From Methylophaga nitratireducenticrescens (GTDB lineage Bacteria; Pseudomonadota; Gammaproteobacteria; Nitrosococcales; Methylophagaceae), in NCBI RefSeq assembly GCF_000260985.4, contig NC_017857.3:992001-1056000 (forward strand): 64,000 bases of DNA. Reading direction: 5' to 3'. This document shows positions 1 through 64,000 of this stretch, one piece after another; within the stretch, counting starts at the first letter, position 1, and each line of letters starts with the position of its first letter. The notes under the pieces were generated by a model that saw nothing but the letters and a program-made list of their open reading frames with translations, was not told the origin of the DNA and ran no database searches. Made by a program: the position numbers and the translations under genes.

Positions 1-1
1 T

Positions 2-58
2 GGTGCCGAAACAGAGCAGAAAGCCAAAAAAGGCCAGAATCGCGCTTTCATCAAGTGA
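2..58 (+). CDS. 3' end of an unidentified gene entering from the left
   Basis: One plus-strand frame is open from the window edge to a TGA at 56-58 and gives a short, lysine-rich tail ending in AFIK. It is too short to assign to a family. A basic tail would suit an RNA-binding protein such as RNase R, whose gene often lies near rlmB in gammaproteobacteria, but that is a guess from context. The next gene on this strand starts at 964, and a minus-strand gene ends at 105. Confidence 0.25.
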   Translation, partial: GAETEQKAKKGQNRAFIK

Positions 59-104
59 CTCCGAAGCGATTAACTTACAGTAAAGTTAAGAGCGGAAAGT
101 CGTC

Positions 105-356
105 TTAAAGTTCCAGATCTGCAACAGTAATTTTCTGCAGAATATCCTGTTGCGTGAAGGGCCAGTTTAATTCACTTTCGTCAGAAAATTTAATCACGGG
201 AATGCGGATGCCATACTGCTCTACCAGCTGATCATCATCACCAATTTCGATAATTTTCAATTGAATATTTTTAGCTGATGACAAACTGTAAATGAGCTGT
301 TCTGCTGACTCACATAAATGACAGCCAGCGGTAGAAAACAATTGTAATGTGATCAT
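105..356 (-). CDS. Glutaredoxin-like family protein (DUF836 type)
   Basis: This is an 83-residue thioredoxin-fold protein with an N-terminal beta strand followed by a CHLC redox motif near residues 12-15 (AGCHLCE), and the cis-proline region IPVIKF near residue 53. These are the marks of the short glutaredoxin-like DUF836 family, thought to act as cytosolic thiol-disulfide proteins; the substrate is unknown. Its ATG overlaps the TGA of the upstream moaB in an ATGA, so the two are probably cotranscribed and translationally coupled. Both cysteines are present, so redox activity is plausible. Confidence 0.75.
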   Translation of the reverse strand: MITLQLFSTAGCHLCESAEQLIYSLSSAKNIQLKIIEIGDDDQLVEQYGIRIPVIKFSDESELNWPFTQQDILQKITVADLEL

Positions 357-868
357 TTTTCACGCAGCCGCGGGATGAGCTCGACGAAGTTACAAGGGCG
401 ATGCCGAACATCCAGCTGGTATTGTAAAATGTCATCCCAGGCGTTTTTGCAGGCGCCTGAAGAACCAGGCAGACAAAAAATAAACGTGCCATTTGCCACA
501 CCGGCTATCGCTCTGGATTGCACAGTTGATGTGCGAATAATGTTATAGGAAATCTGTCGGAACAGTTCACCAAAACCAGTGATTTCTTTATCAAATAAAA
601 CACTGACAGCTTCCGGAGTGCCATCTCTACCCGTCAGTCCTGTGCCACCAGTGGTGATAATAACGTCCACCTGTTCATCGCAAATCCATTGCGAAATAAC
701 AGAACGTATCTGATATATATCATCTGTCACAATCTGTTTAGCAGCCAGTTCATGTCCTGCGGCGAGCAACCGGTCCTCAAGAGTTTTACCTGAAACATCA
801 TCAACTTCTGTACGAGAATCGGAGATGGTTAAAATGGCAATTTTGACAGCAATGAATTCACGATCCAT
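353..868 (-). CDS. moaB: Molybdenum cofactor biosynthesis protein B (MoaB)
   Basis: MoaB/MogA fold protein of about 171 residues that adenylylates molybdopterin or acts near that step of molybdenum cofactor synthesis. Family motifs are visible: IAILTISDSR at the N terminus, ITTGGTGLTGRDGTPEAV (the MPT-binding loop), and GTFIFCLPGSSGACKNAW near the C terminus, followed by the RPCNF tail typical of MoaB. I chose the ATG at 868, which matches the family N terminus; a TTG at 904 would add 12 unconserved residues. It is the first gene of a two-gene minus-strand unit with the glutaredoxin-like protein. No other molybdopterin genes are in the window. Confidence 0.88.
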   Translation of the reverse strand: MDREFIAVKIAILTISDSRTEVDDVSGKTLEDRLLAAGHELAAKQIVTDDIYQIRSVISQWICDEQVDVIITTGGTGLTGRDGTPEAVSVLFDKEITGFGELFRQISYNIIRTSTVQSRAIAGVANGTFIFCLPGSSGACKNAWDDILQYQLDVRHRPCNFVELIPRLREK

Positions 869-894
869 GGGGATTGGTACTCGAATGTAAAGAA

Positions 895-922
895 TTGAAA
901 ACAAGTATAGTCACCATATAGC
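895..922 (+). promoter_or_regulatory. Candidate promoter of the OmpA-like lipoprotein gene
   Basis: TTGAAA at 895-900 and TATAGC at 917-922 are separated by 16 bases, about 40 bases upstream of the lipoprotein ATG. This is a plausible sigma-70 pair but not a strong consensus match. It lies in the divergent gap between moaB and the lipoprotein gene. Confidence 0.35.
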
Positions 923-963
923 CTAGGGTCTAGAATGCAATGCAATAGTGAGGAGTCATAACA

Positions 964-1644
964 ATGAAAAAAGTTTTATTAGTCTCAGCAATCTCAACAG
1001 CCATCATGTTCTCGGGTTGCGCTGCAGATGATCCGAATATGCGTACCAAGCGTGGCGCTGCCATTGGCGCAGCTGCCGGTTCAATAATTGGTTACGCGAT
1101 TGATGATGGTGCGGGTGGGGTTATTGCCGGTGCCGCTGTAGGTACTCTGGCAGGTGCAGGTGTTGGTCGATATATGGATAATCAGCAGCGTGAAATGAAT
1201 CAGGCGCTAGCCGATGAACAGGCGCGCAATGAATTACAAATTCAGCAATTGCAGGATGAATCATTAAAAATCGATATTTCCAATGAAGTATCTTTTGACT
1301 TTGACAGCTCAGCCATCAAACCTGCCTTTGAACCGACGCTGAATAAAGTCGCTGATGTGTTGCAGCGTTATCCGAAAACGATAATTCATGTCATTGGACA
1401 TACCGATAGCAAAGGTTCAGAAAGTTATAATCAGCAACTTTCTGAGCGCCGAGCGCAATCGGTAACTAACTACTTTGCGGCACGAGGTGTGCTGACAGAG
1501 CGTCTGGTACCAATGGGACGTGGTGAACTTGAGCCGCGAGCCACAAATGATACCGAAGCCGGGCGACAATTGAATCGTCGTGTGGAAATTATTGTTAAAC
1601 CTATTGTTGAGGGACAGGAAGCTGAAGCCTACCAAACGCCGTAA
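964..1644 (+). CDS. OmpA family lipoprotein (YiaD-like)
   Basis: Outer-membrane lipoprotein of 226 residues. A signal peptide ends in a lipobox (FSGC, Cys19). A glycine-zipper segment follows (GAAIGAAAGSIIGYAIDDGAGG, about residues 30-70, and GTLAGAGVGRYMD), then a short coiled region and an OmpA C-terminal peptidoglycan-binding domain (about 105-215) with the FDFDSSAIKP, GHTDSKGSESYN and LNRRVEI signatures. The acidic and arginine residues that hold diaminopimelate in this family are present. The gene has a good ribosome site (GAGGAG) and overlaps the possible start of rlmB. The likely role is anchoring the outer membrane to the cell wall. Similar proteins are called YiaD; exact orthology is not proven. 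Confidence 0.85.
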   Translation: MKKVLLVSAISTAIMFSGCAADDPNMRTKRGAAIGAAAGSIIGYAIDDGAGGVIAGAAVGTLAGAGVGRYMDNQQREMNQALADEQARNELQIQQLQDESLKIDISNEVSFDFDSSAIKPAFEPTLNKVADVLQRYPKTIIHVIGHTDSKGSESYNQQLSERRAQSVTNYFAARGVLTERLVPMGRGELEPRATNDTEAGRQLNRRVEIIVKPIVEGQEAEAYQTP

Positions 1645-2410
1645 AGGCACATCAGACAGAAACCAGACACCATCCCAGGATTTGATTTTTGGTTTACATG
1701 CGGTACAGGCGGCTCTTGAGTCGCCTGTTTCACGTGTGGCCGAAATCTGGGTGGCTGACGAACGCCATGATCAACGTGTGGAGACCATTTACAAGCTGGC
1801 CGGTGATCAGGGGATTCGTTTACACAAAACCCAACGTCAGCAACTGGATGATATGGTGCCGGAAAGTCGTCATCAGGGCTGTGTTGCCCGCTGTCATCCA
1901 TTAGCGGTATTGGATGAAACGGATCTCGATGTAATACTGGATAATTTACAGCAAACACCGTTTCTGTTGATTCTGGATGGTGTCCAGGATCCTCATAATC
2001 TGGGCGCATGTCTGCGTACCGCGGAGGCGGCCGGAGCGCATGCAGTCATTGCACCCAAAGATCGTGCCTCAGGCTTAACTCCGACAGCGATCAAGATTTC
2101 CAGTGGTGCTGCTGAGCGCCTGCCGTTTATTCAGGTGACCAATCTTGCGCGGGTGTTAAGGGATCTGCAGCAAAGAGGGATCTGGCTGGTCGGCACATCT
2201 GGGGAAAGCGAGTTAAGTCTTTACCAAGCCGATCTCAAGGGTCCGCTGGCGATTATTCTGGGAGCTGAAGGGCAGGGTATTCGCAGGTTGACCAGAGATC
2301 ACTGTGATCAGGTTATGTATATCCCGATGCATGGAGCAGCCGAGAGTCTCAATGTATCTGTTGCTGCAGGTGTCTGCTTATTTGAAGCGGATCGTCAACG
2401 GCGCTTGTGA
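1580..2410 (+). CDS. rlmB: 23S rRNA (guanosine-2251-2'-O)-methyltransferase RlmB
   Basis: SPOUT-class methyltransferase that methylates the ribose of G2251 in the P-loop of 23S rRNA using S-adenosylmethionine. An N-terminal substrate-binding domain (FGLHAVQAALES) is followed by the trefoil-knot catalytic domain with motif 1 LDGVQDPHNLGACLR, motif 2 ILGAEGQGIRRL and motif 3 ESLNVSVAAGVCLFE. The start is uncertain. No in-frame ATG exists: the GTG at 1580 lies inside the lipoprotein gene and gives a basic extension of about 34 residues, TTGs follow at 1592, 1604 and 1607, and a TTG at 1682 would give the family's usual N terminus (about 242 residues). The protein end and identity are secure. Confidence 0.9.
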   Translation: MWKLLLNLLLRDRKLKPTKRRKGTSDRNQTPSQDLIFGLHAVQAALESPVSRVAEIWVADERHDQRVETIYKLAGDQGIRLHKTQRQQLDDMVPESRHQGCVARCHPLAVLDETDLDVILDNLQQTPFLLILDGVQDPHNLGACLRTAEAAGAHAVIAPKDRASGLTPTAIKISSGAAERLPFIQVTNLARVLRDLQQRGIWLVGTSGESELSLYQADLKGPLAIILGAEGQGIRRLTRDHCDQVMYIPMHGAAESLNVSVAAGVCLFEADRQRRL

Positions 2411-2463
2411 GCAGGCAGTAAAATAAAGTAAAATGCCAGATTGCCTTTGATAGGTAAAACTCC

Positions 2464-2513
2464 TTGCTTTCTGAAATTTTTCAGCAAGCTGTATAAACCG
2501 TGAGGAGCTCAAA
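2464..2513 (+). promoter_or_regulatory. Structured leader of the rpsF operon (possible S6:S18 site)
   Basis: Just upstream of rpsF an interrupted hairpin can be drawn: CTTGC with GCAAG outside and TGAAA with TTTCA inside. It is followed by a CCG-containing segment and the GAGGAG ribosome site. Many bacteria have a leader here that binds the S6:S18 complex and represses translation. The CCG is suggestive, but I could not fit the published motif with certainty. Confidence 0.25.
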
Positions 2514-2858
2514 TTGAGACATTACGAAATCGTGTTTCTGGTCCACCCTGATCAGAGCGAACAAGTGCCCGGTATGATCGAGCGCTATACCCAAACTTTG
2601 ACCGCTGCTGGTGGTCAGGTTCATCGTCTGGAAGACTGGGGCCGCCGTCAATTGGCCTATCCAATCAACAAAGTTCACAAAGCACATTATGTGTTGATGA
2701 ATGTTGAATGTGATGTTGAGCAATTGAACGAAGTCACAACTGCTTTCCGTTTTAATGATGCCGTTATCCGTCACCTTGTTGTCAGCATGGACGAAGCTGT
2801 TACAGAAGCTTCTCCTATGATGCGCAAAGACGACGAAAAACCCGCTGCAAAAGCCTAA
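2514..2858 (+). CDS. rpsF: 30S ribosomal protein S6
   Basis: 114-residue S6 with the family's N terminus ([16 protein letters not shown]), the [11 protein letters not shown] signature and the [10 protein letters not shown] strand. S6 pairs with S18 on the central domain of 16S rRNA. Translation starts at a TTG, fixed by a strong GAGGAG eight bases upstream and by the conserved N terminus. It leads a compact operon with rpsR, a DUF2232 membrane protein gene and rplI. Many enterobacteria have priB between rpsF and rpsR; here only 15 bases separate them, so priB is absent from this locus. Confidence 0.96.
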
Positions 2859-2873
2859 TCAGGAGATATCACG

Positions 2874-3101
2874 ATGGCACGTTTTTTCAGACGTAGAAAA
2901 TTTTGTCGTTTCACCGCTGAAGGTGTAAAACAAATTGATTATAAAGACGTAAACCTGCTTAAGAATTTCGTTACAGAAACAGGCAAGATCGTTCCAAGTC
3001 GTATTACCGGTACTAAAGCTCGTTACCAGCGTCAGCTGTCAACTTGTGTCAAACGTGCACGGTTTCTGGCATTGCTGCCTTACTGTGACATGCACAAGTA
3101 A
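2874..3101 (+). CDS. rpsR: 30S ribosomal protein S18
   Basis: 75-residue basic protein with the S18 hallmarks [11 protein letters not shown] near the N terminus, [12 protein letters not shown], and the tail [10 protein letters not shown]...[12 protein letters not shown]. It binds 16S rRNA with S6 in the small-subunit platform. A clear AGGAG lies upstream of the ATG, and the gene follows rpsF directly in the same transcript. Confidence 0.97.
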
Positions 3102-3138
3102 TTCAGCTTCTCAGTTGTAAGGTTAAGATCAAAATATT

Positions 3139-4047
3139 ATGTTGCGGGGAATCGCTGATTTTGCAATGAAAGGTCGCTGGCAAGCTGCTTTGGCAGCTGC
3201 TTTGCTATCGGTTGCTGCAATGTTGCTCCCACCACTCAATTATCTCGCTAGCGGGGTGATTGTACTGGCCACATTACGTGTAGGCCCTCAAGAAGGCCTG
3301 CGGGTAATGGCCGCAACATTGGTAGTGTTTGCTGCCGTTGCCGGACTGTTATTCGGACAACTCTGGATTGCATTAGCGTTATTGCTGACCAGCTGGTTAC
3401 CGGCGTATTTGGTGACTCTGGTGCTGGGATACAGCCGTTCTTTGGAACGGGCGCTTCTGGCTGCGGCCGGAGTCGGTATTCTGGTAGTACTGATATCACA
3501 TATCTTTTTGCCTAATCCGGCATTGTGGTGGCAGGAAATGCTGACGCCGTTTGTTCAATTACTGTCTGAACAACCCGGTTGGCAAATGAACGCAACAGAA
3601 ACGCAAAACTTTCTGGTACAAATGGCCAGCATGATGACCGGTCTGATTGCCGCAGCAGTAAGTGTCAATATAATTCTGGGCATTTTGATTGGTCGTGCAT
3701 GGCAAGCCTCGTTATATAACGAAGGAGCATTTGGCAATGAGTTTACTCAGATTACTCTGGGTAAAACACTGGCGATTGTGACAGCCGTTTTAATGGGACT
3801 GTCCCTGACTGGAATGGCGGGTTCACTGACGCTGCTGGTGGATTGTTTACCGGTGCTATTAGTGCTTTTTGCGTTACAAGGTATCGCGGTTGCACATGCA
3901 ATCGTTCGATTGAAACAAAAGTCAGTCGCCTGGTTAGTCGTAATGTATGTGCTGATGGTGTTAATGCTGCCGCAAATGATGATTTTAACTGCCACACTGG
4001 GCATATTGGAACAATGGTTTAATTTTCGCAAACGCGCAATCGCGTAA
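3139..4047 (+). CDS. DUF2232 family membrane protein
   Basis: A 302-residue, very hydrophobic protein with about eight predicted transmembrane helices and no soluble domain. It begins MLRGIADFAMKGRW, and the segment NPALWWQEMLTPFVQLLSEQ forms the main extramembrane loop. Its place between rpsR and rplI is the usual one for DUF2232 proteins in pseudomonad-like gammaproteobacteria. The family resembles small-molecule importers in topology, but its function is unknown. I assign the family from position and topology, not from a catalytic motif. Confidence 0.75.
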   Translation: MLRGIADFAMKGRWQAALAAALLSVAAMLLPPLNYLASGVIVLATLRVGPQEGLRVMAATLVVFAAVAGLLFGQLWIALALLLTSWLPAYLVTLVLGYSRSLERALLAAAGVGILVVLISHIFLPNPALWWQEMLTPFVQLLSEQPGWQMNATETQNFLVQMASMMTGLIAAAVSVNIILGILIGRAWQASLYNEGAFGNEFTQITLGKTLAIVTAVLMGLSLTGMAGSLTLLVDCLPVLLVLFALQGIAVAHAIVRLKQKSVAWLVVMYVLMVLMLPQMMILTATLGILEQWFNFRKRAIA

Positions 4048-4095
4048 CGCGGTTATTTTATAAGCAGTCTGAGACTGCGAATGAGGGTTAGAACG

Positions 4096-4641
4096 ATGCA
4101 AGTAATTTTGCTGGAAAAAGTTCAAAAGCTGGGTAATCTGGGTGATGAAGTTAGTGTAAAAGCTGGCTATGGTCGCAACTATCTGGTTCCTGCTGGTAAG
4201 GCTTTGCCTGCCAACAAAAACAACAGAGAGAAATTTGAAGCTCGTCGCGCTGAACTTGAAGCGGCTGCTGCCAAATTACTTACTGCAGCTCAGGAACGCG
4301 AGAAAAAGCTGATTGCAGCCGGTGAAGTCAACATTATGGCTAACGCCGGTGTTGAAGGTAAATTGTTCGGTTCAGTTACCGCTGCTGAAATCGCTGATGC
4401 GGTCAATGCAAAAGGCGCGGATGTAGACCGTAATGAAGTCCGTTTACCAACAGGACCTTTACGCCACACGGGTGAATACAACATTGACGTGCAATTGCAT
4501 GCTGATGTTGTTGTGAGTGTGAAAGTCAATATCACTTCTGAAGCTGAGCTGGCAGCAATCGCTGCGGCAGAAGAAGCACGTAAAGCTCGTGAAGCTTCAC
4601 GTGAAGAAGCTGAAGCGATTGCCAAAGCGCAAGAGCAATAA
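4096..4641 (+). CDS. rplI: 50S ribosomal protein L9
   Basis: L9 binds domain V of 23S rRNA at the base of the L1 stalk. The N-terminal domain [19 protein letters not shown] and [14 protein letters not shown] are diagnostic, followed by the long connecting helix and the C-terminal RNA-binding domain. The length is 181 residues, longer than the usual 148-150, because of an Ala/Glu-rich C-terminal tail (about 155-181). The ATG at 4096 is preferred over the one at 4081: it has GAGG at the right distance and matches the family start. It is the last gene of the rpsF operon and is followed by a terminator. Confidence 0.95.
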
Positions 4642-4657
4642 AAATCAGTTAGAAAAA

Positions 4658-4694
4658 ATTGGGGTATGGAAACTTTCATACCCCAATAATTTTG
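4658..4694 (+). terminator. Rho-independent terminator after rplI
   Basis: An 11-bp perfect stem (ATTGGGGTATG with CATACCCCAAT) closes a loop of eight bases and is followed by AATTTT. It lies 17 bases past the rplI stop and would end the ribosomal protein transcript before dnaB. The U-tract is short, so some read-through is possible. Confidence 0.7.
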
Positions 4695-4746
4695 TGATTC
4701 AGTAATCTTGAATCAAATGCTTGTTTAACCAGCTTGGACGAATGCT

Positions 4747-6159
4747 GTGGAACAGATAACTTATCCAGAAAGCTATCAAGACAGCGCAACTCAGGCCCTG
4801 AAGGTCCCGCCGCATTCAGTTGAAGCTGAACAGTCCGTTTTAGGCGGCTTGATGCTTGATAACAGTGCTTGGGAACAGGTTTCTGATCTCCTGGTTGAGC
4901 AGGACTTCTATCGTCACGACCATCAACTTATTTTCCGTGGCATAGCCGAATTAATGGAACAAGCCAATCCTGTAGACGTGATCACGTTAGCGGAATGGCA
5001 CAATCAGCGCGGTGAACTGGATAAAGTCGGTGAATTGGCTTATCTCGGTGCCTTGGCGCGTAATACTCCCAGTGCAGCCAACATCAAAGCCTACGCCTCG
5101 ATCGTGCGTGAGCGTTCGATTCTGCGTCAGCTTATCCAGATTGGTAATAATATTGCCAATATGGCATTTACGCCTGAAGGCCGTAATAGCGAAGAAATGC
5201 TCGACACGGCTGAGCGACGCGTTTTTGAAATTGCAGAAAAAGGTGCAAAACGTGGCGGCGGTTTTATTCAGGTCAAAGATGTTCTGAGTAAGGTAGTCGA
5301 TAAAATTGATACGCTGTTTGAACAGGATAGCGGTATCACCGGTTTGCCAACCGGCTTTATTGATTTTGATGATCAGACATCTGGTTTGCAACCCGCTGAT
5401 TTGGTCATTATCGCTGGCCGACCGTCGATGGGTAAAACCACCTTTGCAATGAATATTGCTGAAAATGCCGCGATTCACAGCAAACAACCCGTTGCCGTAT
5501 TCAGTATGGAGATGCCTGCCGACTCGCTGGCGATGCGTATGTTGTCGTCATTAGGCAGAATTGATCAGCATCGTCTGCGTACTGGTCGATTAAATGATGA
5601 TGACTGGCCCCGGTTAACTTCAGCCATAGCGTTATTGAATGAAGCACCGCTATTTATTGATGATACCGGTGGTTTGACTCCCTCTGAACTGAGAGCCCGG
5701 GCGAGACGTTTAAAACGTGAGCATGGCCTGAGTTTGATCATTGTCGATTACCTGCAGCTAATGAGTGGCAGTGCCAACGGTCGTCAGGCAGAAAATCGTA
5801 CCAATGAAATTTCAGAAATTTCCCGTTCATTAAAGGCACTGGCCAAAGAGCTCAATGTTCCGGTAATTGCGTTATCCCAGTTAAACCGTTCACTGGAGCA
5901 GCGACCGAATAAACGTCCGGTTATGTCAGATCTGCGTGAATCAGGTGCAATTGAGCAGGACGCCGATATCATTGTGTTTATCTATCGTGATGAAGTTTAT
6001 AACGAAGATTCTGCAGAAAAAGGCAAAGCCGAAATCATCATCAGCAAACAACGTAATGGTCCTATCGGTACCGTGGCGTTAACCTTTCAGGGCAAATACA
6101 CCCGATTTGAAAACTTTGCTCCTGCGTACTACCAAGATTACGGTGATAATGAATCGTGA
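4747..6159 (+). CDS. dnaB: Replicative DNA helicase DnaB
   Basis: 470-residue hexameric 5'-3' helicase of the replication fork. The N-terminal domain (PHSVEAEQSVLGGLMLDN) binds DnaG; the RecA-like C-terminal domain has Walker A AGRPSMGKTTFAMN (about residues 222-235), Walker B SLIIVDYLQLM and the arginine-finger region. No intein is seen. It starts at a GTG that fits the family N terminus. The stop overlaps the alr start in GTGA, so dnaB and alr are likely coupled, as in many gammaproteobacteria. Confidence 0.97.
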   Translation: MEQITYPESYQDSATQALKVPPHSVEAEQSVLGGLMLDNSAWEQVSDLLVEQDFYRHDHQLIFRGIAELMEQANPVDVITLAEWHNQRGELDKVGELAYLGALARNTPSAANIKAYASIVRERSILRQLIQIGNNIANMAFTPEGRNSEEMLDTAERRVFEIAEKGAKRGGGFIQVKDVLSKVVDKIDTLFEQDSGITGLPTGFIDFDDQTSGLQPADLVIIAGRPSMGKTTFAMNIAENAAIHSKQPVAVFSMEMPADSLAMRMLSSLGRIDQHRLRTGRLNDDDWPRLTSAIALLNEAPLFIDDTGGLTPSELRARARRLKREHGLSLIIVDYLQLMSGSANGRQAENRTNEISEISRSLKALAKELNVPVIALSQLNRSLEQRPNKRPVMSDLRESGAIEQDADIIVFIYRDEVYNEDSAEKGKAEIIISKQRNGPIGTVALTFQGKYTRFENFAPAYYQDYGDNES

Positions 6160-7244
6160 GTCGCTATCCGTTTGCCCGAATCGATCTGGCAGCACTGAAA
6201 CATAATCTGCAACAAGTTCGCCTTTTTGCCCCAAACAGTAAAGTGATGTCGGTCATTAAAGCTGATGCTTATGGGCATGGCGTCATTCAGGTTGCTCAGG
6301 CACTCACGCAAAGTGATGCATTTGCCGTGGCCCGATTTAGTGAAGCATTAACGCTCCGGAAACATGGATTTGACCAGCCCATTACCATTTTCGAAGGTGT
6401 CAGCACAATTGAAGAATGGCAGTTAACTGCTGAATATGACTTAACACCGGTAATACATCAGCAACAGCATCTTGAGTTGTTATTGAAAGCGAAAACCAGT
6501 CAGCCGCTACCGTTAATATGGTTGATGCTGGAAACCGGCATGCACCGTCTTGGTTTACCGCAACAGGACGTAATACAGATTATTGATGCATTGGAAAAAC
6601 GTTCAGATCTGGTGAGCAAGCTTGGTTTGATGAGTCATTTTGCCAACTCGGATTTGTTAAATGATGCACGTAATAACCAACAGTTAACGGTTATGAAAAA
6701 GCTGGCTGAAACAACTGGATTGCCCGTTTGTATGGCTAATTCAGCTGCGATAATCAGTTTGCCTGAATCGCATTATGACTGGATACGGCCGGGTTTGATG
6801 CTTTATGGCGCTTCACCATTTGCCAATAAATCAGGGGCTGATGTTGGACTCAAGCCTGTCATGCAATTGATCTCCAAATTGATTGCGACGCAGCAATTAA
6901 AAGCTGGGGATGAAGTCGGCTATGGTGGACAGTGGACCGCTGATAAACCTGTGCGAATGGGTGTGGTCAGTATTGGTTATGGTGATGGCTATAGTCGTCA
7001 TTTATCCAATATCGGCAAAGTCTTGATTCGTGGCAAAGAAGTGCCAATTATTGGTCGCGTCTCGATGGATACCGTCTGTGTCAATCTGGATGATTGTCCG
7101 CAGGCGCAACAGGATGATGAGGTGATTATCTGGGGGGCCGACGAGTTGGCGGTGGAATGGTTAGCCGATAAAGCTGGAACCATACCCTATGAATTATTGA
7201 CCTGTGTGACACCGAGAGTTCAAAGGGAATATTTGAATGGCTAA
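6156..7244 (+). CDS. alr: Alanine racemase
   Basis: PLP enzyme of 362 residues that interconverts L- and D-alanine, feeding D-Ala to Ddl (encoded at 35.7 kb) for peptidoglycan. The PLP lysine is Lys35 in VIKADAYGHG, and the catalytic tyrosine is in DEVGYGGQW. The motifs HFANSD and IRPGLMLYGASP are also present. It starts with GTG overlapping dnaB by four bases, and its 3' end overlaps radA by eight bases. Confidence 0.96.
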   Translation: MSRYPFARIDLAALKHNLQQVRLFAPNSKVMSVIKADAYGHGVIQVAQALTQSDAFAVARFSEALTLRKHGFDQPITIFEGVSTIEEWQLTAEYDLTPVIHQQQHLELLLKAKTSQPLPLIWLMLETGMHRLGLPQQDVIQIIDALEKRSDLVSKLGLMSHFANSDLLNDARNNQQLTVMKKLAETTGLPVCMANSAAIISLPESHYDWIRPGLMLYGASPFANKSGADVGLKPVMQLISKLIATQQLKAGDEVGYGGQWTADKPVRMGVVSIGYGDGYSRHLSNIGKVLIRGKEVPIIGRVSMDTVCVNLDDCPQAQQDDEVIIWGADELAVEWLADKAGTIPYELLTCVTPRVQREYLNG

Positions 7245-8625
7245 AGCCAAGCGAGTGTATGTCTGCCGGGAGTGTGGCGCACAGACCCCACAATGGGCTG
7301 GACGTTGTGCAGATTGTGGTGCCTGGAACAGTCTTGAAGAATCCGTGCAGACTAGCGCCAAACCATCCACGACAATGAATAAACATACGGGTTATGCCGG
7401 CCAGCAACAAAATACTGTCCAGGCATTAAAAACCATTACTTCTGAACAGGCAGTGCGCTGGTCTACCGGATTGCCGGAATTGGATCGGGTACTGGGTGGT
7501 GGGCTGGTAACCGGTTCGGTCGTGCTTATTGGTGGCGATCCCGGAATTGGTAAGTCAACTTTACTATTACAAGCTATGGCCAGTATGGCCGAGCTTAGCG
7601 GTATTAATCCGCTTTATATCAGTGGTGAAGAATCGTTACAGCAAATTCGTTTGCGGGCTGAACGCTTACAGTTGCAGGAAACCCCGGTTGATTTGCTGGC
7701 AGAGACTCATGCCGAACAAATGATGGCTATTGCTCAGCAGCGTCAACCGCAGGTGATGGTTATTGATTCGATTCAAACGGTATTTACTGAATTGTTGCAA
7801 TCGGCGCCCGGAACAGTGGCTCAGGTTCGGGAAAGTGCAGCCCAGTTGGTCAGGTTTGCCAAATCCAGTGGCATCACCATGATTCTGGTGGGACATGTTA
7901 CCAAGCAGGGAGCTTTAGCCGGGCCACGCGTTCTGGAACATATGGTCGATACCGTATTGTATTTTGAAGGTGACAGTTCAACACGGTTTCGTATTTTACG
8001 TGCAGTCAAAAACCGCTTTGGCGCGGTTAATGAACTTGGCGTATTTGCCATGACTGAGCTGGGCCTGAAAGAAGTCAGTAATCCTTCGGCAATATTTCTA
8101 TCAAGAGGCGAAAAAGCCGTTCCCGGCAGTATGATCACGGTGATCCGTGAAGGCAGCCGGCCAATGCTGGTTGAAGTTCAAGCTTTGGTTGATGAGAGTC
8201 CGTTGGGCAATCCACGTCGAGTTTCAGTCGGCCTGGAACAAAATCGTCTGGCTATGTTATTGGCAATTTTGCACCGACATGGTGGTATTACCTGCCATGA
8301 TCAGGATGTATTTATCAATGTTGTGGGTGGTGTGAAATTAAGTGAAACCGGTGCCGATCTGGCGGTGCTGACAGCGGTGATTTCAAGTTTACGCAATAAA
8401 GCCATACCGCAGGACTGGGTGGTGTTTGGTGAAGTCGGGCTAACCGGAGAAATTCGACCAGTTCAGGCTGGAGAAGAACGGATCCGTGATGCAGGTAAAC
8501 ATGGCTTCAAAGTGGCCCTTGTTCCGGCTGCCAATGCCCCACGAAAAGCAATTACTGGGCTTAAAGTCATTGCCGTGCAACATTTGCAACAGGCCATTGA
8601 CGCACTTAAAGATGGCTGGTTGTGA
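7237..8625 (+). CDS. radA: DNA repair protein RadA
   Basis: 462-residue RecA-like branch-migration helicase used in recombinational repair. It has an N-terminal four-cysteine zinc finger (CRECG...CADCG), Walker A GGDPGIGKST, the RadA-specific KNRFG motif (VKNRFGAVNE), and a C-terminal Lon-like domain (NVVGGVKLSETGADLA, FGEVGLTGEIRPV). It is full length. The start overlaps the end of alr by eight bases, so it is probably in the same transcript as dnaB-alr. Confidence 0.96.
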   Translation: MAKAKRVYVCRECGAQTPQWAGRCADCGAWNSLEESVQTSAKPSTTMNKHTGYAGQQQNTVQALKTITSEQAVRWSTGLPELDRVLGGGLVTGSVVLIGGDPGIGKSTLLLQAMASMAELSGINPLYISGEESLQQIRLRAERLQLQETPVDLLAETHAEQMMAIAQQRQPQVMVIDSIQTVFTELLQSAPGTVAQVRESAAQLVRFAKSSGITMILVGHVTKQGALAGPRVLEHMVDTVLYFEGDSSTRFRILRAVKNRFGAVNELGVFAMTELGLKEVSNPSAIFLSRGEKAVPGSMITVIREGSRPMLVEVQALVDESPLGNPRRVSVGLEQNRLAMLLAILHRHGGITCHDQDVFINVVGGVKLSETGADLAVLTAVISSLRNKAIPQDWVVFGEVGLTGEIRPVQAGEERIRDAGKHGFKVALVPAANAPRKAITGLKVIAVQHLQQAIDALKDGWL

Positions 8626-8635
8626 GTGAGTGGTT

Positions 8636-9013
8636 TCAGTTTTCAGGCATATCCACTAAAGCAGATAGTTCGCGATACAATAAACCTTCGTCAGCAAGAT
8701 TTAATTCCACCAGCTTTTTTAAATGGGTAATGCTGTCAAGGTCGATTAGTTTGCAATGGAAACCAATACTGTTAGCATCCAAATGGGCTACTTCAGCCTG
8801 CATTTTGATCACTATCTGTGCTTCATTCAATAAAAGATCAACGGTAAAATTATCGGTCAATTTTCCTGACCAGTTATCTGGACGAGAAATTAGTAAGCCA
8901 TTAAGTGACACATCAATCACTCGACAATTGAGATATACATCACCCTCGGTGTTTAATACATGGGCGTTTGCAACGAAAGGGATGCGGCTGAAAATTCGTC
9001 GGTCATCGACCAT
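8636..9013 (-). CDS. PilZ domain protein (putative c-di-GMP effector)
   Basis: 125-residue single-domain protein. The c-di-GMP-binding signature of PilZ is present: the N-terminal RxxxR (R6-R10 in RRIFSRIP) and the D/NxSxxG motif (DVSLNGLL, about 39-46). It has an AGGAG ribosome site upstream and is convergent with radA (10 bases between stops). No partner gene is next to it. The likely role is sensing c-di-GMP; the output (motility, polysaccharide or adhesion) cannot be told from the sequence. An HD-GYP protein encoded at 60.2-61.3 kb could lower the same messenger. Confidence 0.82.
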   Translation of the reverse strand: MVDDRRIFSRIPFVANAHVLNTEGDVYLNCRVIDVSLNGLLISRPDNWSGKLTDNFTVDLLLNEAQIVIKMQAEVAHLDANSIGFHCKLIDLDSITHLKKLVELNLADEGLLYRELSALVDMPEN

Positions 9014-9075
9014 TATTGATCTCCTTTTTATGTAAGACTGATACTATCATTATTTAGCATAAGGAGTTATAGCGG

Positions 9076-9501
9076 ATGTTATGGGTAAAAGCGTTTCATT
9101 TAATGGCGGTTGTCACCTGGTTTGCCGCTTTGTTTTATTTACCAAGGCTGTATGTATATCACGCAATGTGTGAAGACCAGGCAGGTAGAGAACGCTTTAA
9201 AATTATGGAGCGAAAACTCTACCGGGGTATCATGACACCAAGCGCCATCGCTACGTTGGTTCTGGGGATCTGGCTGATGAGTTATTACACGTTGGAGCAA
9301 TTGAAATCCATGCACTGGTTGCATGCCAAACTGACCTTGCTGCTTTTACTGTTTGCTTACCATGGCCTGTGTGGGCGAATGCTTAAACAGTTTGCAGTCG
9401 ATAAAAATCAACGTAGCCACGTGTTTTATCGTTGGTTTAACGAAATGCCAGTGCTAATTTTAATTGCTGTCATGATTCTGGCGGTAGTGAAACCGTTTTA
9501 A
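9076..9501 (+). CDS. hemJ: Protoporphyrinogen oxidase HemJ (CopD-like membrane protein)
   Basis: 141-residue protein with four predicted membrane helices. The HemJ landmarks are seen: the N-terminal WVKAFHLMAVVTWFAALFYLPRL histidine helix, MERKLYRGIMTPS, HWLHAKLTLLLLLFAYHG and FYRWFNEMPVL. HemJ oxidises protoporphyrinogen IX to protoporphyrin IX in haem synthesis in bacteria lacking HemG or HemY. An AAGGAG site lies upstream. The gene stands alone, divergent from the PilZ gene across a 62-bp gap. Confidence 0.87.
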   Translation: MLWVKAFHLMAVVTWFAALFYLPRLYVYHAMCEDQAGRERFKIMERKLYRGIMTPSAIATLVLGIWLMSYYTLEQLKSMHWLHAKLTLLLLLFAYHGLCGRMLKQFAVDKNQRSHVFYRWFNEMPVLILIAVMILAVVKPF

Positions 9502-9524
9502 AAAAAGCCCCTCGGAGAGGGGCT
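9500..9524 (-). terminator. Rho-independent terminator for dolP (minus strand)
   Basis: A perfect 8-bp stem (AGCCCCTC with GAGGGGCT, 9506-9524) with a GGA loop is followed, on the minus strand, by a run of Ts (read as As at 9500-9506). It lies 14 bases past the dolP stop. On the plus strand no T-run follows, so it primarily serves the minus strand, though its stem could also slow hemJ transcripts. Confidence 0.8.
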
Positions 9525-9538
9525 CAGATAAAACGAAA

Positions 9539-10111
9539 TCAATCTATATATTCGAATATTTTAACCACACGCAACACACCCTTGGTTGAGCGTGCAATGG
9601 CGACAGCCTGATCGGCTTCAGCCTTGGTAACCTTACCCATCAGGTAGACAGTTCCTCTCTCTGTCACAACTTTTACATAAAAAGGATCGACATTTTCGTC
9701 CTGAGTCATTTTTGTTTTTAACTTGGTGGTGATCCAGCTGTCGCTACTACGGGAAGTTAAAGCGCTAGGGCCTGAAATCGCCAGCTCATTGTAGACTTTG
9801 CGTACTTTAGGAATATCTTCTACTAAGCCAGTCGCTTTTTGTTTCAGTTCTTCGGTTGGTGTTTCACCTGATAGCAATACGAAGCCGTTATAACTGGTCA
9901 CATTAATATTGCTCTGATTATAGACATCTTTATCCTGAAAAATGGCGTATTTGGCTTTTATTTCAATGCTTTGGTCGTCAAGGATGGCACCTGCTGTCCG
10001 ACGGTCATAGGCAACCGCAGCGGTGGTAGCCGCACCGCCAACAACCGCTGCGGCACAGGCTTGTAATAATAAAATGGGTATGAGTAGGAAAACCAGTCTG
10101 AATTGGTACAT
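9539..10111 (-). CDS. dolP: BON-domain outer-membrane lipoprotein DolP
   Basis: 190-residue lipoprotein (LLQAC lipobox, Cys19) with two BON domains, about residues 45-115 and 122-190. The conserved strands NVTSYNGFVLLSGETPTEE and RGTVYLMGKVTKAEAD are clear. DolP (formerly YraP) binds anionic phospholipid in the outer membrane and supports envelope integrity and amidase activation. It is the last gene of lpoA-yraN-dolP. In many relatives a SIS-domain gene (diaA) lies between yraN and dolP; here only 38 bases separate them, so it is missing. Confidence 0.88.
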   Translation of the reverse strand: MYQFRLVFLLIPILLLQACAAAVVGGAATTAAVAYDRRTAGAILDDQSIEIKAKYAIFQDKDVYNQSNINVTSYNGFVLLSGETPTEELKQKATGLVEDIPKVRKVYNELAISGPSALTSRSSDSWITTKLKTKMTQDENVDPFYVKVVTERGTVYLMGKVTKAEADQAVAIARSTKGVLRVVKIFEYID

Positions 10112-10149
10112 GAATACGTCCCTCGGTGAATGTGTGCTGAAAAATGCTG

Positions 10150-10515
10150 TTAGTTTAGTTGAAAAGCATCACGAATCCATAAAATTTGATCGGGTTGAGT
10201 CGCCGTGATGGCAATGGCATCAAATCGACAGTTATCTGACCAACCGGATTGCATCAAATAATGTTGTGCGGTGATGATGATACGTGATTGTTTGCTACCT
10301 GTAATACTTTCAAGAGCACTGCCATGATAGGCATTACGCCGATAACGAACCTCAATGAATACTAATGTTTTCCCATCCTGCATGATCAGATCAATTTCAC
10401 CGCGACGGCAGTGAAAATTACGCTGGATAAGTTTTAAACCTTGTTTCTTGAGATAATCACAGGCTAATTGTTCAGCCTGCCTGCCAGAGTGGAGATGTTC
10501 CGCCATAATTCTCAT
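10150..10515 (-). CDS. yraN: UPF0102 family protein YraN (predicted endonuclease fold)
   Basis: 121-residue protein of the UPF0102/YraN family with a Holliday-junction-resolvase-like nuclease fold. The signature G..AE..A..YL...G...I.RN...R.GEIDLI is present (GRQAEQLACDYLKKQG, NFHCRRGEIDLIMQDG), followed by LVFIEVRYRR in place of the more usual VEVK. Its ATG overlaps the lpoA stop as ATGA. The family's biological role is not settled, and it lies next to lpoA across gammaproteobacteria. Confidence 0.88.
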   Translation of the reverse strand: MRIMAEHLHSGRQAEQLACDYLKKQGLKLIQRNFHCRRGEIDLIMQDGKTLVFIEVRYRRNAYHGSALESITGSKQSRIIITAQHYLMQSGWSDNCRFDAIAITATQPDQILWIRDAFQLN

Positions 10516-12377
10516 TCATTGTTTAACGGTTCAATTAACCCATTCTGTATGGTGGTAAAGGTCATCGTTCGTTCAATTTGGCCCTGTTGGTTGACAGTCA
10601 ACACACCGGTCGCACCATTATATTTTTCATCTTCAGAATGACTCATTGCTGTCAGAAAAGGAATTATGCGATAGGCATCAACTCCAAGTGCTGCCAAACG
10701 GATAAAGGTGCCAACATCGCCAGAGGCCTGTCGACGAATTGCAGCATAGGCAGGATCCTGTTCCGATTGCTCGCTAAACATCCAAGGTATCTCAGTGAAA
10801 ATCAGACCATTAAGGTCAATATCCTGTCGAGCATTTGGTTCACCTCCATAGGCATGAGATGTTGCTAGAATCGGTAGTTGGCCCGAACGATAAAACCGCA
10901 GTTGGGTTAATAGCTGCCGAGCTTTCAAAGGACGACCTACCATAAACAGAAAATCCACATCTTGACGTCGTCTGGGTTCGAATTCCAAAGATAGCCCTAA
11001 TGTACGGCGTAAATTCTGATAACGTTGATTACTATTTTCCACGCCTAAAATTGGTGTCAGGATATGTGAATAATCGTTTTCAGATTCGTCATATTTGGCC
11101 CGAGTTACAATCTGGCCATCTGATTTTTGCCATTCATTTGTAAACGCTTCTGCAACACGATCACCCCATTCATTTCGGGGACTCAAGACTATTGCTCGTT
11201 GATAACCTTTTTTCTTGGCATATTCGGCTTGGTTTCGTGCATCATCTTCAGGGGCTAGAGCAAATTGGAAAAAGTTATGCTGCTCAGTAGTTTTATTTTC
11301 ATTGATTCTGTTAAGAGCCAAAACAGGAATCGTCAACTCATCATGTTTAGCCAGCAACTCAACTGAAGTTTTATCCAGTGGTCCAATAACAATGTTTGCA
11401 CCATCAGCAACGGCTTTTTCATATTGAGTGATCACATTATTTGAATCAGCTGTGTTGTCTGTGCGCACATCATAAAACTGTAGACGGACATTAGAGCGGG
11501 CGTTAAAATGGGCTGCAATAATCCCTTGACGAATAGCTTGAGCTGCATTGGCTGCTGGGCCTGAATCGGGTAACAGAATAGCAATTAGGTCCAGTTTTTC
11601 AGGCAGCCGAAGTGGTGTTTTTATGGATTTTTTTAATTGTTCAATATCAGCTGGGTGATTTGGATAGCTGTATTGCCAGTCTTCAATGGCGACCTCCATT
11701 GCTTCAGGATTATTTTCATAGGCTTTAAAGGCATACGCCAGAGCAAACCAGCCACTATCTTCAGCGGGTGGTTGGCCAGGATTGTATAAATCCAGTGCCT
11801 GCGGTGTCATTTTCAGTAATGTCTGCCACAATACGAGATGATTATTTTCCCGTTCACTTTCAGGCAGCTTTGGATCTAACTTGATATGGGCCAGGGCCTT
11901 TTCCAACATGTTTTCAGTCAAATCGTAAGCGGTGATCCTCAGCTCCAGAATACGTTTTTGCTGTGCTTGATTGGCACTGTTAAAATCAATCTTATCCAAA
12001 TGCGTTAATGCGCGCTGACCATCCAGATTCAATACGGCGATATCTGCACGCAGTAAATTGGCTGTAAGTTGTTCACGTGAGGAAAGTTGTTCGAGATTGG
12101 TTTCAGCAAGCAATGCATCTGCTTCAGCCAATTCACCTAACTCATACTGCATCATGGCCGCGCGATATTGAAATGCCGACTTGAGTGCACCTTCAGATTC
12201 CGCCGCCTGGGCAAGATAATCTTCTGCAGCCACCGCATAATCACCCCGTTTTTCTGCTTCAGAAATTAATGAAGTCATCTCTGGGGCTGATGGTTTGGTA
12301 TCCATTGATATCGGTTGGCAAGCGGTTAAAGCCAGTAATACCAACAACATAAACAGGGTGGAAAATCGTTGCGTCAT
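10512..12377 (-). CDS. lpoA: Penicillin-binding protein activator LpoA
   Basis: 621-residue outer-membrane lipoprotein that stimulates the class A synthase PBP1A. The signal peptide has the lipobox LTAC (Cys20). The N-terminal half is helical and TPR-like (about 30-250). The C-terminal half is a type I periplasmic-binding fold (about 260-610), with LIAILLPDSGPAANAAQAIRQGI, NIVIGPLDKTSVELLA and VDFLFMVGRPLKARQL. It heads the lpoA-yraN-dolP unit and is divergent from rsmI, the conserved arrangement. The length is normal for the family. Confidence 0.9.
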   Translation of the reverse strand: MTQRFSTLFMLLVLLALTACQPISMDTKPSAPEMTSLISEAEKRGDYAVAAEDYLAQAAESEGALKSAFQYRAAMMQYELGELAEADALLAETNLEQLSSREQLTANLLRADIAVLNLDGQRALTHLDKIDFNSANQAQQKRILELRITAYDLTENMLEKALAHIKLDPKLPESERENNHLVLWQTLLKMTPQALDLYNPGQPPAEDSGWFALAYAFKAYENNPEAMEVAIEDWQYSYPNHPADIEQLKKSIKTPLRLPEKLDLIAILLPDSGPAANAAQAIRQGIIAAHFNARSNVRLQFYDVRTDNTADSNNVITQYEKAVADGANIVIGPLDKTSVELLAKHDELTIPVLALNRINENKTTEQHNFFQFALAPEDDARNQAEYAKKKGYQRAIVLSPRNEWGDRVAEAFTNEWQKSDGQIVTRAKYDESENDYSHILTPILGVENSNQRYQNLRRTLGLSLEFEPRRRQDVDFLFMVGRPLKARQLLTQLRFYRSGQLPILATSHAYGGEPNARQDIDLNGLIFTEIPWMFSEQSEQDPAYAAIRRQASGDVGTFIRLAALGVDAYRIIPFLTAMSHSEDEKYNGATGVLTVNQQGQIERTMTFTTIQNGLIEPLNNE

Positions 12378-12469
12378 AAGCTACATCAAATTTAATTCGG
12401 AGAAGGCATCATCTTACCTGTTCACGTATATTACGACCAGAATCAATCTTTCTTTACAGGATATTTACA

Positions 12470-13315
12470 GTGAAAGACACTACAGCCGCTCTTTATATCG
12501 TTGCCACCCCAATTGGAAATCTGGCGGATATTTCAGCGCGCGCTATTGAAGTTCTGTCTTCAGTAGATGTGATTGCCGCTGAAGATACCCGTCACAGCAA
12601 ATATTTGTTGCAGCACCATGGAATTGAAACCTCCACTATTTCATTGCATGAACATAATGAACAACAACGCAGTGAATTATTGTTAACACGCATTGCCGCA
12701 GGTGAATCAATTGCGTTGATTTCGGATGCCGGTACACCATTAATCAGTGATCCTGGTTATCGATTAGTGAATATGGCACGTGAGCAGGGAATTAAAGTAA
12801 TTCCTATCCCAGGCGCGTGTGCCGTTATTGCTGCATTATCCGCTTCAGGATTATCAGCAGAACGATTTGCCTTTGAAGGCTTTTTACCACCAAAATCGAC
12901 CGCACGTCGTCAGGCATTACAAAGTCTGGAAAATGAACCCCGTACACTGATTTTTTATGAAAGTCCTAAACGGATGGTAGCCAGTTTGCAGGATATGCTG
13001 ACGGTGTTTGGTGGCGAGCGAAAAGCCTGTCTGGCACGTGAACTGACCAAAATGTTTGAAACTATTGTCACCTTGCCTTTGGCTGAATTAGTCGACGTCG
13101 TTATTAATGATGCAAATCACCAAAAAGGTGAGATTGTGTTACTGGTTGAGGGGCAGTCAACAGTTGTCGATAGAGATGAGGCTGAAGAGGTCAGAGTGTT
13201 ACAAATCCTGTTAGATGAAGTGCCTTTAAAACAGGCTGCGGCCATTACTGCCTCCATTCTCGGTATCAAGAAAAACAAAGCATATGAAATGGCGTTGAAA
13301 CTTCAGCAAAAATAA
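12470..13315 (+). CDS. rsmI: 16S rRNA (cytidine-1402-2'-O)-methyltransferase RsmI
   Basis: 281-residue tetrapyrrole-methylase-fold enzyme that 2'-O-methylates C1402 in the 16S decoding centre. Motifs are LYIVATPIGNLADIS, AAEDTRHSKYLL, ALISDAGTPLISDPG and the FEGFLPPK loop; the C-terminal helices are complete. It starts with GTG after an ACAGG-like site. It is divergent from lpoA (92-bp gap) and is followed at once by rnpB, an order conserved in gammaproteobacteria. Confidence 0.95.
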   Translation: MKDTTAALYIVATPIGNLADISARAIEVLSSVDVIAAEDTRHSKYLLQHHGIETSTISLHEHNEQQRSELLLTRIAAGESIALISDAGTPLISDPGYRLVNMAREQGIKVIPIPGACAVIAALSASGLSAERFAFEGFLPPKSTARRQALQSLENEPRTLIFYESPKRMVASLQDMLTVFGGERKACLARELTKMFETIVTLPLAELVDVVINDANHQKGEIVLLVEGQSTVVDRDEAEEVRVLQILLDEVPLKQAAAITASILGIKKNKAYEMALKLQQK

Positions 13316-13336
13316 TGCTGCTCCGGTAAAATAGCT

Positions 13337-13690
<354 letters not shown>

Positions 13691-13715
13691 TTTTTTGCTA
13701 TTCATTAATCCCCAG

Positions 13716-13723
13716 ATAAAATT
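13716..13723. repeat. Target-site duplication, left copy (ATAAAATT)
   Basis: This eight-base sequence directly abuts the left inverted repeat and is repeated exactly at 22207-22214 beyond the right inverted repeat. Joining the flanks with one copy restores a continuous rnpB-mraZ spacer. Confidence 0.9.
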
Positions 13724-13742
13724 GGGTATCCGGATTAAGTGG
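13724..13742 (+). repeat. Left terminal inverted repeat of the ISL3 transposon
   Basis: 19 bases, GGGTATCCGGATTAAGTGG, perfectly complementary to the right end. Just inside are a second GTATCCGG (13744-13751) and a small hairpin (GGTGTT with AACACC, 13750-13766), which may be subterminal transposase contacts present only at this end. Confidence 0.93.
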
Positions 13743-13766
13743 CGTATCCGGTGTTTTACTAACACC

Positions 13767-14084
13767 TGCACACGCTTCGTTCTCTCCGTATTTCCTGGTT
13801 GGCAGGAAAAGTTGGAAGCGGGGGCCTCAAAGCCGCTGCTGCTTCACATCCCGAGAAGGGTTCACGAAAGGCTGATGAAAAATTCGATTCAGCCAGGTCG
13901 TGCGAATCCTTGAATGCCTCGGTGACGAATGTCATGCCGATAATCTTTCAGCTTGAATGGCCCTTTTTTCAATCAGCGGCTAGCTAGATATGTGCAGTGC
14001 AGGTCTCTGACGGATCGACACAGAATGTAGTTACGTATCGAATATGCACTCAATCAGACTCTAGTTGCGTCGTAGACTAGGTCG
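13767..14084. other. Left-end non-coding stretch of the transposon
   Basis: About 320 bases lie between the left-end hairpin and the tetR operator. Only short open frames occur (up to about 60 codons, without convincing ribosome sites), and I recognise no family. There is a TTGCGT (14065-14070) 15 bases before TATAAG inside the operator, a weak promoter candidate for the tetR operon. Otherwise I see nothing definable. Confidence 0.4.
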
Positions 14085-14116
14085 CTATAAGATAGTAATC
14101 AATTACTACCTTATAG
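14085..14116. promoter_or_regulatory. Palindromic operator upstream of tetR
   Basis: CTATAAGATAGTAAT (14085-14099) and ATTACTACCTTATAG (14102-14116) are inverted copies matching at 14 of 15 positions around a two-base centre. The site ends seven bases before the tetR ATG and contains a TATAAG that could be a -10 box. Size, symmetry and position are those of a TetR-family operator, so the regulator probably represses its own operon; binding is inferred. Confidence 0.75.
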
Positions 14117-14123
14117 GCTTGTT

Positions 14124-14741
14124 ATGACTCAGAAACGTAATTTGACGGCTGCAGAACGCCGGGAGCTCACTGTAGACGCGGTCATCGACCTGAGCGCGCA
14201 GGATGATCCAGCCAATATCACCACTGGCAGCATCGCCAAACACATGCGGGTCACCCAAGGTGCGCTGTTCCGCCACTTTCCAAGCAAGGACGCCATCTGG
14301 GAGGCCGTCATCGGCAGGGTGGCCGAACGTGTGATGAAACGGCTAGATAAAGCCGCTGCATCGGCGAATAGCCCGCTGGCCGCGCTCGAGGCGATGTTCC
14401 ATGCCCATATCACGTTTATCGTCGAGCACCCGGGCGTGCCCCGGCTGATGATGGGGCAGCTGCAGCATGCTCGGCCGACGCCGGCCAGACGTATGGTTCG
14501 CTCGCTGCTGTTTCTCTACCGTGAGCGGATCGAGAGATTATTGAACGAGGCGCAGGAGGCTGGCGAGCTGTGTCGAGATCTGGATATTGAGACGGCTGCC
14601 ACGCAGTTCATCGGTACCATTCAGGGGCTGGTCATGCAGTCGCTGATTATCGGCAATATGAACCATATGACCAAGCAGGCCCAGGGGGCATTCCACATCT
14701 ACTGTCATGGCATCCAGAAAGCAAAAAGGGCATACCCATGA
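14124..14741 (+). CDS. TetR/AcrR family transcriptional regulator
   Basis: 205-residue regulator. The N-terminal helix-turn-helix spans about residues 10-60 (AAERRELTVDAVIDLSAQ...TTGSIAKHMRVTQGALFRHFPSKDAIWEAV), with the typical xLFRHFPSKDAL-like recognition helix end. The rest is a helical ligand-binding domain (about 70-205) with an HPGVPRLMMGQLQHA segment. It is the first gene of the cargo operon: its stop overlaps the next ATG (ATGA). A palindromic operator sits right upstream, so autorepression lifted by a pump substrate is the likely logic. The ligand is unknown. Confidence 0.9.
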   Translation: MTQKRNLTAAERRELTVDAVIDLSAQDDPANITTGSIAKHMRVTQGALFRHFPSKDAIWEAVIGRVAERVMKRLDKAAASANSPLAALEAMFHAHITFIVEHPGVPRLMMGQLQHARPTPARRMVRSLLFLYRERIERLLNEAQEAGELCRDLDIETAATQFIGTIQGLVMQSLIIGNMNHMTKQAQGAFHIYCHGIQKAKRAYP

Positions 14742-16078
14742 CAGGCCTGACCCAACGCTTAGGGCGTTTTTTGGCGGTAGTTATTGGTCTCGCCATCGGT
14801 GCGGCGCTTCTGGTCTTTTTCGTGGTTAATCGACAGGCTCCCGAGCACAGCGACTCACCACCTGCCCCCAAGGTGGTGGCAGTGATCGAGGTGCAGCCAC
14901 TGGCGTTATGCCTTGAGGCACGTGGCCACGGCGTGGCGCGCCCTGCCGAAACCTGGCAAGCCGTCGCCAACGTCTCGGGCCGGGTGGTGGAGCGCCACCC
15001 GCATCTGGAGAGCGGCACCCTGCTGCGCGAAGGCACCCTGCTGCTGACGCTGGACCCGAGTCGCTACGAGCTGGCTATCGCCGAGGCCGAGGCGGAGTTG
15101 GCTCAGCTCGAGGTAGAGGAGATCAATACCCTGCGTTTACTGGATTTGGAACGCCAGGCACTCGATCTCGCCGAGCAGGAACTTTCACGAATCGAGCGGG
15201 TGGCGGCCACCGGTGCTGTCTCCACTTCTCAGCGTGATGCTCAACGTCGCAGCACTGTGGGGCAGCGCCAGGCGGTGGCCACTCTGGAGAATACCTTGTT
15301 CTTGCTGCCAGCCAAGCGCGAGCGGGCATCGGTGCGCCTTGCCCAAGCGCGCCGTGACTTGGCGGATACCCGCTTCGAGGCGCCCTACGACCTGCGCCTC
15401 GGTGAGGTGGACGTAGAGCTTCACCAGTTCGTGGGTGCGGGCCAGCGGCTGTTCGAGGCGGATAGCCTGGCGGCCGCCGAGGTAGAGGCACGCCTTCCCT
15501 TTAGCATGGTACGACGCCTCCTGGGCAGTGTGGCGCCGGTCGAGCTCGAGCCCGGCACCCTGGATCTGAGTGAGCGCATCGATCTTGACTCGATCGATGC
15601 TGAGCTGGAACTGGTCGGAGCACCCGGGGTTAGCTGGAAAGGTCGGGTGGTGCGCGTAGCCAGCGGCCTCGACCCGGCCACCCGCGCCGTGCGAGTAGTC
15701 GTAAGGGTTGAGGAGCTCTGGCGCGATGCCCGGCCACCTGACCATCCGCCACTACAGCGCGACATGTACACCCGAGTGCGCCTCTCGGCACCCAGTCCCG
15801 TAGCACAACTCGTGGTCCCCGCATCGGCCCTCCATCAAGGTGAGATCTACCTTGCTGACGAGCACGATCGTCTGGTCAGGCGCCCGGTGTCCGTAGTCTT
15901 CAATCAGGGAGACTTGGCAGTGATCGAGTCGGGCCTCACCCCGGGCGAGCGGGTCATCGTCGACGACCTGCAGCCAGCACTGGCCGGCATGACGCTGGCG
16001 CCGCGGCGTGACGAGGCGCTCGAGGCACGCCTGACCGCCCGGGCTCTGGGCGTAGTAATGTCAGGAGAACGGCAATGA
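14738..16078 (+). CDS. RND efflux periplasmic adaptor (membrane fusion protein)
   Basis: 446-residue HlyD/AcrA-type adaptor. One N-terminal membrane helix (about 12-31) anchors it; a lipoyl/barrel-sandwich part (ANVSGRVVERHPHLESGTLLREGTLLLTLDPSRYE) is followed by a long alpha-helical hairpin (about 110-200, LAIAEAEAELAQLEVEEINTL onward), the returning sandwich half and a beta-barrel domain (about 240-360). It overlaps tetR and the pump gene by four bases each (ATGA), so the three form one translationally coupled unit. It should link the inner-membrane pump to an outer-membrane channel; no channel gene is in the element. Confidence 0.9.
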   Translation: MTGLTQRLGRFLAVVIGLAIGAALLVFFVVNRQAPEHSDSPPAPKVVAVIEVQPLALCLEARGHGVARPAETWQAVANVSGRVVERHPHLESGTLLREGTLLLTLDPSRYELAIAEAEAELAQLEVEEINTLRLLDLERQALDLAEQELSRIERVAATGAVSTSQRDAQRRSTVGQRQAVATLENTLFLLPAKRERASVRLAQARRDLADTRFEAPYDLRLGEVDVELHQFVGAGQRLFEADSLAAAEVEARLPFSMVRRLLGSVAPVELEPGTLDLSERIDLDSIDAELELVGAPGVSWKGRVVRVASGLDPATRAVRVVVRVEELWRDARPPDHPPLQRDMYTRVRLSAPSPVAQLVVPASALHQGEIYLADEHDRLVRRPVSVVFNQGDLAVIESGLTPGERVIVDDLQPALAGMTLAPRRDEALEARLTARALGVVMSGERQ

Positions 16079-19000
16079 TTCGCTGGTTTGCCGCTCATCC
16101 CACCGCCGCCAATCTGCTGCTGATACTGCTGCTGGCCGCCGGGCTGTTCGCCGCACCCCACCTCAAGCGTGAGACCTTCCCAGATTATCGCCCGGTGGAA
16201 GTGTCTGTGGAGGTGGTCTATCGCGGAGCCAGCGCTGCTGACGTGGAGGACGCCGTGTGTCGGCGCCTGCACGATGCAGTTAAAGGCGTGGAATTTCTCG
16301 ATGAGTTCAGCTGTGTGGCTCAGGACAACCTGGCCAGTGCCACGGCAACCATGTCTGCCGGGGGAGATGCCATTCGTTTCCTCAATGAGATCGACACCGA
16401 GGTGAGCGCCATCACCGAGCTGCCAGCCCGTGCCGACCCCCCTGTAGTGAGGGAGCTTCACCGCAGTGACATGGTGGCGGCAGTGGCGGTGTCTGGCGAC
16501 ATGCCGATGCACCAGCTCGAGGACTACGCCCTGCGTCTGGAGGAGCGTATCATGACGCTGCCTGGCGTGGCTGAAGTAGCAATCCACGGGAGGTCCCAGC
16601 GCCAGTGGCAGGTCGCAGCGCCCCGCGAGGTACTGGGCCAGCACGGCCTCTCGGCGCGGGAGCTAGCACGTCGAGTGGCCAGTCAGAACCTTGACCTACC
16701 ACTGAGCACCCTGGAAACCGCCGATCGCAATATCCTTCTGCGCTTCACCGACCAGCGCCGCTCTCTGGCTGAGCTGGCCGATCTGGTAGTGGTCACCGAT
16801 GCCGGGGGCGGCGAGCTGACCCTGGGCGACCTGGCCACCATCACCGAGACCGGTGAGCACGCTGAAGAGCGAATCCGTTTCAACGGTGAGCCGGCGCTGG
16901 TGCTGGAGGTGAGCAAGGCGCTGCGAGACGATGCCCTGACGGTCAAGGAGTCTTTGGAAACGCTGCTTGAGGCGGAACGGCGGCGATTCGACGGGGGTAT
17001 CTCTCTGACGCTGACCCAAGATGCGACCAGTATCGTTCGCGACCGTCTGCAGATGCTGGTGAATAACGGCTTGATGGGGCTGGTGTTGGTGGTGCTGGTA
17101 ATGAGCCTCTTCTTCCGTCCGCGCCTAGCTCTGTGGGCCGTTCTGGGCCTGCCAGCGGCCTTCATGGGGGCCTTCATCGTCATGGCCCTGACCGGGCTGT
17201 CATTGAATATGATCACCTTGGTGGCACTGCTGATGGCTATCGGCATCGTCATGGATGATGCCATCGTGATCACCGACAGCATTGCCGTCCACTCCCTGAA
17301 AGGGGCTTCACCGGTGGAAGCTGTGGTAGCGGGTACCCGCCAGGTGTTGCCCGGCGTACTTTCATCATTTCTTACCACAGTCGCGGTATTCGCGCCGCTT
17401 TCCTTCCTCGCCGGTGAGCTTGGCGCGGTGCTTGAAGTGCTGCCGGTGGTGCTGATCGCCGCCCTGGCAGCGAGCCTCATCGAAGCATTCTGGATCTTGC
17501 CCCATCATCTTAAGGGCAGCGTGGGACGACTCGCCAGTGGGCACGACTCGCGCTTCCGTGTCGCATTCGAACGACATTTTGACAGGTTCCGCGAGTCGGT
17601 CGGTCGGCTGGCCGACCGGGCGATACGATTTCGCCATGCGGTGCTGGGAATCATTTTCGCCATTATGCTGGGCTCTTTCGGCTTTATGGCTGGAGGGCAT
17701 GTGGGCAGTGAGGCCATGCCGGATATTGATGGCGATGTCCTGGAGGCCCGTATCCTGATGCCCCAGGGTACCCCCCTGGCACGTACCGAGGCGGTGGCCG
17801 AGCGAGTCGAGGCGACAATCCGTGAGCTTGATGTACGCTACTCTCCGGACCAGCCGGGGGGAGCATCCCTGGTCGAGGCGATTCAGGTGCGCTTCAACCA
17901 CAACCCCAGCGCCAGGGAGGCAGGTCCCCATGTGGCCACCGTCATAGTCGACCTGCTGACTGCCGAGCGTCGCCGGGTGACCCTGGACGAGCTGACTGCC
18001 GCCTGGCGTGAGGCCATCGGTGAGATCGAGGGGCTTCAGCGATTGATTATTCAGGAGCCCGGCTTCGGCCCCGCCGGGGTGCCCGTGGAGGTGCGCCTGG
18101 CCGGAGAGAACTTGGAGGCCATGAAGACGGCGGCGCTAGAGCTGGGCGACCATCTAGAGAATTATGCAGCCGTCTATAACGTTTTCGACGACCTGCGCTT
18201 GGGCAAGCCTCAATTGACCTTCTCGATGGCCGAAGGCGCCCATGGTTTGGGCCTCTCCGCCGAGGAGGTGGCCGGGCAGCTGCGTGCGGCGCTGCTGGGG
18301 GAGATTGCCGATACCCTGCGCATCGGCGATCAGGAAATCGAGGTGCTGATTCGCCTGGCCGAAGCGGACAGGACCTCTCTCGACGACCTGGCCGATCTGA
18401 CCATCGCCCTGCCGGAAGGAGGCCGGGTGCCGCTTGAGGTGGTGGCCAACGCCGAGGAGCGGCGCGAGTGGGCACGGATCACCCGTATCGACGGGCGGCG
18501 CACAGTCACCGTGGAGGCCAACGTGGATGTGCGGCATGCCACCGGCCAGGCAATCGTCGATGATCTCGTCGGCAGCGGCTGGCTCAGCGAGTTCCGCGAG
18601 CGTTATCCCGAGGTGGCGCTCACTTTCGAGGGGCAAGTGGCGCGCTCCGCTGAGACCGGAGGCTCCATCGGCCGCGGCCTGCTCATCGGACTTGTGGGCA
18701 TCTTCGTGATCCTCTCCTTCCAGTTCCGCAGCTACGTCGAACCGCTAATCGTCATGCTGTCTATCCCGCTGGCCTTCATCGGCGCCATTTGGGGGCATGT
18801 GCTCATGGGCTACTACCTATCTATGCCCTCGCTGATCGGCGCGGCCTCCCTGGCCGGCATCGTGGTCAACAATGCCATCCTGCTGATCCACTTCATCAAG
18901 ACTCATCGCGAGAGCGGGCTGGATGCTGTGGCGGCCGCCGGCCAAGCCAGCCGCGACCGGCTGCGTGCCATCCTGATCTCGTCGACTACCACCATCGCCG

Positions 19001-19179
19001 GTTTGCTCCCGCTTCTGGCCGAAACCAGTACTCAGGCGGCGGCCATAAAACCGCTGGTAATCTCGGTGGTGTTCGGACTGTTCAGCGCCACCGTGCTGGT
19101 GCTACTGGTGATCCCTGCACTCTACGTGCTGTTTGACGAGTGGGGCTGGGTTCAGGCGCCCAAGCCATCAAAAGAGTAA
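16075..19179 (+). CDS. RND family efflux transporter permease
   Basis: 1034-residue proton-driven pump subunit with the RND layout: TM1 (about 13-31), a large periplasmic porter loop, TM2-6 (about 325-480), TM7 (about 525-545), a second periplasmic loop and TM8-12 (about 865-1025). The proton-relay aspartates are D394-D395 in GIVMDDAIVITDS. It resembles the AcrB/MexB-like hydrophobe/amphiphile group more than metal pumps, which carry a different TM4 motif, but the substrate is not predictable. The whole gene is GC-rich relative to the flanking chromosome, pointing to acquisition with the transposon. Confidence 0.93.
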   Translation: MIRWFAAHPTAANLLLILLLAAGLFAAPHLKRETFPDYRPVEVSVEVVYRGASAADVEDAVCRRLHDAVKGVEFLDEFSCVAQDNLASATATMSAGGDAIRFLNEIDTEVSAITELPARADPPVVRELHRSDMVAAVAVSGDMPMHQLEDYALRLEERIMTLPGVAEVAIHGRSQRQWQVAAPREVLGQHGLSARELARRVASQNLDLPLSTLETADRNILLRFTDQRRSLAELADLVVVTDAGGGELTLGDLATITETGEHAEERIRFNGEPALVLEVSKALRDDALTVKESLETLLEAERRRFDGGISLTLTQDATSIVRDRLQMLVNNGLMGLVLVVLVMSLFFRPRLALWAVLGLPAAFMGAFIVMALTGLSLNMITLVALLMAIGIVMDDAIVITDSIAVHSLKGASPVEAVVAGTRQVLPGVLSSFLTTVAVFAPLSFLAGELGAVLEVLPVVLIAALAASLIEAFWILPHHLKGSVGRLASGHDSRFRVAFERHFDRFRESVGRLADRAIRFRHAVLGIIFAIMLGSFGFMAGGHVGSEAMPDIDGDVLEARILMPQGTPLARTEAVAERVEATIRELDVRYSPDQPGGASLVEAIQVRFNHNPSAREAGPHVATVIVDLLTAERRRVTLDELTAAWREAIGEIEGLQRLIIQEPGFGPAGVPVEVRLAGENLEAMKTAALELGDHLENYAAVYNVFDDLRLGKPQLTFSMAEGAHGLGLSAEEVAGQLRAALLGEIADTLRIGDQEIEVLIRLAEADRTSLDDLADLTIALPEGGRVPLEVVANAEERREWARITRIDGRRTVTVEANVDVRHATGQAIVDDLVGSGWLSEFRERYPEVALTFEGQVARSAETGGSIGRGLLIGLVGIFVILSFQFRSYVEPLIVMLSIPLAFIGAIWGHVLMGYYLSMPSLIGAASLAGIVVNNAILLIHFIKTHRESGLDAVAAAGQASRDRLRAILISSTTTIAGLLPLLAETSTQAAAIKPLVISVVFGLFSATVLVLLVIPALYVLFDEWGWVQAPKPSKE

Positions 19180-19227
19180 GCAGCCCAGAAGAACTTTTAT
19201 TGATTGTTCACCAAGAGAGAGAAAAAC

Positions 19228-19707
19228 ATGACATTAAAAAGCTGTAGTGTTAAGACCATCCTACTGATTACCCTGACTGTCCTGCCAACTTGGCTGATGG
19301 CGGGAGACAATAACGCTCAGCACACAGCGAGTGAACAGGAAAGCTCCAGTCAGGATCTAGTGCTTCGCTCCATCATGCGCGAACTAGATCAAAACATGCG
19401 CGAGGTTGTCGGGGCCATCTCCCGAGAAAACTGGGAACAGGTAAATGAAATCGCGTCCCGAATCGCCGATCATGCCGAGCCACCGTTTACCGAAAAGACA
19501 CGCATACTGCGCTTTGTCGGAACCGACGCCGCACGTTTCCGCGGACATGACAGGCAGGTGCATGAAGCAGCGATGGAAATGGGCGAAAAGGCGCGCCACG
19601 AGGATGGCGAAGCAGTGATTGAAGCCTTTTCTCGAGTGCAGAAACACTGCCTCGCCTGCCACCAAGAGTTCAAAGAAGAGTTCAGGGCGTACTTTTACGG
19701 CGAATGA
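19228..19707 (+). CDS. Cytochrome c'-like periplasmic haem protein
   Basis: 159-residue protein with a signal peptide (SVKTILLITLTVLPTWLMAG) and a helical mature part. A single haem-binding CLACH lies near the C terminus (about residues 141-145). A C-terminal CxxCH in a four-helix protein is the arrangement of class II cytochromes c (cytochrome c'). I prefer the ATG at 19228; the frame also opens from a TTG at 19204. It lies 48 bases after the pump gene in the same direction, within the transposon cargo. What a haem protein does beside an efflux pump is unclear: it might buffer nitric oxide or redox stress, or simply be co-carried. Confidence 0.78.
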   Translation: MTLKSCSVKTILLITLTVLPTWLMAGDNNAQHTASEQESSSQDLVLRSIMRELDQNMREVVGAISRENWEQVNEIASRIADHAEPPFTEKTRILRFVGTDAARFRGHDRQVHEAAMEMGEKARHEDGEAVIEAFSRVQKHCLACHQEFKEEFRAYFYGE

Positions 19708-19834
19708 ATAGAGTGTTCGAATGAATAGCAGGATGCAGAGGAACACATACAGATGCAGTCTTTGCGCGACTCGATTTTTTCTAGAGCTGGAACAGCTGAC
19801 CGACATGCCTTGGCTATGTGAAAGTTCGTTAACT

Positions 19835-20813
19835 AACCTGAGCTGCGCATAAGAAAAGAGGAACTAAAAGCCTGAGCCACGATCGAATCGTTTGACCAAA
19901 AACGAGAAACGAAAGGGCTCAAGTATGTACAATTTAGAGAAAATGTATTGCGAAGTCGATGATTTTTGCCAAAGATTTATCCCGGCCTGGCAACACCAGC
20001 AGATAGCAGCCGGAGATAAATGCCGGAACAAGCCTGGCAAGTTGTCGGAAAGTGAAGTCATCACTATTCTGATTTTATTTCACCAGCTCCGCTTCAGAGA
20101 CTTCAAGACCTTTTATACACACTATGCTCGGAAGCACTTGAAGCAAGCTTTCCCCCAACTGGTTAGCTATACCCGCATGTTGAAACTGCTGCAAAGTGTG
20201 CTGGTTCCCCTGTGTGCCTTTATGACACAACGTTACGGCAAACCAACCGGCATCGCCTTTGTTGATTCAACCAAACTGGCGGTATGCCACAACATTCGCA
20301 TTCCTCGAAACCGTGTCTTTAGCGGTGTTGCAGAGCGAGGCAAGGGCACCATGGGCTGGTTTTATGGCTTCAAGCTACACCTGTTAGTGAACGAACAAGG
20401 TGAAATACTTTCAGTAAAAATCACAACGGCCAATATTGATGACCGCAAGCCCATACCGGACATGGTCAAACAGCTATGGGGCACCTTGTATGGCGATAAA
20501 GGTTATCTGTCTCAAACACTTAAAGAGTCATTAGCCGAACAAGGCATTAAGCTGGTCACCGGCATTCGCAAGAATATGAAACCGCAACTGATGACGTTAT
20601 GGGACCGGTTGATGTTGAGAAAACGCTATGTGATTGAAACAATATTTGACCAATTGAAGAATATTTCTCAAATCGAACACTCACGGCACCGCAGCCCTGT
20701 CAGCTTTATGGTCCACCTCATGGCTGGATTGGTGGCTTATACCTTCCAACCCAAGAAGCCTTCTATCAAGTTGAACAGGAATGAAAAGGGCGCGCTTATG
20801 CAGATCTGAGGTT
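19835..20813 (+). mobile_element. IS982-family insertion sequence nested in the transposon
   Basis: 979-bp element. Its left end AACCTGAGCTGCGCATAAG (19835-19853) and the reverse of its right end, AACCTCAGATCTGCATAAG (20795-20813), match at 15 of 19 positions. AACT abuts both sides (19831-19834 and 20814-20817) as a probable target duplication. It holds one full-length transposase gene. Size and layout are normal for IS982. Its base composition is lower in G+C than the surrounding cargo, so it is a later arrival. Confidence 0.85.
19925..20809 (+). CDS. IS982 family transposase
   Basis: 294-residue DDE transposase. The family N terminus MYNLEKMYCEVDDFCQRF fixes the start at the ATG 19925, although the frame is open a little further upstream. 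Catalytic acidic residues are likely the D in FVDSTKL, the D in YGDKGYLS and the E in YVIETIFDQLKN. The C-terminal SRHRSPVSFMVHLMAGLVAYTF is typical. The gene is intact, so the element could still be mobile. Its stop lies four bases inside the right end of the IS. Confidence 0.93.
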   Translation: MYNLEKMYCEVDDFCQRFIPAWQHQQIAAGDKCRNKPGKLSESEVITILILFHQLRFRDFKTFYTHYARKHLKQAFPQLVSYTRMLKLLQSVLVPLCAFMTQRYGKPTGIAFVDSTKLAVCHNIRIPRNRVFSGVAERGKGTMGWFYGFKLHLLVNEQGEILSVKITTANIDDRKPIPDMVKQLWGTLYGDKGYLSQTLKESLAEQGIKLVTGIRKNMKPQLMTLWDRLMLRKRYVIETIFDQLKNISQIEHSRHRSPVSFMVHLMAGLVAYTFQPKKPSIKLNRNEKGALMQI

Positions 20814-20857
20814 AACTACTGAATACACCATTCTGATACAGGAAGCTTTGCCCCGAA

Positions 20858-22159
20858 ATGTCACACTTGCCTGACAACGTATTGCGCCTCCCTGAGTACC
20901 AGATACTAAATGCCATGGAAATGGAAGACGGGTTGCACTTTCATATAGTTGCTCCCGACCCCATAGCTTGCGAAGAGTGCGGCGCAGAGGATGAGTTTGT
21001 CAGGTTCGGCAAGCGTGATGTCGCTTACCGCGACCTCCCGGTCCACGGAAAGCGGGTCATCCTCTGGGTGATCCGCCGACGCTACTCTTGTCGAGCTTGC
21101 GGCACGACATTCCGCCCTTCGCTCCCGGACATGGTGGACGACCATCGAATGACTCGGCGGCTGTACAGTCACGTCGAGAAGGAGTCCTTCAATCATCCCT
21201 ATGCCTACGTAGCCGACACTACGGGCCTCAACGAGAAGACTATCCGCGAGATATTCAGGAAGAAGGCCGAGTTCTTGGCGGCTTGGCACCGCTTCGAGAC
21301 ACCTCGTTGCCTGGGCATCGATGAGCTTTACCTGAACCGCCGCTACCGCTGCATCCTTACCAACCTAGAAGAGCGCACCCTGTTGGACCTGTTGCCCGGT
21401 CGTCAGCAGGACGCGGTGACGAAGCGGCTCATGAGCATGACCGAGCGCGGCAAGGTCGAGATTGTTAGCATGGATATGTGGAAGCCCTACCGCCGTGCCG
21501 TCCAGGCGGTGCTGCCACAGGCCCGCATCGTTGTCGATATGTTCCATGTTGTGCATATGGCCAACGAAGCCCTAGAGAAGGTTCGCAAGGGGCTCAGGAA
21601 GGAGCTAACGGCCAACCAACGCCGAACCCTCAAGGGTGACCGGAAGATATTGCTGAAGCGGGCTCACGATGTCTCCGACCGCGAACGTCTCATCATGGAA
21701 ACTTGGATGGGGGCCTTCCCCCAGCTCTTGGCAGCCTACGAGCACAAGGAGCGGTTCTACCACATCTGGGACTGTGCCACTCGGCGAGATGCTGAGCAGG
21801 CGCTGGCTGCCTGGATAGACGACATCCCGCAAGGGCAGAAGGAGGTCTGGAAGGAACTTGTCAGCGCCGTCAGCGGATGGCGTGAGGAGATGTTAACCTA
21901 CTTCGAGACTGACATCCCGGTCACCAATGCCTTCACGGAGTCGATCAACCAGCTGGCCAAGGACAAGAACCGCGATGGTCGGGGCTACTCATTCGAGGTG
22001 ATGCGAGCCCGGATGCTCTACACCACCAAGCACAAGAAGAAGACGCCACAGACCAAGGAATCCCCCTTCCTGGGCAAGGCCACCATGACCTACAGCATGA
22101 GTCTCCCCGAGTCCGAGAAGAACTACGGCGTCGATCTATCAACCTTCTGGGAAGATTAA
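20858..22159 (+). CDS. ISL3 family transposase
   Basis: 433-residue transposase. An N-terminal zinc ribbon (CEECG...CRACG, about residues 38-85) is followed by a helix-turn-helix and the DDE_Tnp_ISL3 domain. Candidate catalytic residues are D in LGIDELYL, D in VVDMFHVVHMANEALEKVRKG and E in NAFTESINQLAKDKNRDGRGYSFEVMRAR. It is full length with no frameshift. It lies next to the right terminal repeat and is probably the enzyme that moves the whole 8.48-kb unit. IS982 now lies upstream and may have cut it off from, or supplied, its promoter. Confidence 0.94.
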   Translation: MSHLPDNVLRLPEYQILNAMEMEDGLHFHIVAPDPIACEECGAEDEFVRFGKRDVAYRDLPVHGKRVILWVIRRRYSCRACGTTFRPSLPDMVDDHRMTRRLYSHVEKESFNHPYAYVADTTGLNEKTIREIFRKKAEFLAAWHRFETPRCLGIDELYLNRRYRCILTNLEERTLLDLLPGRQQDAVTKRLMSMTERGKVEIVSMDMWKPYRRAVQAVLPQARIVVDMFHVVHMANEALEKVRKGLRKELTANQRRTLKGDRKILLKRAHDVSDRERLIMETWMGAFPQLLAAYEHKERFYHIWDCATRRDAEQALAAWIDDIPQGQKEVWKELVSAVSGWREEMLTYFETDIPVTNAFTESINQLAKDKNRDGRGYSFEVMRARMLYTTKHKKKTPQTKESPFLGKATMTYSMSLPESEKNYGVDLSTFWED

Positions 22160-22187
22160 GGTTTTGGTGGCTCAGAAGGGGCATCTA

Positions 22188-22206
22188 CCACTTAATCCGG
22201 ATACCC
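22188..22206 (-). repeat. Right terminal inverted repeat of the ISL3 transposon
   Basis: CCACTTAATCCGGATACCC, the exact reverse complement of the left end. It begins 28 bases after the transposase stop. Similarity to the left end stops after 19 bases. Confidence 0.93.
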
Positions 22207-22214
22207 ATAAAATT
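22207..22214. repeat. Target-site duplication, right copy (ATAAAATT)
   Basis: Exact repeat of 13716-13723, directly outside the right terminal repeat. Confidence 0.9.
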
Positions 22215-22382
22215 TTTCATCAAGCCAAATCCTGACTTTATTCTAGAATCTACTTTAACTTCCGATGCCAGTTTTTTGATAAGAAATAAGTCCTCATTTT
22301 TACATTGATCGGCTTTCTCCCCACTTTCATGAAATTACGCTAAGTCCTTGTCGTAAAAAGAGGATTTTCTTAATTTTGATGC
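22215..22382. other. Native spacer between the transposon and the mraZ promoter
   Basis: AT-rich chromosomal sequence with no gene. It contains TCCCCACTTTC at 22318-22328, an inverted copy of GAAAGTGGGGA at 22416-22426 in the MraZ operator, about 90 bases away. Nothing else is recognisable. Confidence 0.4.
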
Positions 22383-22411
22383 TTGACTTCATTTTGTGGC
22401 ACTCCTATAGT
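22383..22411 (+). promoter_or_regulatory. Promoter of the mraZ/dcw operon
   Basis: TTGACT (22383-22388) and TATAGT (22406-22411) are separated by 17 bases, a near-consensus sigma-70 promoter. Transcription would start near 22418, in front of the MraZ boxes, about 50 bases upstream of mraZ. The transposon ends 176 bases upstream, so the promoter is intact. Confidence 0.8.
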
Positions 22412-22419
22412 GTCGGAAA

Positions 22420-22445
22420 GTGGGGAAAAGTGGATCTTTGTGGAT
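22420..22445 (+). promoter_or_regulatory. MraZ operator (three GTGG repeats)
   Basis: GTGGGG, GTGGAT and GTGGAT begin at 22420, 22430 and 22440, a 10-base period with four-base spacers. MraZ is known to bind repeated GTGGG-type boxes just upstream of its own gene and repress the dcw operon. The position between promoter and mraZ start fits autoregulation. Confidence 0.75.
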
Positions 22446-22466
22446 CTCTAAATTTGAGGACAGGTA

Positions 22467-22919
22467 GTGTTTCGAGGCGTAGCAACTTTTAATCTGGATG
22501 CAAAAGGACGGATGGCCATACCAGCCAAGTTCCGTAAGCATCTTGATGTCTGTTGCGAGGGCCGTTTAGTTATCACCATTGACCATTCCGACCACTGTTT
22601 ACAGCTTTACCCATTGCCAGAATGGGAAGCTGTTGAACAAAAACTATCTGCGCTACCAAGTTTGAACCCACAGGTTCGTCGACTCAAACGTATGCTGTTG
22701 GGATATGCCACTGAGTGTGAAATGGATAGCAATGGACGCATCCTATTGCCAGCAAAGCTTCGTGAATTCGCAGGTTTAGATAAAAATATCGTGATGATTG
22801 GTCAGGGAAATAAGTTTGAGCTGTGGGACGAACAAAGCTGGAATACATTGATGGATGCATGTCTTCAAGAAGACTTTGACGCAATACTGCCAGCCGAACT
22901 CGAAACGCTGTCGATATAG
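22467..22919 (+). CDS. mraZ: Transcriptional regulator MraZ
   Basis: 150-residue protein of two tandem SpoVT/AbrB-like domains, with the duplicated DxKGRxxxPxxxR signature (LDAKGRMAIPAKFR near 10-23 and MDSNGRILLPAKLREFAGL near 83-101). It forms ring-like oligomers that bind GTGG repeats and control the dcw operon; such repeats lie just upstream. It starts with GTG (family start VFRG). It is the first gene of the cluster, nine bases before rsmH. Confidence 0.96.
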   Translation: MFRGVATFNLDAKGRMAIPAKFRKHLDVCCEGRLVITIDHSDHCLQLYPLPEWEAVEQKLSALPSLNPQVRRLKRMLLGYATECEMDSNGRILLPAKLREFAGLDKNIVMIGQGNKFELWDEQSWNTLMDACLQEDFDAILPAELETLSI

Positions 22920-22928
22920 GGCGGGGTC

Positions 22929-23863
<935 letters not shown>

Positions 23864-23867
<4 letters not shown>

Positions 23868-24157
23868 TCTGGCCAATGTTTTTCGAACATATCCGTATTG
23901 ATTTGCCTGTGCTTGTCATGACTTTATTAGTGCTGGTCTCATCCGTTGCAGTGGTCTATACCAAGCATGCGGGGCGTAGCGAATTTGTTGCACTGCAGCA
24001 ATTGGAAAACAGACGTGATCAATTGAATGAAGATTGGGGAAAATTGTTACTGGAACAGAGCACATGGGCCAGTCCAGCCAGAGTTGAACAACAGTCTCGT
24101 ACCCGCCTGAATATGCAGGTACCCAGCAATGAACAAACCGTGGTGGTCAAACCATGA
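23864..24157 (+). CDS. ftsL: Cell division protein FtsL
   Basis: 97-residue bitopic membrane protein with a short cytoplasmic start, one membrane helix (about 12-33, [22 protein letters not shown]) and a periplasmic coiled coil ([28 protein letters not shown]). FtsL joins FtsQ and FtsB and relays activation to FtsWI. Sequence conservation is low in this family, and the assignment rests on topology and position between rsmH and ftsI. It overlaps both neighbours by four bases. Confidence 0.92.
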
Positions 24158-25863
24158 GTCGGCGCAAGCAAAACGGTTTTCAGCAAACCGGTAGCTGGCG
24201 GCTGAATCTGGTCAGACTATCCTTTATTCTGATTGGCCTGGGCCTGTTATGGCGACTGGTGGATATTCAGGTATTGAATCCGGATTTTCTGCGTAATCAG
24301 GGCGATGCCCGCCATCTGCGCAATGTTCCTATTGTGGCCCATCGGGGAATGATTCTGGATCGTCATGGCGAACCTTTGGCGATTAGTACGCCAGTTCATT
24401 CTGTCTGGTTAAACCCACAGGTAACGGATGCAGAAGATCCTAAGCTGACCAAATTAGCTTCTATTCTGGGCATCGATGCCAATAATATTCGTGAACGGAT
24501 TTATCAGAACCCTGAACGTGAATTTCTTTATTTAAGACGTCGGGTCAAACCGGAAATATCGGATCAGGTAAAACAGTTAAAACTTGGTGGCGTTTCGCTG
24601 CAACGTGAATACAAACGCTATTACCCCACAGGTGAAGTTACAGCTCATGTGGTGGGCTTTACCAATATTGATGACGTTGGTCAGGAAGGTTTGGAACTCA
24701 CTTATGAGCCTTTACTGACCGGTGTACCCGGACTGCGTCGCATGGTGCGGGATAGTAAAGGTAATTTTGTTGGTGGTGGCGATCCTATTCGCCCGGCAAA
24801 AGCTGGCGAAAACATCCAGTTAAGTATCGATTTGCGTTTGCAGTATCTGAGCTACAACGCTTTGAAAAATGCTGTGGAAAAGAATGGGGCAAAATCAGGA
24901 TCAGCCGTTATTCTTGATGTACAGACCGGTGAAGTTCTGGCGATGGTGAACCAACCTGCGTTTAATCCGAACAACCGCTACGGTGTCAGTTCTAACGATT
25001 TACGTAATCGGGCTGTCACCGATTTATTTGAACCGGGTTCAACGGTGAAACCATTCACTATTGTCAGTGGATTGAAATCGGGAAAATTTGATCTCGATAC
25101 GATGATCAATACGCACCCCGGTACCTTTAGAGTGAGTGGGCATACTATTCGTGATTTTCGTGATTACGGTATCATCGATCTGGCTACCTCGATTCAAAAA
25201 TCAAGCAATGTCGCGGCCAGTAAAATTGCTCTGGAATTAGACCCTATGGACCTATGGCAGGATTTTGCCAGTTTTGGTATGGGCGTTGATAGTGGTGCTT
25301 ATTTTCCTGGCGAGGCGATGGGACGTTTACCTGATCCAAGATCATGGCGCACTCTTGATCGTGCCACGTTAGCCTATGGTTATGGCCTGGCCACCAATAC
25401 ATTACAACTTGCCAGAGCCTATACCATTATTGGCAATGGCGGCATCATGCGTGACGTCACCTTTATCAAGCAGGATAAAACACCCAAGGGGCGTCGCGTA
25501 TTTTCTAAAGACTTGATGGAAACCGTTCGCGGCATGATGGAATTGGTCGTGCTTCCAGGTGGGACAGCCCAGCGGGCGGCAGTACCAAATTATAGTGTTG
25601 CCGCAAAAACCGGCACTGTTAAAAAAGCTATGGCGGGCGGGTATACCGAGAGTGAGTATCAATCACTGTTTGCTGGTTTGATACCGGCCAAAAATCCTCG
25701 CTTGGCAATGGTGGTGGTGATTGATGAACCAACAGGCGAAGAGTATTACGGTGGTGCAGTAGCCGCACCGGTATTTGCTGATGTCATGGTGGGTGCCATG
25801 CGATTACTGAATATTGCACCTGATGCACTTCCGCAAACGCAATTACAGGTGGCGCATCAATGA
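24154..25863 (+). CDS. ftsI: Peptidoglycan D,D-transpeptidase FtsI (PBP3)
   Basis: 569-residue class B penicillin-binding protein that cross-links septal peptidoglycan. It has an N-terminal membrane helix (about 20-38), a non-catalytic pedestal domain (RGMILDRHGEPLAIS onward) and a transpeptidase domain with the catalytic Ser296 in STVK, an SSN motif (QKSSNVAAS) and KTGT at 485-488. It works with FtsW encoded downstream. All active-site motifs are intact. Confidence 0.97.
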   Translation: MSRRKQNGFQQTGSWRLNLVRLSFILIGLGLLWRLVDIQVLNPDFLRNQGDARHLRNVPIVAHRGMILDRHGEPLAISTPVHSVWLNPQVTDAEDPKLTKLASILGIDANNIRERIYQNPEREFLYLRRRVKPEISDQVKQLKLGGVSLQREYKRYYPTGEVTAHVVGFTNIDDVGQEGLELTYEPLLTGVPGLRRMVRDSKGNFVGGGDPIRPAKAGENIQLSIDLRLQYLSYNALKNAVEKNGAKSGSAVILDVQTGEVLAMVNQPAFNPNNRYGVSSNDLRNRAVTDLFEPGSTVKPFTIVSGLKSGKFDLDTMINTHPGTFRVSGHTIRDFRDYGIIDLATSIQKSSNVAASKIALELDPMDLWQDFASFGMGVDSGAYFPGEAMGRLPDPRSWRTLDRATLAYGYGLATNTLQLARAYTIIGNGGIMRDVTFIKQDKTPKGRRVFSKDLMETVRGMMELVVLPGGTAQRAAVPNYSVAAKTGTVKKAMAGGYTESEYQSLFAGLIPAKNPRLAMVVVIDEPTGEEYYGGAVAAPVFADVMVGAMRLLNIAPDALPQTQLQVAHQ

Positions 25864-27380
25864 ACTATCAAATGCGTCTTATTGATTTAATGCAGCTTGT
25901 GGATAGTGACACGGTGTCGACAACAGTGGTCACCGGCCTCAGTCTGGATAGCCGTCGACTCAAGTCAGGAGATTTGTTTTTTGCCTTAGCTACGGATTTA
26001 GAAATCCGAGCCCAACATATCAAGCAGGCAGCTACAGCCGAAATTGCAGCTGTTTGCTATTCAGCAGAAGCACCTTTGAACCCGGAGCAGAGAAAAAATC
26101 TGCAAAAACGGCAAATAGAGATGGTTGCTGTTGATGATTTAAAGGAGCAAACCGCTCGCCTGGCCGCGGCATTCTATCAATATCCTTCTGCAACGATGAC
26201 TGTGATAGCGGTAACCGGTACCAATGGTAAAACCTCTGTCACCCAGTTTATCGCTCAGGCACTGGAAAACGCCGGTCAACCTTGTGGTGTGATAGGAACA
26301 TTGGGCAGTGGAAGAATAACTGAGATAAAAGATCACGGCATGACCACGCCGGATCCCGTCCGTTTACAAGCAATGCTTGCCGAAATGCGTGACAGTGGAA
26401 TTCGGTACGTCGCTGTTGAAGCATCCTCACATGCTTTGGAACAGGGACGACTGAATTTTGTGGATATTAACTATGCCGTATTGACCAATTTAAGTCGGGA
26501 TCATCTTGATTATCACCAGAATATGGAAGAATACGCGGCGGCAAAACAACGTTTATTTGATTTTGCGTCACTAGAGGCTGCAGTAGTAAATGCTGACGAT
26601 GACTTTGGTCAGCAGATATTGTCTTTACTCAATAACAATCAGATTACCAGTGTGGAGTATAGCTGCCGCAATTCCAAAGCCAGCCTGTTTGCCAGTGATA
26701 TTCAGCCGACAACGAATGGTTTGCAATTCAATTTACATAATGCACAGCAAACATTGGCCATTCAAACCCGGTTACTGGGCAGATTCAATGTCGAAAATCT
26801 ATTGGCAACCGCCGGTGTACTTGCGTTAGTTGGTTGGTCAACGAGTGAAATTGCAGACGGATTAAATCAATTAACCAGTGTAAATGGACGTATGCAACTG
26901 TTGGCGAGCAGTCTGCAGCCGTCAGTCGTGATTGATTTTGCCCATACCCCGGACGCATTGGAAAAAGCCTTGCTGGGCATGCGTCAGCATATGGATAGCA
27001 GTTCAAAACTCTGGTGTGTATTTGGTTGTGGCGGTGAGCGCGACAAAGGCAAACGGCCATTGATGGGGAAAACCGTCAGTGAGTTGGCCGACAAACTGGT
27101 CGTTACCGATGACAATCCGCGTGGTGAGAAAAGTATGGAAATCATCGAGCAGATCCTGACTGGTTGCCACAAGCAAGCAGATATTCATATTGAAGCCGAT
27201 AGAAAGCTAGCGATCGAATACGCCATTATCGATTCAGCTCTTGATGACATGGTCCTTATCGCCGGAAAAGGCCATGAACAATTTCAGGAAGTGGCTGGCG
27301 TAAAAACACCTTTTAATGATAACGAGATAGCGATGCAGGCCATACAAAAACGTCACTCAGCAACAAGGGTAACCTTATGA
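25860..27380 (+). CDS. murE: UDP-MurNAc-tripeptide synthetase MurE
   Basis: 506-residue ATP-dependent Mur ligase that adds the third residue to UDP-MurNAc-dipeptide. The ATP loop is VTGTNGKTS; substrate motifs MTTPDP and SSHALEQGR are present. The DNPRGE sequence (TDDNPRGEKS) is the signature of the meso-diaminopimelate-adding type. The C-terminal domain has GKGHEQFQE. It overlaps ftsI and murF by four bases each. Confidence 0.96.
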   Translation: MNYQMRLIDLMQLVDSDTVSTTVVTGLSLDSRRLKSGDLFFALATDLEIRAQHIKQAATAEIAAVCYSAEAPLNPEQRKNLQKRQIEMVAVDDLKEQTARLAAAFYQYPSATMTVIAVTGTNGKTSVTQFIAQALENAGQPCGVIGTLGSGRITEIKDHGMTTPDPVRLQAMLAEMRDSGIRYVAVEASSHALEQGRLNFVDINYAVLTNLSRDHLDYHQNMEEYAAAKQRLFDFASLEAAVVNADDDFGQQILSLLNNNQITSVEYSCRNSKASLFASDIQPTTNGLQFNLHNAQQTLAIQTRLLGRFNVENLLATAGVLALVGWSTSEIADGLNQLTSVNGRMQLLASSLQPSVVIDFAHTPDALEKALLGMRQHMDSSSKLWCVFGCGGERDKGKRPLMGKTVSELADKLVVTDDNPRGEKSMEIIEQILTGCHKQADIHIEADRKLAIEYAIIDSALDDMVLIAGKGHEQFQEVAGVKTPFNDNEIAMQAIQKRHSATRVTL

Positions 27381-28729
27381 CCACTATTCATCTGAGCAAA
27401 ATTGCTGAGCAACTGAACGCCGAGTTACAAGGCGAGGATGCCGTGATGACAGGCAGCAAGATTGATAGCCGTCAGATTGAAAACGGTGATTTGTTTGTTG
27501 CCCTGTCCGGCGAGAATATGGATGGCCATGATTTTATAGAACAGGCACGTTTGGCGGGTGCAAGTGGTGCATTAGTTAATCGGTATATTGCCAATGAACT
27601 GCCTCAGATTGTGGTTGAGGATGTCACCAAAGCCTATGGAGCTATTGCGAGACTATGGCGGGAAAACAGTCATGCAAAAGTTGTCGCGGTAACAGGGAGT
27701 AACGGTAAAACCACGCTTAAGGAAATGATTTCATCCATTCTGGCGCAATGCGGCAATGTTTTGGCTACAAAAGGAAATCTGAATAATAATCTTGGGGTTC
27801 CGCTGACCCTGACACGCCTTAATGATAGCTACGATTATGCGGTTATCGAAATGGGCGCTAATCATTCAGGTGAAATCGCCACGCTGGTTGCCATGGCTGA
27901 GCCGGATGTGGCTGTAATCAATAATGTCGGCGCAGCTCATCTGGAAGGTTTTGGTTCATTGCAGGGTGTGGCTGAAGCAAAAGGTGAAATCTATGCCGGC
28001 CTGAAAGCGGATGGTATTGGCGTGATCAATGCGGATATGCCTTATGGTGATTTATGGAAACATATGCTTGGAGCCCGTCAACGAATCAGTTTCGGCCTGC
28101 AGCAACCAGCCGATATTGCTGCATTAGACCTACAACTGTCGATTACCGGGTGCCATTTTATGGTGAGATTGGATGATGTTTGCCATTTTATTGTTTTACC
28201 CCTTCCGGGCATCCATAACGTCAGTAATGCTTTAGCAGCAATTGCGGTTTGTTCAGCGCTAAACATTGAGCCGGAAGCAATTGTTAAAGGTTTGGCTGCA
28301 ATCAAAGCTGTTCCACATCGCTTGCAGTTACGCGAAGCGGTTAATAACGCATTAGTGATTGATGATACCTACAATGCCAATCCCGGATCGTTTCGTCAGG
28401 CCCTGCATACCTTGATGCAGTTCCCAGGGGAACATTGGCTGGTGCTGGGTGATTTCGGCGAGCTCGGACCGGAGAGTACTACCATTCATCAACAGTTAGG
28501 TCGTGATGCGCTGGCAGCTGGTGTGAAACGGTTGTTTACCATTGGGCAGCAAAGCCAGCTGGCCTCGGCAGAGTTTGCTGATAATGCACAGCATTTCAAT
28601 GAGCTGTCAGAGTTGGAAGCGGAATTGAAAAATGCCCTGAATAAAGATGTGGCGTGCTTGATTAAAGGCTCACGCTTTATGAAGCTGGATAAGCTGGCGG
28701 ATGCACTGGCCGTTGGAGGAGAAGCCTGA
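27377..28729 (+). CDS. murF: UDP-MurNAc-tripeptide:D-Ala-D-Ala ligase MurF
   Basis: 450-residue Mur ligase that attaches the D-Ala-D-Ala dipeptide made by Ddl. The ATP loop is [13 protein letters not shown], followed by [14 protein letters not shown] and the [10 protein letters not shown] motif, then [17 protein letters not shown] in the C-terminal half, all typical. It overlaps murE by four bases and shares one base with mraY (TGATG). Confidence 0.96.
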
Positions 28730-29811
28730 TGCTGTTAATACTGAGTGACTATCTGAGCCAGTATTACACCGGCTTTAATGTCTTTCAATATCTGACATTA
28801 CGGGCCATTTTAGGGGTAATGACCGCATTGGGAATTGCCTTGATTGTTGGTCCTACGATGATTCGGCATCTCAGTTTCAGACAGATTGGCCAGGTGGTCA
28901 GAAATGACGGACCTGAATCCCATATCAGTAAAACAGGTACGCCCACGATGGGCGGATCTTTAATACTGGTTGCAATTGCCGTCAGTACCCTACTGTGGGC
29001 TGATCTGACAAATCGTTACGTTTGGGTTGTGTTACTGGTCACGCTGCTGTTTGGCACAATTGGTTTTGTTGATGATTACATCAAGCTGGTTCGTCAGGAT
29101 CCCAAGGGACTATTGAGCCGTTATAAATATTTCTGGCAATCAGTCGTCGGTTTGGGGGCAGCCATATTTCTGTATATGACTGTACAGACACCCGCTGAAA
29201 CGCAGCTCATCGTGCCATTTTTTAAAGAAATCATTATCCCTCTGGGTGCATGGTATCTACTGGTGGTCTATTTGGTCATAGTTGGCAGCAGTAATGCTGT
29301 GAATCTGACAGATGGCCTCGATGGTTTAGCGATTATGCCTACGGTAATGGTTGCGGCAGCTTTAGGGTTATTCAGTTATGTTGCAGGGCACTTTGAGTTT
29401 GCCCATTATCTGCAAATTCCACATATCCCTGGGGCCGGTGAATTAACCGTATTCTGTGCCGCAATGGTGGGTGCCGGATTGGGATTCCTCTGGTTTAACA
29501 CCTATCCCGCTCAGGTATTTATGGGGGATGTCGGTGCACTGGCATTAGGTGCCGCTTTGGGGACCGTAGCCGTTCTGGTTCGTCAGGAATTGGTATTGCT
29601 GATTATGGGCGGGGTATTTGTCATTGAAACTCTGTCAGTAATGATTCAGGTGGCTTCCTATAAATTACGTGGCAAGCGAGTGTTCCTGATGGCACCAATT
29701 CATCATCACTATGAATTAAAAGGCTGGCCTGAACCCCGCATTATTGTTCGATTTTGGATCATCACCGTATTTCTGGTGCTGGTCGGTTTAGCGACGTTGA
29801 AAATACGATGA
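28729..29811 (+). CDS. mraY: Phospho-MurNAc-pentapeptide transferase MraY
   Basis: 360-residue membrane enzyme with ten predicted helices that makes lipid I on undecaprenyl phosphate. Motifs are the N-terminal loop [12 protein letters not shown], the catalytic-aspartate segment [32 protein letters not shown] and the histidine-rich [15 protein letters not shown] loop. Full length, normal for proteobacteria. Confidence 0.97.
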
Positions 29812-31163
29812 CAGCAGAATTACAGCAACATAGTTCTCATTACAGCCTGATCATTGGACTTGGGCAGACAGGATTGTCATGCGCGCGTTTTTTATTGCAG
29901 CAGGGTAATGCTGTGGCGGTAATTGATAGCAGTGAAAAACCTGCCTGTCTGAATGCACTGCAAAAAGACTATCCGGAAGTTGTGGTGAAAACAGGTGGTA
30001 TCCCTGCCGATTGGTTAATGCGAGCTGACAGCATTGTCTTGAGCCCTGGCGTTGATCCGCGTTTACCTCAGATCAGACAGGCCGCTGAAGCCGGTATCGA
30101 GATTATTGGTGATATTGAGTTATTTGCCCGTCATGCCAACGCCCCCATCATTGCCATTACCGGTTCGAATGGCAAAAGTACCGTCACAACCTTAGTCGGT
30201 TTAATGGCACAAAGGGCTGATAAAAAAGTCGCTGTTGGCGGTAATCTTGGTACACCGGCATTGGACTTGCTGACTGATCCTGCTCCAGATTTCTATGTGC
30301 TTGAGTTATCCAGTTTTCAGATGGAAACAGTGCATTCTATGAATGCATTTGCTTCAGTGATACTCAATGTCAGCCCCGATCATCTGGATCGCTATGATTC
30401 CATCGAAGATTACCAACGTGCTAAACAAAAGGTTTATCACGGTACGGGAGTCATGGTGATAAATCGAGATGATCCTATTGTTTCTGCAATGGCGGTAGCT
30501 GGACGGGATCAGCTTGGTTTCAGTCTGCATGAATCAACCGGATATGAATTTGGTGTCCTGACCCAGAGGGGACATCTCTGGCTGGCTGAAGGCGATACGC
30601 CGTTAATGCTGGTCAGCGATATGAAAATTGCCGGTAGCCATAATATTGCCAATGCATTGGCAGCATTAGCTCTGGGCTCTGTAATGGGCCTGCCGATGGA
30701 TGCCATGTTAAAAGCCTTAAAAGAATTCAAAGGGCTGCCACATCGCTGTCGGTTTGTACGCGAATTACACGGAGTACGCTGGTTTAATGATTCTAAAGCC
30801 ACTAACGTTGGCGCCAGTATCGCTGCAATAGAGGGTCTTGCTGAGAATGGCAAGATTGTTTTGATTGCGGGTGGTGTAGGCAAAGGACAGAATTTTGCGC
30901 CGTTAAGCCCTATCCTGAATAACTATGTCTGCACTATCGTATTGATTGGTCAATCTGCTGAAGAATTAGCCAGACATGTACCGGAAACAGTTCAGATCCA
31001 TTTTGCAGCAGATATGAAATCTGCGGTTCAGGCGGCAAATAATTCTGCACAAACGGGTCAGCAAGTACTGTTGTCGCCTGCCTGCGCAAGTTTTGATCAG
31101 TTTGCTAATTACGCTGATCGTGGCGACCACTTTGAGCAAGCTGTGAGGGAGTTGGCGGCATGA
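29808..31163 (+). CDS. murD: UDP-MurNAc-L-alanine:D-glutamate ligase MurD
   Basis: 451-residue Mur ligase that adds D-glutamate. The N-terminal domain has the [15 protein letters not shown] nucleotide-binding turn; the ATP loop is [33 protein letters not shown] and [10 protein letters not shown] follow, and the C-terminal domain contains [12 protein letters not shown] and [20 protein letters not shown]. The ATG at 29808 is chosen because it overlaps the mraY stop as ATGA; the frame is also open 18 codons upstream. Confidence 0.96.
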
Positions 31164-32299
31164 GTCGTGTAAGCACCTACTTCGATTCAAAGCTTTTAAT
31201 GGCCACATTGGCCTTGCTATTGATTGGTCTGATTATGGTGTGTTCAGCTTCCATTACCATTGCTGAAAACAAAACCGGGCAACCGTTATATTTCTTTATC
31301 AGGCAACTGGCGTTTGCTGGGCTCGGATTGTTTTTTGCCTGGTGTGTGATGTCGATAAGATTGTCGCATTGGCAGCAAATGGCTCCGATGTTGTTGATGG
31401 TTGGTGTTGGTTTACTGGTATTGGTTTTGATTCCTGGTATCGGCCGAGAAGTGAACGGTAGTTCACGCTGGTTACCCTTGGGGCCGGTCAATCTTCAGGT
31501 AGCTGAACTGATTAAATTGTTTGCCATTATTTATGTGGCGGACTATCTGCAACGCCATCATGGACAACTGAACACGTCGTTACTAAAAGTCTTGTCTCCA
31601 TTACTGCTGTTGAGCGTAGCAGCTGTATTACTGTTGTTGCAGCCCGATATGGGCTCCATCGTCGTCATTTTGTCCACCGTGCTGGTGATGATGTTTCTGG
31701 GCGGTGCCAGATTAGACGTATTTATTGGCTTGATCGCCATTCTGGCAGGGTTGTTTACCCTGATGGTCTGGGTGGCACCTTACCGTCTGCAACGCCTGCA
31801 AAGTTTTATGGATCCATGGGCCGATCCGTTTGGTAGCGGTTTCCAGTTAACACAAGCACTAATTGCATTTGGTCGGGGAGATTGGCTTGGAGTGGGCTTA
31901 GGCAGCAGCATGCAAAAACTGTTTTATCTGCCTGAAGCACATACTGACTTTTTATTCTCGATTCTGGCAGAAGAGCTAGGGTTAATAGGTGCTGTGGCAG
32001 TCATCGCTTTGTTTCTGATCATGATTTGGCGAGCATTGGCGATAGGCCGTGCTGCAGAAGAAGCAGGTCAATTATTCGGCGCACAAATCGCCTATGGCAT
32101 TTCGGTGTGGCTGGGGTTACAGGCTTGCGTCAATATAGGCGTCAATATGGGTGTGTTTCCCACGAAAGGCCTTACATTGCCATTGATGAGTTATGGCGGT
32201 AGTAGTCTGGTAATCGTTTGTATCGCGATTGGTCTGTTATTACGAGTGGATCTGGAAACCCGTCAACCTGAAAAAGCATCAGCGAGGGTCAAACGATGA
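31160..32299 (+). CDS. ftsW: Septal peptidoglycan glycosyltransferase FtsW
   Basis: 379-residue SEDS-family membrane protein with about ten helices. It polymerises lipid II at the septum with FtsI. SEDS motifs seen are GREVNGSSRWLPLGPVNLQ, LQPDMGSIVV, the AHTDFLFSILAEELGLIGA region with its conserved aspartate, and PTKGLTLPLMSYGGSS. It overlaps murD and murG by four bases each. Confidence 0.96.
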   Translation: MSRVSTYFDSKLLMATLALLLIGLIMVCSASITIAENKTGQPLYFFIRQLAFAGLGLFFAWCVMSIRLSHWQQMAPMLLMVGVGLLVLVLIPGIGREVNGSSRWLPLGPVNLQVAELIKLFAIIYVADYLQRHHGQLNTSLLKVLSPLLLLSVAAVLLLLQPDMGSIVVILSTVLVMMFLGGARLDVFIGLIAILAGLFTLMVWVAPYRLQRLQSFMDPWADPFGSGFQLTQALIAFGRGDWLGVGLGSSMQKLFYLPEAHTDFLFSILAEELGLIGAVAVIALFLIMIWRALAIGRAAEEAGQLFGAQIAYGISVWLGLQACVNIGVNMGVFPTKGLTLPLMSYGGSSLVIVCIAIGLLLRVDLETRQPEKASARVKR

Positions 32300-33375
32300 C
32301 TCGCGTATTAATTATGGCAGGTGGTACTGGCGGACATGTTTTTCCAGCATTAGCCGTGGCCGAAGAATTGCGTACTCGTTCGGTCGATGTTGAGTGGATT
32401 GGCACAGAGCGTGGTATTGAATCTCGGTTGGTACCAGCAGCTGCTTTCAAACTAAATTTAATTCCGATTAAAGGCTTACGTGGTAATGGCATTTTCGGTT
32501 GGCTGGTAGCACCGTTCAGAATTTTACGTGCAGTACTCGAATCCAGAAAAGTGATTAAACGGTTTCAGCCTGATGTGGTGATCGGCCTCGGAGGTTTTGC
32601 TTCAGGCCCAGGTGGCCTAGCAGCATGGCTCTCCGGCAAACCTTTATTGATACATGAACAAAATGCTATTGCCGGCATGACGAATCGCTTACTGGCAAAA
32701 ATTGCCAAGCAGGTTTTACAGGGATTTGAAAACAGTTTTGTCAGCAGCAAAAAAACTAGATGGGTTGGCAATCCGGTAAGAAAAGAAATTGAACAGTTAC
32801 CTGAGCCACAGATTCGTTATCAGGCAAGGGCTCAGAAACCCTTAAAATTGTTGGTGTTAGGAGGCAGCCTGGGAGCAAAAAGTTTAAATCAGGTTGTACC
32901 GCAGACGCTGGCACTACTTGGAAAAGAACACATAGTTAACGTCCTTCATCAATGTGGTGAAAAGCATTTGGCTGACTGTCAGCATGCCTATGAACAGGCA
33001 GGTGTTTCGGGAACTGTCACCCAGTTTATTGACGATATGTCGAAAGCCTATGGCGAGGCAGATTTGATTATTTGCCGGGCAGGTGCACTAACCGTGGCCG
33101 AAGTCGCGGCAACAGGTATCGCAGCAATTCTGGTGCCGTATCCGTATGCAGTAGATGACCACCAGACTCACAATGCACAGGCATTAAAAGACGCAGGTGC
33201 TGCATTACTGATAGCCGACTCAGCACTTAACGCAGAAGATCTGGCAGCAGTAATACGGCCATTACTAGAAAACCGAAAACAATTGGAACAAATGGCAATA
33301 CAGGCAAGAACATTGGCAAACCCCGGAACAGCAATTCAGATAGCAGATATCTGTCTGGAGTGGGCACATGGCTAA
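32296..33375 (+). CDS. murG: UDP-GlcNAc:lipid I N-acetylglucosaminyltransferase MurG
   Basis: 359-residue GT-B glycosyltransferase on the inner face of the membrane that converts lipid I to lipid II. The N-terminal [17 protein letters not shown] loop, [48 protein letters not shown] and the C-terminal [36 protein letters not shown] are diagnostic. Overlaps murC by eight bases. Confidence 0.97.
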
Positions 33376-34786
33376 ATTAACCTCAGCAATGCAAAGTCGG
33401 GTCAAACATATCCATTTCATCGGTATTGGTGGCGTGGGAATGGGCGGTATTGCCGAAGTACTGCTCAATCTGGGCTACCAGGTCAGTGGTTCGGATTTGA
33501 ATGAGAACAGTTTGATTCAGCACCTGCGTCAGCTTGGGGCCAACATCATGATTGGTCATGACGCGGCATACCTGAAAGGTGCTGATGTGGTGGTGGTAAC
33601 AACCGCAGTGAGCGCTGACAATGTTGAAGTCATGGCAGCGCGTGAACAACGTATTCCAGTGGTGCCTCGTGCCGAGATGCTGGCTGAATTAATGCGTTTC
33701 AGCTATGGCATTGCCGTGGCGGGTACGCATGGCAAAACCACTACAACCAGCTTAACAGCTGCATTGTTAAGTGAAGGCGAGTTGGATCCAACGTTTGTGA
33801 TCGGTGGTCGATTGAACAGTGCGGGCTCCAATGCGAGATTAGGTACCGGACGTTATTTAGTCGCTGAAGCAGATGAAAGTGATGCATCCTTTTTATATCT
33901 GCAGCCGATGATCGCCATTGTGACCAATATTGATGACGATCATATGGCGACCTACGAAGGGGATTTTGAAAAGCTCAAAGCTACCTTTATCGAATTTCTG
34001 CATCACTTGCCATTCTACGGTCTTGCAGTGTTATGCATTGATGATGAAGAGGTTCAGAGCATATTGCCTGAAGTGACGCGGCCAATTACAACCTATGGTC
34101 AGGATGAACGTGCCGATTTTCGAATCAGTGATCTGCAGCAATACCAGGGGCAAAGTGAGTTTACTGTCAGTGAAGCTCAAAGCGGCGTGCACTATCAGAT
34201 TCGATTAAATATGCCCGGTCTGCACAATGCGCTCAATGCGACCGCTGCTTTAGCCGTTGCCCGTAATTTAGGTGTAGACGTGGCCGCTTGCCAACGCGCG
34301 CTATTGAAGTTTGATGGTGTTGGCAGACGCTTCAATATTCTTGGAGAGAAAGCTATTGGCGAGGGGCAGGTACTACTGGTAGATGATTACGGTCATCATC
34401 CTACAGAAATTGCGGCGACAGTTGCTGCCAGCCGGGGTGGCTGGCCGGATCGTCGTTTAGTGGTCGTTTTCCAGCCGCATCGTTATACCCGAACACGTGA
34501 TCTGTTCGAAGATTTTGCCCGTGTGCTGTCAACGATAGATGTTTTGGTTGTACTGGAAGTTTACCCGGCAGGCGAAAATAAAATTGCAGGTGCTGATGCG
34601 CGCAGTTTATGTCGTGCCATAAGATTGCGTGGACAGGTCGAACCGGTATTTGTGGAAGATAAACAAGCCTTGTTTTCTGTACTTCCAGGATTATTAAAGG
34701 ATCAGGATCTATTGCTTACCCTTGGAGCGGGTGATATCGGAACCATCGCTAAAGAGTTGGAACAACAACTTGAGGAGATGAGCTAA
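33368..34786 (+). CDS. murC: UDP-MurNAc:L-alanine ligase MurC
   Basis: 472-residue Mur ligase that adds the first amino acid. The N-terminal [18 protein letters not shown] turn, ATP loop [28 protein letters not shown] and [10 protein letters not shown] are present, as are the C-terminal [13 protein letters not shown] and [12 protein letters not shown] motifs. It shares one base with murB (TAATG). Confidence 0.97.
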
Positions 34787-35676
34787 TGGTCTCGATGTTT
34801 ACCGATTTGCAAGGCGAATTGAAAATAAATGAGCCGTTATCTCAGCATACTTCATGGCGAGTTGGCGGAATAGCACAGCGTTTTTACCAGCCAAAAGATA
34901 AAAATGATCTGGCAACTTTTTTACGCCAGTTGCCAGCTAATGAACCCTTATTATGGTTAGGATTGGGTAGCAACCTATTAATACGCGATGGTGGTTTTTC
35001 TGGCACGGTTATCAGTACGGCCGGAACCATGCAGACGCTGGATATAGACGGTCAAAGAGTTACTGCAGAAGTAGGTGTTTACTGCAGCAAAGTCGCCAAA
35101 CAATCTGCTAAACAGGGGTTAAGTGGTGCCGCCTTTCTGGCTGGTATTCCCGGTACATTTGGTGGTGCATTGGCGATGAATGCAGGTGCGCATGGCTGGG
35201 AAACCTGGCAGCTGGTGAAAGAGGCCACCACAGTTACGCGTCAGGGCGAGTTGAAAAAGCGTCCTGCCACTGACTTTAACGTTGCCTATCGTCATGTCGA
35301 ACTGCCGGAAAAAGAATGGTTTGTCTCTGCCACACTGGAACTACAGGTAGGTGATGCAGAAGCTGAAACAACCCTAATCAAACAGCTCCTGAAAAAACGC
35401 AATGATAGCCAACCGACTAATCAACCTTGTGCCGGTTCAGTATTTCGTAATCCACAAGGCGATTACGCCGGCCGCTTAATCGAACAATGCGGTTTGAAAG
35501 GCTTGCGAGTTGGCGGAGCAAGTGTGTCGCCAAAACATGCCAACTTTATTGTCAATGACGGAGCTGCCAGTGCGGCTGATATTGAGGGTTTGATTAATTT
35601 AGTTAGACAACGTGTAGAAGCAGAGACAAAAGTGCGATTGATCCCCGAAGTTCACATTATCGGAGAGCACGCATGA
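34786..35676 (+). CDS. murB: UDP-N-acetylenolpyruvoylglucosamine reductase MurB
   Basis: 296-residue FAD enzyme that reduces UDP-GlcNAc-enolpyruvate. FAD contacts are GLGSNLLIRDGGF and AGIPGTFGGALAMNAGAHG; the proton-donor serine is in PCAGSVFRNP, with SPKHANFIVN near the C terminus. It is shorter than the E. coli enzyme (342 residues) and has the compact form that is usual when murB lies inside the dcw cluster. It overlaps ddl by four bases. Confidence 0.96.
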   Translation: MVSMFTDLQGELKINEPLSQHTSWRVGGIAQRFYQPKDKNDLATFLRQLPANEPLLWLGLGSNLLIRDGGFSGTVISTAGTMQTLDIDGQRVTAEVGVYCSKVAKQSAKQGLSGAAFLAGIPGTFGGALAMNAGAHGWETWQLVKEATTVTRQGELKKRPATDFNVAYRHVELPEKEWFVSATLELQVGDAEAETTLIKQLLKKRNDSQPTNQPCAGSVFRNPQGDYAGRLIEQCGLKGLRVGGASVSPKHANFIVNDGAASAADIEGLINLVRQRVEAETKVRLIPEVHIIGEHA

Positions 35677-36611
35677 GTGAAATAAATATGACTCCACAAA
35701 GTTTTGGTCGGGTTGCCGTGTTGATGGGTGGACGTTCAGCAGAACGTGAGATTTCGTTGAAAAGTGGCCGTGCGGTATTGGCTGCTTTACAGTCACTCGG
35801 TGTCGATGCTGTTGGGCTGGATGTAGATAAAACGGTCAGTGAACGTATACATCAGGATAAATTTGATCGGGCATTTATTATTCTGCATGGCCGCGGCGGT
35901 GAGGATGGTGAAATTCAGGGTGTTTTGCAGTCATTGCAAATTCCTTATACCGGTAGCGGCATTACCGGTGCGGTACTGTCAATGAATAAACGTTTGAGCA
36001 AACAGATTTGGCAAAGTCAGGGTTTACCAACACCAAAATATGTGCGCTTAAATCGACAGTCCACTCCACAGCAAATCGTTGAAGAATTGGGTTTACCGCT
36101 CGTCATCAAGCCGGTCAACGAAGGTTCAAGCATCGGTATGAGTAAGGTGACATCAGTCGAAGCGCTGCAGCAAGCCATTAGTCTTGCGTTTGACTATGAC
36201 GATGAAGTTATCGCTGAGCAATGGGTGCATGGCGCGGAATACACGGTAAGTATTTTAAACGGAGAAGCGCTGCCGGTTATTCGATTAACAACACCCAGAG
36301 AATTTTACGATTTTGAAGCCAAGTATCTGGCGAATTCAACCGAATATTTGTGTCCGTGTGGTTTGAGTGACGCTGATGAAAAACGCTGTCAGCAATTGGC
36401 AATCACCGCTTTCCATGCGCTCAACATGTCTGGGTGGGGACGTATCGATGTTATGGCAGATCAGCAAGGTGATTTTTACTTGCTGGAAGCGAATAGCGTG
36501 CCCGGTATGACCGACCATAGTTTGGTGCCCATGTCAGCTCGTCAGGCTGGAATCAGTTTTGAAAATCTGGTTGGGCAAATATTAAAGAGCAGTCTGGAGG
36601 ACAAACGTTGA
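35673..36611 (+). CDS. ddl: D-alanine:D-alanine ligase
   Basis: 312-residue ATP-grasp enzyme that makes the D-Ala-D-Ala used by MurF. Motifs are VLMGGRSAEREISLKSG, HGRGGEDGEIQGVLQ, TGSGITGAVLSMNK, the ATP-binding VIKPVNEGSSIGMSKV and the C-terminal EANSVPGMTDHSLVPMSARQAG. Being of the DdlB type within dcw, it gets D-alanine from Alr. The TGA shares one base with the ftsQ ATG. Confidence 0.97.
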   Translation: MSEINMTPQSFGRVAVLMGGRSAEREISLKSGRAVLAALQSLGVDAVGLDVDKTVSERIHQDKFDRAFIILHGRGGEDGEIQGVLQSLQIPYTGSGITGAVLSMNKRLSKQIWQSQGLPTPKYVRLNRQSTPQQIVEELGLPLVIKPVNEGSSIGMSKVTSVEALQQAISLAFDYDDEVIAEQWVHGAEYTVSILNGEALPVIRLTTPREFYDFEAKYLANSTEYLCPCGLSDADEKRCQQLAITAFHALNMSGWGRIDVMADQQGDFYLLEANSVPGMTDHSLVPMSARQAGISFENLVGQILKSSLEDKR

Positions 36612-37396
36612 TGGCTATCAGACAACGTCCAAAAGCAGGAGCAACGCGCACCCGTGTGGTGAAACCACGTGAACAAATGAACTGGCAAAGTAACTTGCGA
36701 AATGTCAGTACTGTGTTGGTGCTGTTGATACTGATTGTCGGTATCGTTTATGTAAACAACACAGATACTCTGCCGATTCAGCACGTTACGGTGGAAGGTG
36801 AATTAGTCAATACTGATAAAAAGGACTTGATTGAGGCGGTAACCCCATATGTGACTGGTAGCTTCCTCGATGTAAACGTGGCAGGAATTCGTGCGGCAGG
36901 TGAAGCACTTCCCTGGGTCTCACAAATACAGGTAAGACGTGTCTGGCCGGATACCTTGCATTTAATGGTCAATGAGCATCAGGCGATTGCACGGTGGAAT
37001 GAAGATGGTCTGGTCAATACCCGTGGTCACGTATTTTATCCTGAGAGCGGAAAAATGCCTGTCGGACTTATTCAGTTATTTGGGCCTGAAGGTAACAGTG
37101 AGTTGATGTCTCGGCAACTGGTAACCATTCAGCAGTCTGTGGATTCGCTGGGATTAAGAGTGAAAAGCCTGACCATGGATGAGCGCCGTTCATGGCAGGT
37201 GAAATTTACAGATGATATGCAGCTGCAACTGGGCCGTGCGGCAAGTGAACAGCGATTAGCCAGATTTATTCGAGTCTTTAAAGGCCCGTTGGCCAGTTAT
37301 CGTGATCAAATCAAAATTGTAGATATGCGCTATACCAACGGACTGGCAGTTGTATGGAAAACCGGTAAGCAACCTGATTTTAATGGAATTGTGTAA
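36611..37396 (+). CDS. ftsQ: Cell division protein FtsQ
   Basis: 261-residue bitopic protein with a basic cytoplasmic N terminus, one membrane helix (about 36-54), a POTRA domain (IQHVTVEGELVNTDKKDLIEAV, about 57-125) and a beta domain (QVRRVWPDTLHLMVNEHQAIARWNEDGLVNTRGHVFYP). It scaffolds FtsL/FtsB in the divisome. The ATG at 36611 is preferred: GGAGG lies ten bases upstream, while the TTG one codon earlier is unlikely. Confidence 0.94.
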   Translation: MAIRQRPKAGATRTRVVKPREQMNWQSNLRNVSTVLVLLILIVGIVYVNNTDTLPIQHVTVEGELVNTDKKDLIEAVTPYVTGSFLDVNVAGIRAAGEALPWVSQIQVRRVWPDTLHLMVNEHQAIARWNEDGLVNTRGHVFYPESGKMPVGLIQLFGPEGNSELMSRQLVTIQQSVDSLGLRVKSLTMDERRSWQVKFTDDMQLQLGRAASEQRLARFIRVFKGPLASYRDQIKIVDMRYTNGLAVVWKTGKQPDFNGIV

Positions 37397-38646
37397 TGTC
37401 GAAACGAATTGAAAGAGAACTGATTGTCGGACTGGATATCGGCACTTCCAAAGTGGTAGCGATCGTGGCAGCCCCGATTCTGGATGCCGGTCCCAATGAC
37501 AACAAACTGGAAATTATCGGCATCGGATCACACCCTGCCAGAGGCATGAAAAAAGGGGTAGTGGTCAATATTGAATCTACAGTGCAATCCATTCAGCGTG
37601 CGGTAGAAGAAGCCGAGTTGATGGCTGGATGCCAGATCCACTCTGTATTTGCCGGGATTGCCGGAAGTCATATTCGTAGTCTGAACTCACATGGCACCGT
37701 TGCCATTCGGGATAAGGAAGTGACACAGGGCGATTTGGATCGGGTACTGGATGCGGCTCGGGCGGTGCATTTCCCGGGCGACCAGCAATTGCTACATGTA
37801 TTGCCTCAGGAATTCATTATCGATAACCAGGAAGGTATTCGTGAACCTATCGGCATGTCAGGGGTTCGACTGGAAGCCAAAGTGCATCTGATTACCGGGG
37901 CGGTCAGTGCTGCCCAAAACATCACCAAATGTATCGAGCGATGTGGACTGATTGTTGATGGAATCATATTGGAACAAATGGCTTCCAGCTACTCGGTACT
38001 GGAACAGGATGAAAAAGAACTGGGAGTATGCCTGGTCGATATTGGCGGCGGTACAACTGATATTGCCGTGTTTATTGATGGTGCCATACGTCATACCGCA
38101 GTGATTCCGATTGCTGGCGATCAGGTTACAAATGACATCGCGGTGGCGTTACGTACGCCGACCCAGTATGCCGAAGAAATCAAAATCAAATATGCCTGTG
38201 CCCTGACTCAACTGGCACGGGAAGATGAAACCATTGAAGTGCCAAGTGTTGGAGACAGACCGCCTCGTCAACTGGCGAGACAGACATTGGCCGAAGTAGT
38301 TGAGCCACGTTATGAAGAATTACTAATGCTGGTACAGGCTGAACTGCGTCGCAGTGGCTTTGAAGAAATGTTAGCTGCCGGGGTGGTATTGACCGGTGGC
38401 AGTGCAAAAATGGAAGGCGCAATTGAACTGGCTGAAGAAGTCTTTCATCTGCCGGTAAGACTTGGTGTGCCACAGCATGTTGGTGGTTTAGTTGATGTAG
38501 TACGTAATCCAATCCACGCCACAGGTGTGGGTTTATTACTGTTTGGAAATGAACAAGTGAGTACCGGTCACAGTGAGTCTGTGATGTCGGATGGTTTTAA
38601 AGGAATGTTTGCCAGAATGAAAAGTTGGTTTCAGGGCAATTTCTGA
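37396..38646 (+). CDS. ftsA: Cell division protein FtsA
   Basis: 416-residue actin-like ATPase that tethers FtsZ to the membrane. Phosphate loops LIVGLDIGTSKVVAIV and LVDIGGGTTDIAVF and the adenosine motif VVLTGGSAKMEGAIEL are visible. The C-terminal amphipathic helix (FKGMFARMKSWFQGNF) that binds membrane is present. It shares one base with ftsQ (TAATG) and precedes ftsZ by 36 bases. Confidence 0.97.
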   Translation: MSKRIERELIVGLDIGTSKVVAIVAAPILDAGPNDNKLEIIGIGSHPARGMKKGVVVNIESTVQSIQRAVEEAELMAGCQIHSVFAGIAGSHIRSLNSHGTVAIRDKEVTQGDLDRVLDAARAVHFPGDQQLLHVLPQEFIIDNQEGIREPIGMSGVRLEAKVHLITGAVSAAQNITKCIERCGLIVDGIILEQMASSYSVLEQDEKELGVCLVDIGGGTTDIAVFIDGAIRHTAVIPIAGDQVTNDIAVALRTPTQYAEEIKIKYACALTQLAREDETIEVPSVGDRPPRQLARQTLAEVVEPRYEELLMLVQAELRRSGFEEMLAAGVVLTGGSAKMEGAIELAEEVFHLPVRLGVPQHVGGLVDVVRNPIHATGVGLLLFGNEQVSTGHSESVMSDGFKGMFARMKSWFQGNF

Positions 38647-38682
38647 GCAAGCCTTGTTAGTAAATAAAGAGGGGAGAAAATC

Positions 38683-39843
38683 ATGACATTTGAATTGATT
38701 GATACATATACAGCAAATGCCGTTATCAAAGTCATCGGTGTAGGTGGCGGTGGCGGTAACGCATTGGAACACATGGTGGCCAATAAAATCGAAGGTGTTG
38801 ATTTTATTTGTGCCAATACTGATGCACAGGCTTTACGAAAAAGTAATGCTACTACGCATTTACAATTGGGAACTGATATCACTAAAGGGCTGGGTGCCGG
38901 TGCCAACCCTGACGTGGGTCGACAGGCTGCATTGGAAGATCGTGAACGTATTATGGAAGTCATTAGTGGCGCTGATATGGTCTTCATCACTGCGGGTATG
39001 GGTGGCGGTACAGGTACCGGAGCTGCGCCAGTAGTGGCTCAGGTTGCTAAAGAAATGGGTATTTTAACGGTTGCCGTCGTCACCAAGCCATTTCCTTTTG
39101 AAGGTGGCAAAAGACTGAAAGTCGCTACAGCCGGTATTGAAGAGTTGAGTCAGCATGTAGATTCATTGATCACTATTCCAAATGAAAAACTGTTGAAAGT
39201 GTTGGGTAAGGAAATGAGCCTGCTTAATGCTTTTAAATCAGCCAATGATGTACTGCTGGGTGCGGTTCAGGGTATTGCCGAACTGATTACCCGTGAAGGC
39301 ATGATTAACGTTGACTTTGCCGACGTGCGCACAGTGATGTCCGAAATGGGTATGGCCATGATGGGAACCGGCCGGGCTTCAGGTGAAAACCGCGCTGCAG
39401 AAGCCGCCAGACTGGCTGTTTCAAGCCCGTTACTGGAAGATGTTGATTTGGCAGGTGCGCGTGGTGTTTTGGTAAACATTACTGCGGGTCTGGATATGAG
39501 CATTGGTGAATTTGAAGAAGTGGGTAATACCATTAAAGAATTTGCGTCAGAAGACGCAACAGTCGTTGTTGGTACAGTTATCGATCCAGATATGACCGAT
39601 GAGTTACGGGTCACCGTTGTGGCAACCGGACTGGGTGTTGCAAGAGCGGCTGTTTCAAAACCGGTTGAAACATCGGCAGCAGCACCGCAAATTGAAATTG
39701 TTAAGAAGCCAGTTGACATTGATTATGATGAACCAACAGTTTTACGCAATGGTCGTAACAACGAACATAAACAAGTGGCTAATGGCGACGTCAACATGGA
39801 TTATCTGGACATCCCGGCATTTCTTCGCAGACAGGCAGACTAA
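38683..39843 (+). CDS. ftsZ: Cell division GTPase FtsZ
   Basis: 386-residue tubulin homologue that forms the Z ring. GTP signature GGGTGTG at residues 107-113, preceded by [14 protein letters not shown]7 loop [12 protein letters not shown] variable linker (about 318-370) leads to the C-terminal peptide [14 protein letters not shown] that binds FtsA and ZipA. A GAGGGGAG site lies upstream. Confidence 0.98.
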
Positions 39844-39915
39844 TGTAGATGGTGAAGTAATATAAGCCTATGATATTATTCTCGGATGATTAAACTAGAA
39901 AGGGGGTAAAACACC

Positions 39916-40833
39916 TTGATAAAGCAACGAACATTGAAAAATGTGATTCGTGCCACAGGTGTGGGATTGCACAGCGGTGAAATGGTCTATTTAACGCTGC
40001 GTCCGGCTGCCCCTAATACTGGCATTATTTTCCGACGAGTCGATCTGGATCCGGTTGTTGAAATCGAAGCCAAAGCTGAAAATGTGGGGGAAACAGCCCT
40101 GTCAACCACATTGATTCAGAATGGCCAACGGGTTTCAACAGTGGAACATTTACTTTCAGCCTTTGCCGGGCTGGGTATCGACAATGCTTATATTGATCTC
40201 AATGCAGCAGAAGTTCCTATTATGGACGGCAGTGCCGGACCTTTTGTATTTCTGGTGCAATCTGCCGGTATTGAAGAGCAGGCAGTTGCCAAGCAATTTA
40301 TCCGTATTAAAAAGTCTGTATTACTGGAAGATGGTGACAAATGGGCCAAGTTCGAGCCATTTGAAGGATTCAAAGTTTCTTTTACCATTGATTTTGAGCA
40401 CCCGGCCTTTACCGGCAGACCGCAACAGGTTGATGTAGATTTCTCCTCCACATCATTTGTTCGTGAAGTCAGCCGTGCCCGAACCTTCGGCTTTATGAAA
40501 GATATCGAAAAACTGCGGGAAATGAATTTGGCGCTGGGTGGCAGTATGGATAATGCTATTGTTGTAGACGATTTCCGTGTCTTAAATGAAGATGGTCTTC
40601 GTTACGAAGACGAGTTTGTCCGTCATAAAGTACTTGATGCTATCGGTGATTTGTATTTGCTGGGGCATAGTCTGATCGGTGCATTCGTCGGACATAAATC
40701 CGGTCATGAAGTGAACAATCGCCTGTTACGCAAGCTTATTGCCCAGGAAGATTGTTGGGAACTGGTGACTTTTGAAGAAGATGCTGATGCACCTATTGTG
40801 TTCAGTCGGCCTGCCGCTTCAATCGTCAGCTAG
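39916..40833 (+). CDS. lpxC: UDP-3-O-acyl-N-acetylglucosamine deacetylase LpxC
   Basis: 305-residue zinc deacetylase that commits UDP-acyl-GlcNAc to lipid A. Zinc ligands are His78 (VEHLL), His237 and Asp241 (HKVLDAIGD); the catalytic [18 protein letters not shown] segment follows. Translation starts at TTG, supported by the AAAGGGGG site and the family N terminus [10 protein letters not shown]. Its TAG overlaps the stop of the convergent dciA gene in a single CTAG. Confidence 0.97.
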
Positions 40834-41282
40834 GAGTTGTCACGAGTTTTACCTCGCTTAGCGAGTTTATGCAGCGCTGTTTTGAGCTGACCATCGTCTA
40901 ACCCGGCGGCGGTCTGAGCAATCAGCGCTGCATTGTTATTAGACATATCGATCATATTGGATTTTGCCAGCTTCCCGGTTGGGTGCTGGGGTTTTACTTT
41001 TACCTCAACGCGTTCAATTTGCGCAGACAACTCGCTGGAAAAGGTTTTACAAATGGTAGCGGAATGAAAGCGTAATAAGCTGGCAACTGCCGCGTTTTCT
41101 GTATGGATGATGATTTTGTTGTCTTTCATATTCGCCAGCTGACAATGTCCTGCGAACTGCGAAGGTAAAATTTCTTGCAGAATGCTGTTAAGCTGAGTTA
41201 ATTTTTGAGCGCGCTTCGAAATTTGCTGTAATTGCTGGTTTGCCTGGCAAACAGTGCTGAAATGAAGCGGTTTATTTGACAT
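40830..41282 (-). CDS. dciA: DUF721 family protein (DciA-like helicase loader)
   Basis: 150-residue protein with the DUF721 domain in its N-terminal two thirds ([52 protein letters not shown]). In bacteria without DnaC or DnaI, DUF721 proteins (DciA) load the replicative helicase DnaB, which is encoded here at 4.7 kb. The lpxC-DUF721-M23-secA order is standard in pseudomonad-like species. The stop codons of this gene and lpxC interlock. Function is by family, not shown by motif residues. Confidence 0.8.
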
Positions 41283-41307
41283 GTCTCAATCCGGGACGAG
41301 GATAAGT

Positions 41308-42228
41308 ATGCAGATTATCATAATATCCGCCGACAATACCGGCCACAAGCATTGGCATTTAAGCCGAACGAAATTGATGCTGCTAGTCGCATTTCTTTTA
41401 TCCATAACAATTGCGATAACTGTCTCTACAATGAATTATATAAAAGATAAGACAGCTATCAACGATACAGTAGACTCAAAATTTTTCCCAACCGCTCGAC
41501 TCCTCACCCCGAAAACCGATCCCCTCTCTATCAGTGATGACACAACCGCCAATGAAGCCATTCAAGGCTTTTACGCGCAGCAGTTAGGAGGATTACAGGC
41601 AGAGGCAATTCGTCTGAAAATGCTCAGTCAGCGATTAGCTGAAATTGCAGGTTTTGAACTTTCTGATTTTGATTTGGAATTTGCTCCCGGGATGGGCGGT
41701 ATTGAACATTCTGGTGACTGGTTATCAAACGCCGAATTTGAAGAAAGTCTGGTTCGTCTCTCACAGGATTTTGCTGATCAACAGGATACCTTGACCGCAT
41801 TACAGGAGTTTCTGATTACTAATGAGAATATCGCCGGCGCCATACCCAGTGGTCGTCCAGTGGTTGATGGCTGGGTATCGTCTTTCTATGGATACCGTGT
41901 TGATCCATTTAATGGGAAAAAGGCTTTCCATGATGGACTCGATTTTGCCGGAAAAACCGGTAGCTCGGTCATTTCGGTGGCGGATGGTATCGTAAGTTGG
42001 GCAGGTATGCGTGGAGGTTACGGTGGATTGGTTGAAATTGACCATGGAAATGGCTATGTAACTCGTTATGCGCACAACAAAACACTCAATGTCAGTACCG
42101 GAGACCGTGTTAACAAGGGAGATGTTATTGCGCTTATGGGATCAACCGGTCGTTCAACTGGCCCACATGTTCATTTCGAAGTGGTAAGAGACGGTAAATC
42201 CGTTAATCCGTTTAATTACATCGAATAA
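41308..42228 (+). CDS. Membrane-anchored M23 family metallopeptidase
   Basis: 306-residue protein with an N-terminal membrane helix (about 25-45), a coiled segment (about 90-180) and a C-terminal LytM/peptidase M23 domain with FHDGLDFAGKTGSSVISVADG, GNGYVTRYAHN and GPHVHFEVVRDGKSVNPFNYI. The zinc ligands (HxxxD, then HxH in HVHFE) are intact, so it may cut peptidoglycan cross-links; alternatively it regulates other hydrolases. The ATG at 41308 is preferred because of the GAGG eight bases upstream; an in-frame ATG at 41281 overlaps dciA. Confidence 0.88.
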   Translation: MQIIIISADNTGHKHWHLSRTKLMLLVAFLLSITIAITVSTMNYIKDKTAINDTVDSKFFPTARLLTPKTDPLSISDDTTANEAIQGFYAQQLGGLQAEAIRLKMLSQRLAEIAGFELSDFDLEFAPGMGGIEHSGDWLSNAEFEESLVRLSQDFADQQDTLTALQEFLITNENIAGAIPSGRPVVDGWVSSFYGYRVDPFNGKKAFHDGLDFAGKTGSSVISVADGIVSWAGMRGGYGGLVEIDHGNGYVTRYAHNKTLNVSTGDRVNKGDVIALMGSTGRSTGPHVHFEVVRDGKSVNPFNYIE

Positions 42229-42297
42229 TTCCTCTTGTATTTGAAAAATCTGACACCACTTAAAAAAATGCGGTGAGTCTTCGATCTTCCCAACAGT

Positions 42298-42316
42298 ACG
42301 CGTTATAATCACGCGT
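42298..42316 (+). promoter_or_regulatory. Candidate secA promoter -10 region with ACGCGT repeats
   Basis: TATAAT at 42304-42309 is a perfect -10 hexamer 56 bases before the secA start. It is framed by two copies of the self-complementary ACGCGT (42298-42303 and 42311-42316). A clear -35 is not seen; TTCGAT at 42280-42285 is a weak candidate. No secM-like gene precedes secA. Confidence 0.45.
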
Positions 42317-42364
42317 TTAATCAAACTGTCGTCAATTCGGCACATTCAACAGGTAGTTTTAGTC

Positions 42365-45070
42365 ATGGTAGGCAAGTTTTTCAGTAAGGTTTTTGGCAGT
42401 CGTAATGATCGTGTAATCAAAAAACTGCAAAAACAGGTCAGCCTCATCAATGAATTGGAAGGCGAATATGAAAAGCTTGACGATGCCGCTTTAAAATCCA
42501 AAACCATAGAATTCAAACAACGTCTGGATGACGGGCAAACGCTGGATGATATTCTGGTAGAAGCATTTGCTGTCGTTCGTGAAGCCGGTAAACGGATTAT
42601 GGAAATGCGTCATTTTGACGTGCAGTTGATTGGCGGTATGGTATTGAACGACGGAAAAATTGCCGAAATGAAAACCGGCGAGGGGAAAACGCTGGTAGCC
42701 ACACTCGCGGTATATCTGAACGCCTTAAGCGGTGAAGGCGTCCATGTTATTACTGTCAACGATTACCTTGCCAAACGTGATTCGGCCTGGATGAGCAAGC
42801 TTTATGGTTTCCTTGGCCTAACAACCGGTGTAATTGTCAGTGGACTGAGTGGAGATGAACGCCGTGAAGCTTATGCCGCAGATATTACTTACGGTACCAA
42901 TAACGAATTTGGCTTTGATTATCTGCGCGATAACATGGCCTTTCGACTGGAAGATAGAGTACAGCGTCCATTAAATTTTGCTGTTATCGACGAAGTTGAC
43001 TCCATCCTGATTGACGAAGCCCGTACTCCACTAATTATCTCCGGTCCGGCTGAGGACAGTTCTGAGCGTTATCTGCAGATAAACAAATTGATTCCAAGTC
43101 TGACCCGGCAGGAAGGTGAAGATGAAGATATCACTGTACCGGGTGATTACACCATTGATGAAAAAAACAAACAGGTGCATTTTACCGAAGCTGGTCATGA
43201 AAAAATCGAGCGGTTATTAACCGAAGCCGGTCTGCTGGATGAAGATGCCAGCCTGTATGATGCGGCCAATATCGGTTTGATGCATCACGTAACTGCAGCA
43301 CTTCGTGCACATGTATTATTTCATCGGGATGTTGAATACATTGTCCAGGATGATCAGATAATCATTGTCGACGAATTTACCGGTCGTACCATGCCCGGGC
43401 GTCGCTGGTCAGAAGGGTTGCACCAGGCCATTGAAGCCAAGGAAGGGGTCAAGATTCAAAACGAAAACCAGACCCTCGCTTCCATTACTTTCCAGAATTA
43501 TTTCCGTCTTTACAAAAAGCTGTCCGGCATGACCGGTACAGCCGATACCGAAGCGTATGAATTGCAGTCAATCTATGGGCTGGAAGTTGTGGTTATTCCG
43601 ACACATCGGCCAATGCAGCGTAAAGATGAAGCCGATAGAATTTATTTGACAGCAAAAGAAAAATTCGATGCGATCTTGCTAGATATTCAGGACTGTGTGC
43701 AACGAAAACAGCCTGTGCTGGTGGGTACGGCTTCGATTGAAAGCTCAGAGTATCTGGATAAATTACTCTCCAAAGCCAAAATTCCCCATGAAGTTTTGAA
43801 TGCAAAATTTCATGAGAAAGAGGCACATATCATTGCTGAAGCGGGTAAACCGGGCTCTGTAACAATCGCTACCAATATGGCGGGTCGTGGTACAGATATT
43901 GTTCTCGGCGGCAGTCTTGAAACAGAGCTGGACAAGCTGGGTGAAGAGGCTGATGAAGCTGCAAAAGCTAAAGTGAAAGCCGAATGGCAACAACGTCATG
44001 ATTTGGTTTTGCAAGCGGGAGGTTTACACATTATCGGTACCGAACGTCATGAATCACGCCGTATCGACAATCAGCTGCGTGGTCGTTCCGGTCGTCAGGG
44101 CGATCCGGGCTCAACCCGTTTTTATCTGTCGCTCGAAGATAACCTGATGCGGATCTTTGCTTCTGAACGTATGGCCGGATTGATGCAGAAACTGGGTATG
44201 GAAGAGGGTGAAGCCATTGAGCATCCATGGGTCAGCAGAGCCATTGAAAATGCGCAACGTAAAGTTGAAGGACACAACTTTGATATACGTAAACAGTTGC
44301 TGCAGTTTGATGATGTTGCCAACGATCAACGTAAAGTAATCTATGAGCAGCGCAATGAATTAATGGCTGCGGATGATGTTTCTGAAACGATTGTTTCGAT
44401 GCGTAGCAGCGTCATTAACGACGTTATCAGTCTTTACATTCCACCAAACAGCATTGATGAACAATGGAATGTCAGTGGACTGGAACAGGCTTTACGTGAT
44501 GATTTCGCTCTGGAATTAGATATTAGCGGCTGGTTGGAGGCAGATGACAATCTGCACGAAGAAAGCTTGCGTGAACGAATTATCGAAGAAGCAGAAGCGG
44601 CCTGTCAGGCTAAAGAAGCTACTGTCGGGGCTGAGTTGATGCGGCATTTTGAAAAAGCCATCATGTTGCAAACCCTGGATACACAGTGGAAAGAACATCT
44701 GGCTCAGATGGATTATTTACGTCAGGGTATCAATCTGCGTGGTTATGCTCAAAAAGATCCCAAGCAGGAATATAAACGTGAAGCTTTCCAGTTATTTACT
44801 GCCATGCTGGACAGCTTGAAACATGAAGTTATCAGCCTGATTTCCCGTGTTAAAGTGCGTGCGCCGGAAGATGTCGCGGCGGTCGATGAGCAACGTCGTC
44901 AATCTGCTGATGTGGAATATCAGCATGAAAGTTCGTCCGCTGAAGCAGAAACAGACCATCCTACTGCCAATCAGCCACTAACACGTGATGGAAAAAAAGT
45001 TGGTCGTAATGATCCTTGCCCATGTGGCAGTGGTAAAAAATTCAAAAATTGCCACGGCGCTATTAGATAA
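42365..45070 (+). CDS. secA: Preprotein translocase ATPase SecA
   Basis: 901-residue motor that drives proteins through SecYEG. Walker A MKTGEGKT is at 102-109; [21 protein letters not shown] and [14 protein letters not shown] are the DEAD motor motifs, and [34 protein letters not shown] is the second nucleotide-binding region. The C terminus ends in a zinc-binding [14 protein letters not shown] tail for SecB. No frameshift or insertion is seen. Confidence 0.98.
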
Positions 45071-46296
45071 TGGCAGTAAATTTATCTGCACCGGTTGCTG
45101 CTGAATTAAAGCCTGTAAGAGGTGTCCGCCTCGCCACTGCGAGCGCAGGCATTAAAAAGCCGGGTCGTCAGGATGTGGTATTAATTGAACTGGCACCAGG
45201 AAGTCATACCGCAGCGGTTTATACCCGTAATGCATTTTGTGCAGCGCCGGTATTACTCGCCAGAGAGCATCAGCAACAAGCATCGACACGCTATCTACTG
45301 ATTAATTCTGGAAATGCCAATGCTGGAACCGGTGACGCGGGTATGGCGGCAGCAAAAGCATGTTGTCAGGCGGTGGCTCAGCAAGCTCAATGTGATACCA
45401 GTGCGGTGTTGCCATTTTCTACCGGGGTAATAGGGCAGCCGTTACCTGTTGAGAAAATAACCAATGCGTTACCGGAGGCATTTAGCACACTAGCCGCTGA
45501 TAACTGGTTTGCTGCAGCACACGCCATCATGACCACAGACACCATAGCCAAAGCGCGTTCAGTGGAACTGTCGTTAAATGGACAGTCAATCACGCTCACA
45601 GGCATCGCTAAAGGCTCAGGCATGATTCGGCCAGATATGGCGACCTTGTTGTCTTATATCGCCACTGACGCGGCGATAAGTCCCTCCACATTACAAAAGA
45701 TGCTTGACGTTTCGATGGAGCAGTCTTTTAACAGTATTACCGTTGATGGCGATACCTCAACCAACGATGCCTGCATTCTTATTGCAACCGGTAAAGCTGG
45801 TAACTCAGTTATTGATGATATTGATAGCACGGAGGCACATCAGTTTATCGAGGCTTTAAATACTTTAAGCCGCTTCCTGGCCCAAGCCATTGTTCGCGAT
45901 GGCGAAGGTGCAACCAAATTTATCAGCATTGATGTTCAGCAGGGCACTGACGCAGATGAATGTCGTCAGGTCGCCTATACCATCGCTCATTCACCACTGG
46001 TGAAAACCGCATTGTTTGCCTCTGACCCGAACTGGGGACGTATTCTGGCAGCAGTAGGCCGAAGTGGCTTGCCCAATCTGGACTTATCGAAAATCGCTAT
46101 TTACCTGGATGACGTATGTATTGTCGATGGAGGCCAGCCTGCTGCTGACTATACTGAAGAAAAAGGCCAGCAGGTCATGTCACAATCTGAAATTACCATT
46201 CAGGTAAAACTGGGTAGAGGAAAAGTTGCTAAAACAGTCTGGACCTGTGATTTTTCTTATGATTACGTGAGAATCAACGCTGAATACCGTACGTAA
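45070..46296 (+). CDS. argJ: Bifunctional ornithine acetyltransferase / N-acetylglutamate synthase ArgJ
   Basis: 408-residue arginine-pathway enzyme that recycles acetyl from N-acetylornithine to glutamate. It self-cleaves before the threonine of the MATLL motif (Thr192 in RPDMATLLSYIATDA), and this threonine becomes the nucleophile. TTDT, KGSGMI, TVDGDTSTND and SDPNWGRI are typical. Its ATG shares one base with the secA stop. Whether it also uses acetyl-CoA cannot be told from sequence. Confidence 0.95.
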   Translation: MAVNLSAPVAAELKPVRGVRLATASAGIKKPGRQDVVLIELAPGSHTAAVYTRNAFCAAPVLLAREHQQQASTRYLLINSGNANAGTGDAGMAAAKACCQAVAQQAQCDTSAVLPFSTGVIGQPLPVEKITNALPEAFSTLAADNWFAAAHAIMTTDTIAKARSVELSLNGQSITLTGIAKGSGMIRPDMATLLSYIATDAAISPSTLQKMLDVSMEQSFNSITVDGDTSTNDACILIATGKAGNSVIDDIDSTEAHQFIEALNTLSRFLAQAIVRDGEGATKFISIDVQQGTDADECRQVAYTIAHSPLVKTALFASDPNWGRILAAVGRSGLPNLDLSKIAIYLDDVCIVDGGQPAADYTEEKGQQVMSQSEITIQVKLGRGKVAKTVWTCDFSYDYVRINAEYRT

Positions 46297-46309
46297 CAGC
46301 GAGCAGGAT

Positions 46310-47362
46310 ATGGATATTGGACAGTTCAACACACTTAGCAAGTTTCTGAGGCAAAGAGGTGCACAATACCGGGTGTTTGATATGGGTCGCCGGGTTTGTA
46401 AATTAACCCCCGAACAGTTTGTCAGTTTTGATAATTGCCAGAGACCTTACCCTTATCCTTTCAAACGTCATGCCCAAATAGGCATTATTTTCTGGCATCC
46501 GGATGCGGCAGAAAATCACTATGTCTGGTTTCTGCAGTTTCCGCTGGATGAGCAGGGTTTATTGGTTCCAGATGCCCGTGATGCTTTTCTGATGATGTTA
46601 TTGGAAAGGCTAGGCGAAGCAATGTTGGCTGCCGCCGATGGTGAAAAGATTCAGGGAGCTCTGCAGGACAGTCCGTTCACCTTTCAGCCACGTCAGGATC
46701 GAATGGCCGCATTTAATGCCCACGCTACTCATGCACTGAAACAGTCTCCTTCCAAATTTTATGATGCCGCCTATCGTTATTTCACTGGCGATCTTCCTCT
46801 GGATAAATGGCCTGGATTGGCGATGCAGGGATTAGCCGATTTTGCGATTCGTCTGAATACCAATGAAGGTACGTTAGGGTTGATTAATACGTTACCTAAA
46901 TTGCCTCAGGAGCCATTTCATAATTTATGCGTTTTGCTGGAGCATGCAAGCCCTGCTGCGGGAGTAATCGAAGTCTTGGTGCAGCAAGTAGATAATCAGT
47001 TACAGGAAAAACAACCGGATACGGCCAAAATCATTTCCTGCTTACGGGCCGCTTCCAACAGTACTGCTCGTGGTTTAGTGGAGCGTATGGTGACTCAGGT
47101 GCTGAAGCATCGTTGCAGTCGCGAAATTGAAGTACTGGCAATAATCAGTGGGCGGATCTGGTTGGAACTGGCTAAACAGCCAATCTGTGAGTTGTATCTT
47201 GAACAGCTTGCTCAAAACGATGCTGGCCAGGCCGGGTTCAGCCAGTTATTGGCCGATCTGTTATTTATACCGGGAATGCGTGAGCCGGTTATGCAGGCTT
47301 TGCGTAATCCAAAACGTTCGGACACCCTGGCAAAAGCCGTTGGGGAAATGTTCGGCCAATAG
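46310..47362 (+). CDS. DUF3549 family protein, function unknown
   Basis: 350-residue soluble protein with no signal peptide or membrane helix. The N terminus (FNTLSKFLRQRGAQYRVFDMGRRVCKL) and the aromatic patch (PYPYPFKRHAQIGIIFW) match the DUF3549 family as I know it; the C-terminal half is helical. It lies 13 bases after argJ, so it is probably cotranscribed. No catalytic motif is apparent, and no role can be inferred beyond this linkage. Confidence 0.7.
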   Translation: MDIGQFNTLSKFLRQRGAQYRVFDMGRRVCKLTPEQFVSFDNCQRPYPYPFKRHAQIGIIFWHPDAAENHYVWFLQFPLDEQGLLVPDARDAFLMMLLERLGEAMLAAADGEKIQGALQDSPFTFQPRQDRMAAFNAHATHALKQSPSKFYDAAYRYFTGDLPLDKWPGLAMQGLADFAIRLNTNEGTLGLINTLPKLPQEPFHNLCVLLEHASPAAGVIEVLVQQVDNQLQEKQPDTAKIISCLRAASNSTARGLVERMVTQVLKHRCSREIEVLAIISGRIWLELAKQPICELYLEQLAQNDAGQAGFSQLLADLLFIPGMREPVMQALRNPKRSDTLAKAVGEMFGQ

Positions 47363-47364
47363 GC

Positions 47365-47916
47365 TCAAATATTCTTTTTAACAATATCTGTTTCAATTCC
47401 ATCCAGGCTGAACTGATTTTTTTCCCGCCAGTATTCTTTAATACCGGTTACGCCTTTGCGTTCAGCCCAGTTATTCAGTAGTTCGCGTTCACCGACAAAT
47501 TTAAAATAGGGTACAGCCATACCACATGAGGTCTGAACCAGATCAATATCCAGAATAAAGATTTGTCTGGCACCGGGTAATGGATCAAATAAGCCATACA
47601 GACCCTGCCATTCAGTCTCTTTTTGATGTATTACACGTGCCTGACCATAGACTCGTAGAATCAATGGCTTTCCCTCAAATGCACAAAACATGATGGTCAT
47701 TCGAGGGGATTCCTCAATATGCGCAGCCGTTTCATTTCCGCTACCGGTCACGTTCAGCCAGACTAAACGATTACTGTTTAGAATTCTTAGCGAATCCATT
47801 CCTTTGGGGGAAACATTAACCCGGCTGTCAGCCGTCGCAGTTGCTACAAAAAACAGATGTTGTTGATGAATAAACTCAATCAGACGATCAGAGAGCGAAT
47901 CAAACTGCTGTGCCAT
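47365..47916 (-). CDS. Pyridoxamine 5'-phosphate oxidase-like flavin protein
   Basis: 183-residue split-barrel protein. The N-terminal half (FFVATATADSRVNVSPKGMDSLRILNSNRLVWLN) and SPRMTIMFCAFEGKPLILRVYGQARV match the PNPOx-like FMN-binding family. Members outside PdxH are oxidoreductases with uncertain substrates. The start overlaps the def 3' end by 17 bases, making it the last gene of a 2OG oxygenase-def-PNPOx run. The stop lies two bases from the convergent DUF3549 gene. Confidence 0.8.
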   Translation of the reverse strand: MAQQFDSLSDRLIEFIHQQHLFFVATATADSRVNVSPKGMDSLRILNSNRLVWLNVTGSGNETAAHIEESPRMTIMFCAFEGKPLILRVYGQARVIHQKETEWQGLYGLFDPLPGARQIFILDIDLVQTSCGMAVPYFKFVGERELLNNWAERKGVTGIKEYWREKNQFSLDGIETDIVKKNI

Positions 47917-48463
47917 TATTGTCTCTGCCCTTGGATTTTTCAGCCAGCATTGAACGCCAACTGGATTCGGTCATCATTTCCATCGACGATTCCACCCGAT
48001 CGACAAAAACTTTTCCATCCAGATGATCCAGTTCATGTTGGAACAATCGTGCCATAAAGCCCTCATATGCGGTTTCTACCTGACTTCCATCACGTAACCA
48101 GTAGCGCACTTGTATGTGCTGATAACGTGGTACCAGAGCACGAAGACCGGGGACGCTCAAACAGCCCTCCCAGTCTTTTTCTGTCTGCGTGGAGTGCCAG
48201 ACAATTTCAGGATTTATGACACAGGTTGACGGCATCTCGGGTGCATAGGGATAACGCTCATTAGGATGACTCGACATAATAAAAAAGCGTTGGTTAATAC
48301 CAACTTGCGTGGCGGCAATCCCCATACCCCCACGCTGTTGAACAAAGGTGATCAGTTCATCGATTTGTTGTTGTAATACAGCGTCATTTATCTCGGATAC
48401 CGGCCGGGCAATTCGACGTAAATCAGCCTGACCTAATTCCAGAATGTTAAAAGATGTGTTCAT
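47900..48463 (-). CDS. def: Peptide deformylase
   Basis: 187-residue metallo-amidase that removes formyl from N-terminal methionine. All three motifs are present: GMGIAATQ, EGCLS (metal Cys) and HELDH (two metal His and catalytic Glu). I chose the ATG at 48463, which overlaps the TGA of the upstream oxygenase gene as ATGA; the frame is open a further 13 codons upstream. It is not next to fmt, the usual partner, so it may be a second deformylase. Confidence 0.92.
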   Translation of the reverse strand: MNTSFNILELGQADLRRIARPVSEINDAVLQQQIDELITFVQQRGGMGIAATQVGINQRFFIMSSHPNERYPYAPEMPSTCVINPEIVWHSTQTEKDWEGCLSVPGLRALVPRYQHIQVRYWLRDGSQVETAYEGFMARLFQHELDHLDGKVFVDRVESSMEMMTESSWRSMLAEKSKGRDNNGTAV

Positions 48464-49101
48464 ATCATCGGTGCCTGCAATGGAGCCTGAACGCGGAACC
48501 ATCCTGCAATACTGTAGCGATCCCGTTTCGAGGGTAGAACTTCATGCGGAAACTGCTCACTTAAAAAAACAACAAATGTGCCCATTTCGGGTTCAACAGA
48601 TACAATCAGATTATCATTATTAATATCATAAATCTGCAATTGGCCGCCATCTCGGGTTTGCCAGAATGGGTTTAAATACATCACCGTAGTTAATACACGG
48701 TTGGATTCACCTTTGAATGCATCGACATGCCGTTTGTAGAAGGCACCTGAAGGGTAATGGGCGTAGTGTGATTCATAATCAAACAAGCCGAGAAACAACC
48801 GTTGATTCATTGCCAGCCGGAAATTGGCCATATGGGTAAGATAAGCTTGATCGATACTGTTCGAGGGATCCAGCCAGCGGGTTTCATCGGTGCGGATTTT
48901 CTCATTTAGCTGATATTGTTGTTCACGGCCTATCCCGGCCTGACTTAAGTCATTATGCTCATCCAGGCGGGCAACTCTGCGGTATAGATCATGGGTTAAA
49001 GCGGGAGGCAATAGTTGTGGCAGAATGCAATAACCGTGGGTGGTCAGGGCATCAGCAATCAGATCAAATACGGCATAATCAACAACAGACTGAGCGTTCA
49101 A
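48460..49101 (-). CDS. 2OG-Fe(II) oxygenase (SM-20/prolyl-hydroxylase type)
   Basis: 213-residue dioxygenase. The iron triad is likely HVD in FYKRHVDAFKG and the His of QFPHEVLPS, with the 2-oxoglutarate arginine in SKRDRYSIAGWFR. The spacing fits the SM-20/EGL-9 prolyl hydroxylase family. Bacterial members hydroxylate elongation factors or unknown proteins. It is the first gene of the unit with def and the PNPOx-like gene, coupled to def by ATGA, which hints at a link to newly made proteins. Confidence 0.85.
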   Translation of the reverse strand: MNAQSVVDYAVFDLIADALTTHGYCILPQLLPPALTHDLYRRVARLDEHNDLSQAGIGREQQYQLNEKIRTDETRWLDPSNSIDQAYLTHMANFRLAMNQRLFLGLFDYESHYAHYPSGAFYKRHVDAFKGESNRVLTTVMYLNPFWQTRDGGQLQIYDINNDNLIVSVEPEMGTFVVFLSEQFPHEVLPSKRDRYSIAGWFRVQAPLQAPMI

Positions 49102-49262
49102 AGAAGCGATTCTCCAGAAGAATGAGTGACTTTGTTATGGTCAATTGACATAGCTAAGCCCTTGATCGGGCGATAGAATGTAGCAGAATTTGAGTTTCGT
49201 TGAAGGATTATTTTGTGCTGGTGACGTTATTGCTGGTAGCAAAGTATTCAGGCAATAATCTT

Positions 49263-50492
49263 TCAACCGAAGAACCAGTAGGCGACCAGAATGGCTGCGG
49301 TGATGCCGGCAACATCTGCTGCCAGACCACAGGCAACAGCATGACGAATTTTCTGAACTCCAACCGCACCAAAATATACCGCCAACACATAAAAAGTGGT
49401 TTCAGTGCTGCCCTGAACTATTGAAGCCAGTCTCCCGGCAAACGAATCTGCCCCATGAACTTCCATGGTATCGATCATCATGGCACGGGCACCACTGCCA
49501 CTGAAAGGCTTCATTAACGCGGTGGGTAAGGCATCGACAAACCTATCATCCATTCCCAACGCCAGCACACCAGTACGAATACCATCCGCAATTAAGTCAA
49601 GCGCGCCACTGGCACGGAAAACGCCAATTGCAACCAACATCGCAACCAGATAGGGAATAATCATTACTGCAGTCGAGAAACCTTCTTTGGCCCCTTCAAT
49701 AAATGCCTCATAAGCATTAACCCGTTGCCATGCCGCCGCGACGATAAAAGCGATGACCAGTGAAAAAATGACAACATTGCTGATAATGGCAGATTGCACC
49801 AACATCTGTGATTGTTCCAGACTGGAAAAATAGGTTAACAGACCAAATACAAAGGCACTGAATCCCCCTAGGTACATCAACACTACCCGGTCCAGAAGGT
49901 TAATTTTCTGTACTGCGGCCACAGTGATTAAACCAATCAAAGTCGAAAAATAGGTGGCAATTAACAACGGGATAAAGACATCTGTCGGATTGGCAGAACC
50001 CATCTGAGCGCGATAGGTAAAAATAGTGACCGGAAATAATGTAACGGCAGAGGTGTTAATTACCAGAAACAGGATCTGTGCGTTACTGGCGGTATCTTTT
50101 AACGGATTAAGCTTTTGCAGTTCCTGCATTGCTTTAATACCCAATGGGGTCGCGGCATTATCCAGCCCAAGCGCATTAGCTGATATATTCATCACCATCG
50201 CTCCCAGCGCCGGGTGATTCTTCGGTACCTCTGGCATCAGCCGGGTGAAAAGCGGGGATAATCCTCGTGTCAATAATTCGACAAAGCCACTGCGCTCGCC
50301 AATTTTCATAATACCTAGCCACAGGGCAAGAATACCGGTCAGGCCAATAGCAATTTCAAAAGCCGTTTTGGATAGGGCAAACATTGCCTGCATGATCTGG
50401 TTGAAAATTTCGGTGTCGCCTAACACCAGCAGCTTAAATAAAGCCACCGCAAAGGCAATCAGAAAAAAGGCGACCCAGATGATATTCAGCAT
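49263..50492 (-). CDS. SpmA/SpmB fusion (nucleoside-recognition/gate domain membrane protein)
   Basis: 409-residue membrane protein with about ten helices. The N-terminal half resembles spore maturation protein A (LGIMKIGERSGFVELLTRGLSPLFTRLMPEVPKNHPALGAMVMNISANALGLDNAATPLGIKAM) and the C-terminal half SpmB (FIEGAKEGFSTAVMIIPYLVAMLVAIGVFRASGALD, KPFSGSGARAMM, GSTETTFYVLAVYFG). Fused forms are common in non-sporulating Gram-negatives; they are suspected transporters with unknown substrate. It lies downstream of the deaD terminator on the same strand. Confidence 0.87.
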   Translation of the reverse strand: MLNIIWVAFFLIAFAVALFKLLVLGDTEIFNQIMQAMFALSKTAFEIAIGLTGILALWLGIMKIGERSGFVELLTRGLSPLFTRLMPEVPKNHPALGAMVMNISANALGLDNAATPLGIKAMQELQKLNPLKDTASNAQILFLVINTSAVTLFPVTIFTYRAQMGSANPTDVFIPLLIATYFSTLIGLITVAAVQKINLLDRVVLMYLGGFSAFVFGLLTYFSSLEQSQMLVQSAIISNVVIFSLVIAFIVAAAWQRVNAYEAFIEGAKEGFSTAVMIIPYLVAMLVAIGVFRASGALDLIADGIRTGVLALGMDDRFVDALPTALMKPFSGSGARAMMIDTMEVHGADSFAGRLASIVQGSTETTFYVLAVYFGAVGVQKIRHAVACGLAADVAGITAAILVAYWFFG

Positions 50493-50513
50493 GAACGCTA
50501 TTGTGGCATGCTC

Positions 50514-50545
50514 AAAAAAAAAGTCACTGCTGGCAGTGACTTTTT
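50514..50545 (-). terminator. Rho-independent terminator after deaD
   Basis: A GTCACTGC/GCAGTGAC stem (50523-50540) with a TG centre is extended by A:T pairs. On the minus strand it ends in a nine-T run; five Ts follow on the plus strand too, so it could work both ways. It lies 23 bases past the deaD stop, between deaD and the SpmA/B gene. Confidence 0.85.
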
Positions 50546-50567
50546 AAATGTTGAAAAACGTTATTTT

Positions 50568-52376
50568 TTAGCTTTTCTTGAATTTCTTAGCCGGTTTGCT
50601 TTTTGGACCGTCTTTACGATCTTTACTGAAGTTACGCCGTGAGGGCCGGGCTGCCACACTTTCCGCAACAGCTTCATCAGTGGCCAGGCTCATATTCAGT
50701 TGTTTGTTATTGACCCAAACCTTGCGTATTTGCTGGAACATATCTTTTGGCATACCTTGTGGCAGGTCAATCAGACTATGGTCCTCATTAATGGTAATAC
50801 GACCGATAAATTGACTTTCGATACCTGACTCATTAGCAATTGCGCCTACCAGATTACGTGGTTCAATTTTGTCTGCACGACCGACTTCAACACGATAAGT
50901 ATCCATGTCCGGCTCGTTTGGATGTGGACGTGGAGCCCGTTTTTCTCTTGGTGGACGGTCTTCACGGTTGCCCCGGGCCGGACGTTCACCACGATCCTGA
51001 CGAGGTCCGCGTTCGCGTTCTTCACGAGCTGGACGTTGTGTAACATGTTTAACCGGTTTTAACGGACGGTCTTTCTGTACCAGAAAGGCTAATGCGGCAG
51101 CGATTTCAATCGGATCGGCATTATGTTCCTGTTGATATTGACTGATTAAGGTTTCGAAATAAGCCAGGTCCTGTGCCTCAATGGTTTCACTGAGTTGTTC
51201 CATAAATTGCAATACTCGGCGATCAGCAATATCTTCGCTGCTCGGCAATTGCATTTTGGTAATCACCTGGCGCGTCGCTTTCTCGATAGCACTCAACATG
51301 CGTGTTTCACGCGGGGAGACAAACAAAATGGCCTCACCTTTACGACCAGCACGACCTGTACGACCAATACGATGCACATAGGATTCAGTATCGTAAGGAA
51401 TATCGTAGTTGACTACATGGCTCATGCGCTCAATATCCAGACCACGTGCAGCAACGTCGGTGGCAATCAGAATATCGATACTGCCTTTTTTCATACGTTC
51501 GATGGTTTTTTCACGCAATGCCTGATTCATATCGCCGTTAATCGCCGAAGCGGAATAACCACGAGCTTCCAGCTTTTCAGCCAGCTCAACAGTGGCGTTT
51601 TTGGTGCGCACGAAGATGATCATGCCATCAAAGTCTTCGACTTCCAGAATGCGGGTTAACGCATCCAGTTTGTGCATACCGGTCACTTGCCAGTAACGCT
51701 GGTTAATGGTGGTGACAGTCGATGTTTTGGATTGAATGCGTACATCCACCGGATCTTTCAGATATTTCTGTGCAACACGGTGAATTGGGCCGGGCATGGT
51801 AGCGGAAAATAACGCTACCTGACGTTTTTCCGGGGTTTCTTTAAGGATGGTTTCTACATCATCAATAAAGCCCATACGCAGCATTTCATCAGCTTCATCA
51901 AGCACTAATGCCTCAAGTTTATCCAGCTTCAATGTGCCACGACGAATGTGATCCAGAATACGACCCGGGGTACCGACAACGACTTGTGGTTTACGTTGTA
52001 ATGAGCGTAATTGGATGCCCATGCTTTGACCGCCATAAATCGGCAGAATATGGAAATCTTTCAGGTGACGAGCGTAGCTTTGGATCGCTTCTGAAACCTG
52101 AATAGCCAATTCACGAGTCGGTGCTAACACCAACATTTGGGTGGCTTTGTTTTTCAGATCTATACGGCTTAACAGCGGTAAGGCAAAGGCAGCAGTTTTA
52201 CCGGTACCGGTTTGGGCCTGACCAAGTAAATCTCTACCAGCCAGTAAAGGCGGAATACTTTGCGCCTGAATTGGCGAAGGTGTTTCATAACCGGCTTGTT
52301 GTACAGCTTGTAAAATTGGAGCAGCTAACCCTAACTCAGCGAATGAGGGTGTTGAATCGTTTTCTGGTGTGGACAT
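50568..52376 (-). CDS. deaD: DEAD-box RNA helicase DeaD (CsdA-like)
   Basis: 602-residue helicase with Q motif (FAELGL...GYETPSPIQAQSIP), AQTGTGKT, PTRELA, DEADEML, SAT, and motif VI HRIGRTGRAGRKG. A DbpA-type RNA-binding domain follows (YRVEVGRADKIEPRNLVGAIANESGIESQFIGRITI, about 490-570), flanked by Arg/Gly- and Lys-rich stretches. This is the DeaD/CsdA layout, used in ribosome assembly and cold adaptation. The ATG at 52376 matches the family start; the open frame extends 34 codons upstream without conservation. A hairpin lies in the probable leader. Confidence 0.95.
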   Translation of the reverse strand: MSTPENDSTPSFAELGLAAPILQAVQQAGYETPSPIQAQSIPPLLAGRDLLGQAQTGTGKTAAFALPLLSRIDLKNKATQMLVLAPTRELAIQVSEAIQSYARHLKDFHILPIYGGQSMGIQLRSLQRKPQVVVGTPGRILDHIRRGTLKLDKLEALVLDEADEMLRMGFIDDVETILKETPEKRQVALFSATMPGPIHRVAQKYLKDPVDVRIQSKTSTVTTINQRYWQVTGMHKLDALTRILEVEDFDGMIIFVRTKNATVELAEKLEARGYSASAINGDMNQALREKTIERMKKGSIDILIATDVAARGLDIERMSHVVNYDIPYDTESYVHRIGRTGRAGRKGEAILFVSPRETRMLSAIEKATRQVITKMQLPSSEDIADRRVLQFMEQLSETIEAQDLAYFETLISQYQQEHNADPIEIAAALAFLVQKDRPLKPVKHVTQRPAREERERGPRQDRGERPARGNREDRPPREKRAPRPHPNEPDMDTYRVEVGRADKIEPRNLVGAIANESGIESQFIGRITINEDHSLIDLPQGMPKDMFQQIRKVWVNNKQLNMSLATDEAVAESVAARPSRRNFSKDRKDGPKSKPAKKFKKS

Positions 52377-52394
52377 TGAATAACCTGTGATGGG

Positions 52395-52414
52395 CAGCTT
52401 TGGAAACAAAGCTG
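52395..52414 (-). promoter_or_regulatory. Perfect hairpin in the deaD leader
   Basis: CAGCTTTG (52395-52402) and CAAAGCTG (52407-52414) form an 8-bp perfect stem around a four-base loop. It starts 18 bases upstream of the deaD ATG and, if transcription starts at the TATAAT noted at 52440-52445, lies inside the leader RNA. It has no T-run after it, so it is not a terminator; a translational or stability control element is possible. Confidence 0.45.
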
Positions 52415-52439
52415 TAAAAGTGACATTTGCGAGCGTGCA

Positions 52440-52445
52440 ATTATA
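52440..52445 (-). promoter_or_regulatory. Candidate -10 box for deaD
   Basis: ATTATA on the plus strand reads TATAAT on the minus strand, 63 bases upstream of the deaD ATG. No good -35 hexamer is found at the expected distance. Confidence 0.35.
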
Positions 52446-52560
52446 CGTGTCCGCTCTATGAAAAGATAGCAAAATCATTCATTTATTTCGATGGGCATGG
52501 TGCTGTAAGCACATGTATGTGATTATCAGCTAACTTATTTTTCATAATTGAGAAAATATC

Positions 52561-53379
52561 ATGGATCCATTTTCAGTTGATGCTTATACCCCGGCAGAAA
52601 TTGCGCGTCGTCTGGAAAAAATCAGTATGAGCAAATGTACTGTAGATCCACTAAGAGTGTTTGCTCTTTCATTATTAGCCGGAGCGTTTATCGCGCTGGG
52701 AGCGGCATTCTTCACACTGGTGACCTATGACGTTGGCAATATGCCAGCAGGTTTGATGCGATTACTTGGTGGTCTGGCATTTTGCCTGGGGTTGATTCTG
52801 GTGGTGGTGGCCGGGGCAGAATTATTTACCGGTAATAATTTATTGGTGATGGCCTGTATCGATGGCCTGATTAGTTTTAGGCAACTGATTCAGAACTGGG
52901 CAATTGTTTATATTGGCAATTTCATGGGGGCATTGGGCATTTTAGTGTTGATGTATTTAACTGGTTTATGGTGGCAGGGCGATGGGTCTCTTGGAAATAA
53001 AGTGGTGGCGATTGCTGACACTAAAGTGAACCTAGGCTGGATGGAGGCATTTGCTCGCGGTGTATTGTGCAATATCCTGGTGTGTCTGGCCGTCTGGTTA
53101 TGTATGGCGGGGCGTAGTGTCACAGATAAAGTATTGGCCGTTATTTTTCCTATTACTGCCTTTGTCGCTCTGGGATTTGAACACAGTGTGGCCAATATGT
53201 TTTTTATTCCGGCTGGATTACTGGCGCAAACACAAACAGAAACCTCGCTCGCCATCTCAGAGCAGTTAACAATTGGTGGTTTTTTCTGGCATAACTTGAT
53301 CCCGGTGACATTGGGCAATATGCTGGGGGGCAGTATCTTTGTAGGTCTGTTTTACTGGTTTATCTATTTGCGTAAGTAA
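52561..53379 (+). CDS. Formate/nitrite transporter family protein (FocA-like)
   Basis: 272-residue pentameric-channel protein with six helices. FNT motifs are LSLLAGAFIALGAAFFT, GAELFTGNNL, NFMGALG and, near the C terminus, FEHSVANMFFIPAGL and HNLIPVTLGNMLGGSIFVGLFYW. The central His of the family (in HNLIPV or FEHSVAN) is conserved. Formate is a natural substrate for a methylotroph, but nitrite cannot be excluded. No pyruvate formate-lyase gene is adjacent; dodecin follows 12 bases later. Confidence 0.9.
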   Translation: MDPFSVDAYTPAEIARRLEKISMSKCTVDPLRVFALSLLAGAFIALGAAFFTLVTYDVGNMPAGLMRLLGGLAFCLGLILVVVAGAELFTGNNLLVMACIDGLISFRQLIQNWAIVYIGNFMGALGILVLMYLTGLWWQGDGSLGNKVVAIADTKVNLGWMEAFARGVLCNILVCLAVWLCMAGRSVTDKVLAVIFPITAFVALGFEHSVANMFFIPAGLLAQTQTETSLAISEQLTIGGFFWHNLIPVTLGNMLGGSIFVGLFYWFIYLRK

Positions 53380-53391
53380 CAAGGAAAAATT

Positions 53392-53601
53392 ATGACTGAA
53401 CATGTTTATAAACATATTGAAATTACAGGCAGCTCAGCAGAAAGCTCCGACAAAGCAGTTGAAAATGCTATTGCCAAAGCAGCGGAAACCGTTAAAAACC
53501 TGCATTGGTTTGAAGTAACGGATACCCGAGGTTATATTGAAAATGGCGGTGTCCGTTACTGGCAGGTCACTATTAAAATCGGTTTCCGTATTGAAGGTTA
53601 A
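53392..53601 (+). CDS. Dodecin (flavin-storage protein)
   Basis: 69-residue protein with the dodecin fold. It has the family pattern VYKHIEITGSSAESSDKAVENAIAKAA, the tryptophan that stacks on flavin (LHWFEVTDTRGYI), and the paired strand RYWQVTIKIGFR. Dodecins form 12-mers that bind riboflavin, FMN or CoA. It is 12 bases after the FocA-like gene in the same direction, so it is likely cotranscribed. The pairing has no obvious biochemical reason. Confidence 0.92.
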   Translation: MTEHVYKHIEITGSSAESSDKAVENAIAKAAETVKNLHWFEVTDTRGYIENGGVRYWQVTIKIGFRIEG

Positions 53602-53613
53602 ATAGTCATCAGC

Positions 53614-54177
53614 TTATTTGGTGAGCTTGGTAAACTTGGCGCCTTCGAGCGTCAAGTTATACATTAAGCCTTTATTACTGAAAACAAATCCAACAATGGG
53701 ATCTTGTATGTCTGTCGTGTTGATGTCTTCGCCTACACCCCACTCAACGACAGCGACTGAACCATCAACTCCGGCTTTCCAGCCTTCACTGTCACGAAAT
53801 TGTTTTAAAGCCTGATCATTCATAAATACCAGGATCACAGTTTTTTGTTGGGCTCCTAACTGAAAACCAATAGAGGCTCCAGCGGTGTTGTAATAATCTA
53901 CTGTGCTGCCACCGATACGTAATGCTCCTTCACCGTATTCACCACCAATACCAAAACCGGCTTTGATGACATCAGGAAAAACTAACACTCCAGAAGCTTT
54001 TTCAAGAAAACGGTCACCGCCTGAAACCTCTGTTTGAAAGCGTTTCAAGGCTTCATCAACCTTGATGTCAATCTCTGAGGCTGAAGCCGCGTATGTGGCG
54101 GAAGCGAAAGTAAACATGAGTAGAGCAAACATGGAGGCGAATAGCGCAGACCATTTAATCGTCGGTTGGTTTAACAT
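53614..54177 (-). CDS. SYLF (YSC84-type) lipid-binding domain protein
   Basis: 187-residue protein with a signal peptide (FASMFALLMFTFASATYAASA) and a SYLF domain. The typical segments are LEKASGVLVFPDVIKAGFGIGGEYGEGALRIGG, YNTAGASIGFQLGAQQKTVILVFMND and GKLTK-like end. SYLF domains bind phosphoinositides in eukaryotes; bacterial members are periplasmic and of unknown role. The ATG at 54177 has GAGG nine bases upstream and is preferred to the one five codons earlier. It is convergent with dodecin. Confidence 0.85.
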   Translation of the reverse strand: MLNQPTIKWSALFASMFALLMFTFASATYAASASEIDIKVDEALKRFQTEVSGGDRFLEKASGVLVFPDVIKAGFGIGGEYGEGALRIGGSTVDYYNTAGASIGFQLGAQQKTVILVFMNDQALKQFRDSEGWKAGVDGSVAVVEWGVGEDINTTDIQDPIVGFVFSNKGLMYNLTLEGAKFTKLTK

Positions 54178-54289
54178 GCTGTGAATCCTCAACGGGGTAG
54201 TTGGGGATTCAACATAGCATGTAAAACGGGGAGATGGAAGCAGAAGACCAGCGCATTAAAAAGCGCTATGGCAGCAATTGCTGGGCGTA

Positions 54290-55888
54290 CTAATTATTAA
54301 TGCCGAGACTTCTTAGATATTCATCATAGGTACCGGTAAAGTCGGTAATACCTTCATTTTCCATATCAAAAATACGGGTTGCCAATGACGATACAAATTC
54401 GCGGTCATGGGAGACAAAGATCAATGTACCTTCGTAATTTTCCAATGCCAGATTAAGTGATTCTATAGATTCCATATCCATATGATTGGTCGGTTCGTCC
54501 ATCACCAGAATATTGGGTTTTTGCAGAATCAACTTGCCAAACAACATGCGGCCTTTCTCACCACCAGACAGCACATTAACTTTTTTATCGATCATATGAC
54601 CGGAGAACAGCAGCCGGCCTAGAGTGCCACGAATAACCTGTTCATCATCTTCCGGGCTGCCCCATTGGGACATCCACTCAAACAGTGTCATATCGTTTTT
54701 GAACAGATGATCATGATCCTGCGCGTAATAGCCTATGCTGGCATTTTCGGACCATTTTACATTGCCCGATTTTGGTACCAGTTCACCGACCAGTGTTTTT
54801 ACAAAGGTGGTTTTACCGATACCATTAGGACCGATGACAGCGATTTTTTCGCCCACTTCTGCCATAAAACTGAAATTTTCAAACAGCGGTTTTTCGTTAT
54901 CGTACCCCTGTGCCAGCTTGCTGACTTCCAAGGCATTCCGGAACAGTTTCTTTTCCTGGTTAAAACGGATAAACGGATTCACTCGACTGGAAGGTTTAAT
55001 ATCATCCAGCTGAATTTTTTCCATTTGTTTTTGACGGGAAGTTGCCTGTTTTGCTTTGGAGGCATTGGCAGAGAATCTTGAGACGAATTCCTGTAGCTCT
55101 TTGATCTGTGCTTTTTTCTTCGCATTGTCTGACTGCAGACGTTCGCGCGCCTGGGTGGAAGCAATCATGTACTCATCATAATTGCCTGGATAAATACGTA
55201 ATTCGCCGTAATCCATATCGGCCATATGCGTACAGATGCGATTGAGGAAATGGCGATCATGCGAAATGATAATCATGGTGCTGCTACGTTGGCTTAATAC
55301 TTCTTCCAGCCAGCGAATAGTATTAATATCCAGATGGTTGGTCGGCTCATCGAGTAACATGATATCGGGATCAGCAAACAATACCTGCGCCAACAGAATA
55401 CGCAGTTTCCAACCGGGAGCGATTTCGCTCATCGGACCATAATGCTGTTCAACCGGAATACCGACGCCTAATAATAATTCGCCAGCGCGGGATTCAGCAG
55501 TGTAACCGTCCATTTCTGCATATTGACCTTCCAGTTCAGCGACTTTCAGACCATCTTCTTCACTCATTTCCGGCAGGTTATAAATGCGATCGCGCTCACG
55601 ATGCACATCCCATAACTCAGGTTGCCCCATAATCACTACGTCAATTACGCGTTGATCCTCGTAAGCAAACTGATCCTGTTTTAATACGGCATAGGATTCA
55701 TTGGGGTCGTAACTCACATTACCGGAGGTGGGTTCCTGCACGCCGGCCAGAATTTTCATAAACGTCGATTTACCGCAACCATTGGCGCCAATCAGGCCGT
55801 AACGATTGCCCCCACCGAATTTGACCGAGACGTTTTCGAACAGGGGCTTGGCCCCGAATTGCATGGTAATGTTAGCAGTGCTTAACAA
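54290..55888 (-). CDS. ybiT: ABC-F family ATPase YbiT
   Basis: 532-residue ribosome-associated ABC-F protein with two ATPase domains. Walker [10 protein letters not shown] (near 35) and GPNGIGKTT (near 355), signatures in both halves ([26 protein letters not shown]), and Walker [12 protein letters not shown] and [11 protein letters not shown]. The linker [24 protein letters not shown] lies between. Length and sequence match YbiT closely from end to end. These factors act on stalled ribosomes; no membrane domain exists. It has an AAGGAG site upstream. Confidence 0.94.
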
Positions 55889-55942
55889 AGTTAAAATCCT
55901 GTATCTAAAGGAGAAATTCAGACGAACTGAAAAAACCCGCCA

Positions 55943-56212
55943 TTATACATGGTCTGATGGGTTACCGATAAGGTTCAGTTTTTGTTGCCTGCTGAGTTTC
56001 TTGATTGCCGCTTCCCGACGACTGGCACTGCTGCGATCAGGATGCTGTTCCTGATACACCACTTTCTCAGCATCACTGGTATGAAAAAAACGCGCCCCAC
56101 CGGTATGGTTTTGATGTTGTTTTAAGCGACGCTCTAAATCAGTGGTAATACCGGTATAAAGATGGCCATTAGCGGCTTGTATGATATACAGCGTCCATTC
56201 AGTCTTTGTCAT
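55943..56212 (-). CDS. GIY-YIG domain protein (YhbQ-like)
   Basis: 89-residue single GIY-YIG domain: [27 protein letters not shown] carries the two tyrosines and the arginine, followed by [33 protein letters not shown]. Small solo GIY-YIG proteins of the UPF0213/YhbQ type may cut DNA, but their role is unproven. I chose the ATG at 56212 ([12 protein letters not shown]), which overlaps the end of msrB by 14 bases; upstream in-frame codons lie inside msrB. Confidence 0.88.
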
Positions 56213-56594
56213 TAAATTCAAGTGCCACAGAATTAATACAATAGCGCAGGCCAGTTGGGGCGGGGCCGTCATCAAATACATGTCCCAAATGGGCTTCACA
56301 TTGCTGACAGCGGACTTCGGTACGATCCATGTTGTGGCTGTAATCCGGATGATGAGTCACCACGCCATGCTCCAGCTGTGAAGAAAAACTGGGCCAACCG
56401 CAACCGGCATCAAATTTGTCATCAGAAGTAAATAACGCCTGGCCACAACAAACACAGTGATAATGACCATTCTCATCGTGATCGACGTATTCTCCGGAAA
56501 AAGGTGGTTCTGTGCCCGCCTGCCGGGTGACGCGATATTGTTCATTGTTAAGTTGTTGACGCCACTGCGCATCCGTTTTTAAATCGGAGTTCAT
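56199..56594 (-). CDS. msrB: Peptide methionine-R-sulfoxide reductase MsrB
   Basis: 131-residue enzyme that reduces methionine-R-sulfoxide in proteins. Four zinc cysteines (CVCCGQALF and [12 protein letters not shown]), GCGWPSF, and the region [11 protein letters not shown] with the catalytic Cys are intact. The start at 56594 gives the family N terminus; another ATG lies three codons upstream (56603). It is cotranscribed with the GIY-YIG gene, which it overlaps. Confidence 0.93.
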
Positions 56595-56710
56595 TTTGCT
56601 CATCACATTACAACATGTCGGGCATTGTATAAAAAACTGCAAAGCAAAGCATACCTGTGTTGTTAGATCTTTGGGAGCTACATCAGAGGTGCCTGAGTGC
56701 TCAATAAGCC

Positions 56711-59700
56711 TTAGGTGCTTCGCATCGCCTGTTGGATCGCGCTACGCATTGAAGGAAATTGTTTCAACAATATCTGCATGCCCTCAATATCAAACGCATC
56801 AATTCGTTCCAATAACTGACTGGCATATCGATCCAGTGTGTCAATTTGATGATTGCCAGCCAGCCTGGCGATTTCATGGGCAAAGTTTTTAATGTCGGTC
56901 ATGCTGTTACTTTGGGTGGCTAAACGCCATATTTCATCAATATCGGCTTGAAAATGATTAAAAATTGATAACAGCTGCTTTTTGTCCAGCATTGACCAAT
57001 CCTGCTGTGGCGCTTTTATAACGTCGACGTCAACCGTCTGATATCGTAAAAACACACTCAGCGCGTGAAACAGTTCGTTGCGCAAAACAGGTTTTCGCAG
57101 ATAGGCATCAAAATGGTCCAATCTATCCTGCTCATAGGCGTCTTTCATTACTGAAGCAGTCAGTGCAACCATAGGTAGATCCGGTTTAATCATTTTGATT
57201 TGTTTCGCAGCCTCATAACCGTCCATCACTGGCATACGAATATCCATCAACACGAGGTCTACCGGATTCTGTTTAACAAAATCCACAGCCAGCTGACCAT
57301 TTTCAGCTTCACTGGTTTGAATATGGTTGTTGATAAAATGCTGACGTATCAGTTCCCGGTTATGCGCGACATCATCAACGATTAGCATATGGGCGGGTTC
57401 AAAACGTATCTGGCTGGCATCAAAAGCTAACGCTTGCTGACGAATTTTGTCACTGGCAATGGCGGCAATATCAATTCCTGGCAAATCAATACTGAATACC
57501 GAGCCTTCGCCACTTTTACTCTGCAGACGGATATGACCACCCATCATCTCAATCAAGCGGCGGGTGATTGACAAGCCAAGACCGGTTCCACCGTATTTGC
57601 GAACATCCTGGCCTGACTGCTGGGCAAAAATTTCAAATATATGTTCAACCTCAGCTTCGGGAATACCAATGCCAGTGTCTTCAACCCGGATATGTAAATC
57701 CAGTTTACTGAGATGATCATCGACATTATCGGCATGAACGTGAATACGTATATGACCGGTATCAGTGAATTTGACGGCATTACTGATTAAATTGAATAAC
57801 ACCTGTCTGAGGCGGGTGGCATCGAGTAACAGTCCATGGGGTAAATCGGGATCAATATCTAAATGTAACGCCAAATCCTTATTGCGGATTTGCAGAACAA
57901 ACATATTGGCTATTTCATCAAACAGCAGATGTGGATCGGTAGCTGTTTTATTGAGTTGCAGCTTTCCGGCTTCAATTTTCGATAGATCGAGAATATCGTT
58001 GATTAATAACAACAGCGTATTACCCGCGCTACGAATAGTTTTAATAAAAGATTTGAGTCTAGGTTCAGTGATTTGTTCATCCAACAGCTCGGTAAAACCC
58101 AGAATAGCGTTCATTGGGGTACGGATCTCATGGCTCATATTGGCGAGAAATTGTGATTTAGCCAAATTCGCTGCTTCAGCATGCGTCTTGGATTCTTTTA
58201 GTGAATTTTCAAGTGCAATGCGATCATCCATATTCATGAAAAAACCCAGAAAAGCAGGCTTGCCCTGATATTGAATCGAAATTATTGAAAATAGTCCCTG
58301 GATGATCTGTCCATTTCGAGTTTTGATTTTGAGCATCACCCCATTAATTTCGCCATCCGAAACAAGCTGTGCCAGGACTTGTTTACGTTGAGTAATATCT
58401 GCATAAAACTCCTGAACTTTGATGGTTTGTTGTAATTCAGCTGAAAATCCCAATTCTTCATAACAATGTTCATTGGCCAGCAGAATGCTGCCATCCTCTG
58501 CCGAAGTCACCATCAGACTCATCGGCATCACATTGATCAGATGCAGTAACTGCGCTTCGCTATCCCGAAGTTGTTGTTCTGATACAAGGCGTTTATTGAC
58601 TTCTATTTGTAATTTTCGATTCCAGTAGATACTGGCAAGCAGAATAATAAATAATACAGCAGCAACTTGAATAAGTAGTGTGTAATTGGTGCGTTCGATA
58701 GTATTTACTGACATCCAGCGTTGATCGATTGTGCGCTTCTCATCATCTGTAATTGCCGCCAGGGCTTTATTGATTATTGATAACAGTTCGGGGTGATCTT
58801 TGGCTATACCAATATGCAAGGCTGAAGAATATTCGCGGACAACACTGGTATTAAGATGTGTTAATCCGGACTGACTTGCATTGTGGGTAATGGTGGCGAT
58901 AATATCAAAATAGGCATCAATTTCGTCTGCTGCCAACATCGTCAGGCCCTCACGGACTGTGGGAACATAGACAATGTCAATTTCCGGGTAGTACGCCAAT
59001 AATATAGATTCGGCAAAATAGCCTTTTACCACACCAACAGGTTTATTACGGAACTGCTCCAGACTGGTCAGGTGACCAAATTTGGTCGTGGCAATGGCCA
59101 GTGGATAATCGAGATAGGGAATCGATAAATCGAGAAACGTTTCACGAAAAGTGTTTCGTGAAAGTGCGGCGATGAGTTCAATCTTTCCAGCTTGAGCAGC
59201 CTCAATAACCGCTTGCCAGTCTGCATAAGACTGCAACTGAAACTGCAGACCGGTTTGTTGACTGATCAGCTTTAAATAATCTGCACTTATGCCACTATGT
59301 TCGCCATTTTTATCGATAAAATCAAAAGGTGGCCAATAGGGATCGACACCCAGCTTGACCACAGGATTGGCTTTTATCCATTGTTGTTCTGCTTCGGTTA
59401 AATCAAGTCGACTTTGGTCAAAAGGAAAAACGCTAAAAGCACTGCTGTCACTGACAACGGCATACCATTTATCAATAATCTGTTGCTTTTCAGCTGCGGT
59501 AATAGCTGCCAGGGATTTTTCTATAATACTGAATAACAAAGGATAACGTTTATCAATGGCTATTGAAGTATCCGTGGTGAAGTCTGGAACTTTGGCCACC
59601 ACTCGCAGATTGGAAAGATAACGCTGTTTGATGACATTGGTCGCGACAGCAATATTGCCAATATAGGCATCAGCTTTGGCGAATGAAACGGCTTCCAGTG

Positions 59701-60244
59701 ACTCATCATTGGAATCTGTAAGCACCAGATCCAAATCAGGGTAATTAATGGTCAGCCAGGTATGCAGGTAGGAATCTTCATTGACAGCAACGGTAAGGCC
59801 AATTAAATCCTTCATGGACTGAATATCTTCACGATGTTGCTGAACGATAATGCCCAGTGAGAGACTGACATAAGGCTTGGAAAATAATAAAAATTCCTGT
59901 CGTTGCTCGGTAGCAGCCGCACAGCTTAACCCCATGAGTTTGCCAGTACGCATTTTTTCCATCGTATTGGCCCAGACATCGGGTTTGACCGTAATTCTAA
60001 GGCCACTTTTTTCACTGATTAGTTTTAAAACATCGGCTGCAATACCGTCATGTTCACCCTCTTCATTCAGAAAGTCGTAAGGTGCCCAACTAAAATCTGC
60101 TCCTAACAGAATTTCTGGATTTTCGGCCATCCATGCCTGTTCTTCTTCAGTAAAGGTCAGCGCCGACAGTCGACAACTGATGAGCAGCAGAACAGCAAAT
60201 AAAAGCCAATTAGTTTTCTTCGGCAATCGCAACAAATTCATCAA
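56711..60244 (-). CDS. BvgS/EvgS-like hybrid sensor kinase
   Basis: 1177-residue phosphorelay kinase. After a signal peptide come two periplasmic solute-binding (SBP_bac_3, Venus-flytrap) domains, about 30-265 and 275-515, then one membrane helix (about 520-540), a PAS domain (about 560-680), HisKA with His705 (MSHEIRTP), a HATPase, a receiver with Asp1001 (LMDIRMP), and a C-terminal HPt with His1123 ([11 protein letters not shown]). This is the BvgS/EvgS plan. No DNA-binding regulator is adjacent; instead its start lies inside the end of the HD-GYP regulator gene (35-base overlap). The ligand of the flytrap domains is unknown. Confidence 0.93.
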
Positions 60245-61259
60245 TATGTTCCAGTAGCAGGCTTACCAGGTAGGGATCAAACTGACTACTGCTATGTTTC
60301 CTGATGTAATCAATAGTGGTTTCCAATGACCAGGCATCTTTGTATACGCGTTTATGTGACAAAGCATCGAAGACATCGATTAAACCGACGATACGACCGT
60401 AAACGTGGATATCCTGACCTTTCAGTCCTTGGGGATAGCCAGAGCCATCCCATTTTTCATGATGTTGATGAGCGATTATTGCAGCAGCCTTGGTGTATTT
60501 ACGTTTGGAATTACTGAGGATTTTATAGGCACGAGTGGTGTGGGTTTTCATTATGGCAAATTCATCTTCACTCAGTTTGCCAGGTTTGTGGAGGATGGAA
60601 TGCGGAATGGTGATTTTACCAATATCGTGCATTGGTGCGGCATGAAACAGAATATCAGCATCTTCATCAGTCAGACTTTCATGATAAAGTGCGAGTAATC
60701 TGCAGCATTCGGCTACTCGACGGATATGTTTGCCGGTTTCATCTGAAGTTGATTCCATCAACTCCGTTAGCACATAAATCATTTCCAGCTGATTCTGTTC
60801 CAGCTCGGTCATCAGTCGTTGCTGATTTAGTTCGTATTTGTTTTGCAAAGAGAGGTTATTTTGTTGCAGAAGCTTTTTAGCGCGATATAGAGAAAGATGG
60901 GTATTGACTCTGGCCAGCAGTTCCTCAGCATGAAATGGTTTACAGAGATAGTCGACTGCGCCAGCATGAAATCCCTGACTTATCGAGTCTACATCCACCT
61001 TGGCTGTAACAAAAATAATCGGAATATCCTGAAGTCGGGGTTCTGCTTTAATACGCCGGCAAACTTCATAACCATCCATTTCCGGCATCATGATATCTAG
61101 TAGTATGAGGTCATAATCGTGCGTTCGCATCAATGCCAGAGCTTCCTGCCCACGCGTTGCGAAGGAGAGGTTATAAGGCTCCTCCTTAAGGAAGTTCATT
61201 GCCACCTGAATATTGTCAGGTACATCATCAACGATTAAAACACTGGCATTATTATCCAT
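60210..61259 (-). CDS. Response regulator with HD-GYP domain (putative c-di-GMP phosphodiesterase)
   Basis: 349-residue protein. Receiver domain about 5-120 with phosphoacceptor Asp55 (LLLDIMMPEMDGYEV); a coiled linker about 125-165; and an HD-GYP domain about 165-345. The HD pair is H211-D212 (HDIGK), and HHEKWDGSGYP at 266-276 has the full GYP signature. HD-GYP enzymes hydrolyse c-di-GMP. It overlaps the kinase gene by 35 bases, so the kinase's HPt is the likely phosphodonor. Confidence 0.93.
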   Translation of the reverse strand: MDNNASVLIVDDVPDNIQVAMNFLKEEPYNLSFATRGQEALALMRTHDYDLILLDIMMPEMDGYEVCRRIKAEPRLQDIPIIFVTAKVDVDSISQGFHAGAVDYLCKPFHAEELLARVNTHLSLYRAKKLLQQNNLSLQNKYELNQQRLMTELEQNQLEMIYVLTELMESTSDETGKHIRRVAECCRLLALYHESLTDEDADILFHAAPMHDIGKITIPHSILHKPGKLSEDEFAIMKTHTTRAYKILSNSKRKYTKAAAIIAHQHHEKWDGSGYPQGLKGQDIHVYGRIVGLIDVFDALSHKRVYKDAWSLETTIDYIRKHSSSQFDPYLVSLLLEHIDEFVAIAEEN

Positions 61260-61658
61260 CGCGATTCCTTGTCAAAAGATACTTAAGTGGCAATCCGTTA
61301 AATGTCTGCAAATGGTATAGGGTGAAAATAACAGCAACTTTATAACTTGTCTATGTAAGCCAATTTTTGTGATATCAGATAGTTAACGGCCCCTATGGCT
61401 TATTAATTTTTTCTCTTCATCACTGTCGGCGATTACTTTTGTGTCTGATAAGGCGAAAAGCACGCAGTGAAGCTATCCTGAAAGTATCTCAAAAACCGTG
61501 CTCCTCGACCGTTATTGACGTTTTTGCAGTTCACAACAGCGACGGAGATGAAAGATTAACGAAGCCAAACATTGGACTAATTACTTTTAATTGAGTTGCA
61601 GGGGTGATTGCGGAAATCAAAATAAGTATGATGTGCTTTTGGCTATGGTGTCGTAACA
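61260..61658. other. Divergent intergenic region, HD-GYP gene to ung
   Basis: About 400 bases, AT-rich, between two divergent genes, so it should contain both promoters. I could not find a convincing -35/-10 pair for either. No RNA gene, riboswitch core or repeat is recognisable. An AAGGAATCG lies just before the HD-GYP start. Confidence 0.4.
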
Positions 61659-62342
61659 ATGGCTTTGCAAAAAGCGCCGGAATGGCATGCAGTTCTTGAG
61701 AATGAATTTGAACAGCCTTATATGCAGCAGCTAAAAGCATTTTTACAGCAGCAGAAAAACCAGCAGAAAGTGATATATCCTCACTCATCCAACTGGTTTC
61801 ATGCTCTGGAAACAACGCCTTTATCTAACGTAAAAGTTGTCATTCTCGGACAGGACCCCTATCACCAGCCGGGACAGGCGCATGGCTTATGTTTTTCAGT
61901 CAAACCCGGTGTGGCGATTCCACCTTCTTTAATGAATATCTATAAAGAACTGAATAATGACCTGGGTATTGCTCCTGCCAAACATGGTTACCTGGAAGCG
62001 TGGGCCAAACAAGGTGTTTTATTACTGAATGCTGTATTAACGGTGGAACATGGGCAAGCCAATGCGCATCAGGGAAAAGGGTGGGAACAGTTTACTGATC
62101 GGGTCATTAATCTGGTCAATCAACAGCGTGAAAATGTGGTGTTTATGTTATGGGGCAGTTACGCCCAGAAAAAAGGTGCTGCTATTGATAATGAACGACA
62201 TCTGGTATTAAAAGCACCACATCCATCACCCTTATCAGCTCACCGCGGTTTTCTGGGTTGCAAGCATTTCAGCCAGGCTAATGACTATTTACAGCAACAT
62301 GGACAAACACCTATTGATTGGCAGTTACCAACATCAGTCTAG
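61659..62342 (+). CDS. ung: Uracil-DNA glycosylase
   Basis: 227-residue family 1 enzyme that excises uracil from DNA. The water-activating loop [14 protein letters not shown] has Asp66; the second motif [11 protein letters not shown] has His188. [18 protein letters not shown] and [10 protein letters not shown] are also typical. It is full length, and its start is at the ATG with the family N terminus. Confidence 0.97.
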
Positions 62343-62419
62343 CGTTTAAGGTTTAGATTTATTGCCTTGGAGATATTTCTCCAATACAGTCGATGGGCAG
62401 GCTTGATACAATTCGCGCC

Positions 62420-64000
62420 ATGATAAATTTCAGCCAACTTTCTTTACGACGCGGACCACGGTTACTGTTTGAAGCGGCCAATCTGGTGATTCATCCTGGG
62501 CAGCGTATCGGTTTGACCGGCGCCAATGGCACTGGTAAATCCAGCCTGTTTGCGATGATCCGCAATGAAATACATGCTGACAGCGGTGATCTGACGTTTC
62601 CTGAATCCTGGGTGATCGCCCATGTTGCACAGGAAACGCCCGCGGTCGATACAACTGCCATTGACTATGTGTTGCAGGGCGATGCTGAACTGAGTCAGCT
62701 GCTCACACAATTGGCACAAGCAGAACAGAACAATGATGGTCATTTGCAAACCCAGCTGCATGACAAAATAGGTTTGATTGATGGTTATACCGGCCGTAGT
62801 CGAGCTGCAAAATTACTGCATGGATTAGGGTTTACTGCTGAGCAGCAGGAACATCCGGTCAGAACCTTTTCAGGTGGCTGGCGTATGCGACTTAACCTGG
62901 CCCAGGCACTGATGTGCCGTAGTGACTTATTACTGCTGGATGAGCCCACCAATCATTTGGATCTCGAAGCCGTCTATTGGTTAGAAGAATGGCTCCGCAG
63001 TTATGCTGGGACGCTGCTGGTGATTTCTCATGATCGTGAATTTCTCGATAGAGTCGTCACCCATATCGCTCATATCGAACAACAGCGCATCAAACTGTAT
63101 ACTGGTAATTATTCGGATTTTGAAATCGCCCGTGCCGAGCATCTGGCCAATCAGCAATCCGCTTATCAGAAACAGCAATCAGAAATCGCCCACATCCGTG
63201 ATTTTGTGAATCGATTCAAGGCCAAAGCGACCAAAGCCAAGCAGGCTCAAAGCCGTATCAAAGCCTTGGAGCGCATGGAAAAGATCGCTCCGGCGCATGT
63301 CGATTCACCGTTTCATTTCAGCTTTTTTGAGCCGCGACGTTTAACCACGCCAATATTAGCGCTGGATAAAGCCAGTGTTGGTTATCAGCAAACACCGTTA
63401 ATCGATAATATCAAGCTCCACCTTGCTCCCGGCGATCGTATTGGTTTGTTAGGCCCTAACGGTGCCGGTAAATCGACATTAATCAAACTGATTGCCGGTG
63501 AACTGGAACCGCTCAGTGGTAAACGCCGGGAAGGTAAAGATATTGTTATCGGTTATTTTGCCCAACACCAATTAGAACAATTACGTCCTGATGAAAGTGC
63601 AATGAAGCACTTACAGCGGCTGGACCCTATGGCGACTGAACAGGATTGCCGTAATTTTCTCGGCGGTTTTGGCTTTAATGGCGATACCGGTCTGGAACCG
63701 GTTGCCCCATTCTCTGGTGGCGAAAAAGCCCGGCTGGTTCTGGCCCTGCTGGTTTATCAGCGCCCGGCTTTATTGTTATTGGATGAACCTACCAATCACC
63801 TTGATTTGGAAATGCGGCTGGCGTTAACCATGGCTTTGCAGGAATATGAAGGGGCATTAGTGGTGGTATCGCATGATCGCTATTTCCTACGTAATGTCAC
63901 TGATGCTCTCTGGCTGGTAGCTGATGGTAAAGCCGCTGCTTTTGAAGGTGACCTTGATGACTATCGGCAGCTGCGTTTAGGCCGTGAAACGGTTAATGCT
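62420..64000 (+). CDS. yheS: ABC-F family ATPase, YheS-type (truncated by window end)
   Basis: The frame opens at an ATG at 62420 and stays open for 527 codons to the window edge, so the 3' end is missing. It encodes a duplicated ATPase: Walker A GANGTGKSS and GPNGAGKST, signatures FSGGWRMRLNLAQ and FSGGEKARLVLAL, and Walker [12 protein letters not shown] twice. The linker FVNRFKAKATKAKQAQSRIKALERMEKI is close to YheS. YheS is a ribosome-binding ABC-F factor of about 637 residues, so about 100 residues probably lie outside. It is the second ABC-F gene in the window beside ybiT. Confidence 0.92.
   Translation, partial: MINFSQLSLRRGPRLLFEAANLVIHPGQRIGLTGANGTGKSSLFAMIRNEIHADSGDLTFPESWVIAHVAQETPAVDTTAIDYVLQGDAELSQLLTQLAQAEQNNDGHLQTQLHDKIGLIDGYTGRSRAAKLLHGLGFTAEQQEHPVRTFSGGWRMRLNLAQALMCRSDLLLLDEPTNHLDLEAVYWLEEWLRSYAGTLLVISHDREFLDRVVTHIAHIEQQRIKLYTGNYSDFEIARAEHLANQQSAYQKQQSEIAHIRDFVNRFKAKATKAKQAQSRIKALERMEKIAPAHVDSPFHFSFFEPRRLTTPILALDKASVGYQQTPLIDNIKLHLAPGDRIGLLGPNGAGKSTLIKLIAGELEPLSGKRREGKDIVIGYFAQHQLEQLRPDESAMKHLQRLDPMATEQDCRNFLGGFGFNGDTGLEPVAPFSGGEKARLVLALLVYQRPALLLLDEPTNHLDLEMRLALTMALQEYEGALVVVSHDRYFLRNVTDALWLVADGKAAAFEGDLDDYRQLRLGRETVNA

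Follow-up and report, generated by a model that had tools for sequence, protein, structure and literature searches.

Tripartite pumps have usually been studied as transporters only. The TetR-controlled HAE-type RND operons of the AcrAB/MexAB kind combine a TetR repressor with a hairpin adaptor and an RND permease. Cytochromes c' (PF01322), a Pfam family with a C-terminal CXXCH, are classic NO binders. Amongst RND pumps, MexEF-OprN of Pseudomonas is tied to nitrosative stress, in that it is induced by such stress and has nitrosated products as its suggested substrates, according to the available parts of PMC4790303 and PMC4814523; PMC11263931, in the part available, deals with Mex pumps and NO donors, and is not counted as support here. 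Passenger genes are also carried by ISPpu12 and other ISL3 elements related to it, in which resistance-type cargo lies, together with an ISL3 transposase, between similar inverted repeats (ISPpu12a is treated in the accessible portion of PMC4447125), while the available text of PMC3960245 places RND genes beside an ISL3-type element and does not contain the word cytochrome. Across the titles and abstract openings consulted, no description was found of an RND-cytochrome pairing or of the operator reported below.

Within the window (the whole stretch of DNA analysed, 64 kb in length), the genes for a TetR regulator, an adaptor, an RND pump and a cytochrome c'-like protein (14124-19707) are the cargo of an ISL3-family transposon at 13724-22206, whose features are as follows.

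13716..13723 (left copy) and 22207..22214 (right copy), no strand: 8-bp target duplication of the transposon, ATAAAATT, the two copies identical
13724..13742, + strand: left inverted repeat of the transposon, GGGTATCCGGATTAAGTGG, a perfect 19-bp match to the right end
14085..14116, no strand: predicted operator, a palindrome whose core, AAGATAGTAATCAATTACTACCTT, spans 14089-14112 and lies 11 bp ahead of tetR; conserved in other modules
14124..14741, + strand: TetR-family repressor, 205 aa (TetR_N 32.8 bits, TetR_C_13 41.7 bits; 88% to Billgrantia)
14738..16078, + strand: RND periplasmic adaptor, 446 aa (RND_mfp TIGR01730, 116 bits against a cut-off of 94.9; HlyD_3 Pfam match)
16075..19179, + strand: HAE-like RND permease, 1034 aa (ACR_tran PF00873, 538.8 bits, full length at 1-1021/1021; 91% to Billgrantia)
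19228..19707, + strand: cytochrome c'-like protein, 159 aa, family A1 (Cytochrom_C_2 PF01322, 34.6 bits, cut-off 26.5)
19828..19835 (left) and 20811..20818 (right), no strand: 8-bp duplication around the IS982 insert, GTTAACTA, the same letters repeated
19836..20810, + strand: nested IS982-family insertion sequence (transposase 19925-20809; NF033520, 279.8 bits)
20858..22159, + strand: ISL3-family transposase, 433 aa (NF033550, 295.2 bits against a cut-off of 180; PF01610, 220.4 bits)
22188..22206, - strand: right inverted repeat of the transposon, a perfect 19-bp match to the left end

The element thus has what is expected of an ISL3-family member: the transposase, inverted repeats at both ends and an 8-bp duplication of the target. 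The transposase is 89.1% identical to that of Halomonas sp. HAL1, 73.5% to that of ISPpu12 and 84-87% to the best copies in the same genus, the GGGTATCCGGATTAAGTGG repeat also closes related Halomonas and Paracoccus elements, and perfect 8-bp duplications accompany 4/5 same-genus ISL3 elements (those with both ends seen). The IS982 insertion is later than the transposon that it struck, and the same element is found elsewhere in the host at seven further places with 100% identity and at one with 95%.

The coordinates and gene calls of the first-pass annotation proved right for all four cargo genes, as did its description of the first three as ATGA units: there is a 4-bp overlap between TetR and adaptor and another between adaptor and RND. 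The cytochrome begins at ATG 19228, 48 bp past the RND stop (TTG 19204 is a mechanical ORF start only), and carries its haem motif, CLACH, at residues 141-145, near the C-terminus, directly after the pump gene as had been noted. Its N-terminus is signal-like, which on a reading of the sequence suggests export; H-x-x-P-P and a C-terminal F-Y are present in all five cytochrome rows of family A1, and a structure model predicts helices at low confidence (pLDDT 43, from a two-row alignment). The adaptor has a long helical hairpin (helices 107-157 and 163-211) and two 7-residue deletions. The permease does not reach the cut-offs of named multidrug RND subfamilies (NF033617, 467 against 1250 bits; TIGR00915, 334 against 940), and membership of the heavy-metal RND family was rejected (TIGR00914, 248 against 701 bits). 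As previously remarked, there is no TolC-like gene, a Pfam scan of six element genes finding no outer-membrane channel; elsewhere in the host genome there are 22 OEP-domain matches, two to a gene judging by their positions and hence 11 genes, and it is plausible that the pump relies on a host channel. An anti-phage role was rejected, as PADLOC returned no match for the four cargo proteins, and so was a phage origin, since no record in the phage collection matched the cytochrome at E 1e-3 and no relative was found in viral contigs.

The composition of the cargo is not that of the host, in agreement with the earlier view of it as foreign. Gene by gene, GC3 is 0.71-0.75 in TetR, adaptor and RND and 0.58-0.59 in the cytochrome, against 0.35-0.45 in a host set of 8 flanking genes; RSCU correlations of the four genes are 0.04-0.14 with this host set and 0.50-0.84 with a set of 7 flanking genes from Billgrantia. 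The codon use of the cargo is therefore foreign to the host and Halomonas-like. The same four genes stand in the same order in Billgrantia campisalis, where cytochrome and TetR again lie below the pump genes in GC, so that the cargo is compositionally mosaic; dN/dS between the two loci is 0.09-0.16 for the four genes (cytochrome 0.16), indicating purifying selection. The four-gene order recurs in G015, a different species from the same genus as the host, where the RND gene overlaps the cytochrome gene by 4 bp.

The extent to which pump and cytochrome travel together was assessed from both sides. Of 24 related-cytochrome loci, 10 have an RND gene inside the stretch retrieved, where about 5.4% each would be expected (binomial 2e-7); with one row per genus, chosen least favourably, the figure is 8/18 (2e-6), and with the host's genus left out 7/17 (2e-5). 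Weaker cytochrome matches had an RND gene in none of eight cases (Fisher 0.035). Conversely, four of the six sampled RND relatives of at least 54% identity have, near the pump, a cytochrome c'-like gene that encodes a haem motif, but just 1/26 of those at 50% or below; around the low-identity RNDs only short ORFs that carry CXXCH close to their end were considered, and several of these stretches were shortened by contig ends. Among the rows, that of the second RND locus in G156 was left out, and L199 was dropped as a duplicate of L201. Within one RND clade, then, RND and cytochrome are paired repeatedly, and the earlier statement that theirs is not a standard pairing does not hold, although the rest of that interpretation (foreign cargo, no channel gene, a small stress module) stands up. 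The cytochrome gene may come at the end, stand between TetR and adaptor or adjoin a divergent TetR, a variability that argues against hitchhiking. The pump can also do without it, because one relative (G166, RND 64%) has no cytochrome, nor an operator at up to 6 mismatches, and another (G053, RND 72%) has no more left of it than a frameshifted remnant that lacks the haem motif; in G164 an in-frame stop interrupts the cytochrome ahead of the motif. Eight of the 24 cytochrome stretches (L090, L091, L093, L096, L098, L099, L104 and L112, their other neighbours partly scanned) showed no RND or ABC-permease match.

Before the first gene, the operator pattern AAGATAGTAATnnATTACTATCTT is matched at 14089-14112 with one mismatch, and in none of 100 shuffles of the window. 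A near-identical TetR operator precedes RND-driven and ABC-driven modules alike, plasmid ones included, so that, at the level of sequence, the pump varies around a recurring set of regulator, predicted operator and cytochrome. The operator was absent from the first-pass annotation. TetR rows of RND and ABC modules fall together in an 18-row clade (support 99/98), and the window's cytochrome groups with those of plasmid ABC modules at 94/86, under the tool's 95 mark and with the bootstrap not settled. In the ABC version, a TetR gene stands in front of the permease, which matches DevC/FtsX weakly, and of an ATPase resembling LolD/MacB, every one of these matches falling under its cut-off; Klebsiella and Citrobacter plasmids (L013, L009) carry the related form, and the four plasmid records examined bear generic product names only. 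The operator pattern lacks an adjoining TetR match in 4/17 genomes (G293, G057, G059, G159), three cytochrome-bearing relatives (G128, G194, G274) have no operator match, and ten ABC-type operator stretches have no cytochrome match (L182-L184, L186, L188, L191-L194 and L196, the last ending just past the ATPase). A reversed-pattern control matched in 3/369 genomes, and a scan of viral contigs gave 0 operator matches.

NO-type genes were found in 5/10 stretches with close RND relatives against 1/58 other stretches, in a post hoc test whose queries were drawn from positive stretches, which leaves out stretches under 6.5 kb, and in which Rrf2 or GAF-sigma54 regulators, no proof of NO sensing, count as NO-type. 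In G015, norC-norB-VWA(norD)-norQ lie 225 bp before tetR; in G401, a globin-FAD-NAD protein (flavohaemoglobin) and a GAF-sigma54-Fis regulator adjoin the cytochrome; in G128 a GAF-sigma54 regulator, 47% identical, adjoins the RND gene; and in G194 Rrf2 lies about 4.3 kb from it. The Thioclava stretch holds Rrf2 and hemerythrin, and that of Maritalea (RND 43%) nirK. The NO-type queries found no match in the 64-kb window and none in 15 ABC-type stretches. TetR proteins are not known as typical NO sensors. The recurrence of regulator, DNA switch and iron protein with varied pumps, some near nitric-oxide genes, suggests an unrecognised protective kit.

We favour, at a probability of roughly 0.55, a mobile TetR-repressed protection module of pump and cytochrome c', with nitrosative or denitrification stress as the favoured setting. 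The ISL3-family transposon would have imported the tetR-adaptor-RND-cytochrome c' operon from a Halomonas-like donor lineage. TetR would occupy the palindrome just ahead of its own gene, regulating itself, until binding of a putative inducer released the operon. Adaptor and pump would combine with a TolC-like channel of the host and export a toxic amphiphile, nitrosated products being the favoured candidates, and the periplasmic cytochrome would be a working partner, perhaps in contact with the pump, that most likely binds NO or exchanges an electron with compounds of the same class.

A second account is that of an ordinary mobile operon for multidrug or solvent efflux, with the cytochrome as a redox helper for the stress its substrate causes and without any particular tie to NO. 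An RND of HAE type, a HlyD adaptor and a TetR all belong to the usual multidrug repertoire, the examined plasmid ABC-type relatives sit in mobile DNA, and 15 ABC-type stretches gave no match to the NO-type queries; we hold this account to be less likely, given the NO-type genes around close RND relatives (with the post hoc caveat above) and the classic binding of NO by cytochromes c'. An unrelated cytochrome caught between pump and transposase is far less probable still: its own 48-bp gap, its GC3 below that of the pump and the relatives lacking it would fit, but GC3 is also lower in the Billgrantia cytochrome, the adjacency is the same in Billgrantia and G015, the pairing is found again in unrelated genera and recurs with ABC pumps under a shared operator, and dN/dS speaks for purifying selection. 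Chance hitchhiking was rejected on the 10/24 count. Improbable, too, is haem or porphyrin detoxification, in which pumps would export haem-like compounds with the c-type cytochrome as a haem sink. The weakly matched permease and ATPase of the ABC version, behind a TetR gene, have a layout that we take to recall HrtBA/HrtR, yet a covalent c-type haem protein would be a poor reversible sink.

A bolder form of the favoured reading, which we offer tentatively, is that of an unrecognised mobile module with a swappable exporter (RND, FtsX/DevC-like ABC, perhaps ABC-2) that keeps one TetR-operator pair and a periplasmic cytochrome c'. It would serve nitrosative or denitrification stress, and transposons would have carried it to enterobacterial plasmids from marine and haloalkaliphilic species; its cytochrome, which b561-type cytochromes governed by the same operator may feed, would perform redox or NO chemistry on the pump substrate in the periplasm. 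If a haem protein travels, controlled by a single conserved operator, with pumps that draw on unrelated energy sources, some exporters would use a periplasmic redox or NO-binding partner, and, with the ABC form on Klebsiella and Citrobacter plasmids, the same assays would serve for both forms.

Compared with operons of the AcrAB/MexAB kind, the locus has no channel gene, a cytochrome c' partner, an operator common to ABC pumps, and an RND permease far under the NCBIfam cut-offs of the named multidrug subfamilies. Its cytochrome shares the Pfam family of cytochromes c', and has no PDB relative better than E 0.28 and no NCBIfam match. MexT is of the LysR type. MexEF-OprN differs in having MexT as activator (PMC4790303) and its own channel, OprN, and no cytochrome is mentioned for it in the available parts of PMC4790303 and PMC4814523. 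Where ISPpu12 carries a cation transporter and lspA, and the Halomonas and Paracoccus ISL3 elements ars or mer, the cargo here is TetR-RND-cytochrome, and the ISL3 plasmid copies examined show no matching duplication, unlike this transposon. Nearest in content are the plasmid operons of Klebsiella, Pelobacter and Vitreoscilla (TetR, adaptor, ABC permease, ATPase, cytochrome c and NodT channel), which share the same TetR kind, a near-identical operator and a cytochrome 46% identical, and in which an ABC engine replaces the RND, the outer-membrane channel is their own and other mobile elements lie nearby.

The four genes described in the first-pass annotation are present in the window as claimed, and all are carried as cargo by an ISL3-family transposon, organised as follows:

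13340-13691, rnpB, on one flank of the transposon
13724-22206, ISL3-family transposon of 8,483 bp with 19-bp perfect inverted repeats and an 8-bp target duplication, ATAAAATT, on both flanks
14089-14112, palindrome with a 24-bp core, AAGATAGTAATCAATTACTACCTT, 11 bp upstream of tetR
14124-14741, + strand, tetR
14738-16078, + strand, RND adaptor gene
16075-19179, + strand, RND permease gene
19228-19707, + strand, cytochrome c'-like gene
19836-20810, IS982 with its own 8-bp duplication, GTTAACTA, between the cytochrome gene and the ISL3 transposase
20858-22159, ISL3 transposase
from 22467, mraZ-like gene (named from sequence), on the other flank of the transposon

The IS982 is a later insertion into the established transposon, and recurs in the host genome at seven further places at 100% and one at 95%, together with weaker matches; the transposon without its IS982 has a single match there. 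Transposases of this ISL3 kind are frequent in the host's genus, occurring in eight of 24 genomes with the window's own counted. Related elements are found on plasmids of Halomonas and Paracoccus; they have ars or mer genes as cargo inside ends of the same kind, with no matching duplication found at these elements. We also noted a short 1.3-kb element on a viral contig (L124, 1875-3196) that has the same left repeat as the window's transposon, a related right repeat and an 8-bp duplication, GTATTTTT, and that gave no match to any module or transposase query.

The proposal that the cargo is foreign was borne out by codon use, as its RSCU correlation with the host was 0.04-0.14 (eight window genes), versus 0.50-0.84 with Billgrantia campisalis (seven genes). 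The same four-gene order, sought in other genomes, was found on a 420-kb contig of B. campisalis, with identities of 88, 79, 91 and 80% (tblastn). GC3 is lower for TetR (0.70) and the cytochrome (0.57) than for the pump genes (0.81-0.82) there too. The 20-kb B. campisalis stretch contained no match to the window's ISL3 or IS982 transposase and no transposon inverted repeat at up to five mismatches; the window's ISL3 transposase shares 89.1% identity with one on a Halomonas plasmid. Since dN/dS between the window and Billgrantia copies is 0.09-0.16, all four cargo genes look, from this sequence comparison, to be under purifying selection.

The pairing of cytochrome and pump was surveyed from both sides. 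A search of 369 genomes with the window RND protein found matches in 33, counting its own. Leaving the window's copy aside, six places reach 54% identity or more. Four of them (in genomes G274, G128, G401 and G194) have a nearby cytochrome c'-like gene with a haem motif, those of G128 and G274 scoring slightly below the PF01322 cut-off, and G053 has a remnant next to the pump (L107, 7500-8400) that is frameshifted and lacks the haem motif; no cytochrome c'-like gene was found nearby in G166. At 50% identity or less, such a gene was found in 1 of 26 examined places, with a trace in one more (Fisher, 0.002). The position of the cytochrome within the operon varies among RND loci. At E 1e-6, a cytochrome profile built from five rows found matches in 29 of the 369 class genomes and in 28 of the 398 phylum genomes searched (the window's own in both). 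We read 24 stretches, each around one of the better matches (L089-L112; one is from G015, another species of the host's genus): ten contain an RND gene and two further ones an ABC permease (tblastn), an MMPL exporter adjoins the cytochrome gene in L094, three contain a channel or adaptor gene (L089, L100, L106), and eight gave no match to any of these. Given 214 RND genes across 24 genomes totalling 74.8 Mb, about 5.4% of stretches would be expected to contain one by chance (binomial for 10/24, 2e-7); the association persists with one row a genus under the least favourable choice (8/18, 2e-6) and with the host's genus left out (7/17, 2e-5). None of the eight stretches around weaker cytochrome matches (L113-L120) had an RND gene (Fisher, 0.035 versus the better matches). 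A second, distant cytochrome-RND association with a TetR was seen in L103, L105, L109 and L111, where the RND is 27-29% identical; the two TetR rows from this association in the tree (L103, L105) fall in a clade other than the window's.

The operator core, at 0-4 mismatches to AAGATAGTAATCAATTACTATCTT, precedes the RND modules of Billgrantia, G015 and G401 as well as ABC-exporter modules from both plasmids and genomes (L009, L012, L013, L014, L092, L101), and in L097 it lies upstream of the cytochrome gene. Of the plasmid modules, L012-L014 came from cytochrome matches and L009 from a TetR DNA match; relatives of the window cytochrome occur in 179 plasmid records, and among the best 40 one covers 80% of the query. 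When the 32 stretches L089-L120 were shuffled, 453,619 bases in all, the operator pattern turned up once at up to six mismatches. A sweep found the operator in 17 of 369 genomes (three for the reversed pattern), adjoining a TetR of the window's kind in 13 of the 17. The stretches that this sweep added include ten ABC modules, together with L195, where an HlyD adaptor is accompanied by two ABC-2 permeases and a channel. A different contig of G053 (L191) carries an ABC module of its own that has the operator. An exact copy in G159 (L187, 1-800) lies instead upstream of a b561-type cytochrome gene, which suggests other targets of this kind of TetR. A b561 cytochrome also adjoins the adaptor gene in Thioclava; neither matched anything in the other stretches compared. 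An 18-row clade of the TetR tree (support 99/98) unites the window, Billgrantia, G015, G401 and G166 with ABC-module rows, yet in G166 no operator was found at up to six mismatches. Plasmid ABC-module rows are the nearest neighbours of the window, Billgrantia and G015 rows in the tree of cytochromes (94/86, below the tool's 95 mark). We read the regulator, operator and cytochrome as one unit that would have changed its exporter. The transposon and the pump are both of known kinds; the TetR-operator-cytochrome unit with differing pumps is a variant, of which no description was found in open-licence PubMed Central papers.

Genes of nitric-oxide type recur near some of the close RND relatives. 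G015 encodes, on one strand, norC, norB, a VWA protein (norD), norQ and, after 225 bp, tetR, adaptor, RND and cytochrome. The cytochrome gene of G401 has two such neighbours, one for a globin-FAD-NAD protein (flavohaemoglobin) and one for a GAF-sigma54-Fis regulator, and a regulator 47% identical to the latter adjoins the RND in G128; an Rrf2 regulator lies about 4.3 kb from the RND in G194, and the Thioclava stretch has Rrf2 and hemerythrin genes. Such genes were found in 5 of 10 stretches with an RND at 54% identity or more, in 2 of 23 lower-identity RND stretches (norQ/norD-like in G084, nirK in Maritalea) and in 1 of 58 others (G022, a genome from the host's genus, with a regulator), these including 15 ABC-type stretches with none; the Fisher values (1e-4 versus the 58, 0.016 versus the 23) are post hoc, because the queries were taken from positive stretches. 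The nor and NorR-like names used here are assigned from domains and typical gene order. The host has norCBDQ and a NorR-like gene away from the module (434.8-441.2 kb). This cluster ends beside a fragment resembling the IS982 transposase (L237, 4195-4401; 54% over 69 aa), on the side where G015 has the pump module.

A nitrosative function is the best supported among the readings considered. Behind the palindrome, the first three cargo genes overlap. TetR would bind at the operator, the module would respond to an inducer, the pump would export its substrate, and the cytochrome, a c-type haem protein with a signal-like N-terminus, could contribute NO or electron chemistry. The adaptor model has a long hairpin (block mean pLDDT 72-91 across residues 111-210; the model is mostly poor elsewhere), predicted to be fit for docking on a channel, for which the host has 11 candidate genes. 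Compared with all eight aligned relatives, this hairpin is missing exactly seven residues per arm, after residues 120 and 191, each an in-frame 21-bp gap flanked by short direct repeats (by eye), as if one heptad had been lost on both helices. In its last quarter, the RND permease has GIVVNNAI where alignment places the MdtB transmembrane lysine pair, GIVKKNAI, as do its Billgrantia and G015 counterparts; by AcrB residue numbering, the proton relay may differ from that of AcrB. The closest precedent for the proposed mechanism is MexEF-OprN, a pump that is induced by nitrosative stress, with nitrosated products proposed as its export substrates (PMC4790303, PMC4814523).
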